DNA from: Deltaproteobacteria bacterium | Lineage (GTDB): Bacteria > Myxococcota > Myxococcia > Myxococcales > Anaeromyxobacteraceae | DNA: 64,000 nucleotides | Reading direction: 5' to 3' | Assembly (NCBI GenBank): GCA_016214955.1 | Contig: JACRMN010000017.1 | Coordinates: 186,001 to 250,000, forward strand | Shown here: positions 1 to 64,000 of the stretch, piece by piece | Numbering within the stretch: the stretch's first letter is position 1 | Layout of the letters: the number at the start of each line of letters is the position of its first letter | Notes under the pieces: model-generated | Database searches by the model: none | The model's input: the letters and a program-made list of their open reading frames with translations, nothing else | What the model was told of the DNA's origin: nothing | Program-made: the position numbers and the translations under genes

Positions 1-336
1 CTGGCGGCCTTCGTGATCTCCGGCGCCTACGCCGGCCTGGCCGGCGGCCTGGAGGTGCTGCTGGAGTCGAACGCCCGGCCCACCATGGCCCACTGGACCC
101 ACTCGGCCGAGCCCATCCTGGTGAGCCTGCTGGGCGGGCTCCACTCGCTCCTGGGGCCGGCGGTGGGGAGCCTGGCCTTCGTGGCGCTGCGGGAGGTGGT
201 GCAGCGCTTCACCGAGAACTGGATGCTGGCCTTCGGCGTCGTGCTCCTGGTCATCATCCTCGGCTTCCGCGGCGGGATCGTCGGCGCCGTGGAGGCCGGG
301 CTGCGGGCGCGCCGCGCCGGGCGGGCCGCCCCGTGA
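1..336 (+). CDS. livM: Branched-chain-type ABC permease LivM, C-terminal end only
   Basis: This is the last 111 codons of an inner-membrane permease; the 5' end lies outside the window. The frame is open from base 1. Three hydrophobic stretches are visible, ending in a helix (WMLAFGVVLLVIILGF) and a basic tail, as in LivM-type permeases of the HAAT family. The stop overlaps the next start in a GTGA junction, so it is translationally coupled to livG. The family imports amino acids or other small carboxylates; the linked CoA ligase and dehydratase suggest a hydroxy- or carboxylic acid substrate here, which is inference. Confidence 0.85.
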   Translation: MAAFVISGAYAGLAGGLEVLLESNARPTMAHWTHSAEPILVSLLGGLHSLLGPAVGSLAFVALREVVQRFTENWMLAFGVVLLVIILGFRGGIVGAVEAGLRARRAGRAAP

Positions 337-1103
337 GCGCGCCCCTGCTCGAGGTCCGCGGCCTCTCCAACCACTTCGGCAGCGTCTGCACGGCGCGCGA
401 CCTCTCGCTCTCCTTCGCCGAGGGGGAGCTCACCTCGGTGATCGGGCCCAACGGCGCCGGCAAGTCCACCTTCATCAACCTGCTCACCGGCCACCTGCCG
501 GTGCAGGCCGGGCAGGTGCTCTTCCGCGGCCGCGACGTCACCGGCCTGGCGGTGCACCAGCGGGTGCGCCTGGGCATGGGGCGCTCCTTCCAGATCGCCA
601 ACGTCTTCCCGGGCCTGACGGTGCTGGAGAACGTGCTCATCCCGGCGCTGGCGCTGGCCGGCCGGGCCGGGCGGCCGCTCTCGCGGATCTCGGGCGAGCG
701 GGAGGCGCGGGAGCAGGCCCAGGGCGTGCTCTCGCGGGTGGGGCTCGGGGCCGAGGCGGAGCGGCCCGCCAGCGCCCTCTCCCACGGCGACCGGCGGCTC
801 CTGGAGGTGGCGGTGGCGCTGGCCTCGCGCCCGGCGCTGCTCTTCCTCGACGAGCCCACCGCCGGCATGAACCCGGTGGAGCGCACCCGGCTGCTGGAGG
901 GCATCCGCGCCCTCTCGGCGGGCGGCCAGACCACCTTCGTGCTGGTGGAGCACGACATGGACGTGGTCTTCGCCCTCTCGGCCCGGGTGGTGGTGCTGCA
1001 CCGCGGGGAGCTGCTCTGCGACGGCCCGCCGGAGCGCGTCCGGGCCGACGCGCGGGTGCGCGAGGTCTACCTGGGGCACGAGGTCGAGGAGGCGGCGCCG
1101 TGA
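333..1103 (+). CDS. livG: Branched-chain-type ABC transporter ATPase LivG
   Basis: A 256-residue cytoplasmic ATPase that powers the LivM-type permease. The Walker A motif GPNGAGKST is at residues 38-46, the signature LSHGD at 149-153 and Walker B LLFLDE at 169-174, followed by an H-loop VEHDMD. The LSHGD variant of the signature is usual for LivG, and the length matches the family. The GTG start overlaps the livM stop, and the gene stop overlaps the livF start in the same GTGA fashion. Substrate specificity cannot be read from the ATPase. Confidence 0.93.
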   Translation: MSAPLLEVRGLSNHFGSVCTARDLSLSFAEGELTSVIGPNGAGKSTFINLLTGHLPVQAGQVLFRGRDVTGLAVHQRVRLGMGRSFQIANVFPGLTVLENVLIPALALAGRAGRPLSRISGEREAREQAQGVLSRVGLGAEAERPASALSHGDRRLLEVAVALASRPALLFLDEPTAGMNPVERTRLLEGIRALSAGGQTTFVLVEHDMDVVFALSARVVVLHRGELLCDGPPERVRADARVREVYLGHEVEEAAP

Positions 1104-1801
1104 TCCTGGAGCTGGATCGCATCGACACCTTCTACGGCTCCTCCCACGTGCTCCAGGGGGTGAGCCTGGCCGTGGCCGAGGGGGAGGTGGTGGCGCTCCT
1201 GGGGCGCAACGGCGTGGGCAAGACCACCACCCTGCGCTCGGTCATCGGCCTGACCGCGCCGCGCGCCGGCTCGGTGCGCTTCCAGGGGCAGGAGCTCCGC
1301 GGCCTGCCGCCCGACGCCATCGCCCGGAGCGGCATCGCCTACGTGCCCGACGACCACCGCATCTTCCCCACGCTCACCGCCGAGGAGAACCTGGACATCG
1401 CCCGCCGCCTCTCGCCGCGGCGCGGCGCCTTCGGCAAGGCCGAGGTGCTGGAGCTCTTCCCCAGGCTCGGGGACCTGCTCCGCCACCGCGGCGCCAGCCT
1501 CTCCGGCGGCGAGCGCAAGATGCTGGCCATCGGGCGGGCGCTGATGGCCGGCCCGGCGCTGCTCCTGCTCGACGAGCCCTCCGAGGGGCTGGCCCCGCTG
1601 GTGGTGGCCCACCTCACCGAGGTGCTGGAGCGGATCCGCCGGGAGGGGATCACCATCCTCCTCGCCGACCAGAACCTGCGCTTCTGCCGGCGCGTCTGCA
1701 GCCGCGGCTACATCCTGGAGAAGGGCCGGGTGGAGCACCAGGGCACCATGGAGGCCATCTGGGGCGACCCGGCGGTGGTGACCAAGTACCTGGTGGTGTA
1801 G
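1100..1801 (+). CDS. livF: Branched-chain-type ABC transporter ATPase LivF
   Basis: A 233-residue second ATPase of the same transporter. Walker A GRNGVGKTT is at residues 35-43; an LSGGE signature and Walker B LLLLDEPSEGLAP follow. The EPSEGLAP stretch and a length near 235 are typical of LivF. The GTG start overlaps the livG stop. Only 2 bp separate its stop from the dehydrogenase start, so the transporter and the catabolic genes downstream form one operon. LivH and the binding protein LivK would be expected upstream of the window. Confidence 0.93.
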   Translation: MILELDRIDTFYGSSHVLQGVSLAVAEGEVVALLGRNGVGKTTTLRSVIGLTAPRAGSVRFQGQELRGLPPDAIARSGIAYVPDDHRIFPTLTAEENLDIARRLSPRRGAFGKAEVLELFPRLGDLLRHRGASLSGGERKMLAIGRALMAGPALLLLDEPSEGLAPLVVAHLTEVLERIRREGITILLADQNLRFCRRVCSRGYILEKGRVEHQGTMEAIWGDPAVVTKYLVV

Positions 1802-1803
1802 CC

Positions 1804-2565
1804 ATGCCCGACCCGTTCGACCTCCACGGCCGCACCGCCCTGGTCACCGGCGCCTCGCGCGGGCTGGGCCTGGCCATGGCCCGCGGGCTGGCCCGGGCCG
1901 GGGCCGACCTGGCGCTCACGGCCCGGCGCCGCGAGGACGTGGAGCCGGTGGCCGCCGAGCTCCGCGCGCTGGGGGTGCGGGCCGTGCCCCTGGCCCTGGA
2001 GGTGCGCGACCGCGGGAGCGTGCAGGCGGCGGTGGCCGAGGCGGTGTCTTCCCTCGGCGCCGTGGACGTGCTGGTGAACAACGCCGGCGTCAACGTGCGC
2101 AAGCCCGTCGTCGAGCTCGCCGAGGAGGAGTGGGACCTGGTGCTCGACACCAACCTCAAGGGCTACTTCCTGGTGGCCCAGGCGGTGGCCCCGCACATGC
2201 TGGCCCGGGGCAGCGGCAAGATCGTCCACATCTCGTCGATCCTGGGAGCGGTGGGGCTGCCCGGCCTGGCGCCCTACGCCGCCGCCAAGGGCGGGGTGGT
2301 CCAGCTCACCAAGGTGATGGCGCTGGAGTGGGCCCGGCGCGGCATCCAGGTGAACGCCATCGGCCCCACCTACTTCGAGACCGAGCTCACCGCTCCCCTG
2401 CGCGCCGACCCGGAGCGCAACCGCTTCATCGTCGAGCGCACGCCCATGGGGCGGTGGGGCCGGCCCGAGGAGCTGGTGGGCACGCTGGTGTGGCTGGCCT
2501 CCTCGGCCTCCGACTTCGTCACCGGACAGACGATCTACGTGGACGGTGGCTGGACCGCCTGGTGA
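1804..2565 (+). CDS. Short-chain dehydrogenase/reductase (classical SDR)
   Basis: A 253-residue NAD(P)-dependent oxidoreductase. The cofactor loop TGASRGLG is at residues 15-22, NNAG at about 92-95, and the catalytic Ser145, Tyr158 and Lys162 (YAAAK) are in place. The C-terminal YVDGGWTAW is typical of gluconate-5-dehydrogenase or 3-oxoacyl-reductase-like SDRs. It lies between the transporter and the CoA ligase in one operon. It may oxidise or reduce an intermediate of the carboxylic-acid route, but the substrate cannot be assigned from sequence. Confidence 0.85.
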   Translation: MPDPFDLHGRTALVTGASRGLGLAMARGLARAGADLALTARRREDVEPVAAELRALGVRAVPLALEVRDRGSVQAAVAEAVSSLGAVDVLVNNAGVNVRKPVVELAEEEWDLVLDTNLKGYFLVAQAVAPHMLARGSGKIVHISSILGAVGLPGLAPYAAAKGGVVQLTKVMALEWARRGIQVNAIGPTYFETELTAPLRADPERNRFIVERTPMGRWGRPEELVGTLVWLASSASDFVTGQTIYVDGGWTAW

Positions 2566-2568
2566 GCC

Positions 2569-4125
2569 ATGGCCCTCCCCGCGCTCGACGACTACCGCTC
2601 CCTCGCCGACATCCCTTTCCTCCAGGCGCGGGCCCGCGGCGCCGAGGTGGCGCTGCGCCACGAGGGCGGCTCGCTCACCTGCGCCGAGCTCGACGAGCAG
2701 GTCCGGTGCCTCGCCGCCTTCCTGCAGGCGCGCGGACTCGGCGGCGGCGCCAGGGTGGCCGTCCTCCTGCCCAACCTGCCGGCCTACGCGGTGGCATGGT
2801 TCGGCGCCATCGCAGCCGGCGCGGTGGCGGTGCCGGTGAACCTCCGGCTCTCGCCGCCCGAGGTGGGCTACGTGCTCCGCGACTCGGGGGCCGAGGCGCT
2901 GGTGACCACCGCCGAGCAGCTGCGGCGGCTCGGGCCGCTGCCGGAGCTGCAGGGGCTCCGGCTCCGGCTGCTGGCCGAGGGAGAGGCCGAGGGGACGCTG
3001 CCGCTGGCCGCGGCGCTCGAGGCGGCGCCGCTCCCGGCGCCCGCTGCCGTGGAGCCCGACGGCGTGGCCACGCTGCTCTACACCTCGGGCACCACCGGCT
3101 TCCCCAAGGGGGCCATGGTCAGCCACCGGAACGCCCTCTGGAACGCCCGCGGCTGCGCCTCGGAGCTGGGCTACCGGGCCGGCGACGTCGGGCTGCTCAG
3201 CCTGCCCATGTTCCACGTCACCGGCCTGTGCTCGCAGCTCGTGGCCATGCTGGCGGTGGGCGGCTCGCTGGTGCTGCAGCGCGAGTACGACACGGCGGCG
3301 GTGCTGGAGGCCATCGGCCGCCACCGCATCACCGCCCTCTTCTTCGTGCCCGCCATCTACAAGCTGCTCACCCTGCGCGCCGATCCGTCCCGCCACGCCC
3401 TGGGCAGCGTCCGCGTGGCCGCCTACGGCGGCGCCCCCATGGACCCGGACACCATCCGCGCGGTGCAGGCGCTCCTCCCGGCCCGGCTCCACAACTGCTA
3501 CGGCCTCACCGAGACCACCTCGCTCACCACCGTGCTCCCCGCCGACCGCGCCCTCTCCCACGCCCACTCGGTGGGCCGGGCGGTGCCCTACGTGGAGCTG
3601 GAGGTGCGCGACCCCGAGGGAAGGTGCCTCGGCCCCGGCCTGCCCGGCGAGCTGTTCGTGCGCGGGCCCAACGTGGTCCAGGGCTACTGGCGGGCGCCGG
3701 AGAAGAGCGCCCAGGCGCTGGCGGGTGGATGGCTGCGCACCGGCGACCTGGCCTCGGTGGACGGCGACGGGCTGGTCACCATCCTCGACCGGCTCAAGGA
3801 CATGGTGAACCGCGGCGGCGAGAAGGTGTACTGCCTGGAGGTGGAGCACGTCATCGCCGCCTTCCCGGGCGTGGCCGAGGCGGCGGTGGTGGGCGGGCCG
3901 CACCCGGTCTTCGGCGAGGTGCCGGTGGCCTTCGTGGCCCCGGTGCCGGGCGCGGCGCTTGATCCGGAGGCGCTGCGGCGGCACTGTGCGGAGCGGCTGG
4001 CCGACTACAAGGTCCCGGTGGCGGTCCACCAGGTGGAGAGGCTGCCCCGCAACCCGGGCGGCAAGGTGCTGAAGCAGGAGCTGCGCCGGGCGCTCGACCC
4101 CGGCCCCGAGGAGCGGAAGCCATGA
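2569..4125 (+). CDS. Class I acyl-CoA synthetase (AMP-forming)
   Basis: A 518-residue adenylate-forming ligase that activates a carboxylic acid with ATP and coenzyme A. The P-loop YTSGTTGFPKG is at residues 171-181, with YGLTETTS, RTGDLA and NRGGEKVYCLEVE further on and the catalytic lysine of the C-terminal GGK at residue 499. Length and motif order fit the family. The stop overlaps the next start (ATGA). Because the next gene encodes 4-hydroxybutyryl-CoA dehydratase, a 4-hydroxybutyrate-type acid is a plausible substrate; this is inference from context only. Confidence 0.9.
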   Translation: MALPALDDYRSLADIPFLQARARGAEVALRHEGGSLTCAELDEQVRCLAAFLQARGLGGGARVAVLLPNLPAYAVAWFGAIAAGAVAVPVNLRLSPPEVGYVLRDSGAEALVTTAEQLRRLGPLPELQGLRLRLLAEGEAEGTLPLAAALEAAPLPAPAAVEPDGVATLLYTSGTTGFPKGAMVSHRNALWNARGCASELGYRAGDVGLLSLPMFHVTGLCSQLVAMLAVGGSLVLQREYDTAAVLEAIGRHRITALFFVPAIYKLLTLRADPSRHALGSVRVAAYGGAPMDPDTIRAVQALLPARLHNCYGLTETTSLTTVLPADRALSHAHSVGRAVPYVELEVRDPEGRCLGPGLPGELFVRGPNVVQGYWRAPEKSAQALAGGWLRTGDLASVDGDGLVTILDRLKDMVNRGGEKVYCLEVEHVIAAFPGVAEAAVVGGPHPVFGEVPVAFVAPVPGAALDPEALRRHCAERLADYKVPVAVHQVERLPRNPGGKVLKQELRRALDPGPEERKP

Positions 4126-5576
4126 TGACCGGAGCCCAGTACCTGGCGAGCCTGAAGCAGCGCAGCCCGCGCATCTTCTACAAGGGCCAGCGGCTGGAGC
4201 GGCCCTTCGACCACCCGGCGCTCCTGCCCCACCTGCGCACCGCCGCCGCCACCTACGACCTGGCCCACGACCCGCGCCACCAGGCGACCATGACGGCGGT
4301 CTCGCACCTCACCGGCGCCCGGGTCTCGCGCTTCACCCACCTCTTCTGGACGCCGGAGGACCTGCTCCGCAAGGTGGCCATGCTCCGGCTCCTGGGACAG
4401 GAGACCGGCACCTGCTTCCAGCGCTGCGTGGGGCTCGACGGCCTCAACGCCGTCTGGGCCGCCACCTGGGAGACCGACCAGAAGCTGGGCACGGGCTACC
4501 ACGCCCGCTTCCACGCCTGGCTGCGGCGGCTGCAGGAGCAGGACCTGATGGCGGCCGGCGCCATGACCGACCCCAAGGGCGACCGCTCGCTGCCGCCCTG
4601 GAAGCAGGCCGACCCCGACCTCTACCTCCACATCGTCGAGCGGCGCCCCGACGGCATCGTCATCCGCGGGGCCAAGACCCACATCACCGGCGCGGTGAAC
4701 TCCCACGAGGTGCTGGTGATGCCCACCCTGGGCGTACCGCCCGAGGGAGCCGACTACGCGGTGACCTGCGCCGTGCCCATCGACGCCCCCGGCCTCACCC
4801 TGGTCTTCGGCCGCCAGAGCAACGACGAGCGCAAGGAGGAGGAGGGCGTGGACTGCGGCTCGCCCTTCGGCGTGGTGGGCGGCGAGAGCACGCTGCTCTT
4901 CGAGGACGTGTTCGTGCCCCACGAGCGGGTCTTCATGGCCGGCGAGGGAGAGTTCGCCGGGCCGCTGGTGGACCGCTTCGCCGCCTGGCACCGGGCCAAC
5001 TACGGCGGCTGCAAGGCGGGCAACGCCGACGTGCTCCTCGGGGCCACGGCGCTCCTCGCCGAGGTGCACGGCACCATCGGCAACGCGGTGGTGAAGGACA
5101 AGCTCACCGAGATGGTGCACCTGGTGGAGACCAACTACGCCGGCGCCGTGGGCGCGGCGGCGCTCTGCACCCAGCTCCCCGCCGGCAACTGGCTGGTGGA
5201 CCCGCTGCTGGCCAACACCGTGAAGCAGAACGTCACCCGCTTCGTCTACCAGGTGGCGCGGCTGGCCCACGACCTGGGCGGCGGCATCCTCTCCACGCTC
5301 CCCAGCGACGCCGACTTCCGCTCCAGCGAGGTGGGGGGGCTGCTCCACAAGTACTTCGCCGGCAAGGCCGGCTTCTCCACCGACGACAAGCGCAAGCTCA
5401 TCCGCTACATCGAGGGCATGACCTCGGTGTCGACGCTGGTGGAGGCGCTCCACGGCGCCGGCTCGCCGCAGGCGCAGCGCATCGTCATGCTGCGCCAGGC
5501 CAACCTGGGCGAGAAGGCCAACCTGGCCCGCAAGGTGCTGGGGCTCGGCCCGCCGCCTGCGCAGGCCAAGAAGTAG
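4122..5576 (+). CDS. abfD: 4-hydroxybutyryl-CoA dehydratase / vinylacetyl-CoA isomerase
   Basis: A 484-residue flavin and [4Fe-4S] radical dehydratase that converts 4-hydroxybutyryl-CoA to crotonyl-CoA. The four cluster ligands known from clostridial AbfD (Cys99, Cys103, His292, Cys299) are present as Cys98 and Cys102 (CFQRC), His290 and Cys297 (WHRANYGGC). Other family blocks are GAMTDPKGDR, EDVFVPHERVF and the near-terminal HGAGSPQAQR. The intact ligand set separates it from the flavin monooxygenases of the same superfamily (HpaB type), which lack the cluster. The enzyme is oxygen-sensitive, implying anaerobic or microaerobic use. It is the last gene of the operon and is followed by a hairpin. 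Confidence 0.92.
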   Translation: MMTGAQYLASLKQRSPRIFYKGQRLERPFDHPALLPHLRTAAATYDLAHDPRHQATMTAVSHLTGARVSRFTHLFWTPEDLLRKVAMLRLLGQETGTCFQRCVGLDGLNAVWAATWETDQKLGTGYHARFHAWLRRLQEQDLMAAGAMTDPKGDRSLPPWKQADPDLYLHIVERRPDGIVIRGAKTHITGAVNSHEVLVMPTLGVPPEGADYAVTCAVPIDAPGLTLVFGRQSNDERKEEEGVDCGSPFGVVGGESTLLFEDVFVPHERVFMAGEGEFAGPLVDRFAAWHRANYGGCKAGNADVLLGATALLAEVHGTIGNAVVKDKLTEMVHLVETNYAGAVGAAALCTQLPAGNWLVDPLLANTVKQNVTRFVYQVARLAHDLGGGILSTLPSDADFRSSEVGGLLHKYFAGKAGFSTDDKRKLIRYIEGMTSVSTLVEALHGAGSPQAQRIVMLRQANLGEKANLARKVLGLGPPPAQAKK

Positions 5577-5588
5577 CCGGCCCGGCGG

Positions 5589-5610
5589 CGCCGGCGCTCA
5601 GCCGCCGGCG
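5589..5610. terminator. Hairpin between convergent genes
   Basis: A perfect 8-bp inverted repeat (5589-5596 with 5603-5610) encloses a 6-base loop in the 41-bp gap between the dehydratase stop and the stop of the sensor kinase on the other strand. There is no T-run, so it would be an atypical, possibly bidirectional terminator. Confidence 0.45.
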
Positions 5611-5617
5611 GGACGCG

Positions 5618-7539
<1,922 letters not shown>

Positions 7540-7540
<1 letters not shown>

Positions 7541-8355
7541 TAGCGCGGCTCCAGGGGCTTGTAGTCGCGGTCGTAGTCGGCCCGGAGGGGGTCGGGCATG
7601 CGTACTGCGGCGAGGAGCGGGCGGTCGCCCTCGTCGCGGGCCATCTCCAGTACAGCGGACGCCACCTTCTCGCGGAGCGCCGCCGGGACCCGAGGGTGGG
7701 CGGCGATGGGGTGGGGGGCGAAGCTGGCGCTGGTGAGCAGCGGCCGGATGAGGCCGCTGCTCTCCGCGTCCTCGAGCTCGAGCGCCGAGTCGAGCGAGGC
7801 GCCAGCCTCCACCTTGCCCAGCACCACCGAGCGCAGCACGTTGCGGGTGCTCCCGTGGAAGCTCCGGTCGAAGGCCATGCGGCCGATGCCCTCGGCGAGG
7901 GCCCGGTCCACCAGGATGGTGCAGAAGCTCCGCTCGCCCACGAAGGCCACGCGCTTCCCCTGCAGCTCCGACACCGAGCGGTAGGGGGAGTCGGTGCGGA
8001 CGAAGATCTGGCCGGCGAGCTCCCGCCGGTCGCGCACCAGCGGCAGGTAGCCCTGGCGCCGGTGGACCGCGGCGACCATGGCGGGGTGGGCATAGACGAA
8101 CTCGGGCCCGCCGGCGAAGAGGTCCTGCTCGAAGGCCTCCATGCTGTCGTAGACCTTGGGGCGCAGCGTGGCGCCGGTGAGGGCCGAGAGGCGGGCCAGC
8201 AGCGGCCCCCACTTCTCGACCATGGTCACCGGAGGAGCCTGCGGGATGATGCCGACCCTGTAGACGACGGGGTCCTCGGCGCGCGCCAGCGCCGGGTGGA
8301 GCAGCAGCGCGGCGGCGGCCGCGAGCCAGCGAGATGCGCCGGAAGGGCGTGACAC
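7540..8355 (-). CDS. PhnD-like periplasmic substrate-binding protein
   Basis: A 271-residue exported protein of the phosphate/phosphite/phosphonate-binding (PhnD, type 2) family. A signal peptide (SRWLAAAAALLLHPALARA) is followed by YRVGIIPQ, VYDSMEAFEQDL, FVYAHPAM and LQGKRVAFV, which are typical family blocks. The GTG at 8355 was chosen because AGGAGG sits 7 bp upstream and it begins directly at the signal peptide; a longer frame starting at 8469 lacks this. No permease or ATPase is adjacent, and the next gene is a membrane kinase with a periplasmic domain, so a sensing role is more likely than transport. Confidence 0.82.
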
Positions 8356-8482
8356 GGGATGCCTCCTCGCGCAGCGATGCGGGGCCCGGGGCGCGGGCCT
8401 GGGCCAGGTGACCACGATCGCAGCAAGAAGCACACCCTGGGGAGAGCAGCAGGGCGGGGGGTGCGACATTCCGGCACTCGCG

Positions 8483-12679
<4,197 letters not shown>

Positions 12680-12751
12680 GGGGCGATCCTACCGCTGCCC
12701 TCCGTCGCGCGCCGGGGGGCCCTTCGGGGTGGCGTGGCGCCCGGTCCCGGC

Positions 12752-12757
12752 TATTCT
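12752..12757 (+). promoter_or_regulatory. -10-like hexamer at the selenoprotein start
   Basis: TATTCT lies 6 bp before the ATG at 12764, so transcription would begin at or next to the start codon and the mRNA would be leaderless. The only Shine-Dalgarno-like bases (GGAG) touch the ATG and are too close to work. No clear -35 box is visible. Confidence 0.3.
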
Positions 12758-12763
12758 TCGGAG

Positions 12764-14074
12764 ATGCACCCGCTCGCCCTCGCACTCCTCGTCGCCGCAG
12801 CCCCGGCCGCCGGGAAGCTCCCCTTCGTCCACGACGACTACCCGCGGGCCCTGGCCGAGGCCCGGGCGCGGCAGGTGCCCATCGTCGTCGACGTCTGGAC
12901 CCCCTGGTGACACACCTGTCGCTTCATGGAGGCGCACGTCCTCTCCGACGCGCACCTCGTGAAGCAGGCCGGGCGGTTCGTCTGGCTGAGCGTCGATGCC
13001 GAGAAGGAGGCCAACGCCGCCTTCCTGGAGAAGTTCCCCGTCAACGGCTACCCCACCTTCCTGTTCCTCGATCCGGAGGGTGAGACGCCGCTCCTGCGCT
13101 GGGCCGGCTCGGCCGGCGTGAAGCAGTTCGAGCGGCTCCTCGACGACGCCCTCGTCGCCCGGGCCGCGGCCTCCGGCGACGGCCCCGAGGCGGCGCTGGC
13201 CCGCGCCGACAGGGCCGAGGCCGCCGGCAAGGGGGAGGAGGCGCTGGCCGGCTACCGCGAGGCGCTGGCGCAGGGCGGGCCGGGCTGGGCGCGGCGGCCG
13301 CGCGCCGTCGAGTCGCTGGTGGTGGCGCTCACCGCCGCCGACGGCAGGGAGCAGGACTGCGCCGGCGCCGCGCTGGCCGAGGCGGCGACGCTGCCGGCCG
13401 GCTCCTCGCGCGCCTCGGCGCTGGCCAACGGCCTCTCCTGCGCCCTGGGCGCCGAGGGAGAGCCCGGGTGGCGCGCGCCCGCGATCGCGAAGCTGGAGCC
13501 GCTGGTGCGCGAGGCTGCGCGCTACCCGGGCCTGCTGGCCGACGACCGGGCCTGGATCCTCCAGGTGCTGGCCGACGCCCGCGAGCAGGCCGGCGACGCC
13601 CGCGGCGCGCGGCGCGGCTACCAGGCGCTCTGGGACTTCGTGGCCGCCGAGGGGAAGCGCACCCGCAGCGCCGAGCTGCGGGCCTCCCTCGACTCCTTCC
13701 GCGTGGCCGCGGCCCTCAAGCTGGAGAAGCCGCAGCTCGCCATCGGCCCGCTGCGCGCCTCGGAGAAGGCGCTGCCCGACGACTACAACCCGCCGCACCG
13801 GCTGGCGGTGCTCTACCGCGAGGCCAAGCGCTACCCCGAGGCCCTGGCCGCCGCCGACCGCGCGCTCTCCCGCGCCTACGGGCCGCGCAAGCTCCGGGTC
13901 TTCGACGTGAAGGCCTCGGTGCTGGAGCGGCAGGGCGACCAGGCCGGCCTGGCGGCCGCGCTCGCGGAGGCGGTGGCCCACGGCGAGGCGCTGCCCGAGG
14001 CGCAGCGCAGGAGCGCCGGCAAGCTCCTGGAGCGGATGCGGAGCCGGCTGGCGAAGGCCCGCGGGGAGGGGTAG
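12764..14074 (+). CDS. Exported thioredoxin-fold selenoprotein candidate (UHTC motif)
   Basis: A 436-residue protein read through one in-frame TGA at 12908-12910 (codon 49). A short signal peptide (residues 1-17) leads to a thioredoxin fold: VVDVWTPW, then TGA, then HTC, then the cis-proline segment NGYPTFLFLDPEG. TGA replaces exactly the first cysteine of a CxxC redox site, so the natural reading is selenocysteine, giving UHTC. The reading frame is maintained for 388 codons beyond the TGA with normal high-GC codon use. The rest (about 130-436) is helical and TPR-like. It probably acts as a periplasmic thiol oxidoreductase. The alternative is a nonsense mutation or sequencing error at the one position where Sec is expected. 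No SelA, SelB or SelD gene is in the window. Confidence 0.78.
12920..12934 (+). other. Candidate bacterial SECIS hairpin
   Basis: Nine bases after the TGA, CGCTTCATGGAGGCG can fold into a 5-6 bp stem (one G-U pair) with a small apical loop containing G residues. In E. coli fdhF the apical SECIS stem-loop begins 11 nt after the UGA, so the position is right. Sequence identity with known SECIS elements is not expected, because the hairpin also codes protein. Confidence 0.5.
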
Positions 14075-14080
14075 CGGCGC

Positions 14081-14848
14081 TCAGCCGAAGAGGTGGGCCA
14101 GCGCCGCGGCGGCGAAGACGCCAGGGAGCAGGTTGCCCACCGGCAGGCGCTTCAGCCCCAGCAGGTCGAGGCCGATGGCGGCGATGAGCAGGCCGCCCGA
14201 GGCGGTGAGCGTCGAGAGCACCGGGAGCGTGAGGAAGCGGGCCACGCTGGCGGCCGCCAGCGTGATGCCGCCCTGGTAGACGGCGAGCGAGAGGCCCGAG
14301 AGCCCCACGCCGGCGCCCAGCGTGGTGGCGAGCACGACCGACGAGATGCCGTCGAGCAGCGCCTTCACGTAGAGCACCTCCGGCTGGCCGGCGGCGTCCT
14401 GGATGGAGCCGATGACGGCCATGGCGCCCACGCAGTAGAGCAGCGAGGCGGTGACGAACCCCTCGACGAGGTCGTGGCCGCCCTCGCTCCCGGGCGCGGT
14501 CCCGCGGCGAACCGCGCCCAGCCGCTGCGCCACCTCCTGCATCCGCTGGCCGAACCGCTCCAGCCGCCTCTCCAGCTGGAGCAGCTCTCCCAGCACGCCG
14601 CCCAGCACCAGGCCGCCGATCACCACCAGCGGGTTGGGGTGGTAGGGCAGGGGGCCGGTCCAGCCCACCTTGGCCGGGTCGATGGAGGGCGCGATGGCCA
14701 TCTGCAGGCCGAGGCCGAGGACGGTGAGGCCGATGGCGGCCATGGCGGTGGCGCGGATGCGCTCGGGGATGAGGCGGCCGAAGAGCAGCCCCACCGCCGA
14801 GCCCGCCACCACCGCCGCCACGTTCACGATGGTTCCGATGCCGGGCAT
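14081..14848 (-). CDS. DUF554 family membrane protein
   Basis: A 255-residue inner-membrane protein with about seven hydrophobic segments, starting MPGIGTIVNVAAVVAGSAVG. GLLFGRLIP, the glycine-rich GGLVLGGVLGELL and the GFVTASLLYCVGAMAVIGS block are the hallmarks of DUF554 (YqgA/YdfK-type) proteins, whose transport role is unproven. The start at 14848 was preferred to an upstream frame because it begins at the conserved first helix. The stop is 6 bp from the convergent stop of the selenoprotein gene. Confidence 0.85.
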   Translation of the reverse strand: MPGIGTIVNVAAVVAGSAVGLLFGRLIPERIRATAMAAIGLTVLGLGLQMAIAPSIDPAKVGWTGPLPYHPNPLVVIGGLVLGGVLGELLQLERRLERFGQRMQEVAQRLGAVRRGTAPGSEGGHDLVEGFVTASLLYCVGAMAVIGSIQDAAGQPEVLYVKALLDGISSVVLATTLGAGVGLSGLSLAVYQGGITLAAASVARFLTLPVLSTLTASGGLLIAAIGLDLLGLKRLPVGNLLPGVFAAAALAHLFG

Positions 14849-14941
14849 GAGGGGGCGGAAACTACTCCCGCGCCAGGATGCGCGCCACCGTGGAGGCGCA
14901 CGCCGGGAGCCCGGCACCCGGTGCTGCGCCCCCCGTTCGGC

Positions 14942-15364
14942 TCACCGCCCCTGCCGCACCTCGGCGTGGACGTAGGAGCTCCACGGACAGAACGACCGCA
15001 CCGTCCCGAGCCAGTAGGCGAGGTCGGCCTCGACCAGGCTCGGCTTGCCGTCGCACAGCTCCACGGCGGACTCGACGAGCGCGAGGTCGGTGAGGTGCCA
15101 GCTCCAGCCGAGGTTGCCGCCGTTGCCGGCCTCGAGGGTTCCGGTGGCGAAGAGCCGGCGCTGCTCCACCGGCAGCTGGAGCTGCGCCCGGGCCATCGAC
15201 ACCGCGGCCTCGGATCTCGCCTCGGCGTGGAAGTCCTCGCTGCTCGCAGCGCCGCGCATCTTGAAGTGGAAGGTGACCGGCGTCCCCGACGGGAGCCGGC
15301 CCCCATCGCCACCGCAGGCGGCGAGGAGGAGGAGAAGGCACGAGGGGAGGCGGAGGCGTGGCAT
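14942..15364 (-). CDS. Lipoprotein with BP74 N-terminal-like domain
   Basis: A 140-residue predicted lipoprotein: MPRLRLPSCLLLLLAACGG contains a lipobox (LAAC) at residues 16-19. The mature part matches the layout of the BP74 N-terminal domain known from a Dictyostelium calmodulin-binding protein: TFHFKM, then a helix, then WSWHL, VELCDGKP and CPWSSYV. The function of bacterial members is unknown. The ATG at 15364 is chosen because the signal sequence begins there; an upstream extension to 15448 is possible but lacks support. Confidence 0.72.
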   Translation of the reverse strand: MPRLRLPSCLLLLLAACGGDGGRLPSGTPVTFHFKMRGAASSEDFHAEARSEAAVSMARAQLQLPVEQRRLFATGTLEAGNGGNLGWSWHLTDLALVESAVELCDGKPSLVEADLAYWLGTVRSFCPWSSYVHAEVRQGR

Positions 15365-15483
15365 GACACGCGGCAGAAGCAGGGGCCGTGCCGCGCGCAA
15401 GCGTCCGGGATCCTTGTGCGCGGGCCTCCGCGACGCCGCGGGAAACATGTGCGACCGTCGGGTTTCCGAGGGGAGGGGCGATC

Positions 15484-15645
15484 CACCGAGGCCCTTACCA
15501 GCGGATCGCCCCGGTGTACGAGGAGATCGCCGCCTGGATCCGGTCGAAAGGCCTCGCCGTCAGCGGCCCGCCCGAGGAGTTCTACCTCTCGGAGCCCGGC
15601 ACCCCGCCCGAGGAGACGCTGACGGAGATCCACTTCCCGGTCGCC
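15484..15645 (+). pseudogene. Remnant of a GyrI-like effector-binding domain
   Basis: About 54 codons (RGPYQRIAPVYEEIAAW ... EEFYLSEPG ... TEIHFPVA) match the end of GyrI-like or AraC effector-binding domains, where GPYxxL, a helix and PxExYL precede the final strand TEIxxPV. No DNA-binding domain or plausible start precedes it, and unrelated sequence follows, so it is a decayed fragment. The rest of 15365-15835 contains nothing recognisable apart from the ribosome-binding site of the next gene. Confidence 0.55.
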
Positions 15646-15835
15646 TCCTTGGCCCCGAGCAGACGGGGTCAGCGACGCCAGCAGACCAAGGGTGCGGGTG
15701 GTGGGCGCCTCGTCGGGGCGCGGCCCCGCTCGTTCAGCCCCTCCAGGTGCGAGGCCCGCAGCGGGTCGAGGGCGCTGTCGCTCGCGACCTCGTCCGCGCG
15801 GTAGGCTGCGGCACTCAGCCAGCCGGAGGACCCGC

Positions 15836-16546
15836 GTGACCCGCCTCTACCTCGAGGACTCCTACCGCCGCGGCTTTGATGCCACCGTGGTGGCGAGCCG
15901 GGAAGGCGCCTGCCTCCTCGACCAGACGGTCTTCCACCCCGGCGGCGGCGGGCAGCCCCACGACCGCGGCCGGCTCCTCCTCGGCGGCGAGCCGCTCCCG
16001 GTCTCGCGGGTGGAGGAGGACCCGGAGGGGCGCATCTGGCACGAGGTGGGGCGCGATCTGCCGCCGGGCGCCGGCGTGCGCGGCGAGCTCGACTGGCCGT
16101 TCCGGCTGGCGATCATGCGCCACCACGGCCTCATGCACGTGGTCAACACCGTGGCCCGGGAGCAGCTCGGAGGCGTCATCACCGGCGTGCAGATCGGGCC
16201 AGAGCGCTCGCGCATCGACTTCCGGTTGCCGGGCTTCACGCGCGAGCAGATCCCGGCGCACGAGGCGGCGGTCAACGAGGTGCTGGCGCGCGGCCTCGCC
16301 TTCTCGGCCCGGCTGATCACCGAGGCGGAGTTCGAGGGCCGCCCCGAGCTCGTCCGCACGCTCAACGTGCTCCCGCCGGTGGTGGACGGCAAGGTGCGGG
16401 TGGTGGAGATCGCCGGCTTCGACGCCCAGGCCTGCGGCGGCACCCACGTGCACTCCACCGCCGAGATCGGCAGAGCACGCATGGTGAAGTTCGACAACAA
16501 GGGCAAGGACAACAAGCGCTTCTACTGGGAGCTGGACGCGGCCTAG
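15836..16546 (+). CDS. alaX: Alanyl-tRNA editing protein AlaX
   Basis: A 236-residue free-standing editing domain that hydrolyses mischarged Ser- or Gly-tRNA(Ala). The zinc-site motifs are HxxxH at His97-His101 (HGLMH) and CxxxH at Cys200-His204 (CGGTH). The N-terminal [13 protein letters not shown] is the usual glycine-rich block. The GTG start at 15836 has GGAGGA 6 bp upstream and begins at the conserved core. The length fits the AlaX-M class. It appears to be transcribed alone. Confidence 0.9.
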
Positions 16547-16641
16547 TCTGGCCCCTTCGGGCAGCCAGGCGCGGCAGCGGCCCGCTGGCCCGGACGGCGC
16601 GGGTTGCCACCCGGCGGCGCGCGCGACAGGATGGCGGCCCG

Positions 16642-17061
16642 ATGAAGAGCCATCGCAAGGAACTCTGGTTCGAGGTGCCGACCCGGCGCGGCTTCCTCAA
16701 CATCACCGCCGAGGTGGAGCAGTGCCTGCGCGAGAGCGGCGTCCGCGAGGGGCTGGTGCTGGTGAACGCCATGCACATCACCGCCTCGGTGTTCGTCAAC
16801 GACGACGAGCGGGGCCTGCACCAGGACTTCGAGCGCTTCCTGGAGCGGCTCGCGCCCCACGAGCCGGTCGGCCAGTACCGCCACAACGACACCGGCGAGG
16901 ACAACGCCGACGCCCACCTCAAGCGCCAGCTCTTCGGCCGCGAGGTGGTGGTGGCCGTCACCGAGGGCCGGCTCGACTTCGGACCCTGGGAGCAGATCTT
17001 CTACGGCGAGTTCGACGGCCGGCGACGCAAGCGAGTGCTGGTCAAGATCGTCGGGGACTAG
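16642..17061 (+). CDS. YjbQ / UPF0047 family protein
   Basis: A 139-residue single-domain cytoplasmic protein. [13 protein letters not shown], the [14 protein letters not shown] stretch and [15 protein letters not shown] are signature blocks of the YjbQ family, which has been called a secondary thiamine-phosphate synthase enzyme on genetic evidence; the true role is unsettled. AGGA lies about 10 bp before the ATG. It may be co-transcribed with alaX, 95 bp upstream. The following 274 bp to 17335 contain no gene that I can support. Confidence 0.88.
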
Positions 17062-17335
17062 GGCACGCCCCAGAGGAACCACTGGCCCTGCCGTCGCTCT
17101 GGTGGCAGTGGGAGCACGGGCTGCCCTTCCTCCGCGTGGCAGGGGCCGTGGCGCAGCGGCGCGCCGGAGGCCGGTGCGTCCGGCGGAGCGACGAGGTCCG
17201 GACAGGGGGGCGCGCGCAGTCCACCGTGGGTCACGCATCTGCGCGCCGCGCGTGTGCCCGGCTACAATTGCCGTGCGACCATCACTGGCGCTCGACCGGC
17301 ACCTGAGCCAGTGACGGCCGGGCGCGCCGCCGCCG

Positions 17336-17938
17336 TCACCGGACGGTGACCCCCTTGAGCACGCGGAAGGCGCGGTACTCGCCGATCTTGGGATCGAACA
17401 GCTCGACCGACTCGAATGTCACCTCGACGCGGCTGCCGGCCAGGGTCCGGTAGGTGGTCGGCAGATCCCTGTTGGAGGTGACGGTCTGCAGCCAGTGGAG
17501 CCGGGTCACCTTGCCGGCCTCGTCCTTGACCGTCAGAACCACGAAGCCCTCTTCCTCCACCTTGACCACCTCCCCGGCCAGGACTGCGACGCGGGGCGCG
17601 TTCACGTTGTTGGCCAGCGCGACGACCGCGTCCGGGCAGTAGGTCCCCATGCGCGCGCCCACCACCTGGCCGGCGCGCTGCCCGTTCTTCACCGGGTCGG
17701 AGAGGTCGATGCCGTGCTCCTTGAGGAGCGCCGCCCGGTCCGCGGGCCCGAACGCGTTCAAGATGCAGAGCCCGGCCCTGGCCGTCTGGGCCTCCCGGGA
17801 CTCTTGCTTCGCGGCCATGGCGCCGGTCAGGCAGGCGCACGCGCGCGTGGCGACCGGGTCGAGGAAGTCCTCGGCGACGGCCTGACCGGCCAAGAGGAGC
17901 AGGAGCAAGGTGGCGAAGGTCCTGATAGTGGTGTCCAC
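17336..17938 (-). CDS. Exported hypothetical protein
   Basis: A 200-residue protein with a clear signal peptide (TIRTFATLLLLLLAGQAVA). The N-terminal mature part has paired cysteines (ACACL) and the C-terminal half looks like a beta-rich OB-like domain (VLAGEVVKVEEEGFVVLTVKD, GSRVEVTFESVELF). I do not recognise the family. The GTG at 17938 was chosen over an upstream ATG (18016) because it starts directly at the signal peptide, with GGAG 10 bp upstream. No neighbour suggests a role. Confidence 0.6.
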   Translation of the reverse strand: MDTTIRTFATLLLLLLAGQAVAEDFLDPVATRACACLTGAMAAKQESREAQTARAGLCILNAFGPADRAALLKEHGIDLSDPVKNGQRAGQVVGARMGTYCPDAVVALANNVNAPRVAVLAGEVVKVEEEGFVVLTVKDEAGKVTRLHWLQTVTSNRDLPTTYRTLAGSRVEVTFESVELFDPKIGEYRAFRVLKGVTVR

Positions 17939-18246
17939 GGATGGGAACTCCGATCGAGTCTCAAGGTCGAAGGACGTGCCGTACGCCGACGTCCGCCGTG
18001 CTGATTCAAAGGTCATCCAGGAGTCGCGAGCCTCTCACGTAGCGTGGACCCGGGGCAAGGCGCACCGACTTGCCTGGTCGGATGCACCTCTCGCGCGCGG
18101 TCGCCTCGCCGAGCTCACTCACTCCTCGTAGACCCGGCGAGCGGCAGGTAGTGCAGGAACGCAGTGGTGAGTTGGGCTGGGTCGAGCGCGGCGGCGACGC
18201 TCACGGGTGCGGCCCCTGAGCTGTGGGTCGAGGCTGCCCCTTCCCC
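17939..18246. other. Intergenic region, nothing recognised
   Basis: This 308-bp stretch lies between two minus-strand genes. It is less G+C-rich than its surroundings and contains only short open frames without a family match. It should hold the promoter of the exported protein, but no confident -35/-10 pair is visible. Confidence 0.5.
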
Positions 18247-19254
18247 TCAGTCATCCCCGCCCATCAGCATCCCGCCCAGCAGCGACCCCTCTTCTCCCCC
18301 GCGCCCCGGCGTGCCGGCAGCGGCGAAGACCCGGCTGGCGAAGCGGCTGAAGGGGAGCGACTGGAGCCACACCTTGCCCGGCCCGGAGAGGGTGGCGAAG
18401 AAGAGCCCCTCGCCGCCGAAGAGCGCGGTCTTCACCCCCCGCACCATCTGGATGTCGTAGCTCACGCGGGGCTCGAAGGCGACGAGGCACCCGGTGTCGA
18501 CCCGCAGCGTCTCGCCCGCGGCGAGGTCGCGCTCCAGGATGGCGCCGCAGGCGTGGACGAACGCGTACCCGTCCCCCTCCAGCTTCTGCAGGATGAAGCC
18601 CTCGCCGCCGAAGAAGCCGGCCCCCAGCTTCCGCTGGAAGGCGATGCCCACCGAGATGCCCTTGGCGGCGCAGAGGAAGGCGTCCTTCTGGCAGATCATG
18701 GTCCCGCCCAGCTTGCCCAGGTGCATGGGGACGATCTTGCCGGGGTAGGGCGCGGCGAAGGCCACCTTCTGCCGGCCGGAGGCGCGGGCGTTGGCGAACA
18801 GGGTCATGAAGAGCGACTCGCCGGTGAGCACGCGGCGGCCGGCGGCGAAGAGCTTGTCCATGATGCCGCCGCCGGCGCGGGAGCCGTCGCCGAAGATGGT
18901 CTGCATCTCGATGCCGGGCTCCATGTAGAAGAAGGCGCCGGCCTCGGCGATGCAGGCCTCCTGCGGGTCGAGCGTCACCTCGACGTACTGCATCTCGCCG
19001 CCGAAGATCTCGTAGTCGATCTCGTGGGCCCGGCCGCCGGGGGGCGGCAGCGGCGGAGGGGGCGGGGCGGAGCCGGCGGGTCCGAAGGCCTCGGCGAACT
19101 CGGCCCGGGAGCGGATGGGCTCCCACCCGCTCATCCCGGGCCCGAAGACGTGGGCGTCGGCCGGGAGCGCGCCGGCGCGGATGCGGTCGACGATCTCCTC
19201 GGCAGAGAGGGGCCCCTGCTGCTGCCCGTGGATCCCGACGTACCAGCTCTTCAT
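18247..19254 (-). CDS. AIM24/TIGR00266-like protein with N-terminal GYF_2 domain
   Basis: A 335-residue cytoplasmic protein. Residues 1-50 form a GYF_2 (DUF4339) module ([18 protein letters not shown] ... WEPIRS). A proline/glycine linker at about 63-76 joins it to an AIM24-type beta-helix domain of about 230 residues ([50 protein letters not shown]). The tail is glycine-rich. GGAGGAG sits 8 bp before the ATG. AIM24-like proteins are widespread; their biochemical role is unknown. GYF_2 modules are usually protein-interaction domains. Confidence 0.85.
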
Positions 19255-19429
19255 GGTTCGGCTCCTCCTCCGCCCGCGTCCGGCGGGCCGGGGGCGCGGA
19301 GGATACAACGCGCCCGCCGGAGCGCGTACACGGGGCACGCCTCCGGGGCGCCGCTTTCGGGGCGTCGCCTTGCCCCCCGTAGACCCACCGTGACACGCTC
19401 TCGCACTCCACAGCCTCCCGGGAGCCCCC

Positions 19430-20314
19430 ATGACGAGCCTGCCTGCCCGCTCGCTGCTCCTCGCCGCCGCCGCGCTCGGCGCCTGCGCCACCGTCCCCCG
19501 CCTCGCCTCCGCCCCCACCTGCCCCTCCGACGCGGCGGTCGCCGAGGTGGCGCGCCTCTACCTCGCCCTGGAGAAGCTCCCCGCACCGCCGGCCGAGATG
19601 ACGCTCGACGGCGCCTCCTGCGGCCAGGCGAAGCTCATGGCTGCGCTCGGCCCGGCGCTCGGCAAGCCCATCGGCTACAAGGCCGGCCTCACCAACCCGG
19701 CGGTGCAGAAGCGCTTCGGCATCGACAGGCCGCTGCTGGGCACGCTGCTCGAGAAGATGGTGGTGCGCGAGGGCGCGCCCATCCCCGCCCGGCTGGGCGT
19801 GCGCCCCTTCCTCGAGGCCGACCTGGTGGTCGAGGTGGGTTCGAGCGCCATCCACGAGGCCACCACGCCGGAGCAGGCGCTGGCCTCGCTCCGGGCCATC
19901 TACCCCTTCATCGAGCTGCCCGACGTCACCCTCGACGACCCCTCCAGGATCACCGCCCCGTCGCTCACCTACTACGACGTGGGCGCGCGGCTCGGCGTGC
20001 TGGGGAAGCCGCTGCCGGTGGCCGGCAGCGCCGGCCTCGCCGAGGCGCTCCGCACCATGACCGTGCGCACCACCGACGGCGCCGGGAAGGAGCTGGCGAG
20101 CGGCCCCGGCTCCGCCATCCTCGGCCACCCGCTGCAGGCGGTGATCTGGCTGGCGGGCGAGCTGAAGCGGCAGGGCGCGACGCTGCGGCCCGGCGACCTG
20201 CTCTCCCTGGGGGCCTTCTCCGCGGGCGCCATCCAGGCGGGCGCCACGGTGCGGGTCACCTACGAGGGGCTGCCCGGCAACCCGTCGGTGCAGGTCACCT
20301 TCCCCGGCAGCTAG
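19430..20314 (+). CDS. Lipoprotein of the 2-keto-4-pentenoate hydratase (FAH) family
   Basis: A 294-residue protein whose N-terminus is a lipoprotein signal with lipobox LGAC (Cys19). The mature part is the fumarylacetoacetate hydrolase / MhpD fold: [45 protein letters not shown] and a C-terminal LSLGAFSAG block. MhpD-type hydratases are normally cytosolic enzymes of aromatic meta-cleavage, so export as a lipoprotein is unusual. Whether the catalytic acidic metal ligands are all kept cannot be settled by eye. GGGAG lies 5 bp before the ATG. Confidence 0.78.
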
Positions 20315-20340
20315 GCTCGGCAGTCGGTCGCGGTCGGCGC

Positions 20341-20616
20341 TCACGCCTCGATGGTCACCGACAGGTCCTCCCGCTCCACGGCCACGTCGAGCAGCAGGCG
20401 CACCAGCGGATCCTGCGCCTTCGCGCCCATGCTCCGGCGCGAGCACGCGGCGTCCCTCCACACGATCTCCACCGGCCCCCGGACGTCGCCGGTGAGCGCG
20501 TCCCAGAGCGCGTCGAGGTTGGCGCCGAAGTGGCCGGGCAGGCGCAGGCCGCGCGCCACCGCCGCGTAGAAGTCCTCCCGGCTGGCGATCTTCTTCCCCT
20601 GGAGCACACACCGCAT
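20341..20616 (-). CDS. Barstar-family ribonuclease inhibitor
   Basis: A 91-residue cytoplasmic protein that should bind and neutralise the ribonuclease encoded just upstream. With the ATG at 20616 the residues fall exactly on barstar numbering: Asp35, Trp38 and Asp39 in NLDALWDALTG, the acidic face that plugs the barnase active site. Tyr29 and Tyr30 of barstar are His and Phe here. The ATG has GGAGG 6 bp upstream; a TTG two codons earlier touches the same GGAGG and is unlikely. It lies 15 bp after the ribonuclease stop, in one operon. Confidence 0.88.
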   Translation of the reverse strand: MRCVLQGKKIASREDFYAAVARGLRLPGHFGANLDALWDALTGDVRGPVEIVWRDAACSRRSMGAKAQDPLVRLLLDVAVEREDLSVTIEA

Positions 20617-20631
20617 CGGCAACCTCCGGGC

Positions 20632-21102
20632 TCAGCGGCAGGCGGGCACGTCGACGAAGGTGCGGTAGTGGTCGACGGTCACCGCGCGCAGCCCGTCGTC
20701 CGAGAAGAGAAGCCGCTTCGCGCCCCGGTGCCCGCCCCGGTAGTCGAGGTCGGCCTCGCGCCAGCGGCGCCGCCCGCCGGGGAGCCGGCCCTCCCGGTTG
20801 CCGAAGCGGTCGCCGCCGATGCTCTTCCCGCGCAGCCCGGGCACGCGCCACAGGTCGCGGCCGGGCCGCCAGCCGGCCCGCTGCGCCTCGCGCTTGGTGA
20901 CGAAGGTGGGCGGGAGCGACCGGTTCCGGCTGGCGTCGAGCGAGCGCAGCACCCCCACCAGCTCCGCCTCGTCGAGGCGCGCGGGCAGCCGCGCGCCGAG
21001 CTCGCGCACCACCTGCTCGCAGGGAGGGGCGGAGCGGGCGGCCGCCGGCGCGCCCAGGCCGAGGGCGAGGAGCAGCGGGACGATCGGGGCAGCGCTCCGC
21101 AT
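20632..21102 (-). CDS. Secreted barnase-type guanyl ribonuclease
   Basis: A 156-residue exported RNase. A signal peptide (PIVPLLLALGLGAPAAARS) precedes a barnase/ribonuclease N1 domain: LPPTFVTKREAQRAGW, SIGGDRFGNREG, WREADLDY, RLLFSDDG and DHYRTF. The catalytic triad of barnase (Glu73, Arg87, His102) corresponds to Glu116, Arg130 and His145. Two cysteines (28 and 155) flank the domain and could form a disulfide not found in barnase. The ATG at 21102 begins the signal peptide. Next to it the barstar gene protects the producer; together they may serve RNA scavenging or competition. Confidence 0.87.
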   Translation of the reverse strand: MRSAAPIVPLLLALGLGAPAAARSAPPCEQVVRELGARLPARLDEAELVGVLRSLDASRNRSLPPTFVTKREAQRAGWRPGRDLWRVPGLRGKSIGGDRFGNREGRLPGGRRRWREADLDYRGGHRGAKRLLFSDDGLRAVTVDHYRTFVDVPACR

Positions 21103-21236
21103 GGCCCGGAGATTCTCCGCGGGAGCGGCGGCGGGCACAAGCCGAGGTCGCGTTCGCCCTTCGACTCCGGGCCAGCCTCCCAGGCCCTCCGCTCAGGGCC
21201 AACGGATGCCCGGGGTCGGGGTCGCGGCCGCCTCCT

Positions 21237-22091
21237 TCAGCCCGGCCTCACCGTCCCCGCCTCCTGCGCGAGCCGCTTCACGTCCAGCACCAGCACCGGC
21301 TGCTCGTGCGCCTTCCATCGCGCCAGCCCGCTCACGAACTCCGGCCGCAGCGTCCCCTGCCGCACCGGATCCTCCTCCGCCTCCACCGCGGTGAGGTCGG
21401 CGACCGCCTCGGCGCGGTCCACCGCCAGCACCACGTCGCGGCCGCCCAGCGTGAGGACGATGCCGATCTCCCGGCGCTGGGCGACGATGGCCTCCTTCAC
21501 CCGGGCGAAGTCGCTGATGAGCTCGGCGAGCAGGCCGGAGCGGGTGGCGGCCAGGAGCTGCTTCGCCTCGCTCGACTTCCCCTCCTTCATGAGCCCGGCC
21601 ACCTGGACGGCGACGGCGTGGATCTCGGCGTGCGGTTTCTCGAAGCGGGCCAGCTCGCCCCGCACCACCGGGTCGTCGGTCTGGAAGGTGAAGTACCAGA
21701 GCCCGAACTTGCACCTCCGCGGGTCGGTGGTGAGCTTGAAGGCGCGCTGCTCGGCCACCGAGGCCTCCAGCTCGGCGAGCCAGTTGCGGTGGTCCTGCTC
21801 CCGCTCTCCCAGCATGGTGACGAGCTGCTCGGTCTCGTCGGTGGCGGCCGCCATCCCCAGGCACAGGCGCAGGTCGAGCGCCGGCAGCGCCCGCCCCCGG
21901 AGCACTGCCACGCCGCGCTGGAAGGCGGTCATGCCGGTGGGCCGGCGCACGTCCTTGAGGAGGAACATCTCCTGGACGATCTCGCAGGGCACGCCGACGA
22001 GGTGCGTGCCCACAGCAAAGACGGCGTGGCGCTGGTCCGCTGCCGAGATCCTGCGGGAGGCCGCGGTATGGGATGCGGGGGCGATGGCCAT
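21237..22091 (-). CDS. CheW-like protein with an inserted CZB zinc-binding domain
   Basis: A 284-residue cytoplasmic protein. An N-terminal CheW half (FAVGTHLVGVPCEIVQEM ... GRALPALDLRLCLGM, about 24-80) and a C-terminal half (REIGIVLTLGGRDVVLAVD ... PVLVLDVKRL, about 200-280) are separated by a chemoreceptor zinc-binding helical domain. CZB ligands are visible as His101, Cys127 (CKFGLWY), His154 and His158 (KPHAEIH). The ATG has GAGGG 7 bp upstream. It probably couples zinc or oxidant sensing to a CheA array. No other che gene is adjacent. Upstream, 22092-22373 contains no supported gene. Confidence 0.85.
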   Translation of the reverse strand: MAIAPASHTAASRRISAADQRHAVFAVGTHLVGVPCEIVQEMFLLKDVRRPTGMTAFQRGVAVLRGRALPALDLRLCLGMAAATDETEQLVTMLGEREQDHRNWLAELEASVAEQRAFKLTTDPRRCKFGLWYFTFQTDDPVVRGELARFEKPHAEIHAVAVQVAGLMKEGKSSEAKQLLAATRSGLLAELISDFARVKEAIVAQRREIGIVLTLGGRDVVLAVDRAEAVADLTAVEAEEDPVRQGTLRPEFVSGLARWKAHEQPVLVLDVKRLAQEAGTVRPG

Positions 22092-22373
22092 GATGGTCCC
22101 TCGAGGGCGAAGTGCCGGCCGACGAGATCGCAGTGCCCGTGCCAGATCCGCCCGCCGACCCGTTTGCAGGGATTGCCGCCTTCTGGGGGATGTCGCCGGC
22201 ACTCCACGTCCCGGATCGCCCCGGACTCGGGTGGTCGAGCACCCCGATCGGCAGGGTCCCTGGCCACCGCGAGCTCAGGAAGGACGCGCAGCTCGCTCCG
22301 CGTGGGCGCGCGCCACGCAGCTCCTGCGGGGTGGTGCCGACCCCAGACGCCCCGTGCGAGGGCCTGGGGTCGA

Positions 22374-23564
22374 TCACCTCACCCGGTAACGGAGCAGCTT
22401 CACCTCCAGCGGCCCGTTCCACAGCCGGTGCGACACCTCCGGCTTCATCGGGAAGGCGCGCTCCAGGAGCGGGCTGCCCGAGAGGAACACCGCCGACCAG
22501 CCGTGGAAGCGGCCCACAGCCTCGGCGATCCCCCGGTACAGCCCCTCGAGCTTGCGCCGCTGGTTGGCTGCCTCGCGCCGGTCCACCTGCGGCGCCTCCT
22601 CGCGCTCCCCCTTGCCCATGAGCCGCTCGCCGTAGGGCGGGTTGGTGCACAGGCTCCCGGCCTCGCCGCCGACCTCGGCCGGATCGACCTCCCGCGCGTC
22701 CCCCTGCTCGAGCCGGACGTCGGCGGCCACGCCGGCGGCGGCCAGGTTCTCGCGGGCCGCGGCGATGGCCTTGGGGTGCATGTCGCGGGCGACGATCGGC
22801 GCCGGCGCGTGGGTGCGGACCTCGGCCCGGGCCACCTCCTTCATCCGGTCCCAGGCCGACTGCGGCCCGCCCCGGTAGACGGGCCAGCGCTGGAAGCCCA
22901 TGGGGCGCGACAGGCCCGGGGGGATGCGCCGCGCCCGCAGCGCCTGCTCGATGGCCAGGGTGCCCGAGCCGCACATGGGATCGAGGAAGGGGCGGTCCGG
23001 CTCCACGCCGCCCAGGGCCAGCACCGCCGCCGCCAGGTTCTCCTTGAGCGGGGCCACGCCGGGCGCGGTCCGGTAGCCGCGCCGGTGGAGCGGCTCGCCG
23101 GCCAGGTCGAGCGAGAGGGTGGCCTCGGCGCCCGCCAGGTGCAGCACGATGCGGATGTCGGGGTCCTTGGTGTCCACGTCGGGCCGCGCGCCGAGCTTCT
23201 CGCGCAGCGCGTCCACCACGGCGTCCTTCACCTTGAGCGCCGCGAAGCCGGAGTGGGAGAGGGCCGGGGCGTCTCGCACCGTGGCCTCGACGGCCAGCGT
23301 GGTCTTCTGCGTCAGCCAGTCGGCCCAGGGGATGGCGCCGGCGCCGTCGTAGAGCCCGGCGGCGTCCTCGGCCTGGAAGCGGGAGAGCTCCAGCAGCACC
23401 CGCATGGCCACGCGCGAGTGGAGGCAGGCCTTCATCCCCGCCTCCAGCTTCCCCTCGAAGGAGACCCCGCCCCGCTCGCCGCGGACGGCGTGGAGCTTGA
23501 GCGCGGAGAGCTCGCGGCGCAGGGCGCCCTCGGTGCCCTTGGCGCAGGTGGCGAAGAAGCGCAT
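22374..23564 (-). CDS. THUMP-type class I RNA methyltransferase (RlmL-like)
   Basis: A 396-residue protein with an N-terminal THUMP region and a C-terminal SAM-dependent methyltransferase: LDPMCGSGTLAIE is the SAM-binding loop and NPPYGERL the catalytic NPPY motif of N2-guanine/N6-adenine enzymes. Architecture matches the RlmL half of 23S rRNA G2445 methyltransferases; the RlmK half is absent. The start at 23564 begins at the conserved MRFFATCAKG; an ATG at 23576 is equally open and neither has a clear ribosome-binding site. A second, shorter homologue lies at 54516-55457. Confidence 0.87.
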   Translation of the reverse strand: MRFFATCAKGTEGALRRELSALKLHAVRGERGGVSFEGKLEAGMKACLHSRVAMRVLLELSRFQAEDAAGLYDGAGAIPWADWLTQKTTLAVEATVRDAPALSHSGFAALKVKDAVVDALREKLGARPDVDTKDPDIRIVLHLAGAEATLSLDLAGEPLHRRGYRTAPGVAPLKENLAAAVLALGGVEPDRPFLDPMCGSGTLAIEQALRARRIPPGLSRPMGFQRWPVYRGGPQSAWDRMKEVARAEVRTHAPAPIVARDMHPKAIAAARENLAAAGVAADVRLEQGDAREVDPAEVGGEAGSLCTNPPYGERLMGKGEREEAPQVDRREAANQRRKLEGLYRGIAEAVGRFHGWSAVFLSGSPLLERAFPMKPEVSHRLWNGPLEVKLLRYRVR

Positions 23565-23595
23565 GGCCGGCACCATACACCGGCCCGCCCCGGAG

Positions 23596-24654
23596 CTACG
23601 CGCCCCCGGCCGCCCCCGGCGTGCCGCCGGCCGGCAGCACGTCCACCCGCAGCGCGTTCTTGCCGGCGCGCTTGGCCTCGTACATGAGCTGGTCGGCGCG
23701 GCCCATCATCTCGTCCACCGAGCGGGCCGGCGAGAGGTAGGTGGCGGCGCCCAGGCTGAAGGTGACGCTCCAGCCGTTCTCGGCCATGGCGGCGTCGAGC
23801 GTGGAGCGGATGCGCGAGAGCAGCGCGCCGGCCGCCGGCCCGTCGGTGTCCACCAGCAGCAGGCCGAACTCGTCGCCGCCGAGGCGGCCCACCACGTCTA
23901 CGGCGCGGGTGGCGCCGCGGAGCGTGGCCGCCGCCGTGGCCAGCAGCGCGTCGCCGCGGGAGTGGCCCTGCTGGTCGTTGACGCGCTTGAAGTCGTCGAC
24001 GTCGAGGTAGGCCACGGTCAGCGGCATGCCGGTGCGCCGGGCCCGCTCCAGCTCCACCGCCGCCGCCTCCTCGAAGGCGCGGCGGTTGTTCACGGCGGTG
24101 AGCGGATCGGTGCGGGCCAGGTGCTGCTCGGCGGCCAGCCGCGCCTGGAGTGCCGCCAGCAGGAGCACCAGCGCCATGAAGGTGCCGAGCTGCACCGCGG
24201 TGTTCCAGAGCATCACCCCGGCCGGCAGCGGCGAGGGCCGGGCCACCAGGTCGGCCGCCACCGAGAGCACGGCGCTGGCCACCGACAGGAGGCCGCCGGT
24301 GCGGAAGCCCACGAACCAGGTGGCCAGCCCGATGGGCCCCAGGTACAGGAAGGTGAAGTTCACCTCCCAGCCGGTGACGTAGTCGCCCACGGCCACGCAG
24401 GTGGTGAGGCCGATGGCGATGGCCAGGGCGCCGCCGGGCGAGATGCCTTCCCAGAGCTGCGGCGAGTCCTCGCGCGTGGGAAGCGGGCGGGGCGTCAGCC
24501 GCTCGATCGGCGCCTTGGGAGGCCGCCCGCTGCTGGACTCGCCTGTCGCCAGAGTATCCCCCGTACCCCGCGCCCGCCCCTGCGCCCCGGACGACAGGAA
24601 AAACCGGGCGTTGGGCCCTGTCAACTGCCGCGATGAAGAGAGGCATCGGGCCAC
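23596..24654 (-). CDS. Membrane-bound diguanylate cyclase (GGDEF)
   Basis: About 350 residues. Four or so hydrophobic segments (ALAIAIGLTTCVAV, FTFLYLGPIGLATWFVGF, LLSVASAVLSVAADLVA, MLWNTAVQLGTFMALVLLL) precede a GGDEF domain with the intact active-site loop GRLGGDEFG, so synthesis of cyclic di-GMP is expected. No EAL domain follows. The start is uncertain: the GTG at 24654 has a run of Gs upstream, the frame stays open to a GTG at 24705, and a TTGACA box on this strand (24624-24619) could mean that the true start lies further downstream. Confidence 0.82.
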   Translation of the reverse strand: MARCLSSSRQLTGPNARFFLSSGAQGRARGTGDTLATGESSSGRPPKAPIERLTPRPLPTREDSPQLWEGISPGGALAIAIGLTTCVAVGDYVTGWEVNFTFLYLGPIGLATWFVGFRTGGLLSVASAVLSVAADLVARPSPLPAGVMLWNTAVQLGTFMALVLLLAALQARLAAEQHLARTDPLTAVNNRRAFEEAAAVELERARRTGMPLTVAYLDVDDFKRVNDQQGHSRGDALLATAAATLRGATRAVDVVGRLGGDEFGLLLVDTDGPAAGALLSRIRSTLDAAMAENGWSVTFSLGAATYLSPARSVDEMMGRADQLMYEAKRAGKNALRVDVLPAGGTPGAAGGA

Positions 24655-24700
24655 ACCCCCCCCGATGCCCGGATTCGCTTCACCGGGCAGCGACCTGGCC

Positions 24701-24732
24701 GTCACGGACGCGTCACACGGGAGTGGTCTATA
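24701..24732 (+). promoter_or_regulatory. Pho box and -10 of phoB
   Basis: Two GTCAC half-sites at 24701-24705 and 24712-24716 are exactly 11 bp apart, the spacing of PhoB-binding direct repeats. A -10-like TCTATA follows at 24727-24732, 10 bp after the second repeat, so the box occupies the -35 position as in PhoB-activated promoters. Transcription would start about 24739-24741, at the GTG of phoB. This implies autoregulation and a nearly leaderless mRNA. Confidence 0.7.
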
Positions 24733-24740
24733 ACCGCTCC

Positions 24741-25433
24741 GTGACGACGGTCCTCATCGTCGAGGACGAGCGGGACCTGCTCTCGCTCCTCGACTTCAAC
24801 CTTCGCCAGGCGGGCTTCCAGACCCTGCTCGCCGGCAGCGGCGCCGAGGCGCTCGCCCATCTGGCGCGGGCCGTGCCCGACCTGGTGGTGCTGGACCTCA
24901 TGCTCCCCGACATGCCGGGCACCGAGATCTGCCGCCGGCTCAAGGCCTCGGACCGCACCCGCCGCGTCCCGGTGGTGATGCTCACCGCCAAGGGCGAGGA
25001 GGTGGACCGGGTGGTGGGCTTCGAGCTCGGCGCCGACGACTACGTGGTGAAGCCCTTCAGCGTCCGCGAGCTGGTGCTGCGGCTCCAGGCGGTGCTGCGC
25101 CGGGCCAGCGGAGCCACCGACGAGGCGGCGCCCACGCAGGTGGGCCCCATCCGCCTCGACCTGGCTTCCCACCGCGCCTGGGTGGGCGCCGAGGAGCTGC
25201 CGCTCACGCCCCTCGAGTTCCGGCTGCTGCAGACCTTCCTGACCCGCGCCGGCCGGGTGCAGTCGCGGGAGCAGCTGCTCTCCGACGTCTGGGAGATGTC
25301 GCCCGACCTGGAGACCCGCACCGTGGACACGCACGTGAAGCGGCTGCGCGAGAAGCTGGGCCCGGCGCGCGATCTCCTGGAGACGGTGCGCGGCATCGGC
25401 TACCGGCTGGTCGATCCCTCCGACGCGAGGTGA
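24741..25433 (+). CDS. phoB: Phosphate-regulon response regulator PhoB
   Basis: A 230-residue OmpR/PhoB-family transcription factor. The receiver (TTVLIVEDE) has acidic pocket residues Glu8, Asp9 and Glu10 and phosphoacceptor Asp52 (LDLMLPD), with LTAKGEE and the conserved lysine in YVVKPF. A C-terminal winged helix (LTPLEFRLLQTFLTRAGRV ... VDTHVKRLREKLG ... TVRGIGYRL) binds DNA. The GTG at 24741 begins at the first strand and has no Shine-Dalgarno. It sits beside phoR and upstream of pst genes that carry matching Pho boxes, which supports the PhoB assignment over other OmpR members. Confidence 0.92.
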   Translation: MTTVLIVEDERDLLSLLDFNLRQAGFQTLLAGSGAEALAHLARAVPDLVVLDLMLPDMPGTEICRRLKASDRTRRVPVVMLTAKGEEVDRVVGFELGADDYVVKPFSVRELVLRLQAVLRRASGATDEAAPTQVGPIRLDLASHRAWVGAEELPLTPLEFRLLQTFLTRAGRVQSREQLLSDVWEMSPDLETRTVDTHVKRLREKLGPARDLLETVRGIGYRLVDPSDAR

Positions 25434-26578
25434 GCGTGGCCCTGCTCGGGCGCGACAAGGTGGCGGCGGCGATGCGGGCCATCGAGGCCGAGCTGGCCGG
25501 CGGCCCGCGCGCCGAGCTGGCGCTCGACGTCCTGCAGCTCGCCGACCTCCTGCGCCGCCGCGCCGAGCGGCTCCTGCCCAAGGAGGAGCCGGAGCGGGAG
25601 CTCCTGGCCGCCTTCCCCGACGCCGCCGGCATCCTGGCCGTCACCGGCGCGGTGCGGGTGGCCAACACCGCGCTCGACGGCCTGGCCCCGGGCGGCCGCG
25701 CCGTGGGGCGGACGCCCCTCGAGATCACCCGCTCCGAGGAGCTTGCCGAGGCCGCCCGCCGCGCCCTGCAGGGCCACACCAAGCGGCTGGAGCTGGAGCT
25801 GCCGCCCGGCCCGCGCCCGCACGTGGCCACGCTCACCCCGCTCCTGCGCGGCGAGGTGCTGCTCCTGCTCCGCGACGTCACCGAGGCGCGGCGGGCCGAG
25901 CAGGCGCGGCGCGACTTCGTGGCCAACGCCTCCCACGAGCTGCGCACGCCGGTGGCCGCCATCCACGGCGCCGCCGAGACGCTGCTCCTGGGTGCGCTGC
26001 AGGACCCGCAGGCGGCGCGGCAGTTCGCCGAGATGATCGCGCGGCAGGCGGAGCGGCTGGCGCGGCTCACCCGCGACCTCCTGGACCTCTCCCGAATCGA
26101 GTCGGGCCAGTGGACCATGCAGCTCGGGCCGGTGGAGGTCGAGGGGGCGCTGCGCGCCGCCGGCGACGCGGTGGCCCTGCCGGCCCGGGAGAAGGGCGTG
26201 GAGCTTCGCCGCCAGGAGGCGGGCGGGCTGCGGGTGGTGGCCGACACGCGCGCCCTGGAGCACGTGCTCGTCAACCTGCTCGACAATGCCGTGAAGTACA
26301 CGCCCCAGGGTGGGACGGTGACGCTCTCGGGGGCGGCCGAGGGCGACCGGGTGGTGCTGTCGGTGGCCGACACCGGCCCGGGCATCGAGCGGCAGCACCT
26401 GGTGCGCCTCTTCGAGCGCTTCTACCGCGCCGATCCGGGGCGCTCCCGGGAGCAGGGCGGAACCGGAATCGGCCTCTCCCTGGTGAAGCACCTCGTCCAG
26501 GCCCAGAAGGGCGAGGTGGGGGTGGAGTCGGGCCCCCAGGGCAGCCGGTTCTGGGTGCGCCTCCCCGCCGCGCCCTAG
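25430..26578 (+). CDS. phoR: PhoR-like histidine kinase lacking membrane segments
   Basis: A 382-residue kinase. A PAS-like region at about 60-150 is followed by HisKA (His169, ASHELRTPVAAI) and a HATPase with NLLDNAVKYTP, VADTGPGI and GTGIGLSL. It partners PhoB: its GTG start overlaps the phoB stop by 4 bp, and the five Pho half-sites of pstS follow it. E. coli PhoR has an N-terminal membrane anchor; no hydrophobic helix long enough to span a membrane is visible here, so this version should be cytosolic or held by partners such as PhoU or the Pst complex. Confidence 0.88.
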   Translation: MSVALLGRDKVAAAMRAIEAELAGGPRAELALDVLQLADLLRRRAERLLPKEEPERELLAAFPDAAGILAVTGAVRVANTALDGLAPGGRAVGRTPLEITRSEELAEAARRALQGHTKRLELELPPGPRPHVATLTPLLRGEVLLLLRDVTEARRAEQARRDFVANASHELRTPVAAIHGAAETLLLGALQDPQAARQFAEMIARQAERLARLTRDLLDLSRIESGQWTMQLGPVEVEGALRAAGDAVALPAREKGVELRRQEAGGLRVVADTRALEHVLVNLLDNAVKYTPQGGTVTLSGAAEGDRVVLSVADTGPGIERQHLVRLFERFYRADPGRSREQGGTGIGLSLVKHLVQAQKGEVGVESGPQGSRFWVRLPAAP

Positions 26579-26588
26579 CCAGCCGCTC

Positions 26589-26706
26589 GTCACCGAGCCG
26601 TCACCCCGGGCCCGCGGAGCCGCCACCTCCCGGGGCCATCCTTCTCTCGCCTGGCTGCTCCTGTTCACCGGCCTGTCACCTGGCCGTCACGCGCGTCGCC
26701 TTAGAT
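26589..26706 (+). promoter_or_regulatory. Pho-box array and promoter of pstS
   Basis: Five PhoB-type half-sites lie in the 170-bp gap after phoR: GTCAC at 26589 and 26600, then TTCAC at 26664 and GTCAC at 26675 and 26686, each set spaced exactly 11 bp. A -10-like TTAGAT at 26701-26706 follows the last repeat by 10 bp, the same geometry as upstream of phoB. The distal pair could be an upstream activating site or serve another start point. Confidence 0.75.
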
Positions 26707-26748
26707 CACCGGCGACCGAGACCAAGACGAGAGACGAGGAGAATGCAC

Positions 26749-27777
26749 ATGAAGAAGAGCTTGATCGCCGCCCTGGCGATGGCGCTGGCCCTCCCGGCCG
26801 CCGCCCAGACCCTGATCAACGGAGCGGGCGCCACCTTCCCGTACCCCCTCTACTCGAAGTGGTTCGCCGAGTACAACAAGCTCCAGCCCGACCTGCGCTT
26901 CAACTACCAGTCGATCGGCTCCGGCGGCGGCATCCAGCAGATCACCAACGGCACGGTGGACTTCGGCGCGACCGACGCCCCCATGAACGCCGAGGAGACC
27001 GCCCGCCTCCCCGGCGCACTCCACATCCCGACGGTGCTCGGCGCCGTGGTCGCCATCCACAACACGCCCGTCGAGGGGCTGAAGCTCACCCCGGCCCTGC
27101 TCGCCGACATCTTCCTCGGCAAGGTCGTCCGCTGGGACGACCCGGCCATCGCCAAGGTGAACGCCGGCCTGAAGCTCCCCGCCACCGCCATCACCGTGGC
27201 TCACCGCTCCGACGGTTCCGGCACCACCTACATCTTCACCGACTACCTGGCCAAGGTCTCGCCGGCGTGGAAGGAGAAGGTGGGCGCCGGCAAGAGCGTG
27301 AAGTGGCCCGTGGGCCTGGGCGGCAAGGGCAACGAGGGCGTCACCGGCCTGGTGAAGCAGACCCCGGGCGCCATCGGCTACGTCGAGCTCGCCTACGCCA
27401 ACCAGAACAAGCTCTCCATGGCCGCGCTGCAGAACCGGGACGGCGTCTTCGTCAGCCCGAGCCTCGAGGCCACCTCGGCCGCGGCGGCCGGCGTGCCCAT
27501 GCCCGCCGACTTCAAGGTCTCGCTCACCGACCCCTCCGGCAAGACCGCCTGGCCCATCGCCTCCTTCACCTACCTGCTGGTGAAGAAGGACCAGACCGAC
27601 CCGAGGAAGGGCGAGGCGCTGGTGCGCTTCCTCTGGTGGGCCGTCCACGACGGCCAGAAGCTCGCCGCCCCGCTCGACTACGCCCCGCTTCCCCCGGCGG
27701 TGGTCGCCCAGGTGGAGAAGGCCATCCGCACCATCACCGTGCAGGGGAAGCCGGTCGGCCTTGCCGCTGCCCGCTGA
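26749..27777 (+). CDS. pstS: Phosphate ABC transporter substrate-binding protein PstS
   Basis: A 342-residue periplasmic phosphate-binding protein. A signal peptide (MKKSLIAALAMALALPAAAQ) is followed by GAGATFPYPLYSKW, SIGSGGGIQQI, DFGATDAPM and the phosphate-site segment RSDGSGTTYIF. The ATG at 26749 has AGGA 8 bp upstream; another ATG two codons earlier is too close to that site. It opens pstSCAB-phoU under the Pho-box promoter and should deliver phosphate to PstCA. Confidence 0.95.
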   Translation: MKKSLIAALAMALALPAAAQTLINGAGATFPYPLYSKWFAEYNKLQPDLRFNYQSIGSGGGIQQITNGTVDFGATDAPMNAEETARLPGALHIPTVLGAVVAIHNTPVEGLKLTPALLADIFLGKVVRWDDPAIAKVNAGLKLPATAITVAHRSDGSGTTYIFTDYLAKVSPAWKEKVGAGKSVKWPVGLGGKGNEGVTGLVKQTPGAIGYVELAYANQNKLSMAALQNRDGVFVSPSLEATSAAAAGVPMPADFKVSLTDPSGKTAWPIASFTYLLVKKDQTDPRKGEALVRFLWWAVHDGQKLAAPLDYAPLPPAVVAQVEKAIRTITVQGKPVGLAAAR

Positions 27778-28732
27778 CATCCTCCCGGCCGCCGCGGTCT
27801 CCGCCAGGCGCGGGGGCAACCGCGGCGACCGGCTCTACCACGCAGCCCTCCAGCTCCTGGGCGGCGCGGTCCTGGCCGTCGCCGGCCTGGTGCTGCTGGA
27901 GCTGGCCGACGTGGCCGCCCCGGCGGCCCGCCGGCTGGGGCTCGGGTTCCTGTGGCGCAACGACTGGGACCCGGTGTCGGGCGCCTTCGGCGCGCTGCCC
28001 TTCGTCTACGGCACCCTGGTGACGAGCGCCGTGGCCATCGCCCTGGCCCTCCCGGTCTCGGTGGGGCTGGCGCTCTTCCTCTCGGAGATGGGCCCGCGCC
28101 GCCTGCGCCCGGTGGTGTCCTTCGCCATCGAGGTGCTGGCCGCCATCCCCAGCGTGGTCTACGGGCTCTGGGGGCTGTTCGTGCTGGTGCCGGTGCTGCG
28201 CGACTGGGTCCAGCCGGCGCTGGCCCGCGCCCTCGGCTTCCTCCCGCTCTTCCAGGGGCCGCCCATCGGCCTCGGCTACCTGGCCGCCGGCGTCATCCTG
28301 GCGGTGATGATCCTCCCCACCGTGACCTCGGTGACCATCGAGGTGCTGCGCACCGTCCCCGCGTCGCTGCGCGAGGCCTCGCTGGCGCTGGGGGCCACCC
28401 GCTGGGAGGCCATCCGCATGGCCGTGCTGCCCTTCGGCCGGGCCGGCATCGTCGGGGCGGCGCTCCTCGGCCTGGGCCGGGCGCTGGGCGAGACCATGGC
28501 GGTCACCATGGTGATCGGCAACTCGCCCGAGATCCACGCCTCGCTCTTCGCCCCCGGCTACTCGCTCCCGGCGGTGATCGCCAACGAGTTCGCCGAGGCC
28601 ACCGGCGAGGTGCACCTGGGAGCGCTGGCGGCGCTGGGCCTGGTCCTCTTCGGCATCACCGTGCTGCTCAACGGCGCTGCGCGCCTGCTGGTGGCGGCGG
28701 TGGCCCGCGGCTCCGCCCGGAGCGCCCGGTGA
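27761..28732 (+). CDS. pstC: Phosphate ABC transporter permease PstC
   Basis: A 323-residue inner-membrane permease with six hydrophobic segments and the cytoplasmic coupling motif [32 protein letters not shown] and [19 protein letters not shown] are PstC hallmarks. The most likely start is a TTG at 27761 inside the end of pstS (17-bp overlap), since no ATG or GTG precedes the first helix. No strong ribosome-binding site is seen, so the start is uncertain and translation may be coupled to pstS. Confidence 0.92.
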
Positions 28733-29574
28733 GCGCGCTGCGCCGGCGCAACGCCGTCAACGCCTTCTGGACCGCGGCCTGCGGCGCCGCGGTGCTGCTG
28801 GCGCTCCTGCCGCTGGCCTCGCTCCTCTGGCTGGTGATCTCGCGGGGGGTCGGCGGCCTGTCGCTCGACTTCTTCACGCACCTGCCGGCGCCGGTGGGCG
28901 AGGCCGGCGGCGGCGTGGGCAACGCCATCGCCGGGACGCTCTACATGGTGGGCCTGGCGAGCCTGGTGGCCCTGCCCGCCGGGGTGGGGGCCGGGGTGTA
29001 CCTGGCCGAGAGGGGCGACGGCCGCTTCGGCTCCGCCGTGCGCTTCACCACCGAGGTGCTGGCCGGCGTTCCCTCCATCGTGGTGGGCATCGTGGCCTAC
29101 GGCCTGCTGGTGGTGCCCATGAAGCGCTTCTCGGCCCTGGCGGGCGCGGTGGCCCTGGCCATCCTCATGGTGCCGCCGCTGGCCCGCTCCACCGAGGAGT
29201 TCGTGCGGCTCGTGCCCGGCACCCTGCGCGAGGCCTCGCTGGCCCTCGGCGTCCCGGCCTGGAAGACCGGCCTGCGCGTCGTGCTCCGCACCGCGCTCCC
29301 CGGCATCCTCACCGCCGCCCTGCTGGCCGTGGCCCGGGCGGCGGGCGAGACCGCGCCGCTGCTCTTCACCGCCCTCAACAACCAGTACTGGAACGCCCGG
29401 CCCGACCAGCCCACCGCCTCGCTCACGGTGCAGATCTTCAACTACGCCGTCAGCCCCTACAGCGACTGGCACGACAAGGCCTGGAGCGCCGCCCTGGTGC
29501 TCCTGCTGCTCGTCGGCCTGCTCAACCTGGCCGCGCGCCTGCTGGCCCGCGGCCGAGGAGGCCGCACCGCATGA
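28729..29574 (+). CDS. pstA: Phosphate ABC transporter permease PstA
   Basis: A 281-residue permease partner of PstC with six hydrophobic segments and coupling motif [33 protein letters not shown] and [14 protein letters not shown] are characteristic of PstA. The GTG start overlaps the pstC stop (GTGA). The end overlaps an ATG at 29571 that could open a longer pstB frame (see the repeat entry). Confidence 0.93.
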
Positions 29575-29648
29575 TCCCCGCCCCCCAGCCCAGCGCCGGC
29601 CGAGCCCGCCCCGCGGCGCGGCCCTGCCATCTCGAGGAGGCCGCACCG
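29555..29648 (+). repeat. 15-bp direct repeat carrying two pstB-type start signals
   Basis: GAGGAGGCCGCACCG occurs at 29555-29569 (end of pstA) and again at 29634-29648. Each copy includes a GAGGAGG ribosome-binding site and is followed within two bases by an ATG in the same pstB frame (29571 and 29649). The second ATG gives the normal PstB length; the first would add 26 residues with no family match. Confidence 0.7.
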
Positions 29649-30410
29649 ATGGACGCCCCCGCGAACAAGATCTCCGTCCAGGGGCTCAAGGCCTGGTTCG
29701 GCAAGAACGAGGTCATCCACGGCGCCAGCCTCGACATCCCGGACCGCAGCGTGCTCGCCATCATCGGCCCCTCGGGCTGCGGCAAGTCCACCTTCCTGCG
29801 CTGCCTCAACCGCATGCACGAGCTCACGCCCGGCGCCGGCTCCTCGGGCAAGATGCTGCTCGACGACAGGGACCTGTACGCCGCCAGCGTCGACCCGGTG
29901 GAGCTGCGGCGGCGGGTGGGCATGGTCTTCCAGCGGCCCAATCCCTTCCCCACCATGAGCATCGCCCGGAACGTCTCGGCCGGCCTGCGGCTCAACCGCG
30001 TCCCGGGCGACCACGCCGAGGTGGTGGAGCGCTGCCTGCGCCAGGCGGCCCTCTGGGACGAGGTGAAGGATCGGCTCGACGCCCCGGCCACCGGCCTCTC
30101 CGGCGGCCAGCAGCAGCGGCTCTGCATCGCCCGCGCCCTGGCGGTGGAGCCGGAGGTGCTGCTCATGGACGAGCCGGCCAGCGCCCTCGACCCCATCGCC
30201 ACCGCCAAGGTGGAGGACCTGATCCACGAGCTCAAGCAGCGGTACACCATCGTCATCGTCACCCACAACATGCAGCAGGCGGCGCGCGTCTCCGACCGGA
30301 CCGCCTTCTTCTACCTGGGGGAGCTGGTGGAGAGCGGCCCCACCGAGAAGATCTTCACCAACCCCTCGGAGCAGCGCACCGAGGACTACGTCACCGGGAA
30401 GTTCGGGTAG
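29649..30410 (+). CDS. pstB: Phosphate ABC transporter ATPase PstB
   Basis: A 253-residue ATPase. Walker [10 protein letters not shown] is at residues 40-48, followed by [15 protein letters not shown] (the PstB Q-loop), the signature LSGGQQQR and Walker [14 protein letters not shown]. The start at 29649, with GAGGAGG 8 bp upstream, gives the usual PstB N-terminus and length; an upstream ATG at 29571 also has a good ribosome-binding site. phoU follows after 3 bp. Confidence 0.95.
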
Positions 30411-30413
30411 GCC

Positions 30414-31103
30414 ATGTCCCCTTCGCACACCGACAAGACGTACGAGCGGGAGCTCAAGGACCTCCGCGAGCGGCTGCTGGCCATGGGCGGCCGCGTCGAG
30501 GCCCAGCTCGCCAGCGCCGTGAAGGCGGTGGTGGAGCGCGACCCGGAGCTGGCCTCGCGGGTGAAGAAGAGCGACTCGGACGTCAACCGCCTCGAGGTGG
30601 AGATCGACGACGCCTGCCGCAGGTTGCTGGCGCTGCGCCAGCCGGCGGCCAGCGACCTGCGCTTCATCGCCACCGCCCTCAAGATCGTGGTGGACCTGGA
30701 GCGCATGGGCGACCTGGCGGTCAACGTGGCCGAGCGGGCCATCGACCTGTGCCAGGCCCCGTCCCTGGGCCCGGTCCACGACCTGGAATCCCTGGCCGGC
30801 ATGGCCCAGATGCAGCTCAAGCACGCGCTCGACGCCTTCGTCGAGGGCGACGTCGAGAAGGCGCGGGAGGTCATGGAGACCGACGGGTTCCTCGACGCGC
30901 TCTACCTCAAGATCTTCAACGACATGCTGACGCGGATGATGGAGGACTCGCGGGCCATCCGCCGGGCCACCTCGCTGATGTTCGCCGCCAAGCACCTGGA
31001 GCGCTTCGGCGACCACTGCACCAACGTGGCCGAGATGGTGGTCTACATGGTGCGCGGCACCGACGTGCGCCACCCGCGGAGCCGGCAGCTCAAGAGCACC
31101 TAG
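30414..31103 (+). CDS. phoU: Phosphate signalling protein PhoU
   Basis: A 229-residue all-helical cytoplasmic protein with two PhoU repeats. Metal-binding-type segments appear in each half: LKIVVDLERMGDLAVNVAE and AKHLERFGDHCTNVAEMV. PhoU links Pst transport to PhoR and represses the regulon when phosphate is plentiful. Last gene of pstSCAB-phoU; the stop overlaps by 4 bp the stop of the gene on the opposite strand. Confidence 0.95.
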   Translation: MSPSHTDKTYERELKDLRERLLAMGGRVEAQLASAVKAVVERDPELASRVKKSDSDVNRLEVEIDDACRRLLALRQPAASDLRFIATALKIVVDLERMGDLAVNVAERAIDLCQAPSLGPVHDLESLAGMAQMQLKHALDAFVEGDVEKAREVMETDGFLDALYLKIFNDMLTRMMEDSRAIRRATSLMFAAKHLERFGDHCTNVAEMVVYMVRGTDVRHPRSRQLKST

Positions 31104-31369
31104 CCGCCACAGGCAGGGGCGGTCCGCAGCCCCAGCGGCGCCAGCGCCCGCCACCCCTCGGCCACGGCGCGATCGAAGAGGGCCCGCGACCGCATGGGCC
31201 TCCCGTCGGAGACGTCGTGGAGCGCGAGCAGCGCCACCACCCGGGCCACGGGCGGGCGCCGGGAGGGATCGGCCATCCCCGGGTCGTCGAGCTCGACGCC
31301 GGCGCCGAGCAGGCGCGGAGCGTCGCGGTAAGCGCGGACGTAGAGGGCGTACAGCTGGGCAGTGGTCAC
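31100..31369 (-). CDS. Small hypothetical protein
   Basis: An 89-residue protein starting TTAQLYALYVRAYRDAPRLL, which looks helical, with a variable middle (DDPGMADPSRRPPVARVVALLALHDV). I do not recognise a family. The GTG at 31369 is favoured because AAGGG lies 8 bp upstream and the upstream frame extension is low-complexity. The stop overlaps that of phoU. The 256 bp upstream to 31625 contain no other gene that I can support; a single GTCAC at 31535 is present. Confidence 0.5.
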   Translation of the reverse strand: MTTAQLYALYVRAYRDAPRLLGAGVELDDPGMADPSRRPPVARVVALLALHDVSDGRPMRSRALFDRAVAEGWRALAPLGLRTAPACGG

Positions 31370-31625
31370 GGGAAGGCCCTTTCCGGCGCCATCTCCCGCC
31401 CGACCCCACCGCACCCGCCCTGCTCGGCACCGAGGGTGATCCTGGAGCGCGGCGGTGGCGAGGAAGGGGCGGGCGCGCGGCGGGGAGGTGAACTTCGGCG
31501 GCGGGGCGGCGCGTGGCCGCACCTCCCGCCACTCGTCACGGCTTCGACGCTCCCGGTGAAGGGGCCGCGGCTAAGGTCCCGGGGCCGGCATCCTGCCGAC
31601 GCAGCCCCCACCAGAAGGAGCTTTC

Positions 31626-32876
31626 ATGAACGCGAAGACGCCGCCGATCCTGGCCCTCGGGCTGGCCGCCCTGGCGGCCCTCCCGGCCCACGCCTCCGAG
31701 GACCGCCACCACTCCGGCGCCGAGATCCAGCTCGGGACACGGCCCTTCTACCTCGTCCAGGGCATGGACGAGGGGCCGCTCAAGGACCGGCTGACGCAGT
31801 GCCAGGACGGCCCCTTCCGCCGCACCGAATTTTCCATCGGCCACCGGGGCGCCGCCCTCCAGTTCCCCGAGCACTCGGACGTCTCCTACCGGGCCGGGGC
31901 CCGCATGGGCGCCGGCATCGTCGAGTGCGACGTCACCTTCACGAGTGACGGCCATCTCGTCTGCCGGCACAGCGAGTGCGACCTCCACACCACCACCGAC
32001 ATCGTGGCTACAGAACTCAACCAGAAGTGCACGGTGCCCTGGACCGGGCCGGTGGGGCCGAACCCCGCGCCGCAGTGCTGCACCAGCGACCTGACGCTGG
32101 CCGAGTTCAAGACCCTCCACGCCAAGATGGACGCCAGCAACCCCTCGGCCACCACCCCCCATGGCTACCTGGGCGGCACGGCGAGCTGGCGCACCGACCT
32201 CTACACCGGGCGCGCCCAGGTGCTGTCCTTCCGCGAGAGCATCGAGCTCAACCGCCGCATGGGCGTGAAGCACACGCCCGAGCTCAAGGGCGCCACGCAC
32301 CAGGACCGCGTCGACGCCATCTTCGGGAGCCAGGAGCGGTACGCCCAGGCGCTCGTCGACGAGCTCGCCGCGGCCGGCGTCCCGCCCGGCGACGTCTTCG
32401 CTCAGTCCTTCAACCTGGCCGACGTCGCCTACTGGCTGCGGGCTGCCCCGCGGCTGGGCCGCCAGGCGGTCTACCTCGACAGCATCGACCCCACCGTCTC
32501 GCCGCCCATCCCGCGCCTCACCGCCGCGCAGCTCCGCGAGATCAGGCGCCAGGGCGTGCGCATCATCGCCCCGCCCACCTTCGCGCTGCTGGCGGTGAAC
32601 GCCGCCGGTGAGATCGTTCCCTCCGACTACGCCCGCGACATCCAGGCGGCCGGCCTCGAGATCATCGCCTGGACATTCGAGCGCTCCGACCTGCGCGGCG
32701 GCGCCGCCACCGGGGGCTGGTACTGGCTGTTCGACCCCCAGGGGCGGGCCGTAAAGAAGGACGCCGACATGTACCAGGCGCTCGACGTGCTGGCCCGCGA
32801 CGTGAAGATCCGCGGGATCTTCTCCGACTGGCCGGCGACGGTGAGCTACTACGCCAGCTGCATGGGCCTGAAGTAG
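31626..32876 (+). CDS. Exported glycerophosphodiester phosphodiesterase
   Basis: A 416-residue periplasmic enzyme (signal peptide MNAKTPPILALGLAALAALPAHA) that cleaves glycerophosphodiesters to sn-glycerol-3-phosphate. Motifs of the GDPD TIM barrel are present: IGHRGAALQFPEHS with the catalytic His, ECDVTFTSDGHLVCRHS with the second His and acidic metal ligands, and TPELKG. It is longer than E. coli GlpQ (about 360) because of an insert near residues 120-190. AAGGAG lies 8 bp before the ATG. It fits the phosphate-scavenging context; a Pho box upstream is only weakly suggested. Confidence 0.9.
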   Translation: MNAKTPPILALGLAALAALPAHASEDRHHSGAEIQLGTRPFYLVQGMDEGPLKDRLTQCQDGPFRRTEFSIGHRGAALQFPEHSDVSYRAGARMGAGIVECDVTFTSDGHLVCRHSECDLHTTTDIVATELNQKCTVPWTGPVGPNPAPQCCTSDLTLAEFKTLHAKMDASNPSATTPHGYLGGTASWRTDLYTGRAQVLSFRESIELNRRMGVKHTPELKGATHQDRVDAIFGSQERYAQALVDELAAAGVPPGDVFAQSFNLADVAYWLRAAPRLGRQAVYLDSIDPTVSPPIPRLTAAQLREIRRQGVRIIAPPTFALLAVNAAGEIVPSDYARDIQAAGLEIIAWTFERSDLRGGAATGGWYWLFDPQGRAVKKDADMYQALDVLARDVKIRGIFSDWPATVSYYASCMGLK

Positions 32877-32888
32877 CCGGCCCCGGCT

Positions 32889-33359
32889 TCAGACCTCCCG
32901 GGCCGGGACGCTCGCCGGCCCGGGGGGCACCACCAGCACCGGGCAGCGCACGCGCTCGACCACGCCGCGGGCCACCGACCCCAGCACCGCCGCTCCGATG
33001 GCGCCGCGCCCGTGGGTCCCCATGACCACCAGGTCGCAAGCGAAGTCGCTGACGAACCGGGCGATCTCCTCGGCGGCCGGCCCGGTCAACTCGCTGGCGG
33101 TCACCACCGCACCGGGCGCCAGCCTTTCCGCATCGGCCTGCCAGGCCCGCAGCTCGGCACCGCGGTCGGCCTCCTGCCGCGCCGGCCAGGTGGGCGGCGC
33201 GAGCATCGACCCGGCGCCCCCCGACCTGGGGGGCGGGCTCACGTGCAGGAGGAGCAGCTCGGCGCCGGTCTCGCGCGAGATGGCCGCCGCCTGGCGGAGC
33301 GCCGCGCCCGAGCTCTCCGTGAAGTCGGTGGGGCAGCAGATCCGCTTCCAGATCGCCAT
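32889..33359 (-). CDS. Universal stress protein (UspA family)
   Basis: A 156-residue protein with one Usp domain: CCPTDFTESSGAAL at the start, HVSPPP, and the ATP-binding GTHGRGAIGAAVLGSVA, which fits G-2x-G-9x-G-S. The ATG at 33359 has GAGGAGG 5 bp upstream. It is divergent from the phosphatase operon, and the Pho box in the 185-bp gap could influence both directions. Confidence 0.9.
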   Translation of the reverse strand: MAIWKRICCPTDFTESSGAALRQAAAISRETGAELLLLHVSPPPRSGGAGSMLAPPTWPARQEADRGAELRAWQADAERLAPGAVVTASELTGPAAEEIARFVSDFACDLVVMGTHGRGAIGAAVLGSVARGVVERVRCPVLVVPPGPASVPAREV

Positions 33360-33458
33360 GGTGGCCTCCTCGCGCCCTCGCCCGCTCAAGGCCCGACCAT
33401 ACCGCAGCGGAACCTGCCGCAGCCCGAGATCTTCCGGGGCAAGGCGTTCTTCAGCGGG

Positions 33459-33485
33459 GTCGCACAACCTTCACCGTTCCTTCAC
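33459..33485 (+). promoter_or_regulatory. Pho box upstream of the phosphatase operon
   Basis: TTCAC at 33470-33474 and 33481-33485 are 11 bp apart, with a weaker GTCGC at 33459-33463 keeping the same phase. This matches the half-site spacing upstream of phoB and pstS. No good -10 box follows at the expected place, so the promoter itself is less certain. Confidence 0.55.
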
Positions 33486-33544
33486 GGCACCGCACCGGCC
33501 CGGGGTGCACCTTCTCCGCACCCTTCAACGGAGCCGGAGAACCC

Positions 33545-33964
33545 ATGCTGCCACTCGCCGCCCTGGTGCTCCTCGCCGCATCGCTGGCCGCGGAGCCTTC
33601 GTCGTCCGCCGCCGACCTCCCCACCCTGGGCGTGCGCGAGCTCTCGGGCTCCGCCGGCCCCAGCGCCCGGGCCCGCGCCCTGGCCGGGAGCCGCGTGCGG
33701 CTGGTGGGCTTCATGGCCCGGCTCGAGGAGCCGGGCTCCGGCGGGTTCTGGCTGGCGCAGCGGCCGGTGGAGTGCGACGAGAGCGGCGCCGGCACCGGCG
33801 ACCTTCCCCCCGGTGCGGTCCGGGTCCTGATGGACGGCGACCCGCCCGAGCCCATCACCGGCCCCATCGCCGTCACCGGCGTCCTGGAGCTCGGCGGCGA
33901 GCAGCAGGTCTCGTTCCTCCGGCTGCGGCTCGACCCGCGCCCTGCCTCTTCCCCCCAGCCGTAA
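33545..33964 (+). CDS. Secreted small protein upstream of phosphatase
   Basis: A 139-residue protein with a signal peptide (LPLAALVLLAASLAAEPSS). The mature part (GSRVRLVGFMARL, GGFWLAQRPVECDES, VRVLMDG, PIAVTGVLELG) looks like a small beta-barrel, similar in layout to DUF3299-type OB folds; that similarity is tentative. It is 21 bp upstream of the alkaline phosphatase in a probable operon with a Pho box in front, so it may assist phosphatase export, metal loading or attachment. Confidence 0.6.
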   Translation: MLPLAALVLLAASLAAEPSSSAADLPTLGVRELSGSAGPSARARALAGSRVRLVGFMARLEEPGSGGFWLAQRPVECDESGAGTGDLPPGAVRVLMDGDPPEPITGPIAVTGVLELGGEQQVSFLRLRLDPRPASSPQP

Positions 33965-33985
33965 CCGCGAGAAACGGAGCCACAC

Positions 33986-36007
33986 ATGCGCATCCCGAGG
34001 ATCCTCCGCAGCACCTTCACCGCCCTCCTCCTGCTGGCGGCCGGCGCCGCCTCGGCCCTGCCAGCGGGCGTGTCCCTGGTCCCGCCCGACGGGGCCCGCT
34101 TCCTGGAGGGGCAGCGCTTCGACGTGCGCGTCGAGGGGAAGGGGACCGGCCCGTACGCCGCCAGCCTGACGCTGGACGGCAGGCCCCTGGCCTTCACCTC
34201 GGGTGAGCAGAACAGCCTGACCACCGACGGCATCACCGCCGCCGGCTGGGGCGGCTTCAACCGGCGCGGCCAGGCCATCGGTGCGCCCGGCCTGCACACC
34301 CTGGCCGCCACCTTCACCGACGCGACAGGCACGGTCACCGTCACCTCGCGGATCCAGGTGGTGGGGATCGGCGGCGGGCGCGGGGACGACCGCCGCGCCG
34401 CCCGCAACCTCATCGTCTTCCTGGGCGACGGCATGGGCGTGGCCCACCGCACCGCGGCACGGCTGGTGAAGTACGGCGTGACCGGCGGCGATCCGCTGGG
34501 CCGCCTGGAGATGGACGGCTTCCCCGGCACCGGCCTGGTCAGCACCCACTCGCTCAACAGCATCGTCACCGACTCGGCCCCGGGCATGGCCTGCTACTCC
34601 ACCGGCAGCCACGCCAACAACAACCAGGAGGGCGTGTACCCGGCCCACACCCTGAGCCCCTTCCTCCAGCCGCGGGTCGAGTACATGGGCGAGTACCTGC
34701 ACCGGGTGAAGGGCACCTCGCTGGGCATCGTCACCACCGCCGACGTCGAGGACGCCACCCCGGCCGCCAACATGGTTCACACCGGCAACCGCAACGCCGG
34801 CACCGGGATCGTGGACCAGTACCTCGACGAGCGCGGCAACAGCGGGCTGGCGGTCCTCCTCGGCGGCGGGCGCCGCTGGTTCCTGCCCGCCGGCCAGTTC
34901 GGCTCGTCGCGCAGCGCCTCCACCGACTACGCCGGCCTGCCTGCCGACCTGCTCGCGGCCTGGGGCCTGCCGGCCCAGGCGACCGGCGCCGCCGACCCGT
35001 CCCGCGACCTCATCGCCGGGTTCCAGGCCGCCGGCTTCAGCTACGCCGACAGCGCCACCACCCTGCGCGGCGCCCTGGCGGCCCGGCCCGACCGCCTCCT
35101 CGGCCTCTTCGGCTACGGCAACATGAACGTGGCACTCGACAAGGTCGCCAAGCGGCGCGCTCCCTCGGCGCCCGGGGTGGTGGACGACTACCACGCCCCC
35201 GACCAGCCCATGCTCGACGAGATGACCGAGGCGGCGCTGCAGGTGCTCTCCCGCAACCGGCATGGCTTCGTGCTCATGGTCGAGGGGGCACACATCGACA
35301 AGCAGAGCCACCTCATGGACCCCGACCGCGCCATCGGCGAGGTGATCGAGCTCGACAACGCCGTGGGCGTGGCGCGCCGCTTCGCCGACCGGGCCGGCGA
35401 CACCGTGGTGGTGGTGCTGGCCGATCACGAGTGCTCCGGCTTCAGCCTCATCGGCGCGCTCAACGCCTTCGACTCCCGCGGGCTGACCGGGCCGGGTGGC
35501 AGTGCCGCCGCCACCGCCGCGCTCCCTTCCGACGCCGCGGTCCTCGACCCCGCCCAGATCCCGGGCCGGCAGCGGGCCGTGGGCACCTACGACGCCGCCG
35601 GCTTCCCGCGCTACACCATGGCCTCCGACGGCTACCCGGCCACCATGGACGTGGACGGCAAGGTGCTCGTCGGCTACGGCGCCGCCGGCGACCGGTACGA
35701 GACCTGGCTCTGGAAGCCGCTGCCGGTCACCGACAGCCTGCTCCCCTCCGACATCAAGGCCGAGATGGCCGCCAAGGGCTACAGGCGCGAGCCCATCCAG
35801 CGGCTCTCCGACACCAGCGGCTTCTTCGTGCGCGGCAACGTCACCGGCCTGCAGGCGGTCCACACCGCCGCCGACATCCCGGTCTCGGCCTACTCCACCG
35901 GCAGCGAGGCCTGGCGCGACTTCGTGGGGGTGCAGACCAACACCGACGTCTTCTTCAAGCTGATGCGGGCGGCCCTGGCCGGGGACCGGGAGCGGCACCG
36001 GGACTGA
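33986..36007 (+). CDS. Exported alkaline phosphatase (PhoA superfamily)
   Basis: A 673-residue secreted phosphomonoesterase. The signal peptide covers residues 1-24; an extra N-terminal beta domain (about 25-125) precedes the catalytic core. Metal ligand Asp148 lies in FLGDGMG and nucleophile Ser197 in TDSAPGM. Further ligands are suggested by VEGAHIDKQSH and VLADHECSG. The fold order fits PhoA; the protein is larger than E. coli PhoA (about 470) because of the N-terminal domain and a C-terminal insertion. A strong hairpin follows the stop. It is probably phosphate-starvation induced. Confidence 0.9.
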   Translation: MRIPRILRSTFTALLLLAAGAASALPAGVSLVPPDGARFLEGQRFDVRVEGKGTGPYAASLTLDGRPLAFTSGEQNSLTTDGITAAGWGGFNRRGQAIGAPGLHTLAATFTDATGTVTVTSRIQVVGIGGGRGDDRRAARNLIVFLGDGMGVAHRTAARLVKYGVTGGDPLGRLEMDGFPGTGLVSTHSLNSIVTDSAPGMACYSTGSHANNNQEGVYPAHTLSPFLQPRVEYMGEYLHRVKGTSLGIVTTADVEDATPAANMVHTGNRNAGTGIVDQYLDERGNSGLAVLLGGGRRWFLPAGQFGSSRSASTDYAGLPADLLAAWGLPAQATGAADPSRDLIAGFQAAGFSYADSATTLRGALAARPDRLLGLFGYGNMNVALDKVAKRRAPSAPGVVDDYHAPDQPMLDEMTEAALQVLSRNRHGFVLMVEGAHIDKQSHLMDPDRAIGEVIELDNAVGVARRFADRAGDTVVVVLADHECSGFSLIGALNAFDSRGLTGPGGSAAATAALPSDAAVLDPAQIPGRQRAVGTYDAAGFPRYTMASDGYPATMDVDGKVLVGYGAAGDRYETWLWKPLPVTDSLLPSDIKAEMAAKGYRREPIQRLSDTSGFFVRGNVTGLQAVHTAADIPVSAYSTGSEAWRDFVGVQTNTDVFFKLMRAALAGDRERHRD

Positions 36008-36031
36008 GCCGCCGCCGCGCGGAGCAGCGAG

Positions 36032-36063
36032 CGAGGGTCCCCGGCGCCGCCCGGGGGCCCTCG
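36032..36063 (+). terminator. Strong hairpin after alkaline phosphatase
   Basis: A 13-bp stem with one G-T pair (36032-36044 with 36051-36063) and a 6-base loop begins 25 bp after the phosphatase stop. No T-run follows, so it is a probable rather than canonical intrinsic terminator. Confidence 0.6.
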
Positions 36064-36129
36064 TGGCGCCGTCGTCGGTCCGGCGACGGGCCGTGTCCCC
36101 GGGGCACCGGGTGCGCCCCGGAGGCGCGC

Positions 36130-36258
36130 GCCGAGGTGTACCAGCACCGGCCCGAGATCTCGGCCTTCGAGCAGGCGGCGCCGATCGGCTCCAACGACGC
36201 GCCGGCCGGCCGCCGCGCCAACCGGCGCGTGGGCCTGGAGATCGTCCCGGCGCCCTGA
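36130..36258 (+). pseudogene. Remnant of an OmpA-type C-terminal domain
   Basis: The last 42 codons before a TGA at 36256 read as AEVYQHRPEI ... PIGSNDAPAGRRANRRVGLEI, matching the end of OmpA/MotB peptidoglycan-binding domains (SNDTxxGRAxNRRVEI), including the arginine next to the conserved NRR. No upstream part of the domain is present in frame, so this is a decayed fragment. Confidence 0.6.
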
Positions 36259-36513
36259 GGGGCCGCGGGGAACGGCGGGACGCCGCAGCGCCAGGGTTGC
36301 GCTGCGGGTCCCACCCACGGCCGCGCTCCCGCAGTGAAGTGGGCCGTGTCCTGCCAGGTCGCCGCGAGACCGCGGCCCGGGAAGCATGGCAGCGGGCAGC
36401 GCCGCCGCCCGTGACGGATGTGCAAGGAGGTGGCAACGGTGCCGGCACCGCCGCCACCCAGTCGTCGCACGGGACGCATCGGGCCGTCACCGCAGGCGCG
36501 CACCCTCGCCGGC
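36259..36513. other. Intergenic region upstream of glycosyltransferase operon
   Basis: No gene is supported here. A GTCAC at 36486-36490 with weaker half-sites 11 and 22 bp upstream (CGCAT, GTCGC) could be a degenerate Pho box for the next gene, but this is weak. Confidence 0.35.
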
Positions 36514-37692
36514 ATGGCCCACGCCGCCGCCGTCGCGCTGCTCGCCCTCGGATCGCTCGGGACTCTGCTGCTCCTCGCCCAGCTGCTCTCCCTGCGGCGC
36601 CACCTGGCCGTGCCGGCGCCGCGCCGCGAGGGGCCGCGCACCTTCTCCATCCTCAAGCCGCTCTGCGGCCTGGACGACGACCTGGCGGCCAACCTGGAGT
36701 CCTTCGCCGCCCTGGAGGCGCCGGCCTACGAGGTGCTGCTCGGCGTGCGCAGCACCGCCGACACCGCCTTCCCCCTGGCCATGGCCCTGGCCCGGCGCGA
36801 CCCGCGCTTCCGGGTGGTGGTGCAGCGCGGCGCGGCCGGCGCCAACCCCAAGGTGAACCAGCTCGTCACCCTGGCCGCCGAGGCCCGCAACGCGGTCCTG
36901 GTCGTCAGCGACTCCAACGTGCGGGTGGCACCCGGCTACCTGCGCGAGATCTCCGCGCTGCTGGCCGACCCGGAGGTGGGCCTCGTCACCCACCTGGTGG
37001 CCGGGGCGGGCGAGCGCCGCCTGGGCTCGCTCCTCGACCACCTCCACCTCACCGGCTTCGTGGCGCCGGCGCTGGTGGGCGCCAAGCGGCTCGCCGGCCG
37101 CGACATCGTGGTGGGAAAGTCGATGGCCTTCCGCCGCGAGGACCTGGAGGCGCTGGGAGGCTTCGCCGCCGCGCGCGACTTCCTGGCCGAGGACTACGTG
37201 CTCGGCACCCTGGTCTCCCGCAAGCTGGGCAAGCGCGTGGCCCTGGCGCACCGGCCCGTCGTCCAGGTGAGCCACTCGCGCGGCGTTGCCGACTTCCTGG
37301 GCCGGTACGCCCGCTGGGCGGTCCTGCACCGCACCACCACCGGCCGGACGGTGCACCTCGCCCAGGCGATGCTCAACCCGGTGCTGCTGGCGGCCGCGGC
37401 CCTGGTGCTCGACCCCGGTCCGGAGACGGCGCTGGGCCTCGCCGGCGCGTGCCTCGCCAAGGCGGCGCTGGAGGGCGCCGCGGGGCGGTTGCTCCGGCCC
37501 GGTGGCTTCGCGCCCTGGCAGCTCTTGCTGGTGCCGGTGAAGGATCTGCTGCTGGCCTGGCCCTGGGCGCAGGCCCTCTGGGAGAGCGAGGTGAGCTGGC
37601 GCGGCAACCGCCTGCGGGTCCACGAGGGCACGCGCGTCGAGCCGGCCGCGGACGAGGCCCCCTGGACCGCCGCGGGTCCACGCGCCGCCTGA
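36514..37692 (+). CDS. Ceramide glucosyltransferase-like glycosyltransferase (GT21/HpnI type)
   Basis: A 392-residue membrane glycosyltransferase. An N-terminal helix (AAAVALLALGSLGTLLLLAQLL) anchors a GT-A domain with the GT21 signature: D1 in KPLCGLDDDL, D2 in VVSDSNV, D3 in AEDYVLG, and the (Q/R)xxRW motif as RYARW. C-terminal hydrophobic segments follow. Family members transfer a sugar from a nucleotide donor to ceramide, diacylglycerol or hopanoid acceptors. The ATG at 36514 opens the anchor helix; an earlier ATG-free extension adds only basic, proline-rich residues. It is followed by a second glycosyltransferase. Confidence 0.87.
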   Translation: MAHAAAVALLALGSLGTLLLLAQLLSLRRHLAVPAPRREGPRTFSILKPLCGLDDDLAANLESFAALEAPAYEVLLGVRSTADTAFPLAMALARRDPRFRVVVQRGAAGANPKVNQLVTLAAEARNAVLVVSDSNVRVAPGYLREISALLADPEVGLVTHLVAGAGERRLGSLLDHLHLTGFVAPALVGAKRLAGRDIVVGKSMAFRREDLEALGGFAAARDFLAEDYVLGTLVSRKLGKRVALAHRPVVQVSHSRGVADFLGRYARWAVLHRTTTGRTVHLAQAMLNPVLLAAAALVLDPGPETALGLAGACLAKAALEGAAGRLLRPGGFAPWQLLLVPVKDLLLAWPWAQALWESEVSWRGNRLRVHEGTRVEPAADEAPWTAAGPRAA

Positions 37693-37716
37693 GCCCGCCG
37701 CGTCTCCGGAGGAACC

Positions 37717-39051
37717 CTGCACACCGTCATCGCGCCCCAGACTCCCCGCCCCGCCGACGCCTCCGCCAGGCCACTCCTGGTCTCCCTGGAGATGGGGTAC
37801 GGCCACCTGCGCGCCGCGCGACCGCTGGCAGACGAGCTCGCCACCGGCCTCCTGCACGCCGACCGGGAGCCGCTGGCCGACGCCCGGGAGCGCAAGCTCT
37901 GGCACCGGGTGCGCTCGGCCTACGAGGCCGCCTCGCGCCTCTCGCAGGTCCCGGTGGTGGGGGCGCCGCTCAAGGCGCTGCTCGACCGGCTCACCGAGAT
38001 TCCGCCGCTCCACCCGAGGCGCGACCTGTCGGCGCCGACGCTGACCGCCTGGGCGCTCGACCGGACCATCGGCATGGGGCTGGGGGAGGGGATGGTGGGC
38101 CTGCTGCGCGAGAGCGGCAGGCCGCTGCTCACCACCTTCTTCGCGCCGGCGCTGGTGGCCGACAGGGCCGGGCTGGACCGCGTCTACTGCGTGGTCACCG
38201 ATACCGACGTGAACCGCGCCTGGGTCCCGGTGCGCCCCGGCGCCACGCGCATCCGCTACCTCGTGCCCACGCTGCGCACCGGCCGCAGGCTGGAGCAGTA
38301 CGGCGTGCCTGCCGCCCGAATCCGCGTCACCGGCTTCCCGCTGCCTGGGGCGCTCCTGGGAGGCCCGGGGCTCCCGGCCCTGCGCCGCAACCTGGCGGCG
38401 CGGGTGGTGCGGCTCGACCCGCGGCGCGCCTTCCGGGGCGAGTGGGGGCCGGAGCTGGACCACTTCCTGGGGGAGCTGCCGCGCGAGGAGGAGCGCAGGC
38501 CGCCGCTCGTCACCTTCGCCGTGGGCGGGGCCGGCGCCCAGGCCGAGCTGGCGCGCCGCTTCCTGCCCGCGCTCCGCAAGGCGCTGCTGGAGAGCCGGCT
38601 GCGGCTGGCGCTGGTCGCCGGGGTGCGGCCCGAGGTCCGGCACCTCTTCGAGGAGGCGGTGGCGGAGGCCAGGCTGGCGGGCTGCCCGCAGGTGGAGATC
38701 CTGCAGGAGCCGGGCTTCGACGCCTACTACGAAGCCTTCAACGCGCTCCTCGCCCGGACCGACGTGCTCTGGACGAAGCCCAGCGAGATGACCTTCTACG
38801 CCGCGCTCGGCCTGCCGATGATCTGCGCGCCGCCGGTGGGCGTCCACGAGCAGCGCAACCGGCGCTGGGTGCGGGAGGCAGGAGCAGGGCTGAAGCAGCG
38901 CGACCCGGCCCACGCCGGCGAGTGGCTCCTCGACCTGGTGGACGAGGGGGCGCTGGCTGCCGCCGCCTGGGCCGGCTACGTCCGGCTGCCGAAGTTCGGG
39001 CTGCGGCGGATCCTCGAGGAGGTGGCGGCTTCCCCGGAGCTTGGTCCCTAG
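37717..39051 (+). CDS. GT-B glycosyltransferase, MGDG-synthase-like
   Basis: About 444 residues. LLVSLEMGYGHLRAA is a GT-B N-terminal loop as in monogalactosyldiacylglycerol synthases and MurG relatives; FAVGGAGAQAELARRF and KPSEMTFYAALGLPMICAPPVGVHEQRNRRW are the donor-site blocks. The frame has no ATG, GTG or TTG before the ATG at 37792, which would cut the first strand; a CTG at 37717 has GGAGG 4 bp upstream and is the likely start. It lies 24 bp after the GT21-like gene. Together they could make a glycolipid with two sugars; acceptor and sugar are unknown. Confidence 0.72.
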   Translation: MHTVIAPQTPRPADASARPLLVSLEMGYGHLRAARPLADELATGLLHADREPLADARERKLWHRVRSAYEAASRLSQVPVVGAPLKALLDRLTEIPPLHPRRDLSAPTLTAWALDRTIGMGLGEGMVGLLRESGRPLLTTFFAPALVADRAGLDRVYCVVTDTDVNRAWVPVRPGATRIRYLVPTLRTGRRLEQYGVPAARIRVTGFPLPGALLGGPGLPALRRNLAARVVRLDPRRAFRGEWGPELDHFLGELPREEERRPPLVTFAVGGAGAQAELARRFLPALRKALLESRLRLALVAGVRPEVRHLFEEAVAEARLAGCPQVEILQEPGFDAYYEAFNALLARTDVLWTKPSEMTFYAALGLPMICAPPVGVHEQRNRRWVREAGAGLKQRDPAHAGEWLLDLVDEGALAAAAWAGYVRLPKFGLRRILEEVAASPELGP

Positions 39052-39054
39052 CTT

Positions 39055-39220
39055 GGTCCCTACCCAGAGTAATCATCGGTCCCTACCCAGAGTGGTCATG
39101 ACGCGCTCCCCGACTCCCGCCGGCGCGTCATCGCCCTGATTCCCTGTGCTTGGAGCGTCATTACTCTGGGTAGGGATGACGCTAGGAATGACGCGGTAGG
39201 GATGACGCGGGCAGGGATGT
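39055..39220. repeat. Cluster of direct and inverted REP-like repeats
   Basis: Two 22-bp near-identical copies, GGTCCCTACCCAGAGT plus AATCAT or GGTCAT, lie at 39055-39076 and 39078-39099. An inverted copy (TCATTACTCTGGGTAGGGAT) is at 39158-39177. Degenerate 12-bp units TAGGGATGACGC follow at 39171, 39183 and 39197. TGACGCG (39098) and CGCGTCA (39124) add an internal inverted repeat. The cluster fills the gap between convergent genes and can form long hairpins. No transposase is adjacent. Confidence 0.75.
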
Positions 39221-39230
39221 GCGCCACCCC

Positions 39231-40016
39231 TCACGCCGCCGCCGGCGCCCCCTCTTCCCACGCCAGCGCCTGGCGGGCCCAGTCGCGGCAGTCGAGCCAG
39301 CCCACGGCGCGGAGCCGGCCGCCCCCGTGGCGCAGCACCCGCACCCGCCCCAGCTCCGGGCTGGCGCCGGCGTTGAAGATCCGCAGCGGCCGTGCCGAGC
39401 CCAGCGCCAGGGTCGACTCGCTCGTGGCGTGGCGGTGGCCGTGGAGCACCAGGTCGCACCGCCCCAGCAGGCGGCCCAGCAGGTGCTCCCCCAGCGCCAG
39501 CTCCCCGGCGTTGGGCCAGCCGAGCCGCGTGGAGACCCGCTCCCAGAATCCGTCCTCCGGCAGCTCGTGGAGGTGGTGGTGCAGCATCACCACCGTGAGC
39601 GCGCCTGGCGCGGCCACGGCCAGCGCCTCCTCCACCTGGGCCACGTCGCCGTGGGAGAGCTCCCCGTGGCCGTCGAGCAGCGAGTGGCGGTTGTGGGGCG
39701 CGGTCGAGTCCACCCGCACCAGGTGCAGCCCCTCCCCGGCGCGCACCTGCACCCGGCCGGCCATCATCCAGCGGCCGGCGTCGTCGCCGAGCCGGTCGTG
39801 GTTGCCGGGCACCAGCGCCACCCGGTCCCGCAGCGGAGCGAAGAGGCGGCGGAAGGTGCGCAGCTCCTCCACGCGGCCGCGGTGGGTGACGTCGCCGCTC
39901 ACCAGCACCTCGTCGACCCGCGCCGCCAGCAGGGCCTGCGCCAGGGCGCGAGCCGCCTCGTCGTTGGCCGCCGACTTGCCGATGTGCAGGTCCGAGACGT
40001 GAGCGATGGTCGGCAC
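39231..40016 (-). CDS. Calcineurin-like metallophosphoesterase
   Basis: A 261-residue protein with the complete metallophosphoesterase motif set: DLHIG (residues 9-13), GDVTH, GNHD, a VMLHHHLHE block and GHRH. It lacks a signal peptide and is cytoplasmic. The nearest functional groups are cyclic-nucleotide phosphodiesterases of the CpdA type, but the substrate cannot be fixed. The start is a GTG at 40016 with GGAGG 9 bp upstream. The 236 bp between this gene and the next on the same strand contain no gene. Confidence 0.88.
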   Translation of the reverse strand: MPTIAHVSDLHIGKSAANDEAARALAQALLAARVDEVLVSGDVTHRGRVEELRTFRRLFAPLRDRVALVPGNHDRLGDDAGRWMMAGRVQVRAGEGLHLVRVDSTAPHNRHSLLDGHGELSHGDVAQVEEALAVAAPGALTVVMLHHHLHELPEDGFWERVSTRLGWPNAGELALGEHLLGRLLGRCDLVLHGHRHATSESTLALGSARPLRIFNAGASPELGRVRVLRHGGGRLRAVGWLDCRDWARQALAWEEGAPAAA

Positions 40017-40252
40017 CGGCCCAATCCTCCTGCGCGCCGCTTCTCGTCGCGCGCCGCCATGTCACCAGGCCCGGGTGACGGCGATGCCGCGCCCCGCGGG
40101 CGAACGCGTGAACTCCGCAGATGGCGGGTCGTTGCCGGGCCGATGCCCGGTCCCAGCAAGTCCGGCTCTGCTGCGAGTCCTTCGCCGCGCCAGGAAGGGC
40201 CCTCGAGGCGTTCCCTAGGGGCTTCCCCGTCTTCGCGGGGCCGGCCGCCCGG

Positions 40253-41074
40253 TCACGGCAGCAGCCCCTCGGCGGCCAGGAGACGGTCGATGGACTCGCC
40301 GAGCGCGTCGGCGGCCTCCACCGCGCCGGGGCCGGGGACGGCCCGGAGCAGCGCCGCCACCAGCCCTTCCAGCCCCTCCGGCCGGAGCGGGCACGAGGAC
40401 GCCGCGTGCGCCAGCAGCCGCTTCTCGCCGGGGTGCGTGGCGCGGTTCAGCGCGAAGAGCAGGTCGAAGGTGCTGGCCAGCATGGCGGCCGTGCGGTGGT
40501 TGACGGCCACGGCGTCGCCGCGGGCCACGGCGCTGCGGAGCTGGGCGAGGAAGGAGGACTGGGTGCTCCGCAGCAGCGGCTGGTTGTGGGCCACCACGGC
40601 GCGGCGCAGCGGCTCGGGATACGGGGCGCGGGCGCGGGCCTGGAGCGCGGCGAGCCAGCCGCTCCGGTCGAAGAGCGGCACCGCCACGCGCACCGAGTGC
40701 CAGAGCGCGGTGGAGTAGCCCACCGAGGGCTCGTGGCGCACCAGCACCCGGTCGAGCTGGCTCTCCATCCAGGCGGGCGTCCGGTACATGACGTCCACGC
40801 CGAGCCCGGTCTCGCCGTCGGTCCACTCGTCGCCGGGCTCGAAGAAGCGGTTGCCGAGCTCGAGCCGCCGCGCCCCGGCCGCCGCCGCCGTCCTCAGCGC
40901 CTCCGGCGGCTGCCGGGCGGCGTAGACGTAGAGGTCGACGTCCGAGCCGGCCTCGGCGAGCGGCCCGGCCCGCGAGCCGGCGAGCGCCACCGCCTCGACG
41001 GCCGGGTCGGCGGCCAGGCAGGCGGCCACGCGCCGGGCGAGGGCCAGGGCCGCGGGGGCGTCGTCTTCACCCAT
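40253..41074 (-). CDS. Nucleotidyltransferase with DUF4037-type C-terminus
   Basis: A 273-residue protein. The minimal nucleotidyltransferase fold is shown by AVALAGSRAG and, 8 residues later, SDVDLYVYA with the metal-binding Asp pair; a third acidic residue is likely in LGVDVMY. The helical rest (PYPEPLRRAVVAHNQPLL ... LLFALNRATHPGEKRLL) matches DUF4037. The biochemical substrate is unknown; similar proteins modify antibiotics or RNA. The ATG at 41074 begins just before the core. Confidence 0.8.
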   Translation of the reverse strand: MGEDDAPAALALARRVAACLAADPAVEAVALAGSRAGPLAEAGSDVDLYVYAARQPPEALRTAAAAGARRLELGNRFFEPGDEWTDGETGLGVDVMYRTPAWMESQLDRVLVRHEPSVGYSTALWHSVRVAVPLFDRSGWLAALQARARAPYPEPLRRAVVAHNQPLLRSTQSSFLAQLRSAVARGDAVAVNHRTAAMLASTFDLLFALNRATHPGEKRLLAHAASSCPLRPEGLEGLVAALLRAVPGPGAVEAADALGESIDRLLAAEGLLP

Positions 41075-41317
41075 GGACGCGACGGTATTCCGTTTCGGCG
41101 CCGCGGGGGAGCAGGCGCGACGGACCCCGTCAGGGCCCTGCGCGCTCCGACACTCCGGCAGGCGCACCCAGAGGGTTCGGGCGCACCCGCGCTCCCGGGA
41201 CGAACCCGGCCTCTGCCGGCCGCTTGGCGTCGCCCGGGGCGGCCCTGGTGTTGCAACGCGGAGCCGGCAAGACGGAGGCCGGCGCGCCTGCCCGGCCTCC
41301 AGACCCGCGCGGCCCCG

Positions 41318-41953
41318 ATGCAGCCACCCACTCTCGCGACGATGATCGAGGTCTACGGCACCAGCATGGGCCTGACGCTGGAGGCGCGCCGCTTCCTGAA
41401 GCAGATGGAGCAGCTCAAGCGGCTCGCCCTGAACGCCGAGATCCTCGCGGTCCGCGTGACCGACGGCGGGGAGGTCTTCCAGACGCTGGCCCGCGAGATC
41501 GGCCGCATGGCCAGCCACGCCAGCCAGGTGATCCGGGCGCTGCACGGCCACTCGGTCGAGGTCGCGGCCAAGGCGGTGCGGAGCGCGGCGCTGGCCCGCG
41601 CCTGCGAGAAGTACCAGCTGGCCGTGGCCCGGGGGACCACCGGGGCGACCCTGTCCCTCGTCGAGGCCCGCCGCGATGCCGTGGGGAGCGCGCTGATCGC
41701 CGACATCCGGGTCATCGCCGAGGCCCTGCAGAAGGCCGACACCAGGCTCCTGGATCTGGCGCGGCTCAACGTCGAGCTGCCGATGGTCGCCACCCTCCTC
41801 AACATCGAGGCCAACCGAGACGCCAGCAGCGACCCGGCGCTCACCTCGGCGGCGAAGTCGCTGGTGGCGCTGAAGACCGAGCTGGCGACGCTCCTGGAGC
41901 GCATCCAGGCCAAGTCCCACCAGACGCTCTGCCTGCTGGCCGGCATCGCCTGA
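41318..41953 (+). CDS. MCP-signalling-like coiled-coil protein
   Basis: A 211-residue, almost wholly helical soluble protein. LKRLALNAEILAVRV ... GEVFQTLAREIGRMASHAS resembles the hairpin-tip region of methyl-accepting chemotaxis proteins (LALNAAIEAARAGE..GF.VVA.EI..LA), and LPMVATLLNIEANR in the second half repeats the pattern. There is no sensory or membrane domain and no methylation helix of normal length. It is 9 bp upstream of an ODP-type oxygen-sensor protein, so the two probably act together. Start ambiguous between ATGs at 41318 and 41342. Confidence 0.62.
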   Translation: MQPPTLATMIEVYGTSMGLTLEARRFLKQMEQLKRLALNAEILAVRVTDGGEVFQTLAREIGRMASHASQVIRALHGHSVEVAAKAVRSAALARACEKYQLAVARGTTGATLSLVEARRDAVGSALIADIRVIAEALQKADTRLLDLARLNVELPMVATLLNIEANRDASSDPALTSAAKSLVALKTELATLLERIQAKSHQTLCLLAGIA

Positions 41954-41962
41954 GGAGGTGCC

Positions 41963-42739
41963 ATGCGCAAGAAGACGCTCCACCAGGCCGCCGGCCTGAC
42001 CTGGACGATGTTCGCCCGCGACCCCCAGCGGTCGAGCCAGGTCATCGACACCAACGAGTACCTGATCATCGCCCCCGACAACGTGGTGATGATGGATCCC
42101 GGCGGCACCGAGATCTTCCCCCCGGTGGTCGCCGCGGTGTCCGAGGTCATCGCCGTCGACCGCGTGAAGACCTTCGTCTGCAGCCACCAGGACCCCGACA
42201 TCATGTCGTCGCTGCCGCTGTGGATGGGCCTCTGTCCCGGGGCCAGGGTCCTCATGCCCTGGCTCTGGACCGGCTTCGTCGCCCACTTCGGCCACGAGTA
42301 CGCGGCCCGCTTCGTGCCCGTGCCGGACGAGGGGACCACGATCCCGCTCGGGGGCGGGCTCAAGGACCTGGTGCTGGTGCCGGCGCACTATTGCCACTCC
42401 AGCGGGAACTTCTCGCTCTACGATCCCAACGCCCGCATCCTCTTCACCGGCGACATCGGGGCGGCCCTGCTCCCCGAGGGGAGCGAGGAGCTGGTCGTCG
42501 CCGACTTCGCCTCGCACGTGAAGTACATGGAGGGCTTCCACCGCCGGTGGATGCCCTCCAACGAGGCCAAGAACCAGTGGGTCGCCCGCGTGCGGAAGCT
42601 CGACGTGAAGACCCTGTGCCCGCAGCACGGCGCGGTGATGGAGGGCCCCGACGTCGCCCGCTTCCTCGACTGGCTCGAGGGGCTGCAGGTGGGGGGCGCG
42701 CTGGAGGCGGGGAGGGCGGCGGGCGCGTCCAGGCGGTAG
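41963..42739 (+). CDS. ODP-type diiron metallo-beta-lactamase-fold protein
   Basis: A 258-residue MBL-fold protein related to the oxygenase-like half of flavodiiron proteins. The metal motif reads SHQDPDIMSS, with later ligands in LVPAHYCHSSGN and FTGDIGAALLP and a final CPQHGAV. Treponema denticola ODP, an oxygen- and Fe(II)-sensing protein that controls chemotaxis, has this kind of fold and is linked to a soluble receptor. There is no flavodoxin domain, so it is not a stand-alone O2 or NO reductase. GAGGTG lies about 5 bp before the ATG. It is transcribed with the MCP-like gene. Confidence 0.78.
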   Translation: MRKKTLHQAAGLTWTMFARDPQRSSQVIDTNEYLIIAPDNVVMMDPGGTEIFPPVVAAVSEVIAVDRVKTFVCSHQDPDIMSSLPLWMGLCPGARVLMPWLWTGFVAHFGHEYAARFVPVPDEGTTIPLGGGLKDLVLVPAHYCHSSGNFSLYDPNARILFTGDIGAALLPEGSEELVVADFASHVKYMEGFHRRWMPSNEAKNQWVARVRKLDVKTLCPQHGAVMEGPDVARFLDWLEGLQVGGALEAGRAAGASRR

Positions 42740-42944
42740 CCAGGGCTGCCTTCGGGAAGCGAGGCACCCGCACGCTGCGCGAACCCGGCAAGCTGCCAGG
42801 CTGCCCCGGAAGGGGTGAGGTGAACGAAGGGGGCAACTTGGGCGGGTACTTGGCTCGCCCCCGAGCGGGGCGCTACGCTCGGCCATCCACCCACCGCCCC
42901 ACAACGACCACCTGGCGCGCGGGGCGCTCGCGGGCGAGGCACCC

Positions 42945-43319
42945 GTGGCCGGCTCCGACATCCTGGTCGTCGACGACGACGCCGACATCCGCAGCGCGCT
43001 CGGCCAGGTGCTGGAGCTCGAGGGCTACGACGTGGCCTACGCCGCCAACGGCAGCGAGGCCTGGGCCTCGCTGCAGGCCGGTCCGCCCCCGCACCTGGTG
43101 CTCCTCGACCTCATGATGCCGGTGATGGACGGCGCCGAGTTCCTGCGCCTCCTGCGCGGCGACAGCCGCCTGGCCGCTCTCCCGGTGGTGCTGGTGAGCG
43201 CCTTCGGCTCCATCGCCGCCGCGGTGGCGGCCGCCGTCCAGGGCCAGCTGCGCAAGCCCCTCGACCTCGACGACCTGACCGGCACGGTGGGCCGGTTCTG
43301 CGCCCCGAGGTCGCGCTAG
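42945..43319 (+). CDS. Single-domain response regulator
   Basis: A 124-residue receiver: ILVVDDDADIRSAL, phosphoacceptor Asp in LVLLDLMMPVMDG, VLVSAFGS and the conserved lysine in LRKPLDLDDL. No output domain. The GTG at 42945 is favoured because it begins just ahead of the first strand. The following genes encode a small membrane protein and an SSS-kinase, its likely partner. The preceding 205 bp contain no gene. Confidence 0.85.
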   Translation: MAGSDILVVDDDADIRSALGQVLELEGYDVAYAANGSEAWASLQAGPPPHLVLLDLMMPVMDGAEFLRLLRGDSRLAALPVVLVSAFGSIAAAVAAAVQGQLRKPLDLDDLTGTVGRFCAPRSR

Positions 43320-43321
43320 GC

Positions 43322-43552
43322 GTGGCCTCCAGGGGCCGCGCCCGCCGCTTCTGGCGCCACCCGGCAACGGCTGCGGGGCTGGCGCTGCTCGGCCTCCTCC
43401 TCTTCCTCTGGCCCTTCGTGCGCCAGCCGCGTCCGGGCCTGGCCCGCGCCTGGGTCGAGCTCATGGCCGCCTGGGCGCTCGGCGTGATCGCGCTCCACCG
43501 CGTCTCGCGGCGGCGCGACCCCGGTGCGCCGGAGGCCGGGCGCGATGGCTAG
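43322..43552 (+). CDS. Small two-helix membrane protein
   Basis: A 76-residue protein with two hydrophobic helices (AAGLALLGLLLFLWPFV and AWVELMAAWALGVIALH) and basic ends. It starts with GTG 2 bp after the receiver gene and overlaps the start of the kinase by 8 bp. I do not recognise the family; the tight coupling suggests that it is a subunit or partner of the SSS-kinase. Confidence 0.6.
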   Translation: MASRGRARRFWRHPATAAGLALLGLLLFLWPFVRQPRPGLARAWVELMAAWALGVIALHRVSRRRDPGAPEAGRDG

Positions 43553-46500
43553 CCTCTTCGCCGTGGTGGCCGTGGTACTGGCCTACATGGGCCTGCTCTT
43601 CCTGCTGGCCGTCTGGGCCGAGCGGCAGGAGCAGCGCGGGCGACGCGCCGGCGGGAGCGCCCTCGTCTACGCGCTCTCCCTGGCCACCTACTGCAGCACC
43701 TGGACCTACTACGGCAGCGTGGGCAGCGCCGCCTCCTCGGGCCTGCTCTTCCTCGGCATCTACCTGGGGCCGACGGTGTCGGCAGTCTTCTGGCCGCGGC
43801 TCCTCGGCAAGATGATCCGCATCCGCAACGCCCACCGCGTCACCAGCGTTGCCGACCTGCTCTCGGTGCGCTACGGCAAGGCGCAGTCGGTGGCCACGGT
43901 GGCCACGCTCGGGCTCCTGCTGGGTCTCGTCCCCTACCTGGCGCTGCAGCTCAAGACCATGATCGCCACCGTGGCGGTCATCACCGGCCACGACCCGGCA
44001 CAGCCCGGCCCGGCCGCGGCCGGCCAGGTGGGGCCGCTCATCGTGGCCCTGATGGTGGTCTTCACCATCGTCTTCGGCATCCGCCGGCTCAGCCCCACCG
44101 AGCGCCACCCGGGCATGATGGTGGCGCTGGCCGCCGAGGCCGGGGTGAAGCTCGCCGGCCTGCTGCTGGCGGGCGCCTTCGTGGTCTACGCCCTCTTCGA
44201 CGGGCCCGGCGACCTGCTGGGCCGCGCCGGGGCGGCGGGGCTGCTGCCGGAGCTCCTGGGGAAGGGCGGCAGCCCGGTGACGATGGCGAGCTACCTGCTG
44301 CTCTCGGCGGTGGCGGTCCTGCTCCTGCCGCGCCAGTTCCACGTGGCGGTGGTGGAGAGCTCCGACCCCGACCACGTCCGCACCGCCACCTGGGCCTTCC
44401 CGGCCTACCTCCTGGCCATCAACGTCTTCGTCCTGCCGCTGGCGCTGGCCGGCCTGCTCCTCGGCCACCCGGCCCACGCCGCCGACACCTTCGTGCTCAC
44501 GCTCCCCTGGGCGGCCGGGGCGCGGGGCCTCGCCTGGCTGGTGTTCCTGGGCGGCTTCTCGGCCGGCACCGCCATGGTGATGGCCGAGACCATGACCATG
44601 GCCACCATGGTCTCCAACCACCTGCTGCTGCCGGCCATCGACCTTTGGCCGCGCCTCAACCGGCTGCGGCGCCACCTCCTGCCGGCCCGCTGGATCGCCG
44701 CGGCGCTGCTCCTGCTGGCGGCGCTGGCGTACGAGCGGCTGCTCGGCGGCCAGTACGAGCTGGTGCAGATCGGCCTCATCTCCTTCGCGGCCGTGCTGGT
44801 GCTGGCGCCGCCGCTCCTGGGCGGCCTCTACTGGCGCGAGGCGAGCACCGCTGGCGCGCTCTGGGGCCTGGTGGCCGGCTTCGCCGCCTGGGGCTACACG
44901 CTGCTCCTGCCGGTCTTCGTGCGCGCCGGCTGGCTGCCGGGGGGGCTGCTCTCCGAGGGGCCGGCCGGCATCGGCCTGCTGCGGCCCGAGGCGCTCCTCG
45001 GGCTCGGCGGCCTCGACCGCATCTCCCACGCCACCCTCTGGATCCTGCTGCTCGACGGCGGCGCCTTTGTCCTCGGCTCGCTGCTCCACCCGGCGCAGGC
45101 CTCGGAGGCGGCCCGGGCCCAGCGGCTGCTGGGCGCTGCCGAGCCCGAGCCCTGGGAGGCGCCCGAGCCGGCGGGCGCGGCCGCGGTGGCGCTGGCGGTC
45201 GAGAAGCGGGACCGCATGGTGCGGCTCTTCGCCCGCTACCACGAGGAGGCGGCGGCAGCCCGGCTGGCCGATGCTTGCCTGGCGCGGGTGGGGGTGGCGC
45301 CCGAGGGCTCGCTCTCGGCGCTGCAACTCGCCGAGCTGGAGGCCGAGGCCGAGACCACCCTGGCCTCCTCCATCGGCACCGCCGCCGCCCACGCCGAGGC
45401 CCGCCGCTGCCCCATCGCCACCGGCGAGGAGGAGCGGGCCATCTCCGCCGCCTACGGGCAGATCCTGGCCTCCCTCAAGGTCCCGCCCGCCGAGCTGCAG
45501 CGCAAGATCGACTACCACCGCGAGCGCGAGCGGCTGCTGGCGCACGAGGCCGAGACCCACCGCTTCCTGGCCGACGTCTCCGCCCAGCTCGCCGCCTCCC
45601 TCGACGTCGAGGCCACCGGCGCCACCGTGGTGGGGCTGGCGGTGCCGCGCTTCGCCGAGGCGGCGCTGCTCTGGGTGGCGCCTTCCCCCGAGGAGCCGAG
45701 GCCCGGCGCCTGGCTGGCGGAGGCGAGGCACGACCCGGCCCCGGCGGTGCGGCCGTTCGAGGCCGCCGAGGCGCTGGGCGCCCACCCCGGCGTGGCGCAG
45801 GCGCTGGCCACCGGGCGGATGCTGGTGGCCCGCGGCGGCACCTCGGCGGCCTGGCCCGGGGAGCGGCGCGAGCTGCCGCGCGCCGGCGAGATCATCTTCC
45901 CGCTCTCGGCCGGCGGCCGGCAGCTCGGGGCGCTGGTCCTGTTCCTCTCCGAGCCGGGCCAGCTCCAGTCGCCCGACGACCTGGCGCTGGCCGAGGAGCT
46001 GGCGCGCCGCTCGGCGGTGGCGCTCGTCAACGCCGCCCTGTTCCGCAGCGCCGAGGAGGCGGTGCGGGCCCGGGACGAGTTCCTGGCGGTGGCCTCGCAC
46101 GAGCTCAAGACCCCGCTCACCCCGCTGCGCCTCTCCATCCAGGCGGTGCAGCGGCTGGTGGCGCGGGGAGAGCTGGCCGGCGACCCGGCCCGGCACCTCC
46201 ACGCCGCGCTGGGGCGCGCCGACGGCCAGATCCGCCGGCTGGTGCGGCTGGTCGACTACCTCCTCGACGTCTCCCGCATCACCACCCGCCGGCTCCGGCT
46301 GCAGCTCGAGCCCACCGACCTCTCGGCGGCGGTGATCGAGGTGCTCGATCGCCACCGGGCCGAGCTCTCCCAGGCGGGCTGCACCGTCTCGGTGGCCACC
46401 GCCCAGGGTGCCGTGGGGCGCTGGGACCGGCTGCGCATCGAGCAGGTGGTCACCAACCTGCTCACCAACGCCATGAAGTACGCCCCCGGCCCCATCGACG

Positions 46501-46763
46501 TGGCGGTGGACGCCCAGGCCGACCGCACGCGCCTGGTGGTGCGCGACCGCGGCCCGGGCATCGCCCGCGAGGACCAGGAGCGCATCTTCCTGCCCTTCGA
46601 GCGCGCCGTCTCCTACCTGCGGGCCAGCGGCTTCGGCCTGGGCCTCTTCATCGTCCGCCAGATCGTGGACGCCCACGGCGGCACCGTGCACCTGGAGTCG
46701 GCGCCGGGCCAGGGCAGCACCTTCACCGTCGAGCTGCCGCGCCAGCCGCCGGCGAGCGCGTGA
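43545..46763 (+). CDS. Sodium/solute symporter-sensor histidine kinase fusion
   Basis: A 1072-residue membrane protein. About 13 transmembrane helices of the SSS transporter fold (residues 1 to about 520; YCSTWTYYGSVG, GGFSAGTAMVMAETMTMATM) lead into a linker, a GAF-like region (about 660-820), HisKA (His852, ASHELKTPL) and a HATPase (NLLTNAMKYAP, RDRGPGI, GFGLGLFIV). The architecture resembles CbrA-type regulators of carbon use. The ATG at 43545 has GGAGG 9 bp upstream. With the receiver and the small membrane protein it forms a three-gene signalling unit. Confidence 0.9.
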   Translation: MASLFAVVAVVLAYMGLLFLLAVWAERQEQRGRRAGGSALVYALSLATYCSTWTYYGSVGSAASSGLLFLGIYLGPTVSAVFWPRLLGKMIRIRNAHRVTSVADLLSVRYGKAQSVATVATLGLLLGLVPYLALQLKTMIATVAVITGHDPAQPGPAAAGQVGPLIVALMVVFTIVFGIRRLSPTERHPGMMVALAAEAGVKLAGLLLAGAFVVYALFDGPGDLLGRAGAAGLLPELLGKGGSPVTMASYLLLSAVAVLLLPRQFHVAVVESSDPDHVRTATWAFPAYLLAINVFVLPLALAGLLLGHPAHAADTFVLTLPWAAGARGLAWLVFLGGFSAGTAMVMAETMTMATMVSNHLLLPAIDLWPRLNRLRRHLLPARWIAAALLLLAALAYERLLGGQYELVQIGLISFAAVLVLAPPLLGGLYWREASTAGALWGLVAGFAAWGYTLLLPVFVRAGWLPGGLLSEGPAGIGLLRPEALLGLGGLDRISHATLWILLLDGGAFVLGSLLHPAQASEAARAQRLLGAAEPEPWEAPEPAGAAAVALAVEKRDRMVRLFARYHEEAAAARLADACLARVGVAPEGSLSALQLAELEAEAETTLASSIGTAAAHAEARRCPIATGEEERAISAAYGQILASLKVPPAELQRKIDYHRERERLLAHEAETHRFLADVSAQLAASLDVEATGATVVGLAVPRFAEAALLWVAPSPEEPRPGAWLAEARHDPAPAVRPFEAAEALGAHPGVAQALATGRMLVARGGTSAAWPGERRELPRAGEIIFPLSAGGRQLGALVLFLSEPGQLQSPDDLALAEELARRSAVALVNAALFRSAEEAVRARDEFLAVASHELKTPLTPLRLSIQAVQRLVARGELAGDPARHLHAALGRADGQIRRLVRLVDYLLDVSRITTRRLRLQLEPTDLSAAVIEVLDRHRAELSQAGCTVSVATAQGAVGRWDRLRIEQVVTNLLTNAMKYAPGPIDVAVDAQADRTRLVVRDRGPGIAREDQERIFLPFERAVSYLRASGFGLGLFIVRQIVDAHGGTVHLESAPGQGSTFTVELPRQPPASA

Positions 46764-46851
46764 AGGGGCGCCACCTCCCCCGGGGAGTCGGAGCGGGCTG
46801 CGGCGAAGTTCCGCAGACTTCGGCCCCGGGGGGCTGCGGCGCAGGTAGTCC

Positions 46852-46880
46852 TTGTGGGGTCGCGGGCCGTTCACTATAGG
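46852..46880 (+). promoter_or_regulatory. Promoter of the Lpp-like gene
   Basis: TTGTGG (46852-46857), 17 bp, then TATAGG (46875-46880) form a good sigma-70-type promoter. Transcription would start near 46887, about 57 bases before the ATG. A highly expressed small lipoprotein would fit a strong promoter. Confidence 0.55.
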
Positions 46881-46943
46881 GAGCAACGCCGGACGCAGGC
46901 GCCGCTCGGTCGCCATGGGCGACCAACACCAAAGGGGAACACG

Positions 46944-47285
46944 ATGACCCGTACACTTGGACTCATCAGCCTGATGCTGCTCGCCGTGGGCTGTGCCACC
47001 AACGCGTCGGTCCGCCAGGAGATCGAGCCGCTCAACAACCGGCTCTCCGAGGTGGAGCGCAGGACGGCCGCCACGGAGGCCAAGGTCTCGCAGCTGGACG
47101 GGAAGGCCGCCGCCGACACCGCCGACGTCAAGGCGCTGCGCGCCGAGGTGGCGGAGTCTCGGGCGGCGGCGCAGAAGGCGCAGCAGGCGGCGGAGGAGGC
47201 GCGGGCTGCTGCGGCCCAGGCGGAGGCGTCCGCGGCGAAGGCTGCCAAGGCGTTCGAGCTTCGCCAGCTGAAGGGTCGCCAGTAG
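46944..47285 (+). CDS. Lpp-like alanine-rich lipoprotein
   Basis: A 113-residue lipoprotein: MTRTLGLISLMLLAVGCAT has lipobox AVGC (Cys17), followed by a coiled coil rich in Ala, Glu, Lys and Gln, typical of alanine-zipper lipoproteins related to Braun's Lpp. It ends LKGRQ, so the C-terminal lysine used for peptidoglycan linkage in Lpp is absent. AAAGGGG lies 8 bp before the ATG. Its 3' half overlaps, antisense, the proline-rich end of an L,D-transpeptidase gene. Confidence 0.82.
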   Translation: MTRTLGLISLMLLAVGCATNASVRQEIEPLNNRLSEVERRTAATEAKVSQLDGKAAADTADVKALRAEVAESRAAAQKAQQAAEEARAAAAQAEASAAKAAKAFELRQLKGRQ

Positions 47286-48288
47286 CGCCACCGGCGGCGG
47301 GCCCCCCGGAGACGTCCACGGGGATGCCCTGGCACGCCCGCAGGGCAGCCTCCAGCCTGCGGGCGTCCACCCGCCCGAGGAGCGCGCGGCGCGTCAGCAG
47401 GCGCCTCGCCTCCGCCAGGTAGTCGATCCCGGCGGCCTCGTCCTGGTGGGCCTCCACGTACACGCGGCCTGCGTGCTCGCCCACCTTCACGGGCTCCCGG
47501 ACGATCCTCACCCGGGTCCCCACCGGAACCCGCTCGTACAGGATCGGGATGTCCTCGGGGTAGAGCCGCAGGCAGCCGTGGCTCACCTTCCGCCCCACGC
47601 CGAACGGCTTGTCGGTGCCGTGGATGAGGAGAAGCGGGTTCGACAGCCGCAGGGCATGCGTCCCCAGCGGATTGTCCGGGCCCGGAGGGACCACCGCCGG
47701 CCACTCGGGGTTCTCCCTCCGGATGGAGGCGGTGGGGTACCAGCTCGGGTTCACCTGCTTCTGGATGACCTTGAAGGTCCCGAGCGGCGTGTCCCAGCCG
47801 CCGGTCCCCACTCCCACCGGGAAGGTCATCGGGGCGCCGGGGTCCGCCGGGGTCAGGTAGAGCCGCATCTCGGAGAGGTTGACGAGCAGGGTCCCGGGCG
47901 CCGCGGACCTGGGCACGATCCAGGCGGTGGGGATGACAACGGGCGCCCCCGGCGTGGGGACGAAGGCATCGAGCGCGGGGTTGGCCGCCTGGATGACGTT
48001 GAAGCCGACGCCGTACTGGCGCGCCATCTCGATGAGCGACTCGCCGGCGCGCACGGTGCGCCGGCAGACGCCGCCCAGGACCTCCCGCGGGGCGCAGTCT
48101 CCCCAGGGGCGGCACGCGGGTGACCCGCGCAGCTCGCAGGGGTCTCCGGCGTCCGCGGCGCCGGCGGGGATCTGCTCGACGGCCGCGGGCGGCGGTGCGT
48201 GCGCACACCCGGCGCCGAGCGCGGCGAGCACCAGGAGGAGCGCAGCCGCGCGGAGGGGAGCCAGGGGAGAGGTCGAGGGTCGGGACAC
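47128..48288 (-). CDS. Lipoprotein L,D-transpeptidase with LysM domain
   Basis: A 386-residue enzyme. Lipobox LGAGC (Cys28), a LysM-like peptidoglycan-binding motif (VRAGESLIEMARQYG ... IQAANPALD, about 79-108) and a YkuD domain (about 132-265) with the catalytic SHGCLRL (Cys239). ErfK/YcfS-type members attach lipoprotein or form 3-3 crosslinks in peptidoglycan. The last 52 or so residues are a proline-rich tail encoded entirely antisense to the Lpp-like gene (158-bp convergent overlap); no earlier stop exists. Confidence 0.85.
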   Translation of the reverse strand: MSRPSTSPLAPLRAAALLLVLAALGAGCAHAPPPAAVEQIPAGAADAGDPCELRGSPACRPWGDCAPREVLGGVCRRTVRAGESLIEMARQYGVGFNVIQAANPALDAFVPTPGAPVVIPTAWIVPRSAAPGTLLVNLSEMRLYLTPADPGAPMTFPVGVGTGGWDTPLGTFKVIQKQVNPSWYPTASIRRENPEWPAVVPPGPDNPLGTHALRLSNPLLLIHGTDKPFGVGRKVSHGCLRLYPEDIPILYERVPVGTRVRIVREPVKVGEHAGRVYVEAHQDEAAGIDYLAEARRLLTRRALLGRVDARRLEAALRACQGIPVDVSGGPAAGGATGDPSAGEARTPWQPSPRTPPPGPQQPAPPPPPAAPSAPPPETPPPRRAAP

Positions 48289-48415
48289 GGCGCTCCGGTG
48301 CGGGTGGACGGTTGCCGCCTCTCGGCGGACACCACCTTACATGCCGATACGGACCGCGAGGATCAATGGCCTCGTCGCGGTGACAAGGACCGCCGCCTGG
48401 CGTAGCCTCGATCCG

Positions 48416-48931
48416 GTGGCCGGCTTCGTCTCTACCACGCGGCGAGCGATCGCCCTCCTGGCGCTGCTCCTGTCCGGCGGCGGCAGGGCGGGCGAGGCGG
48501 ATGCGACCTCGCACTGCCCCAGGAAGGGCGACGTGGTCGCCGTCATCTCCGAGAAGCGCCAGGTCTGGCTGTGCCGCGACGGCGCGCCACAGGCGCACTT
48601 CCAGGTGGCCCTGGGCGCGGGCGGCGTGGGCAAGCGCCGCAAGGGGGACGGGAGGACGCCGGTCGGAACCTACGCGCTCGGCTCTCCGAGGCCGTCGAAG
48701 CGCTTCGGGACCTTCATCCCCATCGCCTACCCCACGCCCCGGCAGGCGGCACGGGGGCTCACCGGCGGTGCGGTCGGGATCCACGGCCCGCCCCGGGGAA
48801 GAGCCGAGCCGGAGTACCCTGCCAGCGAGATCGACTGGACCGAGGGGTGTGTCGCCACCGGAACCGACGAGGTGATCGAGGTCATCGCCGACTTCGTCCG
48901 CCAGCGGCGGCCGGTGCTGCTGGTCCGGTGA
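48416..48931 (+). CDS. Exported small L,D-transpeptidase (YkuD fold)
   Basis: A 171-residue protein. A signal peptide (RRAIALLALLLSGGGRAGEA) is followed by VVAVISEKRQVWLCRDG, GDGRTPVGTYALG and the catalytic region IHGPP (His123) and WTEGCVATG (Cys145), close to the YafK/ErfK L,D-transpeptidase pattern although TEGC replaces the usual SHGC. The GTG at 48416 begins the signal peptide; an in-frame ATG at 48341 is the alternative. It is divergent from the larger L,D-transpeptidase. Confidence 0.8.
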   Translation: MAGFVSTTRRAIALLALLLSGGGRAGEADATSHCPRKGDVVAVISEKRQVWLCRDGAPQAHFQVALGAGGVGKRRKGDGRTPVGTYALGSPRPSKRFGTFIPIAYPTPRQAARGLTGGAVGIHGPPRGRAEPEYPASEIDWTEGCVATGTDEVIEVIADFVRQRRPVLLVR

Positions 48932-48943
48932 AGGCGGGCGCCG

Positions 48944-50503
48944 CTACATCCCGTGCCTCGCCAGCGCCGCGGTGATCCGCGCCCGCGCCGCCTCCGGCTT
49001 CATGGGCAGCGAGCGGAAGAAGTCGGCGCTGGTGAGCTCCGGCCCGCGCTCCCGCACGTCGGCCGCCCAGGCGGCGGCCCGGGCCTGGTCGCCGGCCAGT
49101 TCGTTGGCCGCCGTGGCGATCATGGCGATGAGGGCGTGGGCGCCCGGCGAGCGCGCCGCCCGCTCGGCCCAGGGCCGGGCCGCCTGGTCCTCGCCGAGGG
49201 CCAGGTGGCCGAGGGCCCGGGTGCCGAGGAAGGCGTAGTAGAGCGGGTCGAGGGGGCTGAGCCGCATGGCCTGCTCCACGTGGCGCCGCCCCTCCAGCCC
49301 CCGCCCGCCCAGCGACTCGGTGAGGGCGCAGGCATAGATGCCCTGCGCGTAGTTGGGGCTGATGGCCACGGCCCGCTCCAGCCAGCCGAGGCTGGTGTCG
49401 AGGTCGCCCTCCAGCCAGTAGCTGCGCCCCATGGTGAAGTTGACGAAGGGGTCGAGGGGGTCGAGCTCCAGGCCGCGCGCCGAGCAGCGGCGCGCCAGCG
49501 CGGTCTCGCCGGCGACGTCGTCGGTGTGGCGCATGAAGGCGGTCTGGAAGTGGACGAAGGAGAGGCCGGCGTGGGCGCGGGCGAACCCCGGGTCCTGGTC
49601 CACCGCCCGCTGAAAGAGGGCGCGGGCGGCGGCGTTGTCGCGGCGGTTGAAGCGGTACACGTGCTGGAGGCCCAGGTGGTAGGCCGACCAGGCGTCGAGG
49701 TTCCCGGTCACCGTCAGCCGCGCGCGCTCCGCCTCGTGGAGCGGGATCTGGATCTCCAGCGCCGCCAGGATGCGGGAGCGGATCTCCTCGCGGACGGCGT
49801 GCACGTCGCCGACGTCGCGGGCGAAGCGGTCGGCCCACACCAGGCCGCCGTCGCGGGTGTCGGCCAGCTCGGCGCTCACCGCCAGCCGCGCGCCCGAGAG
49901 CTCGACCGCCCCCGAGAGGCAGTAGCGCACGCCCAGCAGCCGGCCGGTCTCCCGGGGGTCGCCGTCGGGCGCCAGGCGGAACGAGGAGCCGCGGGCGGTG
50001 ACGAAGAGCCAGCGCAGCCGCGCCAGCTCGGTGATGAGCTCGTGCGGCAGGGCCTCGGCGATGGCCGCGAAAGGGCCCGGATCGCCGAGGAGCCGGAAGG
50101 GCAGCACCGCGATCGACGGCCGCGCGCCCGCATCGGCCGGCCCCAGGGGCGGGTCCGGCTCCCCCGCCGCGGGCCGGGGGGCGGCCGGATCGCCCGTCAC
50201 CCGCGCCTCGGCCACGAAGCGCAGCCCGCGCCCGTGGAGGGTGCGGATGAGACGCTGCGCCTTGCCGTCGTCGCCGAGGGCCTCGCGCGCCGACTTGATG
50301 CGGCTCGCCACGGCGGCGTCGGAGACGACGCGCCCCTCCCAGACCCGCTCGAGGATCTCGTCGCGCGAGACCAGCCGCTCCCGGTTCTCCACCAGCAGGG
50401 CGAGGAGCGCGAACACCTGCGGCTCCACCGGGCGGCGCCGGCCGCCCTCCCGCAGCTCGCCCCGGGCCAGATCGAGCTCGAAGGACTCGAAGCGGTAGAT
50501 CAC
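48944..50503 (-). CDS. Winged-helix (CadC-type) transcriptional regulator with TPR domain
   Basis: A 519-residue cytoplasmic regulator. Residues 1-100 are an OmpR/CadC-type winged helix (VEPQVFALLALLVENRERLV ... VVSDAAVASRIKSAREALG ... TLHGRGLRFV). About 130-250 is a domain of the kind placed between winged helix and TPRs (SIAVLPFRLLG ... YCLSGAVELSG ... LVWADRF), and TPR-like repeats fill the rest. There is no membrane helix, unlike CadC. The GTG start has no Shine-Dalgarno; TATCCT lies 6 bp upstream, suggesting a leaderless mRNA. Targets are unknown. Confidence 0.85.
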   Translation of the reverse strand: MIYRFESFELDLARGELREGGRRRPVEPQVFALLALLVENRERLVSRDEILERVWEGRVVSDAAVASRIKSAREALGDDGKAQRLIRTLHGRGLRFVAEARVTGDPAAPRPAAGEPDPPLGPADAGARPSIAVLPFRLLGDPGPFAAIAEALPHELITELARLRWLFVTARGSSFRLAPDGDPRETGRLLGVRYCLSGAVELSGARLAVSAELADTRDGGLVWADRFARDVGDVHAVREEIRSRILAALEIQIPLHEAERARLTVTGNLDAWSAYHLGLQHVYRFNRRDNAAARALFQRAVDQDPGFARAHAGLSFVHFQTAFMRHTDDVAGETALARRCSARGLELDPLDPFVNFTMGRSYWLEGDLDTSLGWLERAVAISPNYAQGIYACALTESLGGRGLEGRRHVEQAMRLSPLDPLYYAFLGTRALGHLALGEDQAARPWAERAARSPGAHALIAMIATAANELAGDQARAAAWAADVRERGPELTSADFFRSLPMKPEAARARITAALARHGM

Positions 50504-50564
50504 GCCGGGAGGATAGGTCCCGTCCCGGTTCGTGACCCCATCGTCTTGGGCCGCAAGAAGCCGC

Positions 50565-51998
50565 TTACGCGCCGCTGGTCCCGGGCGGGACGACCGAGGT
50601 CGCCGCCAGCGCCCGCCGGGCGGCGGCCACGGCCCGCTCCACGTCGGCCTCCGAGGTGCGCCAGTTGCTGACGCTGACCCGCATGGCGCGCCGGCCGCGC
50701 CAGGTGACCCCGCCGAAGAGCGCCTCGCCCGAGGCGTTGATGGCGGCGATGACGGTGTCGGTGCGCCGGTCGTGGTCCGGGGCGGCAGGCCCCGCGCCGG
50801 GCGCGCGGAAGCGGACCAGCGCCTGGTTGAAGCCCTGCGCCGAGAGGAGCTCCGCCCCCGGCAGCTCGCCGAGGCCCCAGGCCAGCGCCTGGGCGTGGCG
50901 GCAGAGCCGCTCCACCAGCGAGGCCAGCCCCTCGCGCCCCAGCTCCCGCAGCGCCGCGTACACCGGGAAGGCGCGGGCGCGGCGCGAGAACTCGGGGTTC
51001 CAGTCGAGCGCGTCGCGAGCCTGGGAGGCGGCGGGCAGGTAGCTGGTGGCCAGCGTCATGGCGGCGCGGTGGGCGGCGGCGTCGCGCACGAAGGCGAAGC
51101 CGCAGTCGTAGGGCACGCTCAGCACCTTGTGGCCGTCGGTGGTCCAGGAGTCGCAGCGCTCCACGCCGCGGACGCGGTGGGCGTGGACCGGCGAGACGCG
51201 CGCCCAGAGGCCGAAGGCGCCGTCCACGTGGAGCCAGGCGCCGGCGTCCCGGGCCACGGGCACCAGCTCCTCGAAGGGGTCGAAGGCCCCGGTGTTGAGC
51301 TCGCCGGCCTGGAGGACCACCAGCGCCGGATCGGTGGAGCGGGAGAGCGCCTCCGCCAGCACCGGGCCACGCACCCGCCCCGCCTGGTCCACCGGGAGCG
51401 GCTCGATGGCCTCGGTGCCCATGCCGAGGAGGCGCAGCGCGCGGTCGACGGTGCCGTGGCGGTCGGCGCTGGCCAGCACCCGGAGGCGCGGCGCGCCCTG
51501 GAGGCCTCGACGCTCGACGTCCCAGCCCTGCCGCGCCAGCAGGGCGTGCCGCGCGGCGGCCAGGCAGGTGACGTGCGCCATCTGCGTGCCGGTGACGAGG
51601 CCGAAGCCGCACCCGGGAGGCAAGCCGAAGAGCTCCTTCAGCCAGGCGCCGGCGACCTCCTCGGCCACCGAGGCGGCCGGGCTGGCGGCGTGGATGCCGG
51701 CGTTCTGGTCCCAGGCGGCGGTGAGCCAGTCGGCGGCCATGGCCGACGGGAGGCTGCCGCCGATCACCCAGCCGAAGAAGCGGCCGCACTGGGAGCCGGT
51801 GAGGCCGCCGGCGGCGCCGGCCACCAGCTCGTCCACCACCTGGCGGGCAGGCGTCCCGCCCACCGGCAGCGGCCCGACGAGCGCCCGCCGCAGCTCCTCC
51901 GCGGTGGCGGTGGCGGCCACCGGGCGCGTCTCCAGCGTCCCCAGGAAGTCGAGGGCGTGGACCAGCGCCCGCTCCAGCGCCTGGCGTTCCTCGCCCAT
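50565..51998 (-). CDS. PLP-dependent group II decarboxylase-like protein
   Basis: A 477-residue fold-type I enzyme of the aromatic-amino-acid/glutamate decarboxylase family. GFGLVTGTQMAH, SADRHGTVDRAL, LHVDGAFGLWA (cofactor Asp) and the PLP lysine in TTDGHKVLSVPYDCG are present. Whether it decarboxylates an amino acid or acts otherwise cannot be told. It follows the cysteine synthase homologue with only 1 bp between stop and start, so the two are co-translated and may act in sequence on a sulfur or serine-derived amino acid. Confidence 0.85.
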   Translation of the reverse strand: MGEERQALERALVHALDFLGTLETRPVAATATAEELRRALVGPLPVGGTPARQVVDELVAGAAGGLTGSQCGRFFGWVIGGSLPSAMAADWLTAAWDQNAGIHAASPAASVAEEVAGAWLKELFGLPPGCGFGLVTGTQMAHVTCLAAARHALLARQGWDVERRGLQGAPRLRVLASADRHGTVDRALRLLGMGTEAIEPLPVDQAGRVRGPVLAEALSRSTDPALVVLQAGELNTGAFDPFEELVPVARDAGAWLHVDGAFGLWARVSPVHAHRVRGVERCDSWTTDGHKVLSVPYDCGFAFVRDAAAHRAAMTLATSYLPAASQARDALDWNPEFSRRARAFPVYAALRELGREGLASLVERLCRHAQALAWGLGELPGAELLSAQGFNQALVRFRAPGAGPAAPDHDRRTDTVIAAINASGEALFGGVTWRGRRAMRVSVSNWRTSEADVERAVAAARRALAATSVVPPGTSGA

Positions 51999-51999
51999 G

Positions 52000-53043
52000 T
52001 CAGGCCGCCTTCCGCCCGAAGGGCGTGGAGGCGAAGATGGCCTCCTCCTCCTCGGTCATGTCGGAGGCCACGCTGGCGAAGAGCGGGGTGGAGAGGTAGC
52101 GCTCGCCGGTGTCGGGGAGCATGCAGAGGATGTTCGAGCCCCGGGGCGCGTCGCGGGCCACGGCCAGCGCACCGGCCATGGTGGCGCCCGAGGTGATGCC
52201 CACGAAGATGCCCTCCCGCGCCGCCAGCTCCTGGCTGCAGCGCAGGGCGTCGGGGCCGGCGATAGGCAGCACCTGGTGGATGCGGCTGCGGTCCACGTCG
52301 CCGGCGATCTTGGGGATGAAGTCCGGCGTCCAGCCCTGCATGGGATGGGGCTTCCAGGCCGGGTGGCCGGTGGCCGCCGAGCCGTCTGGGTTGCGCGCCT
52401 GCGGCGCGCCGCTGCCGAGGAGCGGCGCGTCGGCCGGCTCGCAGACGACGATCCGGGTGGCCGGTGACTCGCGCGCCAGCACCCGCGAGACGCCGTTGAG
52501 CGTGCCGCCGGTGCCGTACCCGACGACGAAGTAGTCGAGCCGCTCGCCGCGGAAGTCCTCCATGATCTCCCGCGCGGTGGTGCGTTCGTGGATGTCGGGG
52601 TTGGCCGGGTTCTCGAACTGCCGCGCGTAGAACCAGCCGTGCTCCCGCGCCAGCTCCACCGCCTTCTGCACCATGCCGGTGGCCCGCAGCGGTGCCGGCG
52701 TCAGCACCACCCGGGCGCCGAGGAAGCGCATCAAACGCCGCCGCTCGACGCTGAAGCTCTCCGCCATCACCACCACCAGCGGGTGGCCCGTGGCGGCGCA
52801 CACCATCGCCAGGCCGATGCCGGTGTTGCCGCTCGTCGCCTCGACCACCGTCTGCCCGGGCCGGAGCTCGCCCGAGGCCTCCGCCGCCCGGATGATCCCC
52901 AGCGCCAGGCGGTCCTTGATCGACCCCAGCGGGTTGAACGCCTCGACCTTCGCCCACAGGTTCACGTGCTCGGGGGCGAGGCGGTTGATCCGCACCACCG
53001 GCGTGTGCCCCACCGTACCCAGGATGCTCTCGTGTCGTGCCAT
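52000..53043 (-). CDS. cysK: Cysteine synthase family PLP enzyme (CysK-like)
   Basis: A 347-residue fold-type II enzyme. The PLP lysine is Lys43 (NPLGSIKDR), the phosphate-binding loop SGNTG is at 71-75 and GYGTGGTLNGVSR follows. It should make cysteine from O-acetylserine and sulfide, though related enzymes use other beta-replacement partners. The MAESFSVERRRLMRFLG segment differs from classical CysK. GGAAAGG lies about 7 bp before the ATG. First gene of a two-gene operon with the decarboxylase. Confidence 0.87.
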   Translation of the reverse strand: MARHESILGTVGHTPVVRINRLAPEHVNLWAKVEAFNPLGSIKDRLALGIIRAAEASGELRPGQTVVEATSGNTGIGLAMVCAATGHPLVVVMAESFSVERRRLMRFLGARVVLTPAPLRATGMVQKAVELAREHGWFYARQFENPANPDIHERTTAREIMEDFRGERLDYFVVGYGTGGTLNGVSRVLARESPATRIVVCEPADAPLLGSGAPQARNPDGSAATGHPAWKPHPMQGWTPDFIPKIAGDVDRSRIHQVLPIAGPDALRCSQELAAREGIFVGITSGATMAGALAVARDAPRGSNILCMLPDTGERYLSTPLFASVASDMTEEEEAIFASTPFGRKAA

Positions 53044-53176
53044 GGTTTGCCTTTCCGGCTGCTCGCAGCCTTCGAGGCGCCTTGTAGCGCCACGGCGCCG
53101 GCGCAGCCTGGAGGTGGGCTGGAGATTTCCTGGAGATGCGCGCCCGCGGCCCCGCGGGGGGCGCCGGGCGGCCCGG

Positions 53177-54508
53177 CTACCGGCCCGGGGGCAGCCCGCG
53201 CACCAGGGCCCGGGACCAGCGGCCGGCGTCGCGGAGCCGGGTGGAGAGCAGCCGCACCAGCGCCTGCTCGGCGGCCGGATCGCCGGCGCGCGCCAGCGCC
53301 GGCAGGTCCACCGGCTCGCGGGTATCGTCGAAGGTGTAGGCCGGATCGGCGACGTGGCGGGCCGGGAAGGTGCGGAGCACCGCCTCGTCGAGCGGGTCGG
53401 CGGCGGCGTGCCCGGCGCGGGCCACGCCGGCGCGGACGTCGGCGTCTGCGAGCGGCGCGGTCCCATCGCCGGAGGTTTCGCGCAGCGCGGCCAGGAGCGG
53501 GTCGCCGGCGCGCGACGCGGCGATGGCGTCGCGGAGCCTGCGGCGCGTGTAGGACTCGGCCGCGAGGTGGCGGTTGGAGGCGAGGGCGATGGCCGCGGCG
53601 CGCGGCCCGGGGAAGCCCACGGCGCCGAGGAGCTGGAGCCAGGCCACCCGCGCCAGGCCCACGCCCGGCACGGCGCGGGCGTGGTACGGCTGCGCCAGGT
53701 CCTGCAGGTAGTGGAGGGCGAAGCCGGTGAAGCGCCAGCCCCAGTAGGCGTGGCCGGTGGCGAAGGCGTGGGCCGCCAGCGCGCGGAAGAGGTGGATGCG
53801 CACCTCGGGGAAGGTGCGCCGGAGCTGGGGCGCGGCCCGGTAGGCCAGCCAGGGCTCGTGGAAGAAGCCCATGTGCATGGGCGCCTGGCTGGAGAACTCC
53901 AGGGCGGGGTTACCGAAGGGCTGCGGGCCGAGGCCGTAGCGGGCGCCCCAGGCGGTGCCGTTGTCCTCCCAGATGCCGAGGTCGAGGCCGTGGTCGGGCT
54001 CGTCGGCGGCGGTGGCCACCACCTCCAGCGCCGGCACCTCCTCCCCGTCGGCCAGGGCAACGAAGGTGGCCGCGTCGGGGCCGGACCGGACCAGCGTCAC
54101 CGCGGAGGGAGGGAGCGCCGCGGCGCCCGGCGGGAGCGGCGCGCCGGGCGCGAGCTGCCGGAAGAGCGGGAGCGGCATGGCCGGGTGAACGCGGAGGGCG
54201 GCGAGGAAGCGGGCGCGCAGCTCGCCCGCGGGGCCGGCGGCGCGGAAGGCGAGGGCGGCGGGGAGCGGCGGCCAGGCCGGCACGTGCTCGCGGAGCCAGG
54301 GCTCCTCGCCGGCCAGCAGCGCCTCGAGCCGGGCCCCCTCGGCGGCCAGGAAGGCCTCGAGCGGCTCGGCGCGCACCCGGGCGCCCAGCGCGGGCAGCGA
54401 GGCCAGCGACTCGCGGGTGACGATGGCGTGGTCGTCCCAGGCGCGCGCCCGCGGGGCGAGGAGCGCGGTGAGGAGGAGCGGAGCGGCGAGGCGTGCGGTG
54501 CGGGTCAT
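53177..54508 (-). CDS. Exported P1-nuclease/phospholipase C-like protein
   Basis: A 443-residue protein with a signal peptide ending at RARA, so mature protein starts with Trp (WDDHAIVTRESL). In zinc-dependent phospholipase C and S1/P1 nucleases the N-terminal Trp is a zinc ligand. FALHYLQDLAQPYHAR carries further His/Asp residues and HAFATGHAYWGW others. The overall assignment is by these motifs and is moderate; a long middle region is unassigned. It would release phosphate compounds outside the cytoplasm. Confidence 0.62.
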   Translation of the reverse strand: MTRTARLAAPLLLTALLAPRARAWDDHAIVTRESLASLPALGARVRAEPLEAFLAAEGARLEALLAGEEPWLREHVPAWPPLPAALAFRAAGPAGELRARFLAALRVHPAMPLPLFRQLAPGAPLPPGAAALPPSAVTLVRSGPDAATFVALADGEEVPALEVVATAADEPDHGLDLGIWEDNGTAWGARYGLGPQPFGNPALEFSSQAPMHMGFFHEPWLAYRAAPQLRRTFPEVRIHLFRALAAHAFATGHAYWGWRFTGFALHYLQDLAQPYHARAVPGVGLARVAWLQLLGAVGFPGPRAAAIALASNRHLAAESYTRRRLRDAIAASRAGDPLLAALRETSGDGTAPLADADVRAGVARAGHAAADPLDEAVLRTFPARHVADPAYTFDDTREPVDLPALARAGDPAAEQALVRLLSTRLRDAGRWSRALVRGLPPGR

Positions 54509-54515
54509 GCGCGTC

Positions 54516-55457
54516 CTACAGCTCGTACTTCAGCAGCAGGCAGCTCATCCCGCCGTTGCGGGTGGAGAGGGCTGCGCTGGGGGAGAGGCCCAGGATCTTC
54601 TCCAGGCCGCGGTCGGGGGCGACGAGGGCCAGGCGCCAGCCGCGCAGCCGCGGCAGGAGGCCGGCCAGGGCGCGCCAGGCGGCGGCCGGGTCGCCCTCGA
54701 GGCGCGAGCCGTAGGGCGGGTTCACCGCCACCAGGCCGGGGCCTGTCGGCGGCTGGAGCAGGGCGGCGTCGGCCCGCTCCACGCGGACCCAGGTGGCCAC
54801 GCCCGCCGCCTCGGCGTTCCTGCCGGCGAGGCGCACCGCGCCGCCGTTCCTGTCGGAGGCCCACACCGGCGCCGGCGGCGTGCGCTCGGCGGTGGCCAGG
54901 CGGCGGCGCACCTCCGCGTCGGCAGCCCTGTCGCGCCCGGGCCAGGCCTCGAAGGCGAAGCTGCGGCCGGCGCCCGGGGCGCGCCGCGCCGCCCGCAGCG
55001 CGCCCTCGATGGCGATGGTGCCCGAGCCGCACATGGGGTCGAGGAGCGGCCGGTCGCCGTCGTGGCCGGCGAAGGCCAGCAGCGCCGCCGCCAGCGTCTC
55101 GCGCAGCGGGGCGGCGCCGGCCCGGGCCCGCCAGCCGCGCTTCCAGAGCGGGCCGCCGGCCGCGTCGATGGAGACCGTGGCCTCTCCCCCGCGGCGGCGC
55201 ACCTGCATGTCCGCGCCCGCGCCGAAGCGGGCCTTCCCCTCGGCCAGCGCCGCGGCCAGGCCCGAGGCCGGACCGGCGAAGAGCCGCAGCGACACCGCGT
55301 CGGCGAGGCGCGAGCCCACGCAGGCCAGGGCCACGGCCGCTGCCCCCTCGGCCTCGGCGCCGCCGGGCGTGGCCGTGGCCGAGAGGCCCAGGCCGCGCAG
55401 CTCGGCGGCCAAGAGCTCCTCCAGGCCCGGGGCGCAGGCGGCGAAGATCCGCTCCAT
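54516..55457 (-). CDS. RlmL-like class I RNA methyltransferase (short)
   Basis: A 313-residue paralogue of the methyltransferase at 22374-23564: MERIFAACAPGLEELLAAEL at the start, LDPMCGSGTIAIEGAL as SAM loop and VNPPYGSRL as catalytic NPPY. It is about 80 residues shorter, mostly in the THUMP part. rRNA or tRNA guanine N2-methylation is likely. The start at 55457 begins at the conserved region; an in-frame ATG at 55472 is possible. It ends 7 bp from the next minus-strand gene. Confidence 0.83.
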   Translation of the reverse strand: MERIFAACAPGLEELLAAELRGLGLSATATPGGAEAEGAAAVALACVGSRLADAVSLRLFAGPASGLAAALAEGKARFGAGADMQVRRRGGEATVSIDAAGGPLWKRGWRARAGAAPLRETLAAALLAFAGHDGDRPLLDPMCGSGTIAIEGALRAARRAPGAGRSFAFEAWPGRDRAADAEVRRRLATAERTPPAPVWASDRNGGAVRLAGRNAEAAGVATWVRVERADAALLQPPTGPGLVAVNPPYGSRLEGDPAAAWRALAGLLPRLRGWRLALVAPDRGLEKILGLSPSAALSTRNGGMSCLLLKYEL

Positions 55458-55571
55458 GGCCACACTCTCCAACGTCCCGCCCTGGCTGGCCAGCCCCGGG
55501 GGGCGCCAGGCGCTCGCAAATCGGCGCCGTTTCGGTTAGATACGCGCCTCCTCTCCGCAGCGGACTCCCCC

Positions 55572-57170
55572 ATGATCTCGGTTCAGAACGTCACCAAGGC
55601 CTTCGGCCCCAAGAAGCTCTTCGAGGACGTGAACGTCTCGTTCTCGCCCGGCCGGCGCTACGGCCTCACCGGCCCCAACGGTGCCGGCAAGTCCACCTTC
55701 ATGAAGATCCTCTCCGGCGAGCTGGAGTCGGACGCGGGCCAGGTCTTCCGCCCCAGGAAGGTGGGCGTCCTCAAGCAGGACCAGTTCGGCTACGAGAACG
55801 TCCGGGTGCTCGACGTGGTGCTGCGCGGCAACCAGCCGCTGTGGAAGGCGCTGGAGGAGAAGCACGAGCTGCTGGCCAAGCCCGAGATCACGGACGAAGA
55901 CGGCCACCGGCTGGCGGAGCTGGAGGGCACCATCGCCGAGGAGGACGGCTACTCGGCCGAGGCCGACGCCGGCGAGCTGCTCGAGGGCCTGGGCATCGAG
56001 ACCCGCTTCCACGACGAGCCCATGAAGGCGCTGCCTGGCGGCCTGCGCCTCCGGGTGCTGCTGGCCCAGGCGCTCTTCGGCAAGCCCGACGGCCTGCTGC
56101 TCGACGAGCCCACCAACAACCTGGACCTCGACTCCATCCGCTGGCTGGAGCTCTTCCTCCACGAGTACGACGGCGTGCTGGTGACCATCTCCCACGATCG
56201 CCACTTCCTCAACGCCATCTGCACCCACATCGCCGACATCGACTACCAGACCATCATCACCTACACCGGCGGCTACGACGACATGGTGAAGCAGAAGGGA
56301 GAGGTCCGCTCCCGCGTCGAGTCGCAGAACGCCGAGAAGCAGAAGAAGATCGCCGCCCTCCAGGAGTTCGTGGCCCGCTTCTCCGCCGGCACCCGCGCCT
56401 CCCAGGTGCAGAGCCGCAAGCGCGCCATCATGAAGCTCAAGATGGAGGACCTGAAGCGCTCCAACATCGCCGCCCCCTTCATCAAGTTCGAGGTGGGGAA
56501 GCAGAGCGGCCGCCAGACGCTGGAGCTCCACGACATCGAGAAGCGCTTCGGCGACCTGCGGGTCATCCAGCCCTTCGGCGGGCTCGTCACCCGCGGGGAG
56601 AAGATCGCCATCATCGGCAAGAACGGCGCCGGCAAGTCCACCCTGATGAAGATGCTGCAGGGGGAGCTCGCGCCCGACGCCGGCACCGTGAAGTGGGGCC
56701 ACCAGGCGCAGGTGGGCTACCTGCCGCAGGACCACGCCGGCGTCATCCGCAAGGGCACCACCGCCTTCGGCTGGCTGCGGGAGATGGAGGACAAGCTCGG
56801 GAACGAGGAGATCTCCGGCCTGCTGGGCCGCATGCTGTTCTCCGGCGAGGAGCGGATGAAGCCCACCGACACCCTCTCCGGCGGCGAGACCGTGCGGATG
56901 CTCCTCGCCAAGCTCATGCTCTTCAAGGACAACGTCCTGCTCCTCGACGAGCCCACCAACCACCTGGACCTCGAGTCCATCAACTCCCTCTCCGAGGGGC
57001 TCGACCGGTACGAGGGCACGGCCATCTTCGTCACCCACGACCAGGAGCTCATCGGCGAGGTGGCCACCCGCATCTGGCTGGTGCGCAAGGGCGAGCCGGT
57101 CCTCGACTTCCCCGGCAAGTACGAGGAGCTGCTGGAGAAGCACCCCGAGCTCGAGGTCCACCGGCGCTAG
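55572..57170 (+). CDS. ybiT: ABC-F ATPase YbiT
   Basis: A 532-residue ABC-F protein with two ATPase domains and no membrane part; such proteins bind ribosomes. The first Walker A GPNGAGKST is at about 38-46 with a degenerate signature LPGGLR, as in E. coli YbiT where it is APGWK; the second has GKNGAGKST and LSGGETVR. Further YbiT-specific stretches are TISHDRHFLNAICTH and FVARFSAGTRASQ. Upstream, TTAGAT at 55536-55541 is a plausible -10. No Shine-Dalgarno is evident near the ATG. Confidence 0.93.
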   Translation: MISVQNVTKAFGPKKLFEDVNVSFSPGRRYGLTGPNGAGKSTFMKILSGELESDAGQVFRPRKVGVLKQDQFGYENVRVLDVVLRGNQPLWKALEEKHELLAKPEITDEDGHRLAELEGTIAEEDGYSAEADAGELLEGLGIETRFHDEPMKALPGGLRLRVLLAQALFGKPDGLLLDEPTNNLDLDSIRWLELFLHEYDGVLVTISHDRHFLNAICTHIADIDYQTIITYTGGYDDMVKQKGEVRSRVESQNAEKQKKIAALQEFVARFSAGTRASQVQSRKRAIMKLKMEDLKRSNIAAPFIKFEVGKQSGRQTLELHDIEKRFGDLRVIQPFGGLVTRGEKIAIIGKNGAGKSTLMKMLQGELAPDAGTVKWGHQAQVGYLPQDHAGVIRKGTTAFGWLREMEDKLGNEEISGLLGRMLFSGEERMKPTDTLSGGETVRMLLAKLMLFKDNVLLLDEPTNHLDLESINSLSEGLDRYEGTAIFVTHDQELIGEVATRIWLVRKGEPVLDFPGKYEELLEKHPELEVHRR

Positions 57171-57200
57171 CCGGCTGGCGCCCGGGCCGGCCCGGAGGCT

Positions 57201-58058
57201 ATGACCTCGTCCATGCGCCGGCAGGTGAAGAGGGAGGCGGTCAAGAGGGAGCTGGTTCCCGGGGAGTCCCGGGCGCTGCTGCAGGAGCTGCACCTCCTCA
57301 CCCGCCAGGGCGACCTCAACGCCGACGCGCTCCGCAAGCTCAAGCAGGTGAACCACCTGTGCGGGCTCCTGGCGCCGGCGGTGCAGGACGTGCTCTCGCG
57401 CTTCGGCGACCCGGTGGTCGCCGACTGCGGCGCCGGCAAGAGCTACCTGGGCTTCATCCTCTACGAGCTCTTCCTCGGGCCCGCCGGCAAGGGGCGGGTG
57501 CTCTCGGTGGAGAGCCGGGCCGAGCTCACCGCCGCCGCCGAGGCCCGGGCCCGCCGGCTGGGCTTCGAGCGCATGGCCTTCCAGACCGCGGCCATCGGCG
57601 AGGCGGAGCTGCCGCCGCGGCTCCACCTGGTGACCGCGCTCCACGCCTGCGACACCGCCACCGACGACGCCCTGGCACTGGCGGTGCGCCACAACGCCGA
57701 CCACGTGGCGCTGGTGCCCTGCTGCCAGGCCGAGGTGGCGCGCCAGCTCGCCGAGGGGCGGGCCGCCGACCCGGTGCTGGCCGAGCTGCACGGCCGCCCC
57801 TGGCACCGCCGCGAGTTCGGCTCCCACCTCACCAACGTGATCCGGGCCCTGGCCCTCGAGGCCGCCGGCTACCGGGTCACCGTCACCGAGCTCACCGGCT
57901 GGGAGCACTCGCTGAAGAACGAGCTCATCCTGGGCGAGAAGGTGAGGGCGCAGAACCCGGCGGCGCGGGAAAGGTTGGCGGCCCTGCTGCGCGCCACCGG
58001 GGTGACCCCCAAGGTGGTCCGGCTGCTGGAGATGGTCCCGGCCGGCGCCCCGGGGTGA
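57201..58058 (+). CDS. SAM-dependent methyltransferase (METTL25-like)
   Basis: A 285-residue methyltransferase. KLKQVNHLCGLL, VADCGAGKSYLGFILYEL (SAM loop), VTALHACDTATDDAL and LVPCCQAEVARQL are characteristic of this class, including the CC pair. Related eukaryotic METTL25-type proteins are poorly characterised. The start at 57201 has GGAGG only 2-3 bp away, so the ATG at 57213 is a possible alternative. It is 30 bp after ybiT, perhaps in the same transcript. Confidence 0.8.
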   Translation: MTSSMRRQVKREAVKRELVPGESRALLQELHLLTRQGDLNADALRKLKQVNHLCGLLAPAVQDVLSRFGDPVVADCGAGKSYLGFILYELFLGPAGKGRVLSVESRAELTAAAEARARRLGFERMAFQTAAIGEAELPPRLHLVTALHACDTATDDALALAVRHNADHVALVPCCQAEVARQLAEGRAADPVLAELHGRPWHRREFGSHLTNVIRALALEAAGYRVTVTELTGWEHSLKNELILGEKVRAQNPAARERLAALLRATGVTPKVVRLLEMVPAGAPG

Positions 58059-58107
58059 GCGCGGGGCGCGTTGCGTTCGCCCCGGGGCAGGCGTAAACAG
58101 ACCGATC

Positions 58108-59223
58108 GTGCCTCCCCGCCCTCTGTTCACGGCCCTCGCAGCCGCAGCGCTCTTCCTCTCCTGCAGCAAGGCCGCGGCCCCGCGGCAGCGGCCGCCCCCG
58201 GCGGTGACCGTGGCGCCGGTGACGGTGCGCGACGTCTCGGTGGAGGTGGACGGCCCGGTGGACCTGCGCCCCATCGCCCAGGCCGACGTGGCCTCCAAGA
58301 CCCTGGGCTACCTGGACGCGGTGCTGGTGGATCGCGGCGATCACGTGCGGCGCGGCCAGCTCCTGGCGCTGGTGCGGCCCGCCGACCTGCCCGACCAGCT
58401 CGCCGCCGCGCGGGGCTCGCTGGCCCAGGCGCAGGCCTCGGCGGCGCTGGCGCGGGCCAACAAGGATCGGGCCGAGCAGCTCGCCCCCACCGGCGTGGTC
58501 TCGCAGCAGGACCTGCAGTCCTCCGCGGCCGCGGCCGCCAACGCCGAGGCCAGCCTGGCGGCGGCCCAGGCCAACGTGGCGGCGCTGGCCACGCGCCTCG
58601 GCGAGACCCGCATCGAGTCGCCGCTCGACGGCGTGGTCTCGCAGCGCCGCGTGGACCCGGGCGCGCTCGTCGGTCCGACCACCGGCCCGGTCCTCTCGGT
58701 GGAGCGGGTGGACGTGATGCGGGCCTTCGTGCGGGTCAACGAGTCGGAGTCGCCGCAGCTCCGGGTGGGCCAGGAGGCGCGGGTGGTGCTGGAGGCCATG
58801 CCCGGCAAGACCTACCTGGGCAAGGTGGTGCGCATCGCCCCCGGCCTCGACCCGGTGGCCCGCACCCTCGACGCCGAGGTGCAGGTGAAGAACCCCGGCG
58901 AGCTGCGCAGCGGCATGTACGGCCGCTGCTCCATCGTCGTCGGCGTCCACCCCAAGGCGGTGGTGGTGCCGGCGCTGGCGATCCAGATCTCCAGCGAGAA
59001 GAAGTACGTCTACGTCCTGCGCGGCGAGAAGGTGGCGCGGGTGCAGGTGGAGACCGGCGTGGACGAGGGCGACGCGCTCGAGGTGGTGAAGGGGCTCTCC
59101 CCCACCGACGAGATCGTCAGCGCCGGCATCGACGTGCTCTCCGACGGCGTCACCGTCCGGCCCCAGCGAGGGGTCGATCCGTACACCGGCAAGGCCACCG
59201 CCTCGACCGGGCAGGGGAGGTGA
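58108..59223 (+). CDS. RND efflux periplasmic adaptor (membrane fusion protein)
   Basis: A 371-residue lipoprotein: lipobox LFLSC (Cys19). Beta-barrel and lipoyl halves (ADVASKTLGYLDAVLVDRGDHVRRGQLLA and, after a coiled coil of about 90 residues, ETRIESPLDGVVSQRRVDPG) frame a HlyD-type fold. It bridges the pump and the outer-membrane channel. First gene of a three-gene efflux operon; the start is a GTG without a clear ribosome-binding site. Confidence 0.9.
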   Translation: MPPRPLFTALAAAALFLSCSKAAAPRQRPPPAVTVAPVTVRDVSVEVDGPVDLRPIAQADVASKTLGYLDAVLVDRGDHVRRGQLLALVRPADLPDQLAAARGSLAQAQASAALARANKDRAEQLAPTGVVSQQDLQSSAAAAANAEASLAAAQANVAALATRLGETRIESPLDGVVSQRRVDPGALVGPTTGPVLSVERVDVMRAFVRVNESESPQLRVGQEARVVLEAMPGKTYLGKVVRIAPGLDPVARTLDAEVQVKNPGELRSGMYGRCSIVVGVHPKAVVVPALAIQISSEKKYVYVLRGEKVARVQVETGVDEGDALEVVKGLSPTDEIVSAGIDVLSDGVTVRPQRGVDPYTGKATASTGQGR

Positions 59224-59229
59224 TCGCCC

Positions 59230-62200
59230 GTGTGGCTCACCCGCCTCGCCCTCAAGAACCCCATCTTCATCCTGATGATGTCCCTGGCGACCATCGCCCT
59301 GGGCTGGGTTTCGCTGGGCCGCCTGCCGGTGGACCTCTTCCCCAACATCGAGGTCCCGCAGGTCACCGTCGCCACCTTCTACCCGGGCGCCGGCCCGCAG
59401 GACGTGGAGAAGTCGATCACCATGCCCATCGAGCGCGCCGTCTCCTCGGCGCCGGGCGTGGACCGGGTCGAGAGCCGCTCGCGCCAGGGCACCTCCATCG
59501 TGGTGGTCTGGTTCCAGTTCGGCGTCAACCTCGACAACGCCCAGTTCGAGGTGGCGCAGCGCGTGGCCCAGATCCAGAACGCGCTGCCGCCGGGCATCAA
59601 CCAGCCCTTCGTCCTCAAGTTCGACATCTCCGGCATCCCGGTGGTGCAGATCACCATGAGCGGGAAGGGGCTCGACGAGCGGCAGCTCTACGACCTCGGC
59701 TACAACGTGGTCCAGCCGCAGCTGGAGCGGCTGAAGGGCGTGGCCTCGGCCTCGGTGAGCGGTGGCAAGGTGCGCGAGGTCCAGGTCCTGGTGCAGCGCG
59801 AGGCGCTGCGGGCCCGCGGCCTGGCAATCCTCGACGTGCTCCGGGCGGTGCAGACCTCCAACCTGCTCCTGCCCTCGGGCAGCCTCCGGTCCGGGGACTC
59901 CGACTACAACGTCTTCTCCAACACCCAGTTCGGCGAGGCCCGGCCGCTCCGCGACGTGGTGGTCCGGCCCGGCACCTCGGGCCGCGGCGGCGTCTCCGGC
60001 GAGGGGCCGGTGCGCATGGCCGACGTGGCCCGGGTGGTGGACGCCACCGCCGACCAGAGCGAGATCGTCCGCATCAACGGCGAGCGCGGCATCTTCTTCC
60101 GCATCAACAAGCAGCCCAGCGCCAACACCGTCGAGGTGGTGGACGCGGTGCGCGCCGCCCTGCCCCGGCTGCGCGGCATCCCGCCCAACGTGGAGCTGCG
60201 GGTGGGCTTCGACCAGTCCCGCTACATCCGCGCCGCCATCAGCTCGCTGCAGCACGAGGCGGTCACCGGCGGCGGCCTGGCGGTGCTGGTGATCCTGCTG
60301 TTCCTGGTGAGCCTCTCGGCCACCGGCATCATCGCCGCGGCCATCCCGCTCTCCATCATCGCCACCTTCATCCTGCTCTACTTCACCGGGCAGACCCTCA
60401 ACGTCTTCACCCTGGGCGGCCTGGCCCTGGGCGTGGGGCGCCTGGTGGACGACTCCATCGTGGAGCTGGAGAACATCCACCGCCACCTGGCGCGGGGAGG
60501 CGACCGCAAGAGCGCGGTCCTGGCCGCCGCCCAGGAGGTGGCCATGCCCATCTTCGTCTCCACCGTCACCACCATCGTGGTGTTCCTGCCGGTGGTGTTC
60601 CTCACCGGCCAGGCCAAGTACCTCTTCACGCCGCTGGCCCTCACCATCTCCTTCTCGCTGGCGATGAGCTTCCTCGTCAGCCGCACCGTCACCCCGCTGC
60701 TCTGCATCCGGTACCTCAAGGTGGAGGGGCACGCCGAGGGGGCCAAGGGGCTGGGCGGCCACGTGGCCCGGCAGCTCGACCGGCTCGACGCCTTCTACGC
60801 CCGGGTGCTGCGCTGGGTGCTGGGCCACCGGGCCCAGGTGATCGCCGGGGTGCTGCTCTTCGCGGTCGGCGGCTTCGCGGTGAAGCGCTTCGTGGGGTCG
60901 GAGTTCTTCCCCGACACCGACGAGGCGCAGATGACCATCACCTACCGGGCGCCCATCGGCACGCGGGTGGAGCGCACCGAGGAGGTGGGCAAGCGCATCG
61001 AGGAGACGGTGGCCCAGGCCCTGTCCGGCGAGAAGGCGGCCGACGGCGGGCGCATCTGGACGACCATGCTCACCAGCGTGGGGCTTCCGGTGGGCAGCCG
61101 CACCGCGCTCTTCACCGGCAACACCGGCCCGCACGCCGGGCAGGTGCGCGTCAACCTGGTGCCCCGCACCCAGCGCTCCCTCTCCGACGTGGCCGCGGCC
61201 GACAAGATCCGCAGCGCCATGGCCGGCAGCTTCCCCGGGGTCCAGGCCTACTTCTTCATCGGCGGCATCGTGAAGAACATCAGCAACATCGGCTCCTCGG
61301 CCCCCATCGACGTCGAGGTGCTCGGCTACGACCTGGAGGAGGGCTCGGCCTACGCCAAGAAGCTCCTCGCCCGGATGCGCCAGCTCAGCGACGCCGACGG
61401 CAGGCCGCTGCTCACCGACGTGCAGGTCAGCCGCGAGGAGAACTACCCCGAGCTCGACGTGGTGGTGGACCGGGAGAAGGCCGGCCAGCTCGGGGTCACC
61501 GAGCAGCAGGTGGCGCAGAGCGTGCTCGCCAGCCTGGTGGGCAACACCCAGTTCGCCCCGGTTCCCTTCATCGACGGCAAGACCGGCAACCAGTACTACA
61601 TCAACGTCCGCCTCGACGATCGCTACCGCCGGCACGTCGACGACCTGGGCGACGTCTTCGTCAAGGCGCCCTCGGGCTCGCTGGTTTCGCTGGCCAACAT
61701 CGCCACGGTGAAGCGCTCCTCCGGCCCGGTGCAGATCAACCGCAAGTACCTCCAGCGCGTCATCGACGTCACCGCCAACGTGGCCCCGGGCAAGGACCTG
61801 GGCGCGGCCAGCGCCGCGGTGCAGCGGGTCATCGAGGAGGTGCCGCCGCCCGACGGCTACGCGGTACAGCTCGGCGGGCAGACGGCGGCGCAGCGCGAGG
61901 CCTTCTCCGGGCTTATCTTCGCCGCCCTCCTGGCCATCGCGCTGGTGTACATGATCCTGGCCTCGCAGTTCCGCTCCCTGCTCGACCCGCTGGTGATCAT
62001 GATGTCGGTGCCGCTGGGGGTCTCCGGCGTCTTCATCGCCCTGTGGATCACCGGCACCACGCTCAGCGTCAACAGCTTCATGGGCATCATCATGATGGTG
62101 GGCATCGTGGTGTCGAACGGCGTGCTGCTGGTGGACTTCGCCCGCGTGCTGCAGCAGCGGGGCATGCCGCTGGTCGACGCCACCGTCGAGGCCGGCCGCA

Positions 62201-62436
62201 CCCGGCTCCGGCCCATCCTCATGACCACCATCGCCACCGTCGCCGGCCTCACGCCCATGGCGCTGGGCATCGGCGAGGGCAGCGAGACCAACCTGCCGCT
62301 GGCTCGCGCCGTCATCGGCGGCCTGACGGTCTCCACCTTCCTCACCCTCTTCCTCATCCCCGCCCTCTACACGCTGCTCGACCGCTTCTCCAGGCACGAG
62401 CACGAGGAGGATCCGGACGTGGAGGCCGCGACGTGA
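59230..62436 (+). CDS. RND multidrug/solute efflux pump (AcrB/MdtB type)
   Basis: A 1068-residue proton-driven inner-membrane pump with twelve predicted helices and two large periplasmic loops. FPNIEVPQVTVATFYPGA at the N-terminus and the TM4 pair of aspartates in GRLVDDSIVELENI (needed for proton transfer) identify the hydrophobe/amphiphile RND family. Later blocks are GSEFFPDTDEAQM and VYMILASQFRSLLDP. GTG start with GGGGAGG about 8 bp upstream. Cargo unknown; no regulator is adjacent. Confidence 0.93.
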   Translation: MWLTRLALKNPIFILMMSLATIALGWVSLGRLPVDLFPNIEVPQVTVATFYPGAGPQDVEKSITMPIERAVSSAPGVDRVESRSRQGTSIVVVWFQFGVNLDNAQFEVAQRVAQIQNALPPGINQPFVLKFDISGIPVVQITMSGKGLDERQLYDLGYNVVQPQLERLKGVASASVSGGKVREVQVLVQREALRARGLAILDVLRAVQTSNLLLPSGSLRSGDSDYNVFSNTQFGEARPLRDVVVRPGTSGRGGVSGEGPVRMADVARVVDATADQSEIVRINGERGIFFRINKQPSANTVEVVDAVRAALPRLRGIPPNVELRVGFDQSRYIRAAISSLQHEAVTGGGLAVLVILLFLVSLSATGIIAAAIPLSIIATFILLYFTGQTLNVFTLGGLALGVGRLVDDSIVELENIHRHLARGGDRKSAVLAAAQEVAMPIFVSTVTTIVVFLPVVFLTGQAKYLFTPLALTISFSLAMSFLVSRTVTPLLCIRYLKVEGHAEGAKGLGGHVARQLDRLDAFYARVLRWVLGHRAQVIAGVLLFAVGGFAVKRFVGSEFFPDTDEAQMTITYRAPIGTRVERTEEVGKRIEETVAQALSGEKAADGGRIWTTMLTSVGLPVGSRTALFTGNTGPHAGQVRVNLVPRTQRSLSDVAAADKIRSAMAGSFPGVQAYFFIGGIVKNISNIGSSAPIDVEVLGYDLEEGSAYAKKLLARMRQLSDADGRPLLTDVQVSREENYPELDVVVDREKAGQLGVTEQQVAQSVLASLVGNTQFAPVPFIDGKTGNQYYINVRLDDRYRRHVDDLGDVFVKAPSGSLVSLANIATVKRSSGPVQINRKYLQRVIDVTANVAPGKDLGAASAAVQRVIEEVPPPDGYAVQLGGQTAAQREAFSGLIFAALLAIALVYMILASQFRSLLDPLVIMMSVPLGVSGVFIALWITGTTLSVNSFMGIIMMVGIVVSNGVLLVDFARVLQQRGMPLVDATVEAGRTRLRPILMTTIATVAGLTPMALGIGEGSETNLPLARAVIGGLTVSTFLTLFLIPALYTLLDRFSRHEHEEDPDVEAAT

Positions 62437-63695
62437 TCCTCTCCCTGGCGCTGGCCCTGGCGACGGCGGCCGCGCCCGCCCCCACCCTGGAGCGCATCAC
62501 CTTCGACGAGGCGGTGCGCCGGGCGCAGGCCCGGGCACCGGCGGCCCGCATCGCCGCCGACGAGATCGCCCGGGTGGACGGCCTGCTCACCCAGGCCCGC
62601 TCCTTCTCGCTGCCGCTGCTGACGGCGAGCGGCACCTGGAGCCGCATCGACCACGACCGGATCCTGCGCCGCACCCCGCCCACGGCCGATCAGCTCGTCA
62701 CCCCCCAGGAGCAGCGCGGGGCCGCGGCGGTGCTGCAGGTGCCCCTCCTCGCCCCCTCGCGCTGGGCCACCTGGGTGGTGGCCTCCAGGACCCTGGACCT
62801 CACCCGCGTCTCCGGGGAGGACGTGCGGCGCCAGGTGGCCCTGGCCGCCGGGCGCGCCTACCTGGGCGTGCTGGCCAGCGGCCGGGCGGTGGAGGTGACC
62901 CGCTCGGCGGTCGAGCTGGCGCGGGCCCGGCTCGACTTCTCCGGGGCGCGGCTCAAGGCCGGCGTCGGCAACGCCCTCGACCAGGCCCGGTCCGAGCAGG
63001 TGCTGGCGGCCAGCGAGGCGCAGCTGGAGACGGTCCAGACCGGCCTGACCCGCGCCCGCGAGGCGCTGGGGCTGGTGACCGGCAGCGAGCAGCCGCTCGA
63101 CGCCGGCCCCGAGCCGGCGCTCGAGGTCCCGGCCGCGGCGGCCGGAGAGGTGGCGGTGGACCGGCGCTCCGACGTGGCCGTGGCCCGCGCCCGCTTCGAG
63201 GCGGCGGCGGCGGCGGCCCGCTACAGCTGGGCCGACTGGCTGCCCTCGCTGGTGGCCACCGCCCAGGCCACGCACCAGCACCCGGTGGTGGCCCCCTCGC
63301 AGCCCGAGGCCTGGCAGGTGCAGCTGGTGCTCTCGCTGCCCATCTTCGAGGGCGGCCTGCGGGTGGGCCAGCTCCAGGAGCGGCGCGCGGTGGAGCGCGA
63401 GGCCCAGACGCTGCTCGACGCCACCCTGCGCCAGGCCCGCTCCGACGTGCGGCTGGCGGTGGAGGCGGCCCAGCACCAGGAGGCGGCCTTCCTGGCCGCG
63501 CGGCGCGCCGCCGAGCAGGCCCGCACCGTCCTCTCCCTCATCACCCGCGCCTACGAGGCCGGCGCCACCACCAGCCTCGACCTCACCACCGCCCAGCAGC
63601 AGTCGCGGGACGCCGACCTGGCCATGGTCATCTCCGAGGACGCCCTCCGCCAGGCCCGGCTCGACCTGCTGTCCGCGGTGGGGCTGTTCCCGTGA
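62433..63695 (+). CDS. TolC-type outer-membrane efflux protein
   Basis: A 420-residue exported protein (signal peptide ILSLALALATAAAPA) with two OEP repeats: FDEAVRRAQARAP ... AGRAYLGVLASGRAVEVTR and a second half with WLPSLVATAQATHQ and LSLPIFEGG. The final YEAGATTSLDLTTAQQQ block is typical. The GTG start overlaps the pump stop (GTGA), completing the adaptor-pump-channel operon. Confidence 0.9.
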   Translation: MILSLALALATAAAPAPTLERITFDEAVRRAQARAPAARIAADEIARVDGLLTQARSFSLPLLTASGTWSRIDHDRILRRTPPTADQLVTPQEQRGAAAVLQVPLLAPSRWATWVVASRTLDLTRVSGEDVRRQVALAAGRAYLGVLASGRAVEVTRSAVELARARLDFSGARLKAGVGNALDQARSEQVLAASEAQLETVQTGLTRAREALGLVTGSEQPLDAGPEPALEVPAAAAGEVAVDRRSDVAVARARFEAAAAAARYSWADWLPSLVATAQATHQHPVVAPSQPEAWQVQLVLSLPIFEGGLRVGQLQERRAVEREAQTLLDATLRQARSDVRLAVEAAQHQEAAFLAARRAAEQARTVLSLITRAYEAGATTSLDLTTAQQQSRDADLAMVISEDALRQARLDLLSAVGLFP

Positions 63696-64000
63696 GATCG
63701 GGCGGGCCGGCGCGTTCGGCATGAAGGTCGCGCCCAGCCGAGCCGCCCCGGGGGCCTCGCCCGGCGGAGCCGCGCCTGCGGGGCCGGGTCTCCCGTGCTC
63801 GCCGCGCCGGTACCCAAAGACCGGAGCCGTCCTGCGGCCGTCGAAGCTCGACGAGCGATCCGCGGCAGGCGGCCGCCCTCCGGCGGCCCTCCGGCCGTGC
63901 CGTCGCCGCGCGACGTCACGGCGCCTGCACGCGGCCGATCACCGACCGGTACCTTGCCCGGCGCGGCTCCGCCGGGAGACCCGGCCCCTCCGGCTCGCCG
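63696..64000. other. Downstream region to window end, nothing recognised
   Basis: About 305 bp of very G+C-rich sequence after the efflux operon. Open frames on either strand have no convincing motif or start signal. Several GC-rich hairpins are possible, any of which could act as terminator. Confidence 0.5.

Follow-up and report, generated by a model that had tools for sequence, protein, structure and literature searches.

The window, a stretch of 64,000 nucleotides from a contig of an Anaeromyxobacteraceae genome, carries on its forward strand a thioredoxin-like gene whose reading frame is interrupted by one TGA codon. This gene stands by itself, flanked by a divergent Lhr-type helicase gene (8483-12679, minus strand) and a convergent DUF554 gene (14081-14917, minus strand). 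Lhr also adjoins the Anaeromyxobacter soli copy, and the neighbors of other copies are RlmL-like, GGDEF, flavin oxidoreductase, or fumarase genes; no constant redox-partner neighbor was found among the neighborhoods of the window and the other copies compared. Further TGA-flanked frames are listed within the window. The features of the gene are as follows.

12764..14074, plus strand: whole gene of the predicted selenoprotein, 436 amino acids with selenocysteine (Sec) as residue 49 and a TAG stop at 14072 (from translation and orthologues)
12764..12814, plus strand: likely cleavable signal peptide, residues 1-17, MHPLALALLVAAAPAAG (inferred from N-termini)
12815..13168, plus strand: thioredoxin-fold domain, DsbD-gamma-like, approximately residues 18-135 (from Pfam, alignment, and structure model)
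12908..12910, plus strand: TGA, almost certainly read as Sec49, residue one of UHTC (from translation and codon alignment of homologues)
12922..12964, plus strand: predicted SECIS-like mRNA hairpin; it begins 11 nt past the TGA, and a 4-bp stem closes its apical loop at 12941-12946
13175..14071, plus strand: TPR-type alpha-solenoid tail, approximately residues 138-436 (from weak Pfam matches and structure model)

Translation of 12764-14074 agrees with an earlier note on this DNA, which had described the frame as open except for one codon: the sole internal stop is the TGA at 12908-12910, in the context VDVWTPW-U-HTC, and the frame runs on to give 436 residues and TAG. The coding pattern persists on either side of the TGA, with G+C at the first, second, and third codon positions of 0.83, 0.50, and 0.96 upstream and 0.80, 0.55, and 0.98 downstream, as the note had claimed in finding codon use undecayed. 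Its statement that thioredoxin sequence continues past the TGA is borne out by Pfam Thioredoxin_7 (PF13899), which covers residues 23-104 with 48.8 bits against a cut-off of 27 when the TGA is read as Cys; two further thioredoxin Pfam families also score above cut-off.

Homologues were taken from 60 related genomes and from a scan of public genomes that added 80 named loci. Full-length matches from the same genus or family in the 60 related genomes have exactly one internal stop each, always TGA, and it falls in a single alignment column where other families of the order have Cys. Over 110 homologous loci, which are not 110 independent genomes because some genomes were sampled in both sets, the codon in column 49 is TGA in 42, TGC in 52, TGT in 16, and never anything else. 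The Cys homologues that the note had named as a check therefore exist, and UHTC aligns to them at the first position of the thioredoxin redox motif, where the note had placed the TGA; with TGA in the homologues of the same genus and family that span the column and Cys in other homologues, this placement is far beyond chance, again as the note held. No TGA locus has a second stop before its own end. The protein is conserved downstream of the TGA, and dN/dS is about 0.1 to 0.3 in most close pairs; ratios indicating weaker purifying selection occur in L017/L018 (dN 0.27 versus dS 0.37) and L041/L042 (0.20 versus 0.39), where dS is kept low because GC3 is near 0.98. Plasmids gave only distant thioredoxin-domain matches.

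The source genome encodes all four components of the selenocysteine machinery that the note had proposed to look for: tRNA-Sec (74.9 bits, also called as tRNA-SeC by ARAGORN), SelB (310 bits, joined), SelA (514 bits, joined), and SelD (391 bits), the last with its own TGA in HGAGUACK. The genes selB and selA (L009, L127, and L128; contig C12 of the source genome, G000, 52126-54048 and 63381-64829) are both on the window's own contig, separated by about 10 kb and situated about 135 kb upstream of the seleno-thioredoxin gene. Another likely selenoprotein of this genome is a frame of the formate dehydrogenase family (L135; G000:C3:238594-239367) whose RVUHGPTV motif contains a TGA. Among the genomes checked, tRNA-Sec was found in 19 of the 19 with the UGA form versus 15 of the 21 with the Cys form, the remaining 6 having no match at the same threshold. 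SelB was found in 18 of the 19 UGA-form genomes, and the exception is an 81% complete genome.

A SECIS-like hairpin specific to the UGA forms is predicted just downstream of the codon, with its apical loop about 30 to 36 nt past the TGA. The lower stem is not in the same register in all lineages, which leaves only 6 pairs in an RNAalifold consensus of all 31 distinct UGA forms; we therefore compared the fold of each sequence with those of 300 synonymous-codon versions. The mean z score was -1.67 (more stable) for the 31 UGA forms versus -0.05 for 61 Cys forms (Mann-Whitney p = 3e-9, a value that overstates independence because the sequences are related). In 27 of the 31 UGA forms versus 5 of the 61 Cys forms, the predicted structure has one loop, with columns 33-40 or 34-39 as its closing pair. 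Every UGA form retains column pairs 31-42 and 32-41, and substitutions on both sides are seen at pairs 30-43 and 31-42. No curated Rfam family matches the hairpin at gathering or permissive thresholds. The apical loop of the Escherichia coli SECIS carries GG; no obvious GG is present here.

These results bear on three other explanations of the TGA. It is one base away from TGC and TGT, so that a nonsense mutation or a miscalled Cys codon would be enough to produce it, and many of the other TGA copies come from draft metagenome-assembled genomes (MAGs); two fragmentary MAG copies also bear the TGA, and one of them (L152) goes out of frame further on. However, at least 19 of the searched genomes, single-contig ones among them, and 42 loci have the TGA at this exact codon, with no other internal stop and with conservation and codon pattern persisting downstream. 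Sequencing error is in effect excluded because independent TGA copies occur in dozens of genomes, and we give the pseudogene or error reading hardly any weight. Only slightly less improbable is a pair of genes, in which the TGA would end a short exported peptide and the ATG at 12926 (M55), 15 nt past the TGA, would start a second protein; this ATG does open a 382-amino-acid open reading frame (ORF). With such a split, the break in the thioredoxin fold would fall at the active-site helix and part the two redox residues, the Cys orthologues are single continuous ORFs, and a UGA-specific hairpin would be left without a reason to exist.

Readthrough that inserts a standard amino acid, Cys or Trp, instead of Sec is equally improbable. 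UGA followed by C is a context permissive to readthrough, and C follows the UGA in 36 of the 42 loci. Against this, UGA also serves as an ordinary stop in the same family and in the source genome, the recoded UGA alternates with Cys codons only, every UGA-form genome tested has tRNA-Sec, and the hairpin is there. Recoding as selenocysteine, which the note had proposed, is strongly supported by the Cys homologues, the Sec machinery, and the SECIS-like hairpin, and the internal TGA is almost certainly read as selenocysteine in the active site of what appears from its sequence to be an exported redox protein. The computed UGA at a Cys position, hairpin, machinery, orthology, and fold are, we are highly confident, best explained as a whole by a gene that encodes an exported selenoprotein with a UHTC thioredoxin domain and a TPR solenoid, Sec49 being inserted through SelB and the downstream hairpin.

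Export, also claimed in the note, fits the N-termini of the protein and its homologues, as judged by inspection; the homologues have clearer signal peptides than this protein, for example MKRLVIASLLLIASAAQA-K. In the thioredoxin domain, residue 49 (Sec or Cys), residue 52, and P97 at the cis-Pro position are invariant in 48 sequences. An AlphaFold2 model from the 48-sequence alignment, with U49 modeled as Cys, has a pLDDT of 95 and a pTM of 0.91. In this model, and by Foldseek too, residues 15-137 or so resemble DsbD-gamma and thioredoxins (Z about 15); the nearest solved relatives by sequence are a putative disulfide isomerase and DsbD. Residues 137-436 resemble TPR solenoids, such as the LGN TPR domain (VIA Z 18.4, rmsd 5.1, 285 residues), so that the long TPR-like tail of the earlier description is recovered as a solenoid in the model. 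The repeats of this tail are divergent in sequence: no Pfam TPR profile scored above cut-off on it, with TPR_12 reaching 19.4 bits of 30.1 and the others weak.

Sec forms were found in Anaeromyxobacteraceae, other Myxococcota, Acidobacteriota, and Candidatus Eisenbacteria, at least three phyla. A 98-sequence tree, computed with the Sec residue masked and with many poorly supported forks, requires three Sec/Cys state changes in either direction. One Sec clade comprises Anaeromyxobacteraceae and allies, including one Acidobacteria MAG, and another comprises Acidobacteriota, Candidatus Eisenbacteria, and one deltaproteobacterial MAG. The third occurrence is a single sequence, L071, within the Cys clade of Myxococcaceae and Archangiaceae, possibly through a recent Sec/Cys switch or as a surviving ancestral state. 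L071 (5920-7269, a MAG record) is a TGA form with a lipobox-like N-terminus amid that clade. In Myxococcaceae, Cys forms predominate and are often apparent lipoproteins. Since a simple pattern for a lipobox-like motif matched 35 of 68 Cys forms versus 2 of 42 Sec forms (L062 and L071), export seems to be retained across the family while anchoring differs. In the tree, Myxococcus sequences surround a Myxococcus-type Cys homologue from a record titled Comamonas sp. (L126, 5920-7272); that assembly is likely mislabeled or contaminated.

One single-contig genome (G019), which we take to be Anaeromyxobacter dehalogenans 2CP-C, carries an orthologue; of the matches to two thioredoxin profiles in that genome, it alone has an internal TGA. 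A 2006 survey counted 11 selenoproteins in A. dehalogenans, two of them termed thioredoxin (PMC1794560). Because of the orthologue in that genome, the gene may be one of those two, counted there without its architecture described in the part available. The Sec-thioredoxins (PF00085, UxxC), including the A. dehalogenans pair, share with the protein the UxxC active site and a UGA with a downstream SECIS; the present protein, in contrast, is Thioredoxin_7/DsbD-gamma-like, is probably exported, and has a solenoid of about 300 residues, a contrast with the class as named in the available part of the survey and not with any 2006 sequence or architecture (PMC1794560). The thiol:disulfide interchange selenoprotein (PF13098, UxxC) belongs to a related Pfam family, and PF13098 scores above cut-off here too, but no TPR tail is mentioned for it in the inventory that lists it (PMC13188914). 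The DsbD C-terminal (gamma) domain (1uc7 and 2fwe) agrees in fold and in the position of the active site (Z about 14.9 for 111 to 115 residues, about 27% identity); unlike DsbD, the protein has no membrane domain, has Sec in place of the first Cys, and has an added TPR tail, and the whole-DsbD model (NCBIfam PRK00293) stays under cut-off with 47 bits of 330. The Trx7/PDZ selenoprotein (NF041199) and TsoB (NF045694) are likewise thioredoxin-fold selenoproteins with a second domain, but the former combines CxxU with PDZ and the latter is a rhodanese/DsbD fusion. Their models gave 15.2 bits of 300 and 47.5 of 805, both far below cut-off, and no NCBIfam selenoprotein model scored above cut-off on the Trx-TPR protein.

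A 2026 inventory of 119 families and subfamilies of selenoproteins names no thioredoxin-TPR selenoprotein, and neither TPR nor tetratricopeptide occurs in its text (PMC13188914). In the literature, subscription papers apart, we found no description of an exported selenoprotein of this architecture. The suggestion that it is undescribed is thus only partly supported: the architecture appears to be undescribed, but the Sec-thioredoxins as a kind are known and were already counted in Anaeromyxobacter in the 2006 survey (PMC1794560).

In the mechanism that we propose, SelB with Sec-tRNA(Sec) would bind the hairpin just 3' of the UGA and place selenocysteine at residue 49, and translation would then run up to the TAG codon at 14072. 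This product would be exported and fold into a DsbD-gamma-like thioredoxin domain with the UHTC site, followed by the TPR solenoid. It would most likely act as a reductase through U49 and C52: the U49 selenolate would attack disulfides or other oxidized thiols of periplasmic clients, and the resolving C52 would form a Se-S bond with U49. A reductant would restore the enzyme, conceivably the DsbD/CcdA-type membrane donor typical of such systems, and the TPR tail might hold clients or a partner.

More broadly, we see about an even chance that the family is a widespread, unnamed class of exported selenoproteins, in which bacteria of Myxococcota, Acidobacteriota, and Candidatus Eisenbacteria would use a UxxC thioredoxin on a TPR scaffold as a selenol-based reductase of the periplasm, and Sec and Cys would have switched repeatedly within Myxococcota, with L071 in a Cys lipoprotein clade as one case. 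Under the standard code, every genome with the TGA form seems to hold a truncated or split gene that has lost its active-site residue. The family adds a selenoprotein to Acidobacteriota and Candidatus Eisenbacteria genomes. It also offers natural pairs of Sec and Cys forms in related bacteria, some of them cultured (Anaeromyxobacter versus Myxococcus), so that what an exported reductase gains from Sec is directly testable.

Follow-up and report, generated by a model that had tools for sequence, protein, structure and literature searches.

In one genome of the family Anaeromyxobacteraceae, a lipoprotein-like gene (lpp) and an L,D-transpeptidase gene (ldt) share 158 bp on opposite strands, an overlap that, on the sequence comparisons presented here, represents stop loss of an ordinary kind, observed in this genome alone. 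Very probably, an ancestral convergent and non-overlapping pair lost part of its junction and with it the ldt stop codon, leading to read-through of ldt into the antisense strand of lpp. Because the relatives keep both a longer junction and the ldt stop codon there, and the window (the whole stretch analysed, 64,000 nucleotides of contig JACRMN010000017.1) has neither, the C-terminal tail of the transpeptidase is interpreted as read-through into lpp antisense in this single genome.

The overlapping genes and their products

The window has a GC content of 70-79% per 2-kb step, and the features considered here are the following (window positions).

46944..47285, + strand: lpp-like gene, ATG at 46944, 113 aa, stop at 47285, inside an open reading frame listed as 46854..47285
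48288..47128, - strand: ldt, L,D-transpeptidase gene, GTG start, 386 aa as now read
47128..47285, both strands: antisense coding overlap of lpp and ldt, 158 bp, two open frames
47128..47310, - strand: C-terminal extension of ldt, 60 residues after PVDV plus stop
47311..47322, - strand: conserved PVDV, ldt residues 323-326, placed by alignment, near the ancestral enzyme end
47286..47310, no strand: short junction from the lpp stop to the PVDV codons, 25 bp, compared with 56-99 bp in eight relatives
48341..48931, + strand: ldt2, second YkuD-fold gene, divergent from ldt

The coordinates of the open reading frames agree with the overlap given in a preliminary description of this locus, and the part of the ldt extension that lies inside lpp comprises two bases of codon 335, 51 complete codons and the stop codon. 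Both lpp and ldt look like real genes, considering the YkuD match of ldt and the occurrence of neighbouring relatives of both elsewhere. The lpp product is an Ala-rich coiled coil with a lipobox Cys at residue 17 and the C-terminus KGRQ. As previously proposed, and as can be read from the sequence, the ldt tail is the phase-shifted complement of this coiled coil, and it is Pro-rich because the off-phase complement of GCG-rich Ala codons is CCG, a Pro codon. Just upstream of lpp lies a gene for a sensor kinase of 1079 aa with GAF, HisKA and HATPase domains (43524-46763, + strand). In the short flanks available for relatives, no orthologue of this kinase or of the window's winged-helix/TPR gene was found, the only hits being two partial kinase matches.

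The YkuD domain of ldt (residues 133-262) matches PF03734 with an E value of 2.7e-24 and 86.9 bits against a cut-off of 23.4, and contains SHGCLR, which includes the SHGC signature of YkuD L,D-transpeptidases. The closest NCBIfam models are the PRK10190, PRK10260 and LdtE equivalogs (NF007563, NF007612 and NF047955), for which the scores of 165.7, 157.9 and 154.6 bits lie below the respective cut-offs of 517, 583 and 480. Among solved structures, 9tyw is nearest in sequence, and the closest fold is that of 4lzh, a transpeptidase from Klebsiella (E 1.8e-24). In an AlphaFold2 model built from 17 sequences, 24 of the 26 ten-residue blocks between residues 71 and 330 scored at least 85 and the predicted structured core ends near residue 330; residues 331-386 have pLDDT block means of 34-66 and no secondary structure, so the tail is predicted to be unstructured. 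The alignment with the relatives shows no break at SHGCLR or elsewhere in the catalytic domain, and, because this domain looks intact, the enzyme most likely still works.

The assignment of the lipoprotein is less direct. The Pfam search of the window protein returned coiled-coil-type models only, each below its cut-off, and no match to PF04728 (Lpp) up to an E value of 1; for the lipoproteins of eight relatives, PF04728 was not among the matches listed (25 of 68 families). The alanine-zipper model of Lpp/OprI, NF040598, gave 21.3 bits for the window protein, below the cut-off of 43. This model matches all nine family lipoproteins at E <= 0.01 (best 4.4e-5), as does an SMC coiled-coil model. 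Homology to Lpp/OprI-type proteins by profile comparison was rejected; because only 19 signal-peptide columns align, the link of the window lipoprotein to these proteins rests on its gene neighbourhood. Alignment A5 held 15 of 16 prepared sequences, L077 having been dropped for want of a pattern match.

Stop positions and gene order in relatives

Among 41 genomes searched, one of them the source of the window, ldt was found at E <= 0.001 in 12, nine of which belong to the window's family; lpp was found in the same nine of the 24 family genomes, covering three of six genera. Both genes are absent from the other 15 family genomes, several of which are nearly complete. The genus of the window is represented by two more genomes (81% and 87% complete), and since both lack lpp and ldt at this threshold, the stop loss is not seen in a second assembly.

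Eight family loci from eight genomes have both genes (L002, L003, L004, L008, L009, L013, L014 and L015). In all of them the genes are convergent and non-overlapping, with stops 44-69 bp apart, and the lpp orthologues adjoining ldt match the window copy at 39-56%. Three further ldt copies lacking this lipoprotein neighbour (L005-L007, ending in SIDVF) bring the number of compared enzyme ends to 11. A comparison of stop positions in relatives had been suggested as a check; it places all 11 ends near residue 326, 3-11 residues after PVDV, and the tail is absent from every one of them.

Five of the nine family lipoproteins end in Lys and three in Met (KGKM), and the window protein ends in Gln. 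The KG-motif Lys at the fourth-last position and AKAFEL near the C-terminus are both invariant (9/9). The C-terminal Lys used for attachment is therefore missing from the window protein (KGRQ), and terminal-Lys attachment of this protein is not supported; because there is no terminal Lys, attachment would need the invariant KG-motif Lys, unless it has been given up. A second lipoprotein copy, ending in KGARKQ, occurs at L025 1501-1824 (genome G022), and no transpeptidase motif [ST]xGCx[RA] was found in that 3.3-kb locus.

A lost ldt stop together with a lipoprotein whose terminal residue is Gln might also indicate that the whole module is decaying, a reading compatible with read-through after stop loss. 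We consider such decay improbable, since SHGCLR and the catalytic domain align without a break, the enzyme fold is predicted confidently, and the three relatives that likewise have no terminal Lys (KGKM) keep a normal ldt end.

The junction and its spacer

The spacers of the eight paired relatives fold at -30.8 to -46.2 kcal/mol, with z scores of -2.4 or lower against mononucleotide shuffles in five; the hairpins of L014 (z -1.4), L015 (z -1.7) and L008 (z +0.4) are weak. RNAalifold, applied to seven of these spacers (L008 excluded), gave a 12-pair stem with a covariation term of 0.12 and one pair changed on both sides. Because there is almost no covariation, the case for the hairpin depends on how conserved and how stable it is. 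The remnant of the junction in the window folds at -10.0 kcal/mol (z +0.4, mononucleotide shuffles), with no comparable hairpin, and in the alignment the window lacks both the left arm of the hairpin and the stretch that carries the ldt stop.

No T-run terminator was found at the junction within 46600-48700. A perfect 11-bp inverted repeat is located at 47334-47366, inside ldt and approximately 50 bp past the lpp stop; with the spacer hairpin lost, it could terminate the lpp mRNA.

A sequencing frameshift, which the preliminary description had put forward as an observation that would overturn its reading, was rejected as the reason why the early stop is missing: all minus frames are free of stop codons over 47286-47320, and neither a single-base deletion nor an insertion, one of each being tried at a single site, produced a stop up to the end of the stretch read.

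A larger artefact of assembly or sequencing is a different matter. A GC-rich hairpin and the adjacent stop could have been dropped from the assembly, in which case the real ldt would end near residue 330, and it fits such an error that the overlap occurs in one genome only and that the missing stretch lies at a GC-rich hairpin and takes in the stably folding portion of the relatives' spacers. Nevertheless, we regard this as unlikely, as a one-base error is ruled out, both reading frames are otherwise intact, and the remnant is unlike what a clean excision would leave, since the surrounding sequence, with the last codons of lpp, differs from relatives by substitutions as well.

Under the preferred reading, stop loss with read-through, the ancestral state would have been a convergent pair of a coiled-coil lipoprotein gene and ldt with stops approximately 45-70 bp apart, separated by a hairpin that most relatives have in stable form. 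The lineage leading to this genome would then have lost, in net terms, approximately 30 bp or more at the junction, and with them the ldt stop and an intact hairpin, a deletion being the simplest account of this loss. Translation would continue along the antisense strand of lpp until a stop occurs by chance, giving the enzyme 60 further residues that are Pro-rich and unstructured, and we infer that this tail is translated and at least nearly neutral.

Composition and length of the overlap

The GC content at codon positions 1, 2 and 3 of the overlap is.85,.56 and.88 in the lpp frame and.85,.88 and.56 in the ldt frame, whereas the body of ldt has.74,.54 and.95. By this measure the overlap has the character of lipoprotein-coding DNA rather than that of ldt. 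Together with the invariance of AKAFEL in nine lipoproteins, the fit of codon-position GC to lpp agrees with lpp being the older frame. The preliminary description had suggested that the tail was overprinted after loss of an earlier stop, and it is right on the direction of overprinting: relatives stop near residue 326, and the overlap is composed like lpp and not like ldt.

The length of the open antisense frame carries no sign of coding, a possibility that was rejected because all three frames are open across the overlap. From the lpp stop, the three antisense frames run 158 bp (the ldt frame, which is the shortest), 412 bp and 3825 bp to their first stop. When the codon order of lpp was shuffled, 24% of 2000 shuffles contained a run of at least 158 bp in the ldt frame, and virtual loss of the ldt stop in the eight paired relatives (8/8) gave overlaps of 95, 245, 435, 474, 551, 724, 724 and 1179 bp. 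Given these open-frame lengths, shuffles and virtual stop losses, the overlap is, once the stop has been lost, not longer than expected by chance.

Stop loss has been named as an origin of gene overlaps (PMC2268670), and a stop codon mutation model has been described for antiparallel genes (PMC2174442). The present case resembles this model in that a stop vanishes, reading runs to the next stop inside the neighbour and the length is set by the composition of that neighbour; it differs in that the loss comes with a shorter spacer and a lost hairpin and not with a point change alone.

Lipoprotein/transpeptidase pairs in other bacteria

A first set of 30 loci contained 27 from outside the family, and at least nine of these have a convergent Lys-ending lipoprotein gene nearby (L029, L030, L031, L033, L036, L040, L041, L043 and L044). 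This count is a lower bound, as the pattern search misses some cases: it found none at L034, yet the genome of L034 gives the convergent locus L068 by profile. In L039 the Lys-ending lipoprotein is on the same strand as the transpeptidase. The locus L044 (2168-2482), from a metagenome-assembled genome titled Chloroflexi, holds a convergent pair with a 10-bp spacer, and its lipoprotein end, AFEMGLRK, resembles the AFEL..KG end of the window's family.

Of 17 genomes chosen from those loci for holding a relative of the enzyme, 13 match NF040598, 10 over the cut-off, and of 143 genomes from the class of the Nitrosomonas genome G042, 53 match, 30 over the cut-off. Neighbourhoods were counted for the 48 best-scoring loci from both searches, 41 of which have a clear Lpp/OprI-type reading frame; with a lipoprotein profile built from two seeds only, the seven loci without a clear Lpp may include real ones. 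A convergent transpeptidase gene is present in 31 of the 41, with gaps of 13-265 bp and no overlap. Two of the remaining 10 have a codirectional transpeptidase, and eight have none within flanks of approximately 1.5 kb (three of the eight being one gene). The draw from the class alone (L075-L103), considering its best-scoring 29 loci, has the convergent pair in 22 of 27 loci with a clear reading frame. The lipoprotein ends in Lys in 40 of the 41 loci, the exception being L098 (KGR).

The spacers of these convergent pairs were also folded. Twenty-nine of the 31 pairs were taken (L083 and L096 left out) and 27 folded, two spacers being under 25 bp; z was below -2 in 22 of the 27. By eye, many of these spacers resemble bidirectional terminators. 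Searches of the open-licence PMC literature, and within PMC10434034 and PMC12729407, found no mention of the recurring lpp/ldt gene pair, and no paper in that literature was found to contain 'Anaeromyxobacter' and 'Braun lipoprotein' together.

Because the genes form a recurring convergent pair, regulation at their 3' ends is thinkable, and the overlap might have been selected for coupling the expression of substrate and enzyme by transcriptional interference or RNA pairing; a Pro-rich tail that works outside the cytoplasm would also be plausible for an exported protein. Selection of either kind is, however, very improbable: the tail has the length and composition that the complement of lpp gives and no predicted structure, and none of the eight family loci or the 31 other convergent pairs overlaps, for which reason the overlap was also rejected as a conserved regulatory trait. 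The shorter, non-overlapping form of the relatives (8/8 family loci), with no overlap in the other convergent pairs (31/31), is what stop loss would leave behind. It had been noted earlier that substrate-like and enzyme-like genes share DNA here; the pairing of such genes is borne out by its recurrence, whereas a function of the shared DNA is not, with one genome showing it and no relative overlapping.

A candidate outer-membrane tethering cassette

The lpp/ldt pair looks like a substrate with its enzyme, by analogy with OprI and LdtPae2 of P. aeruginosa (PMC10434034, where LdtPae2 was expressed in a laboratory strain of E. coli devoid of its six ldt genes). As in that system and in LdtA-C/Lpp of E. 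coli, ldt belongs to the YkuD class, has the (S/T)XGCh(R/N) motif and adjoins a gene for an Ala-rich lipoprotein. Unlike OprI and Lpp, the window lipoprotein has Gln as its last residue and does not reach the NF040598 cut-off, and its attachment is putative.

The third gene, ldt2 (other possible start codons at 48380 and 48416), matches PF03734 with an E value of 1.6e-14 and 55.1 bits and carries the motif WTEGCVATG, of the DpaA-like C-h-A type. DpaA/YafK (LdtF) is an amidase that frees Lpp (PMC8263019), and in most DpaA-like proteins the second residue after the Cys is reported to be Ala or Asn, in contrast to the Arg of transferases (PMC8263019; PMC10434034). Like DpaA/YafK, ldt2 combines a YkuD domain with Ala at this position, which window ldt (SHGCLR) does not have; unlike DpaA, it scores only 17.8 bits against NF040599, the DpaA model, whose cut-off is 365. 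All eight ldt2 proteins compared (window and seven relatives) contain T-x-G-C-[VI]-A, with the DpaA-like Ala. The gene lies divergently beside ldt in all seven relatives whose contig reaches far enough, L009 being outside this count as its contig ends inside ldt, and was not found beside the ldt of L005-L007. Relatives of ldt2 occur in 11 of the 24 family genomes, some away from this neighbourhood: G004, G016 and G019 have second copies, and G020 has one together with neither lpp nor ldt.

This recurring neighbourhood suggests that ldt may attach the lipoprotein to peptidoglycan and the divergent ldt2 may detach it. Tentatively, some Anaeromyxobacteraceae may thus possess a self-contained cassette for outer-membrane tethering (lpp, an attaching ldt and a detaching ldt2) that surveys based on PF04728 would miss, the window being an overrun variant without the terminal Lys. 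Counting against this proposal, lpp and ldt occur together in only nine of the 24 family genomes, and the window lipoprotein is both Gln-ended and below the model cut-off.

M. xanthus belongs to the same phylum as the window genome. According to a preprint (PMC12132463), it lacks Lpp and serves as a model for independent division of the outer membrane, and E. coli Lpp devoid of the terminal Lys failed to couple the layers in it. In PMC8263019, Lpp (PF04728) was confined to some of the Gammaproteobacteria, and the role of DpaA-like proteins was left open in other groups, including Deltaproteobacteria. As a clean case of overprinting after stop loss in GC-rich DNA, the overlap has little wider import. 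The main interest lies in the recurring cassette, suggested by gene neighbourhood in the phylum of an organism reportedly without Lpp, which would allow both the role of DpaA-like proteins and the Lpp-less M. xanthus model to be tested in a related family.
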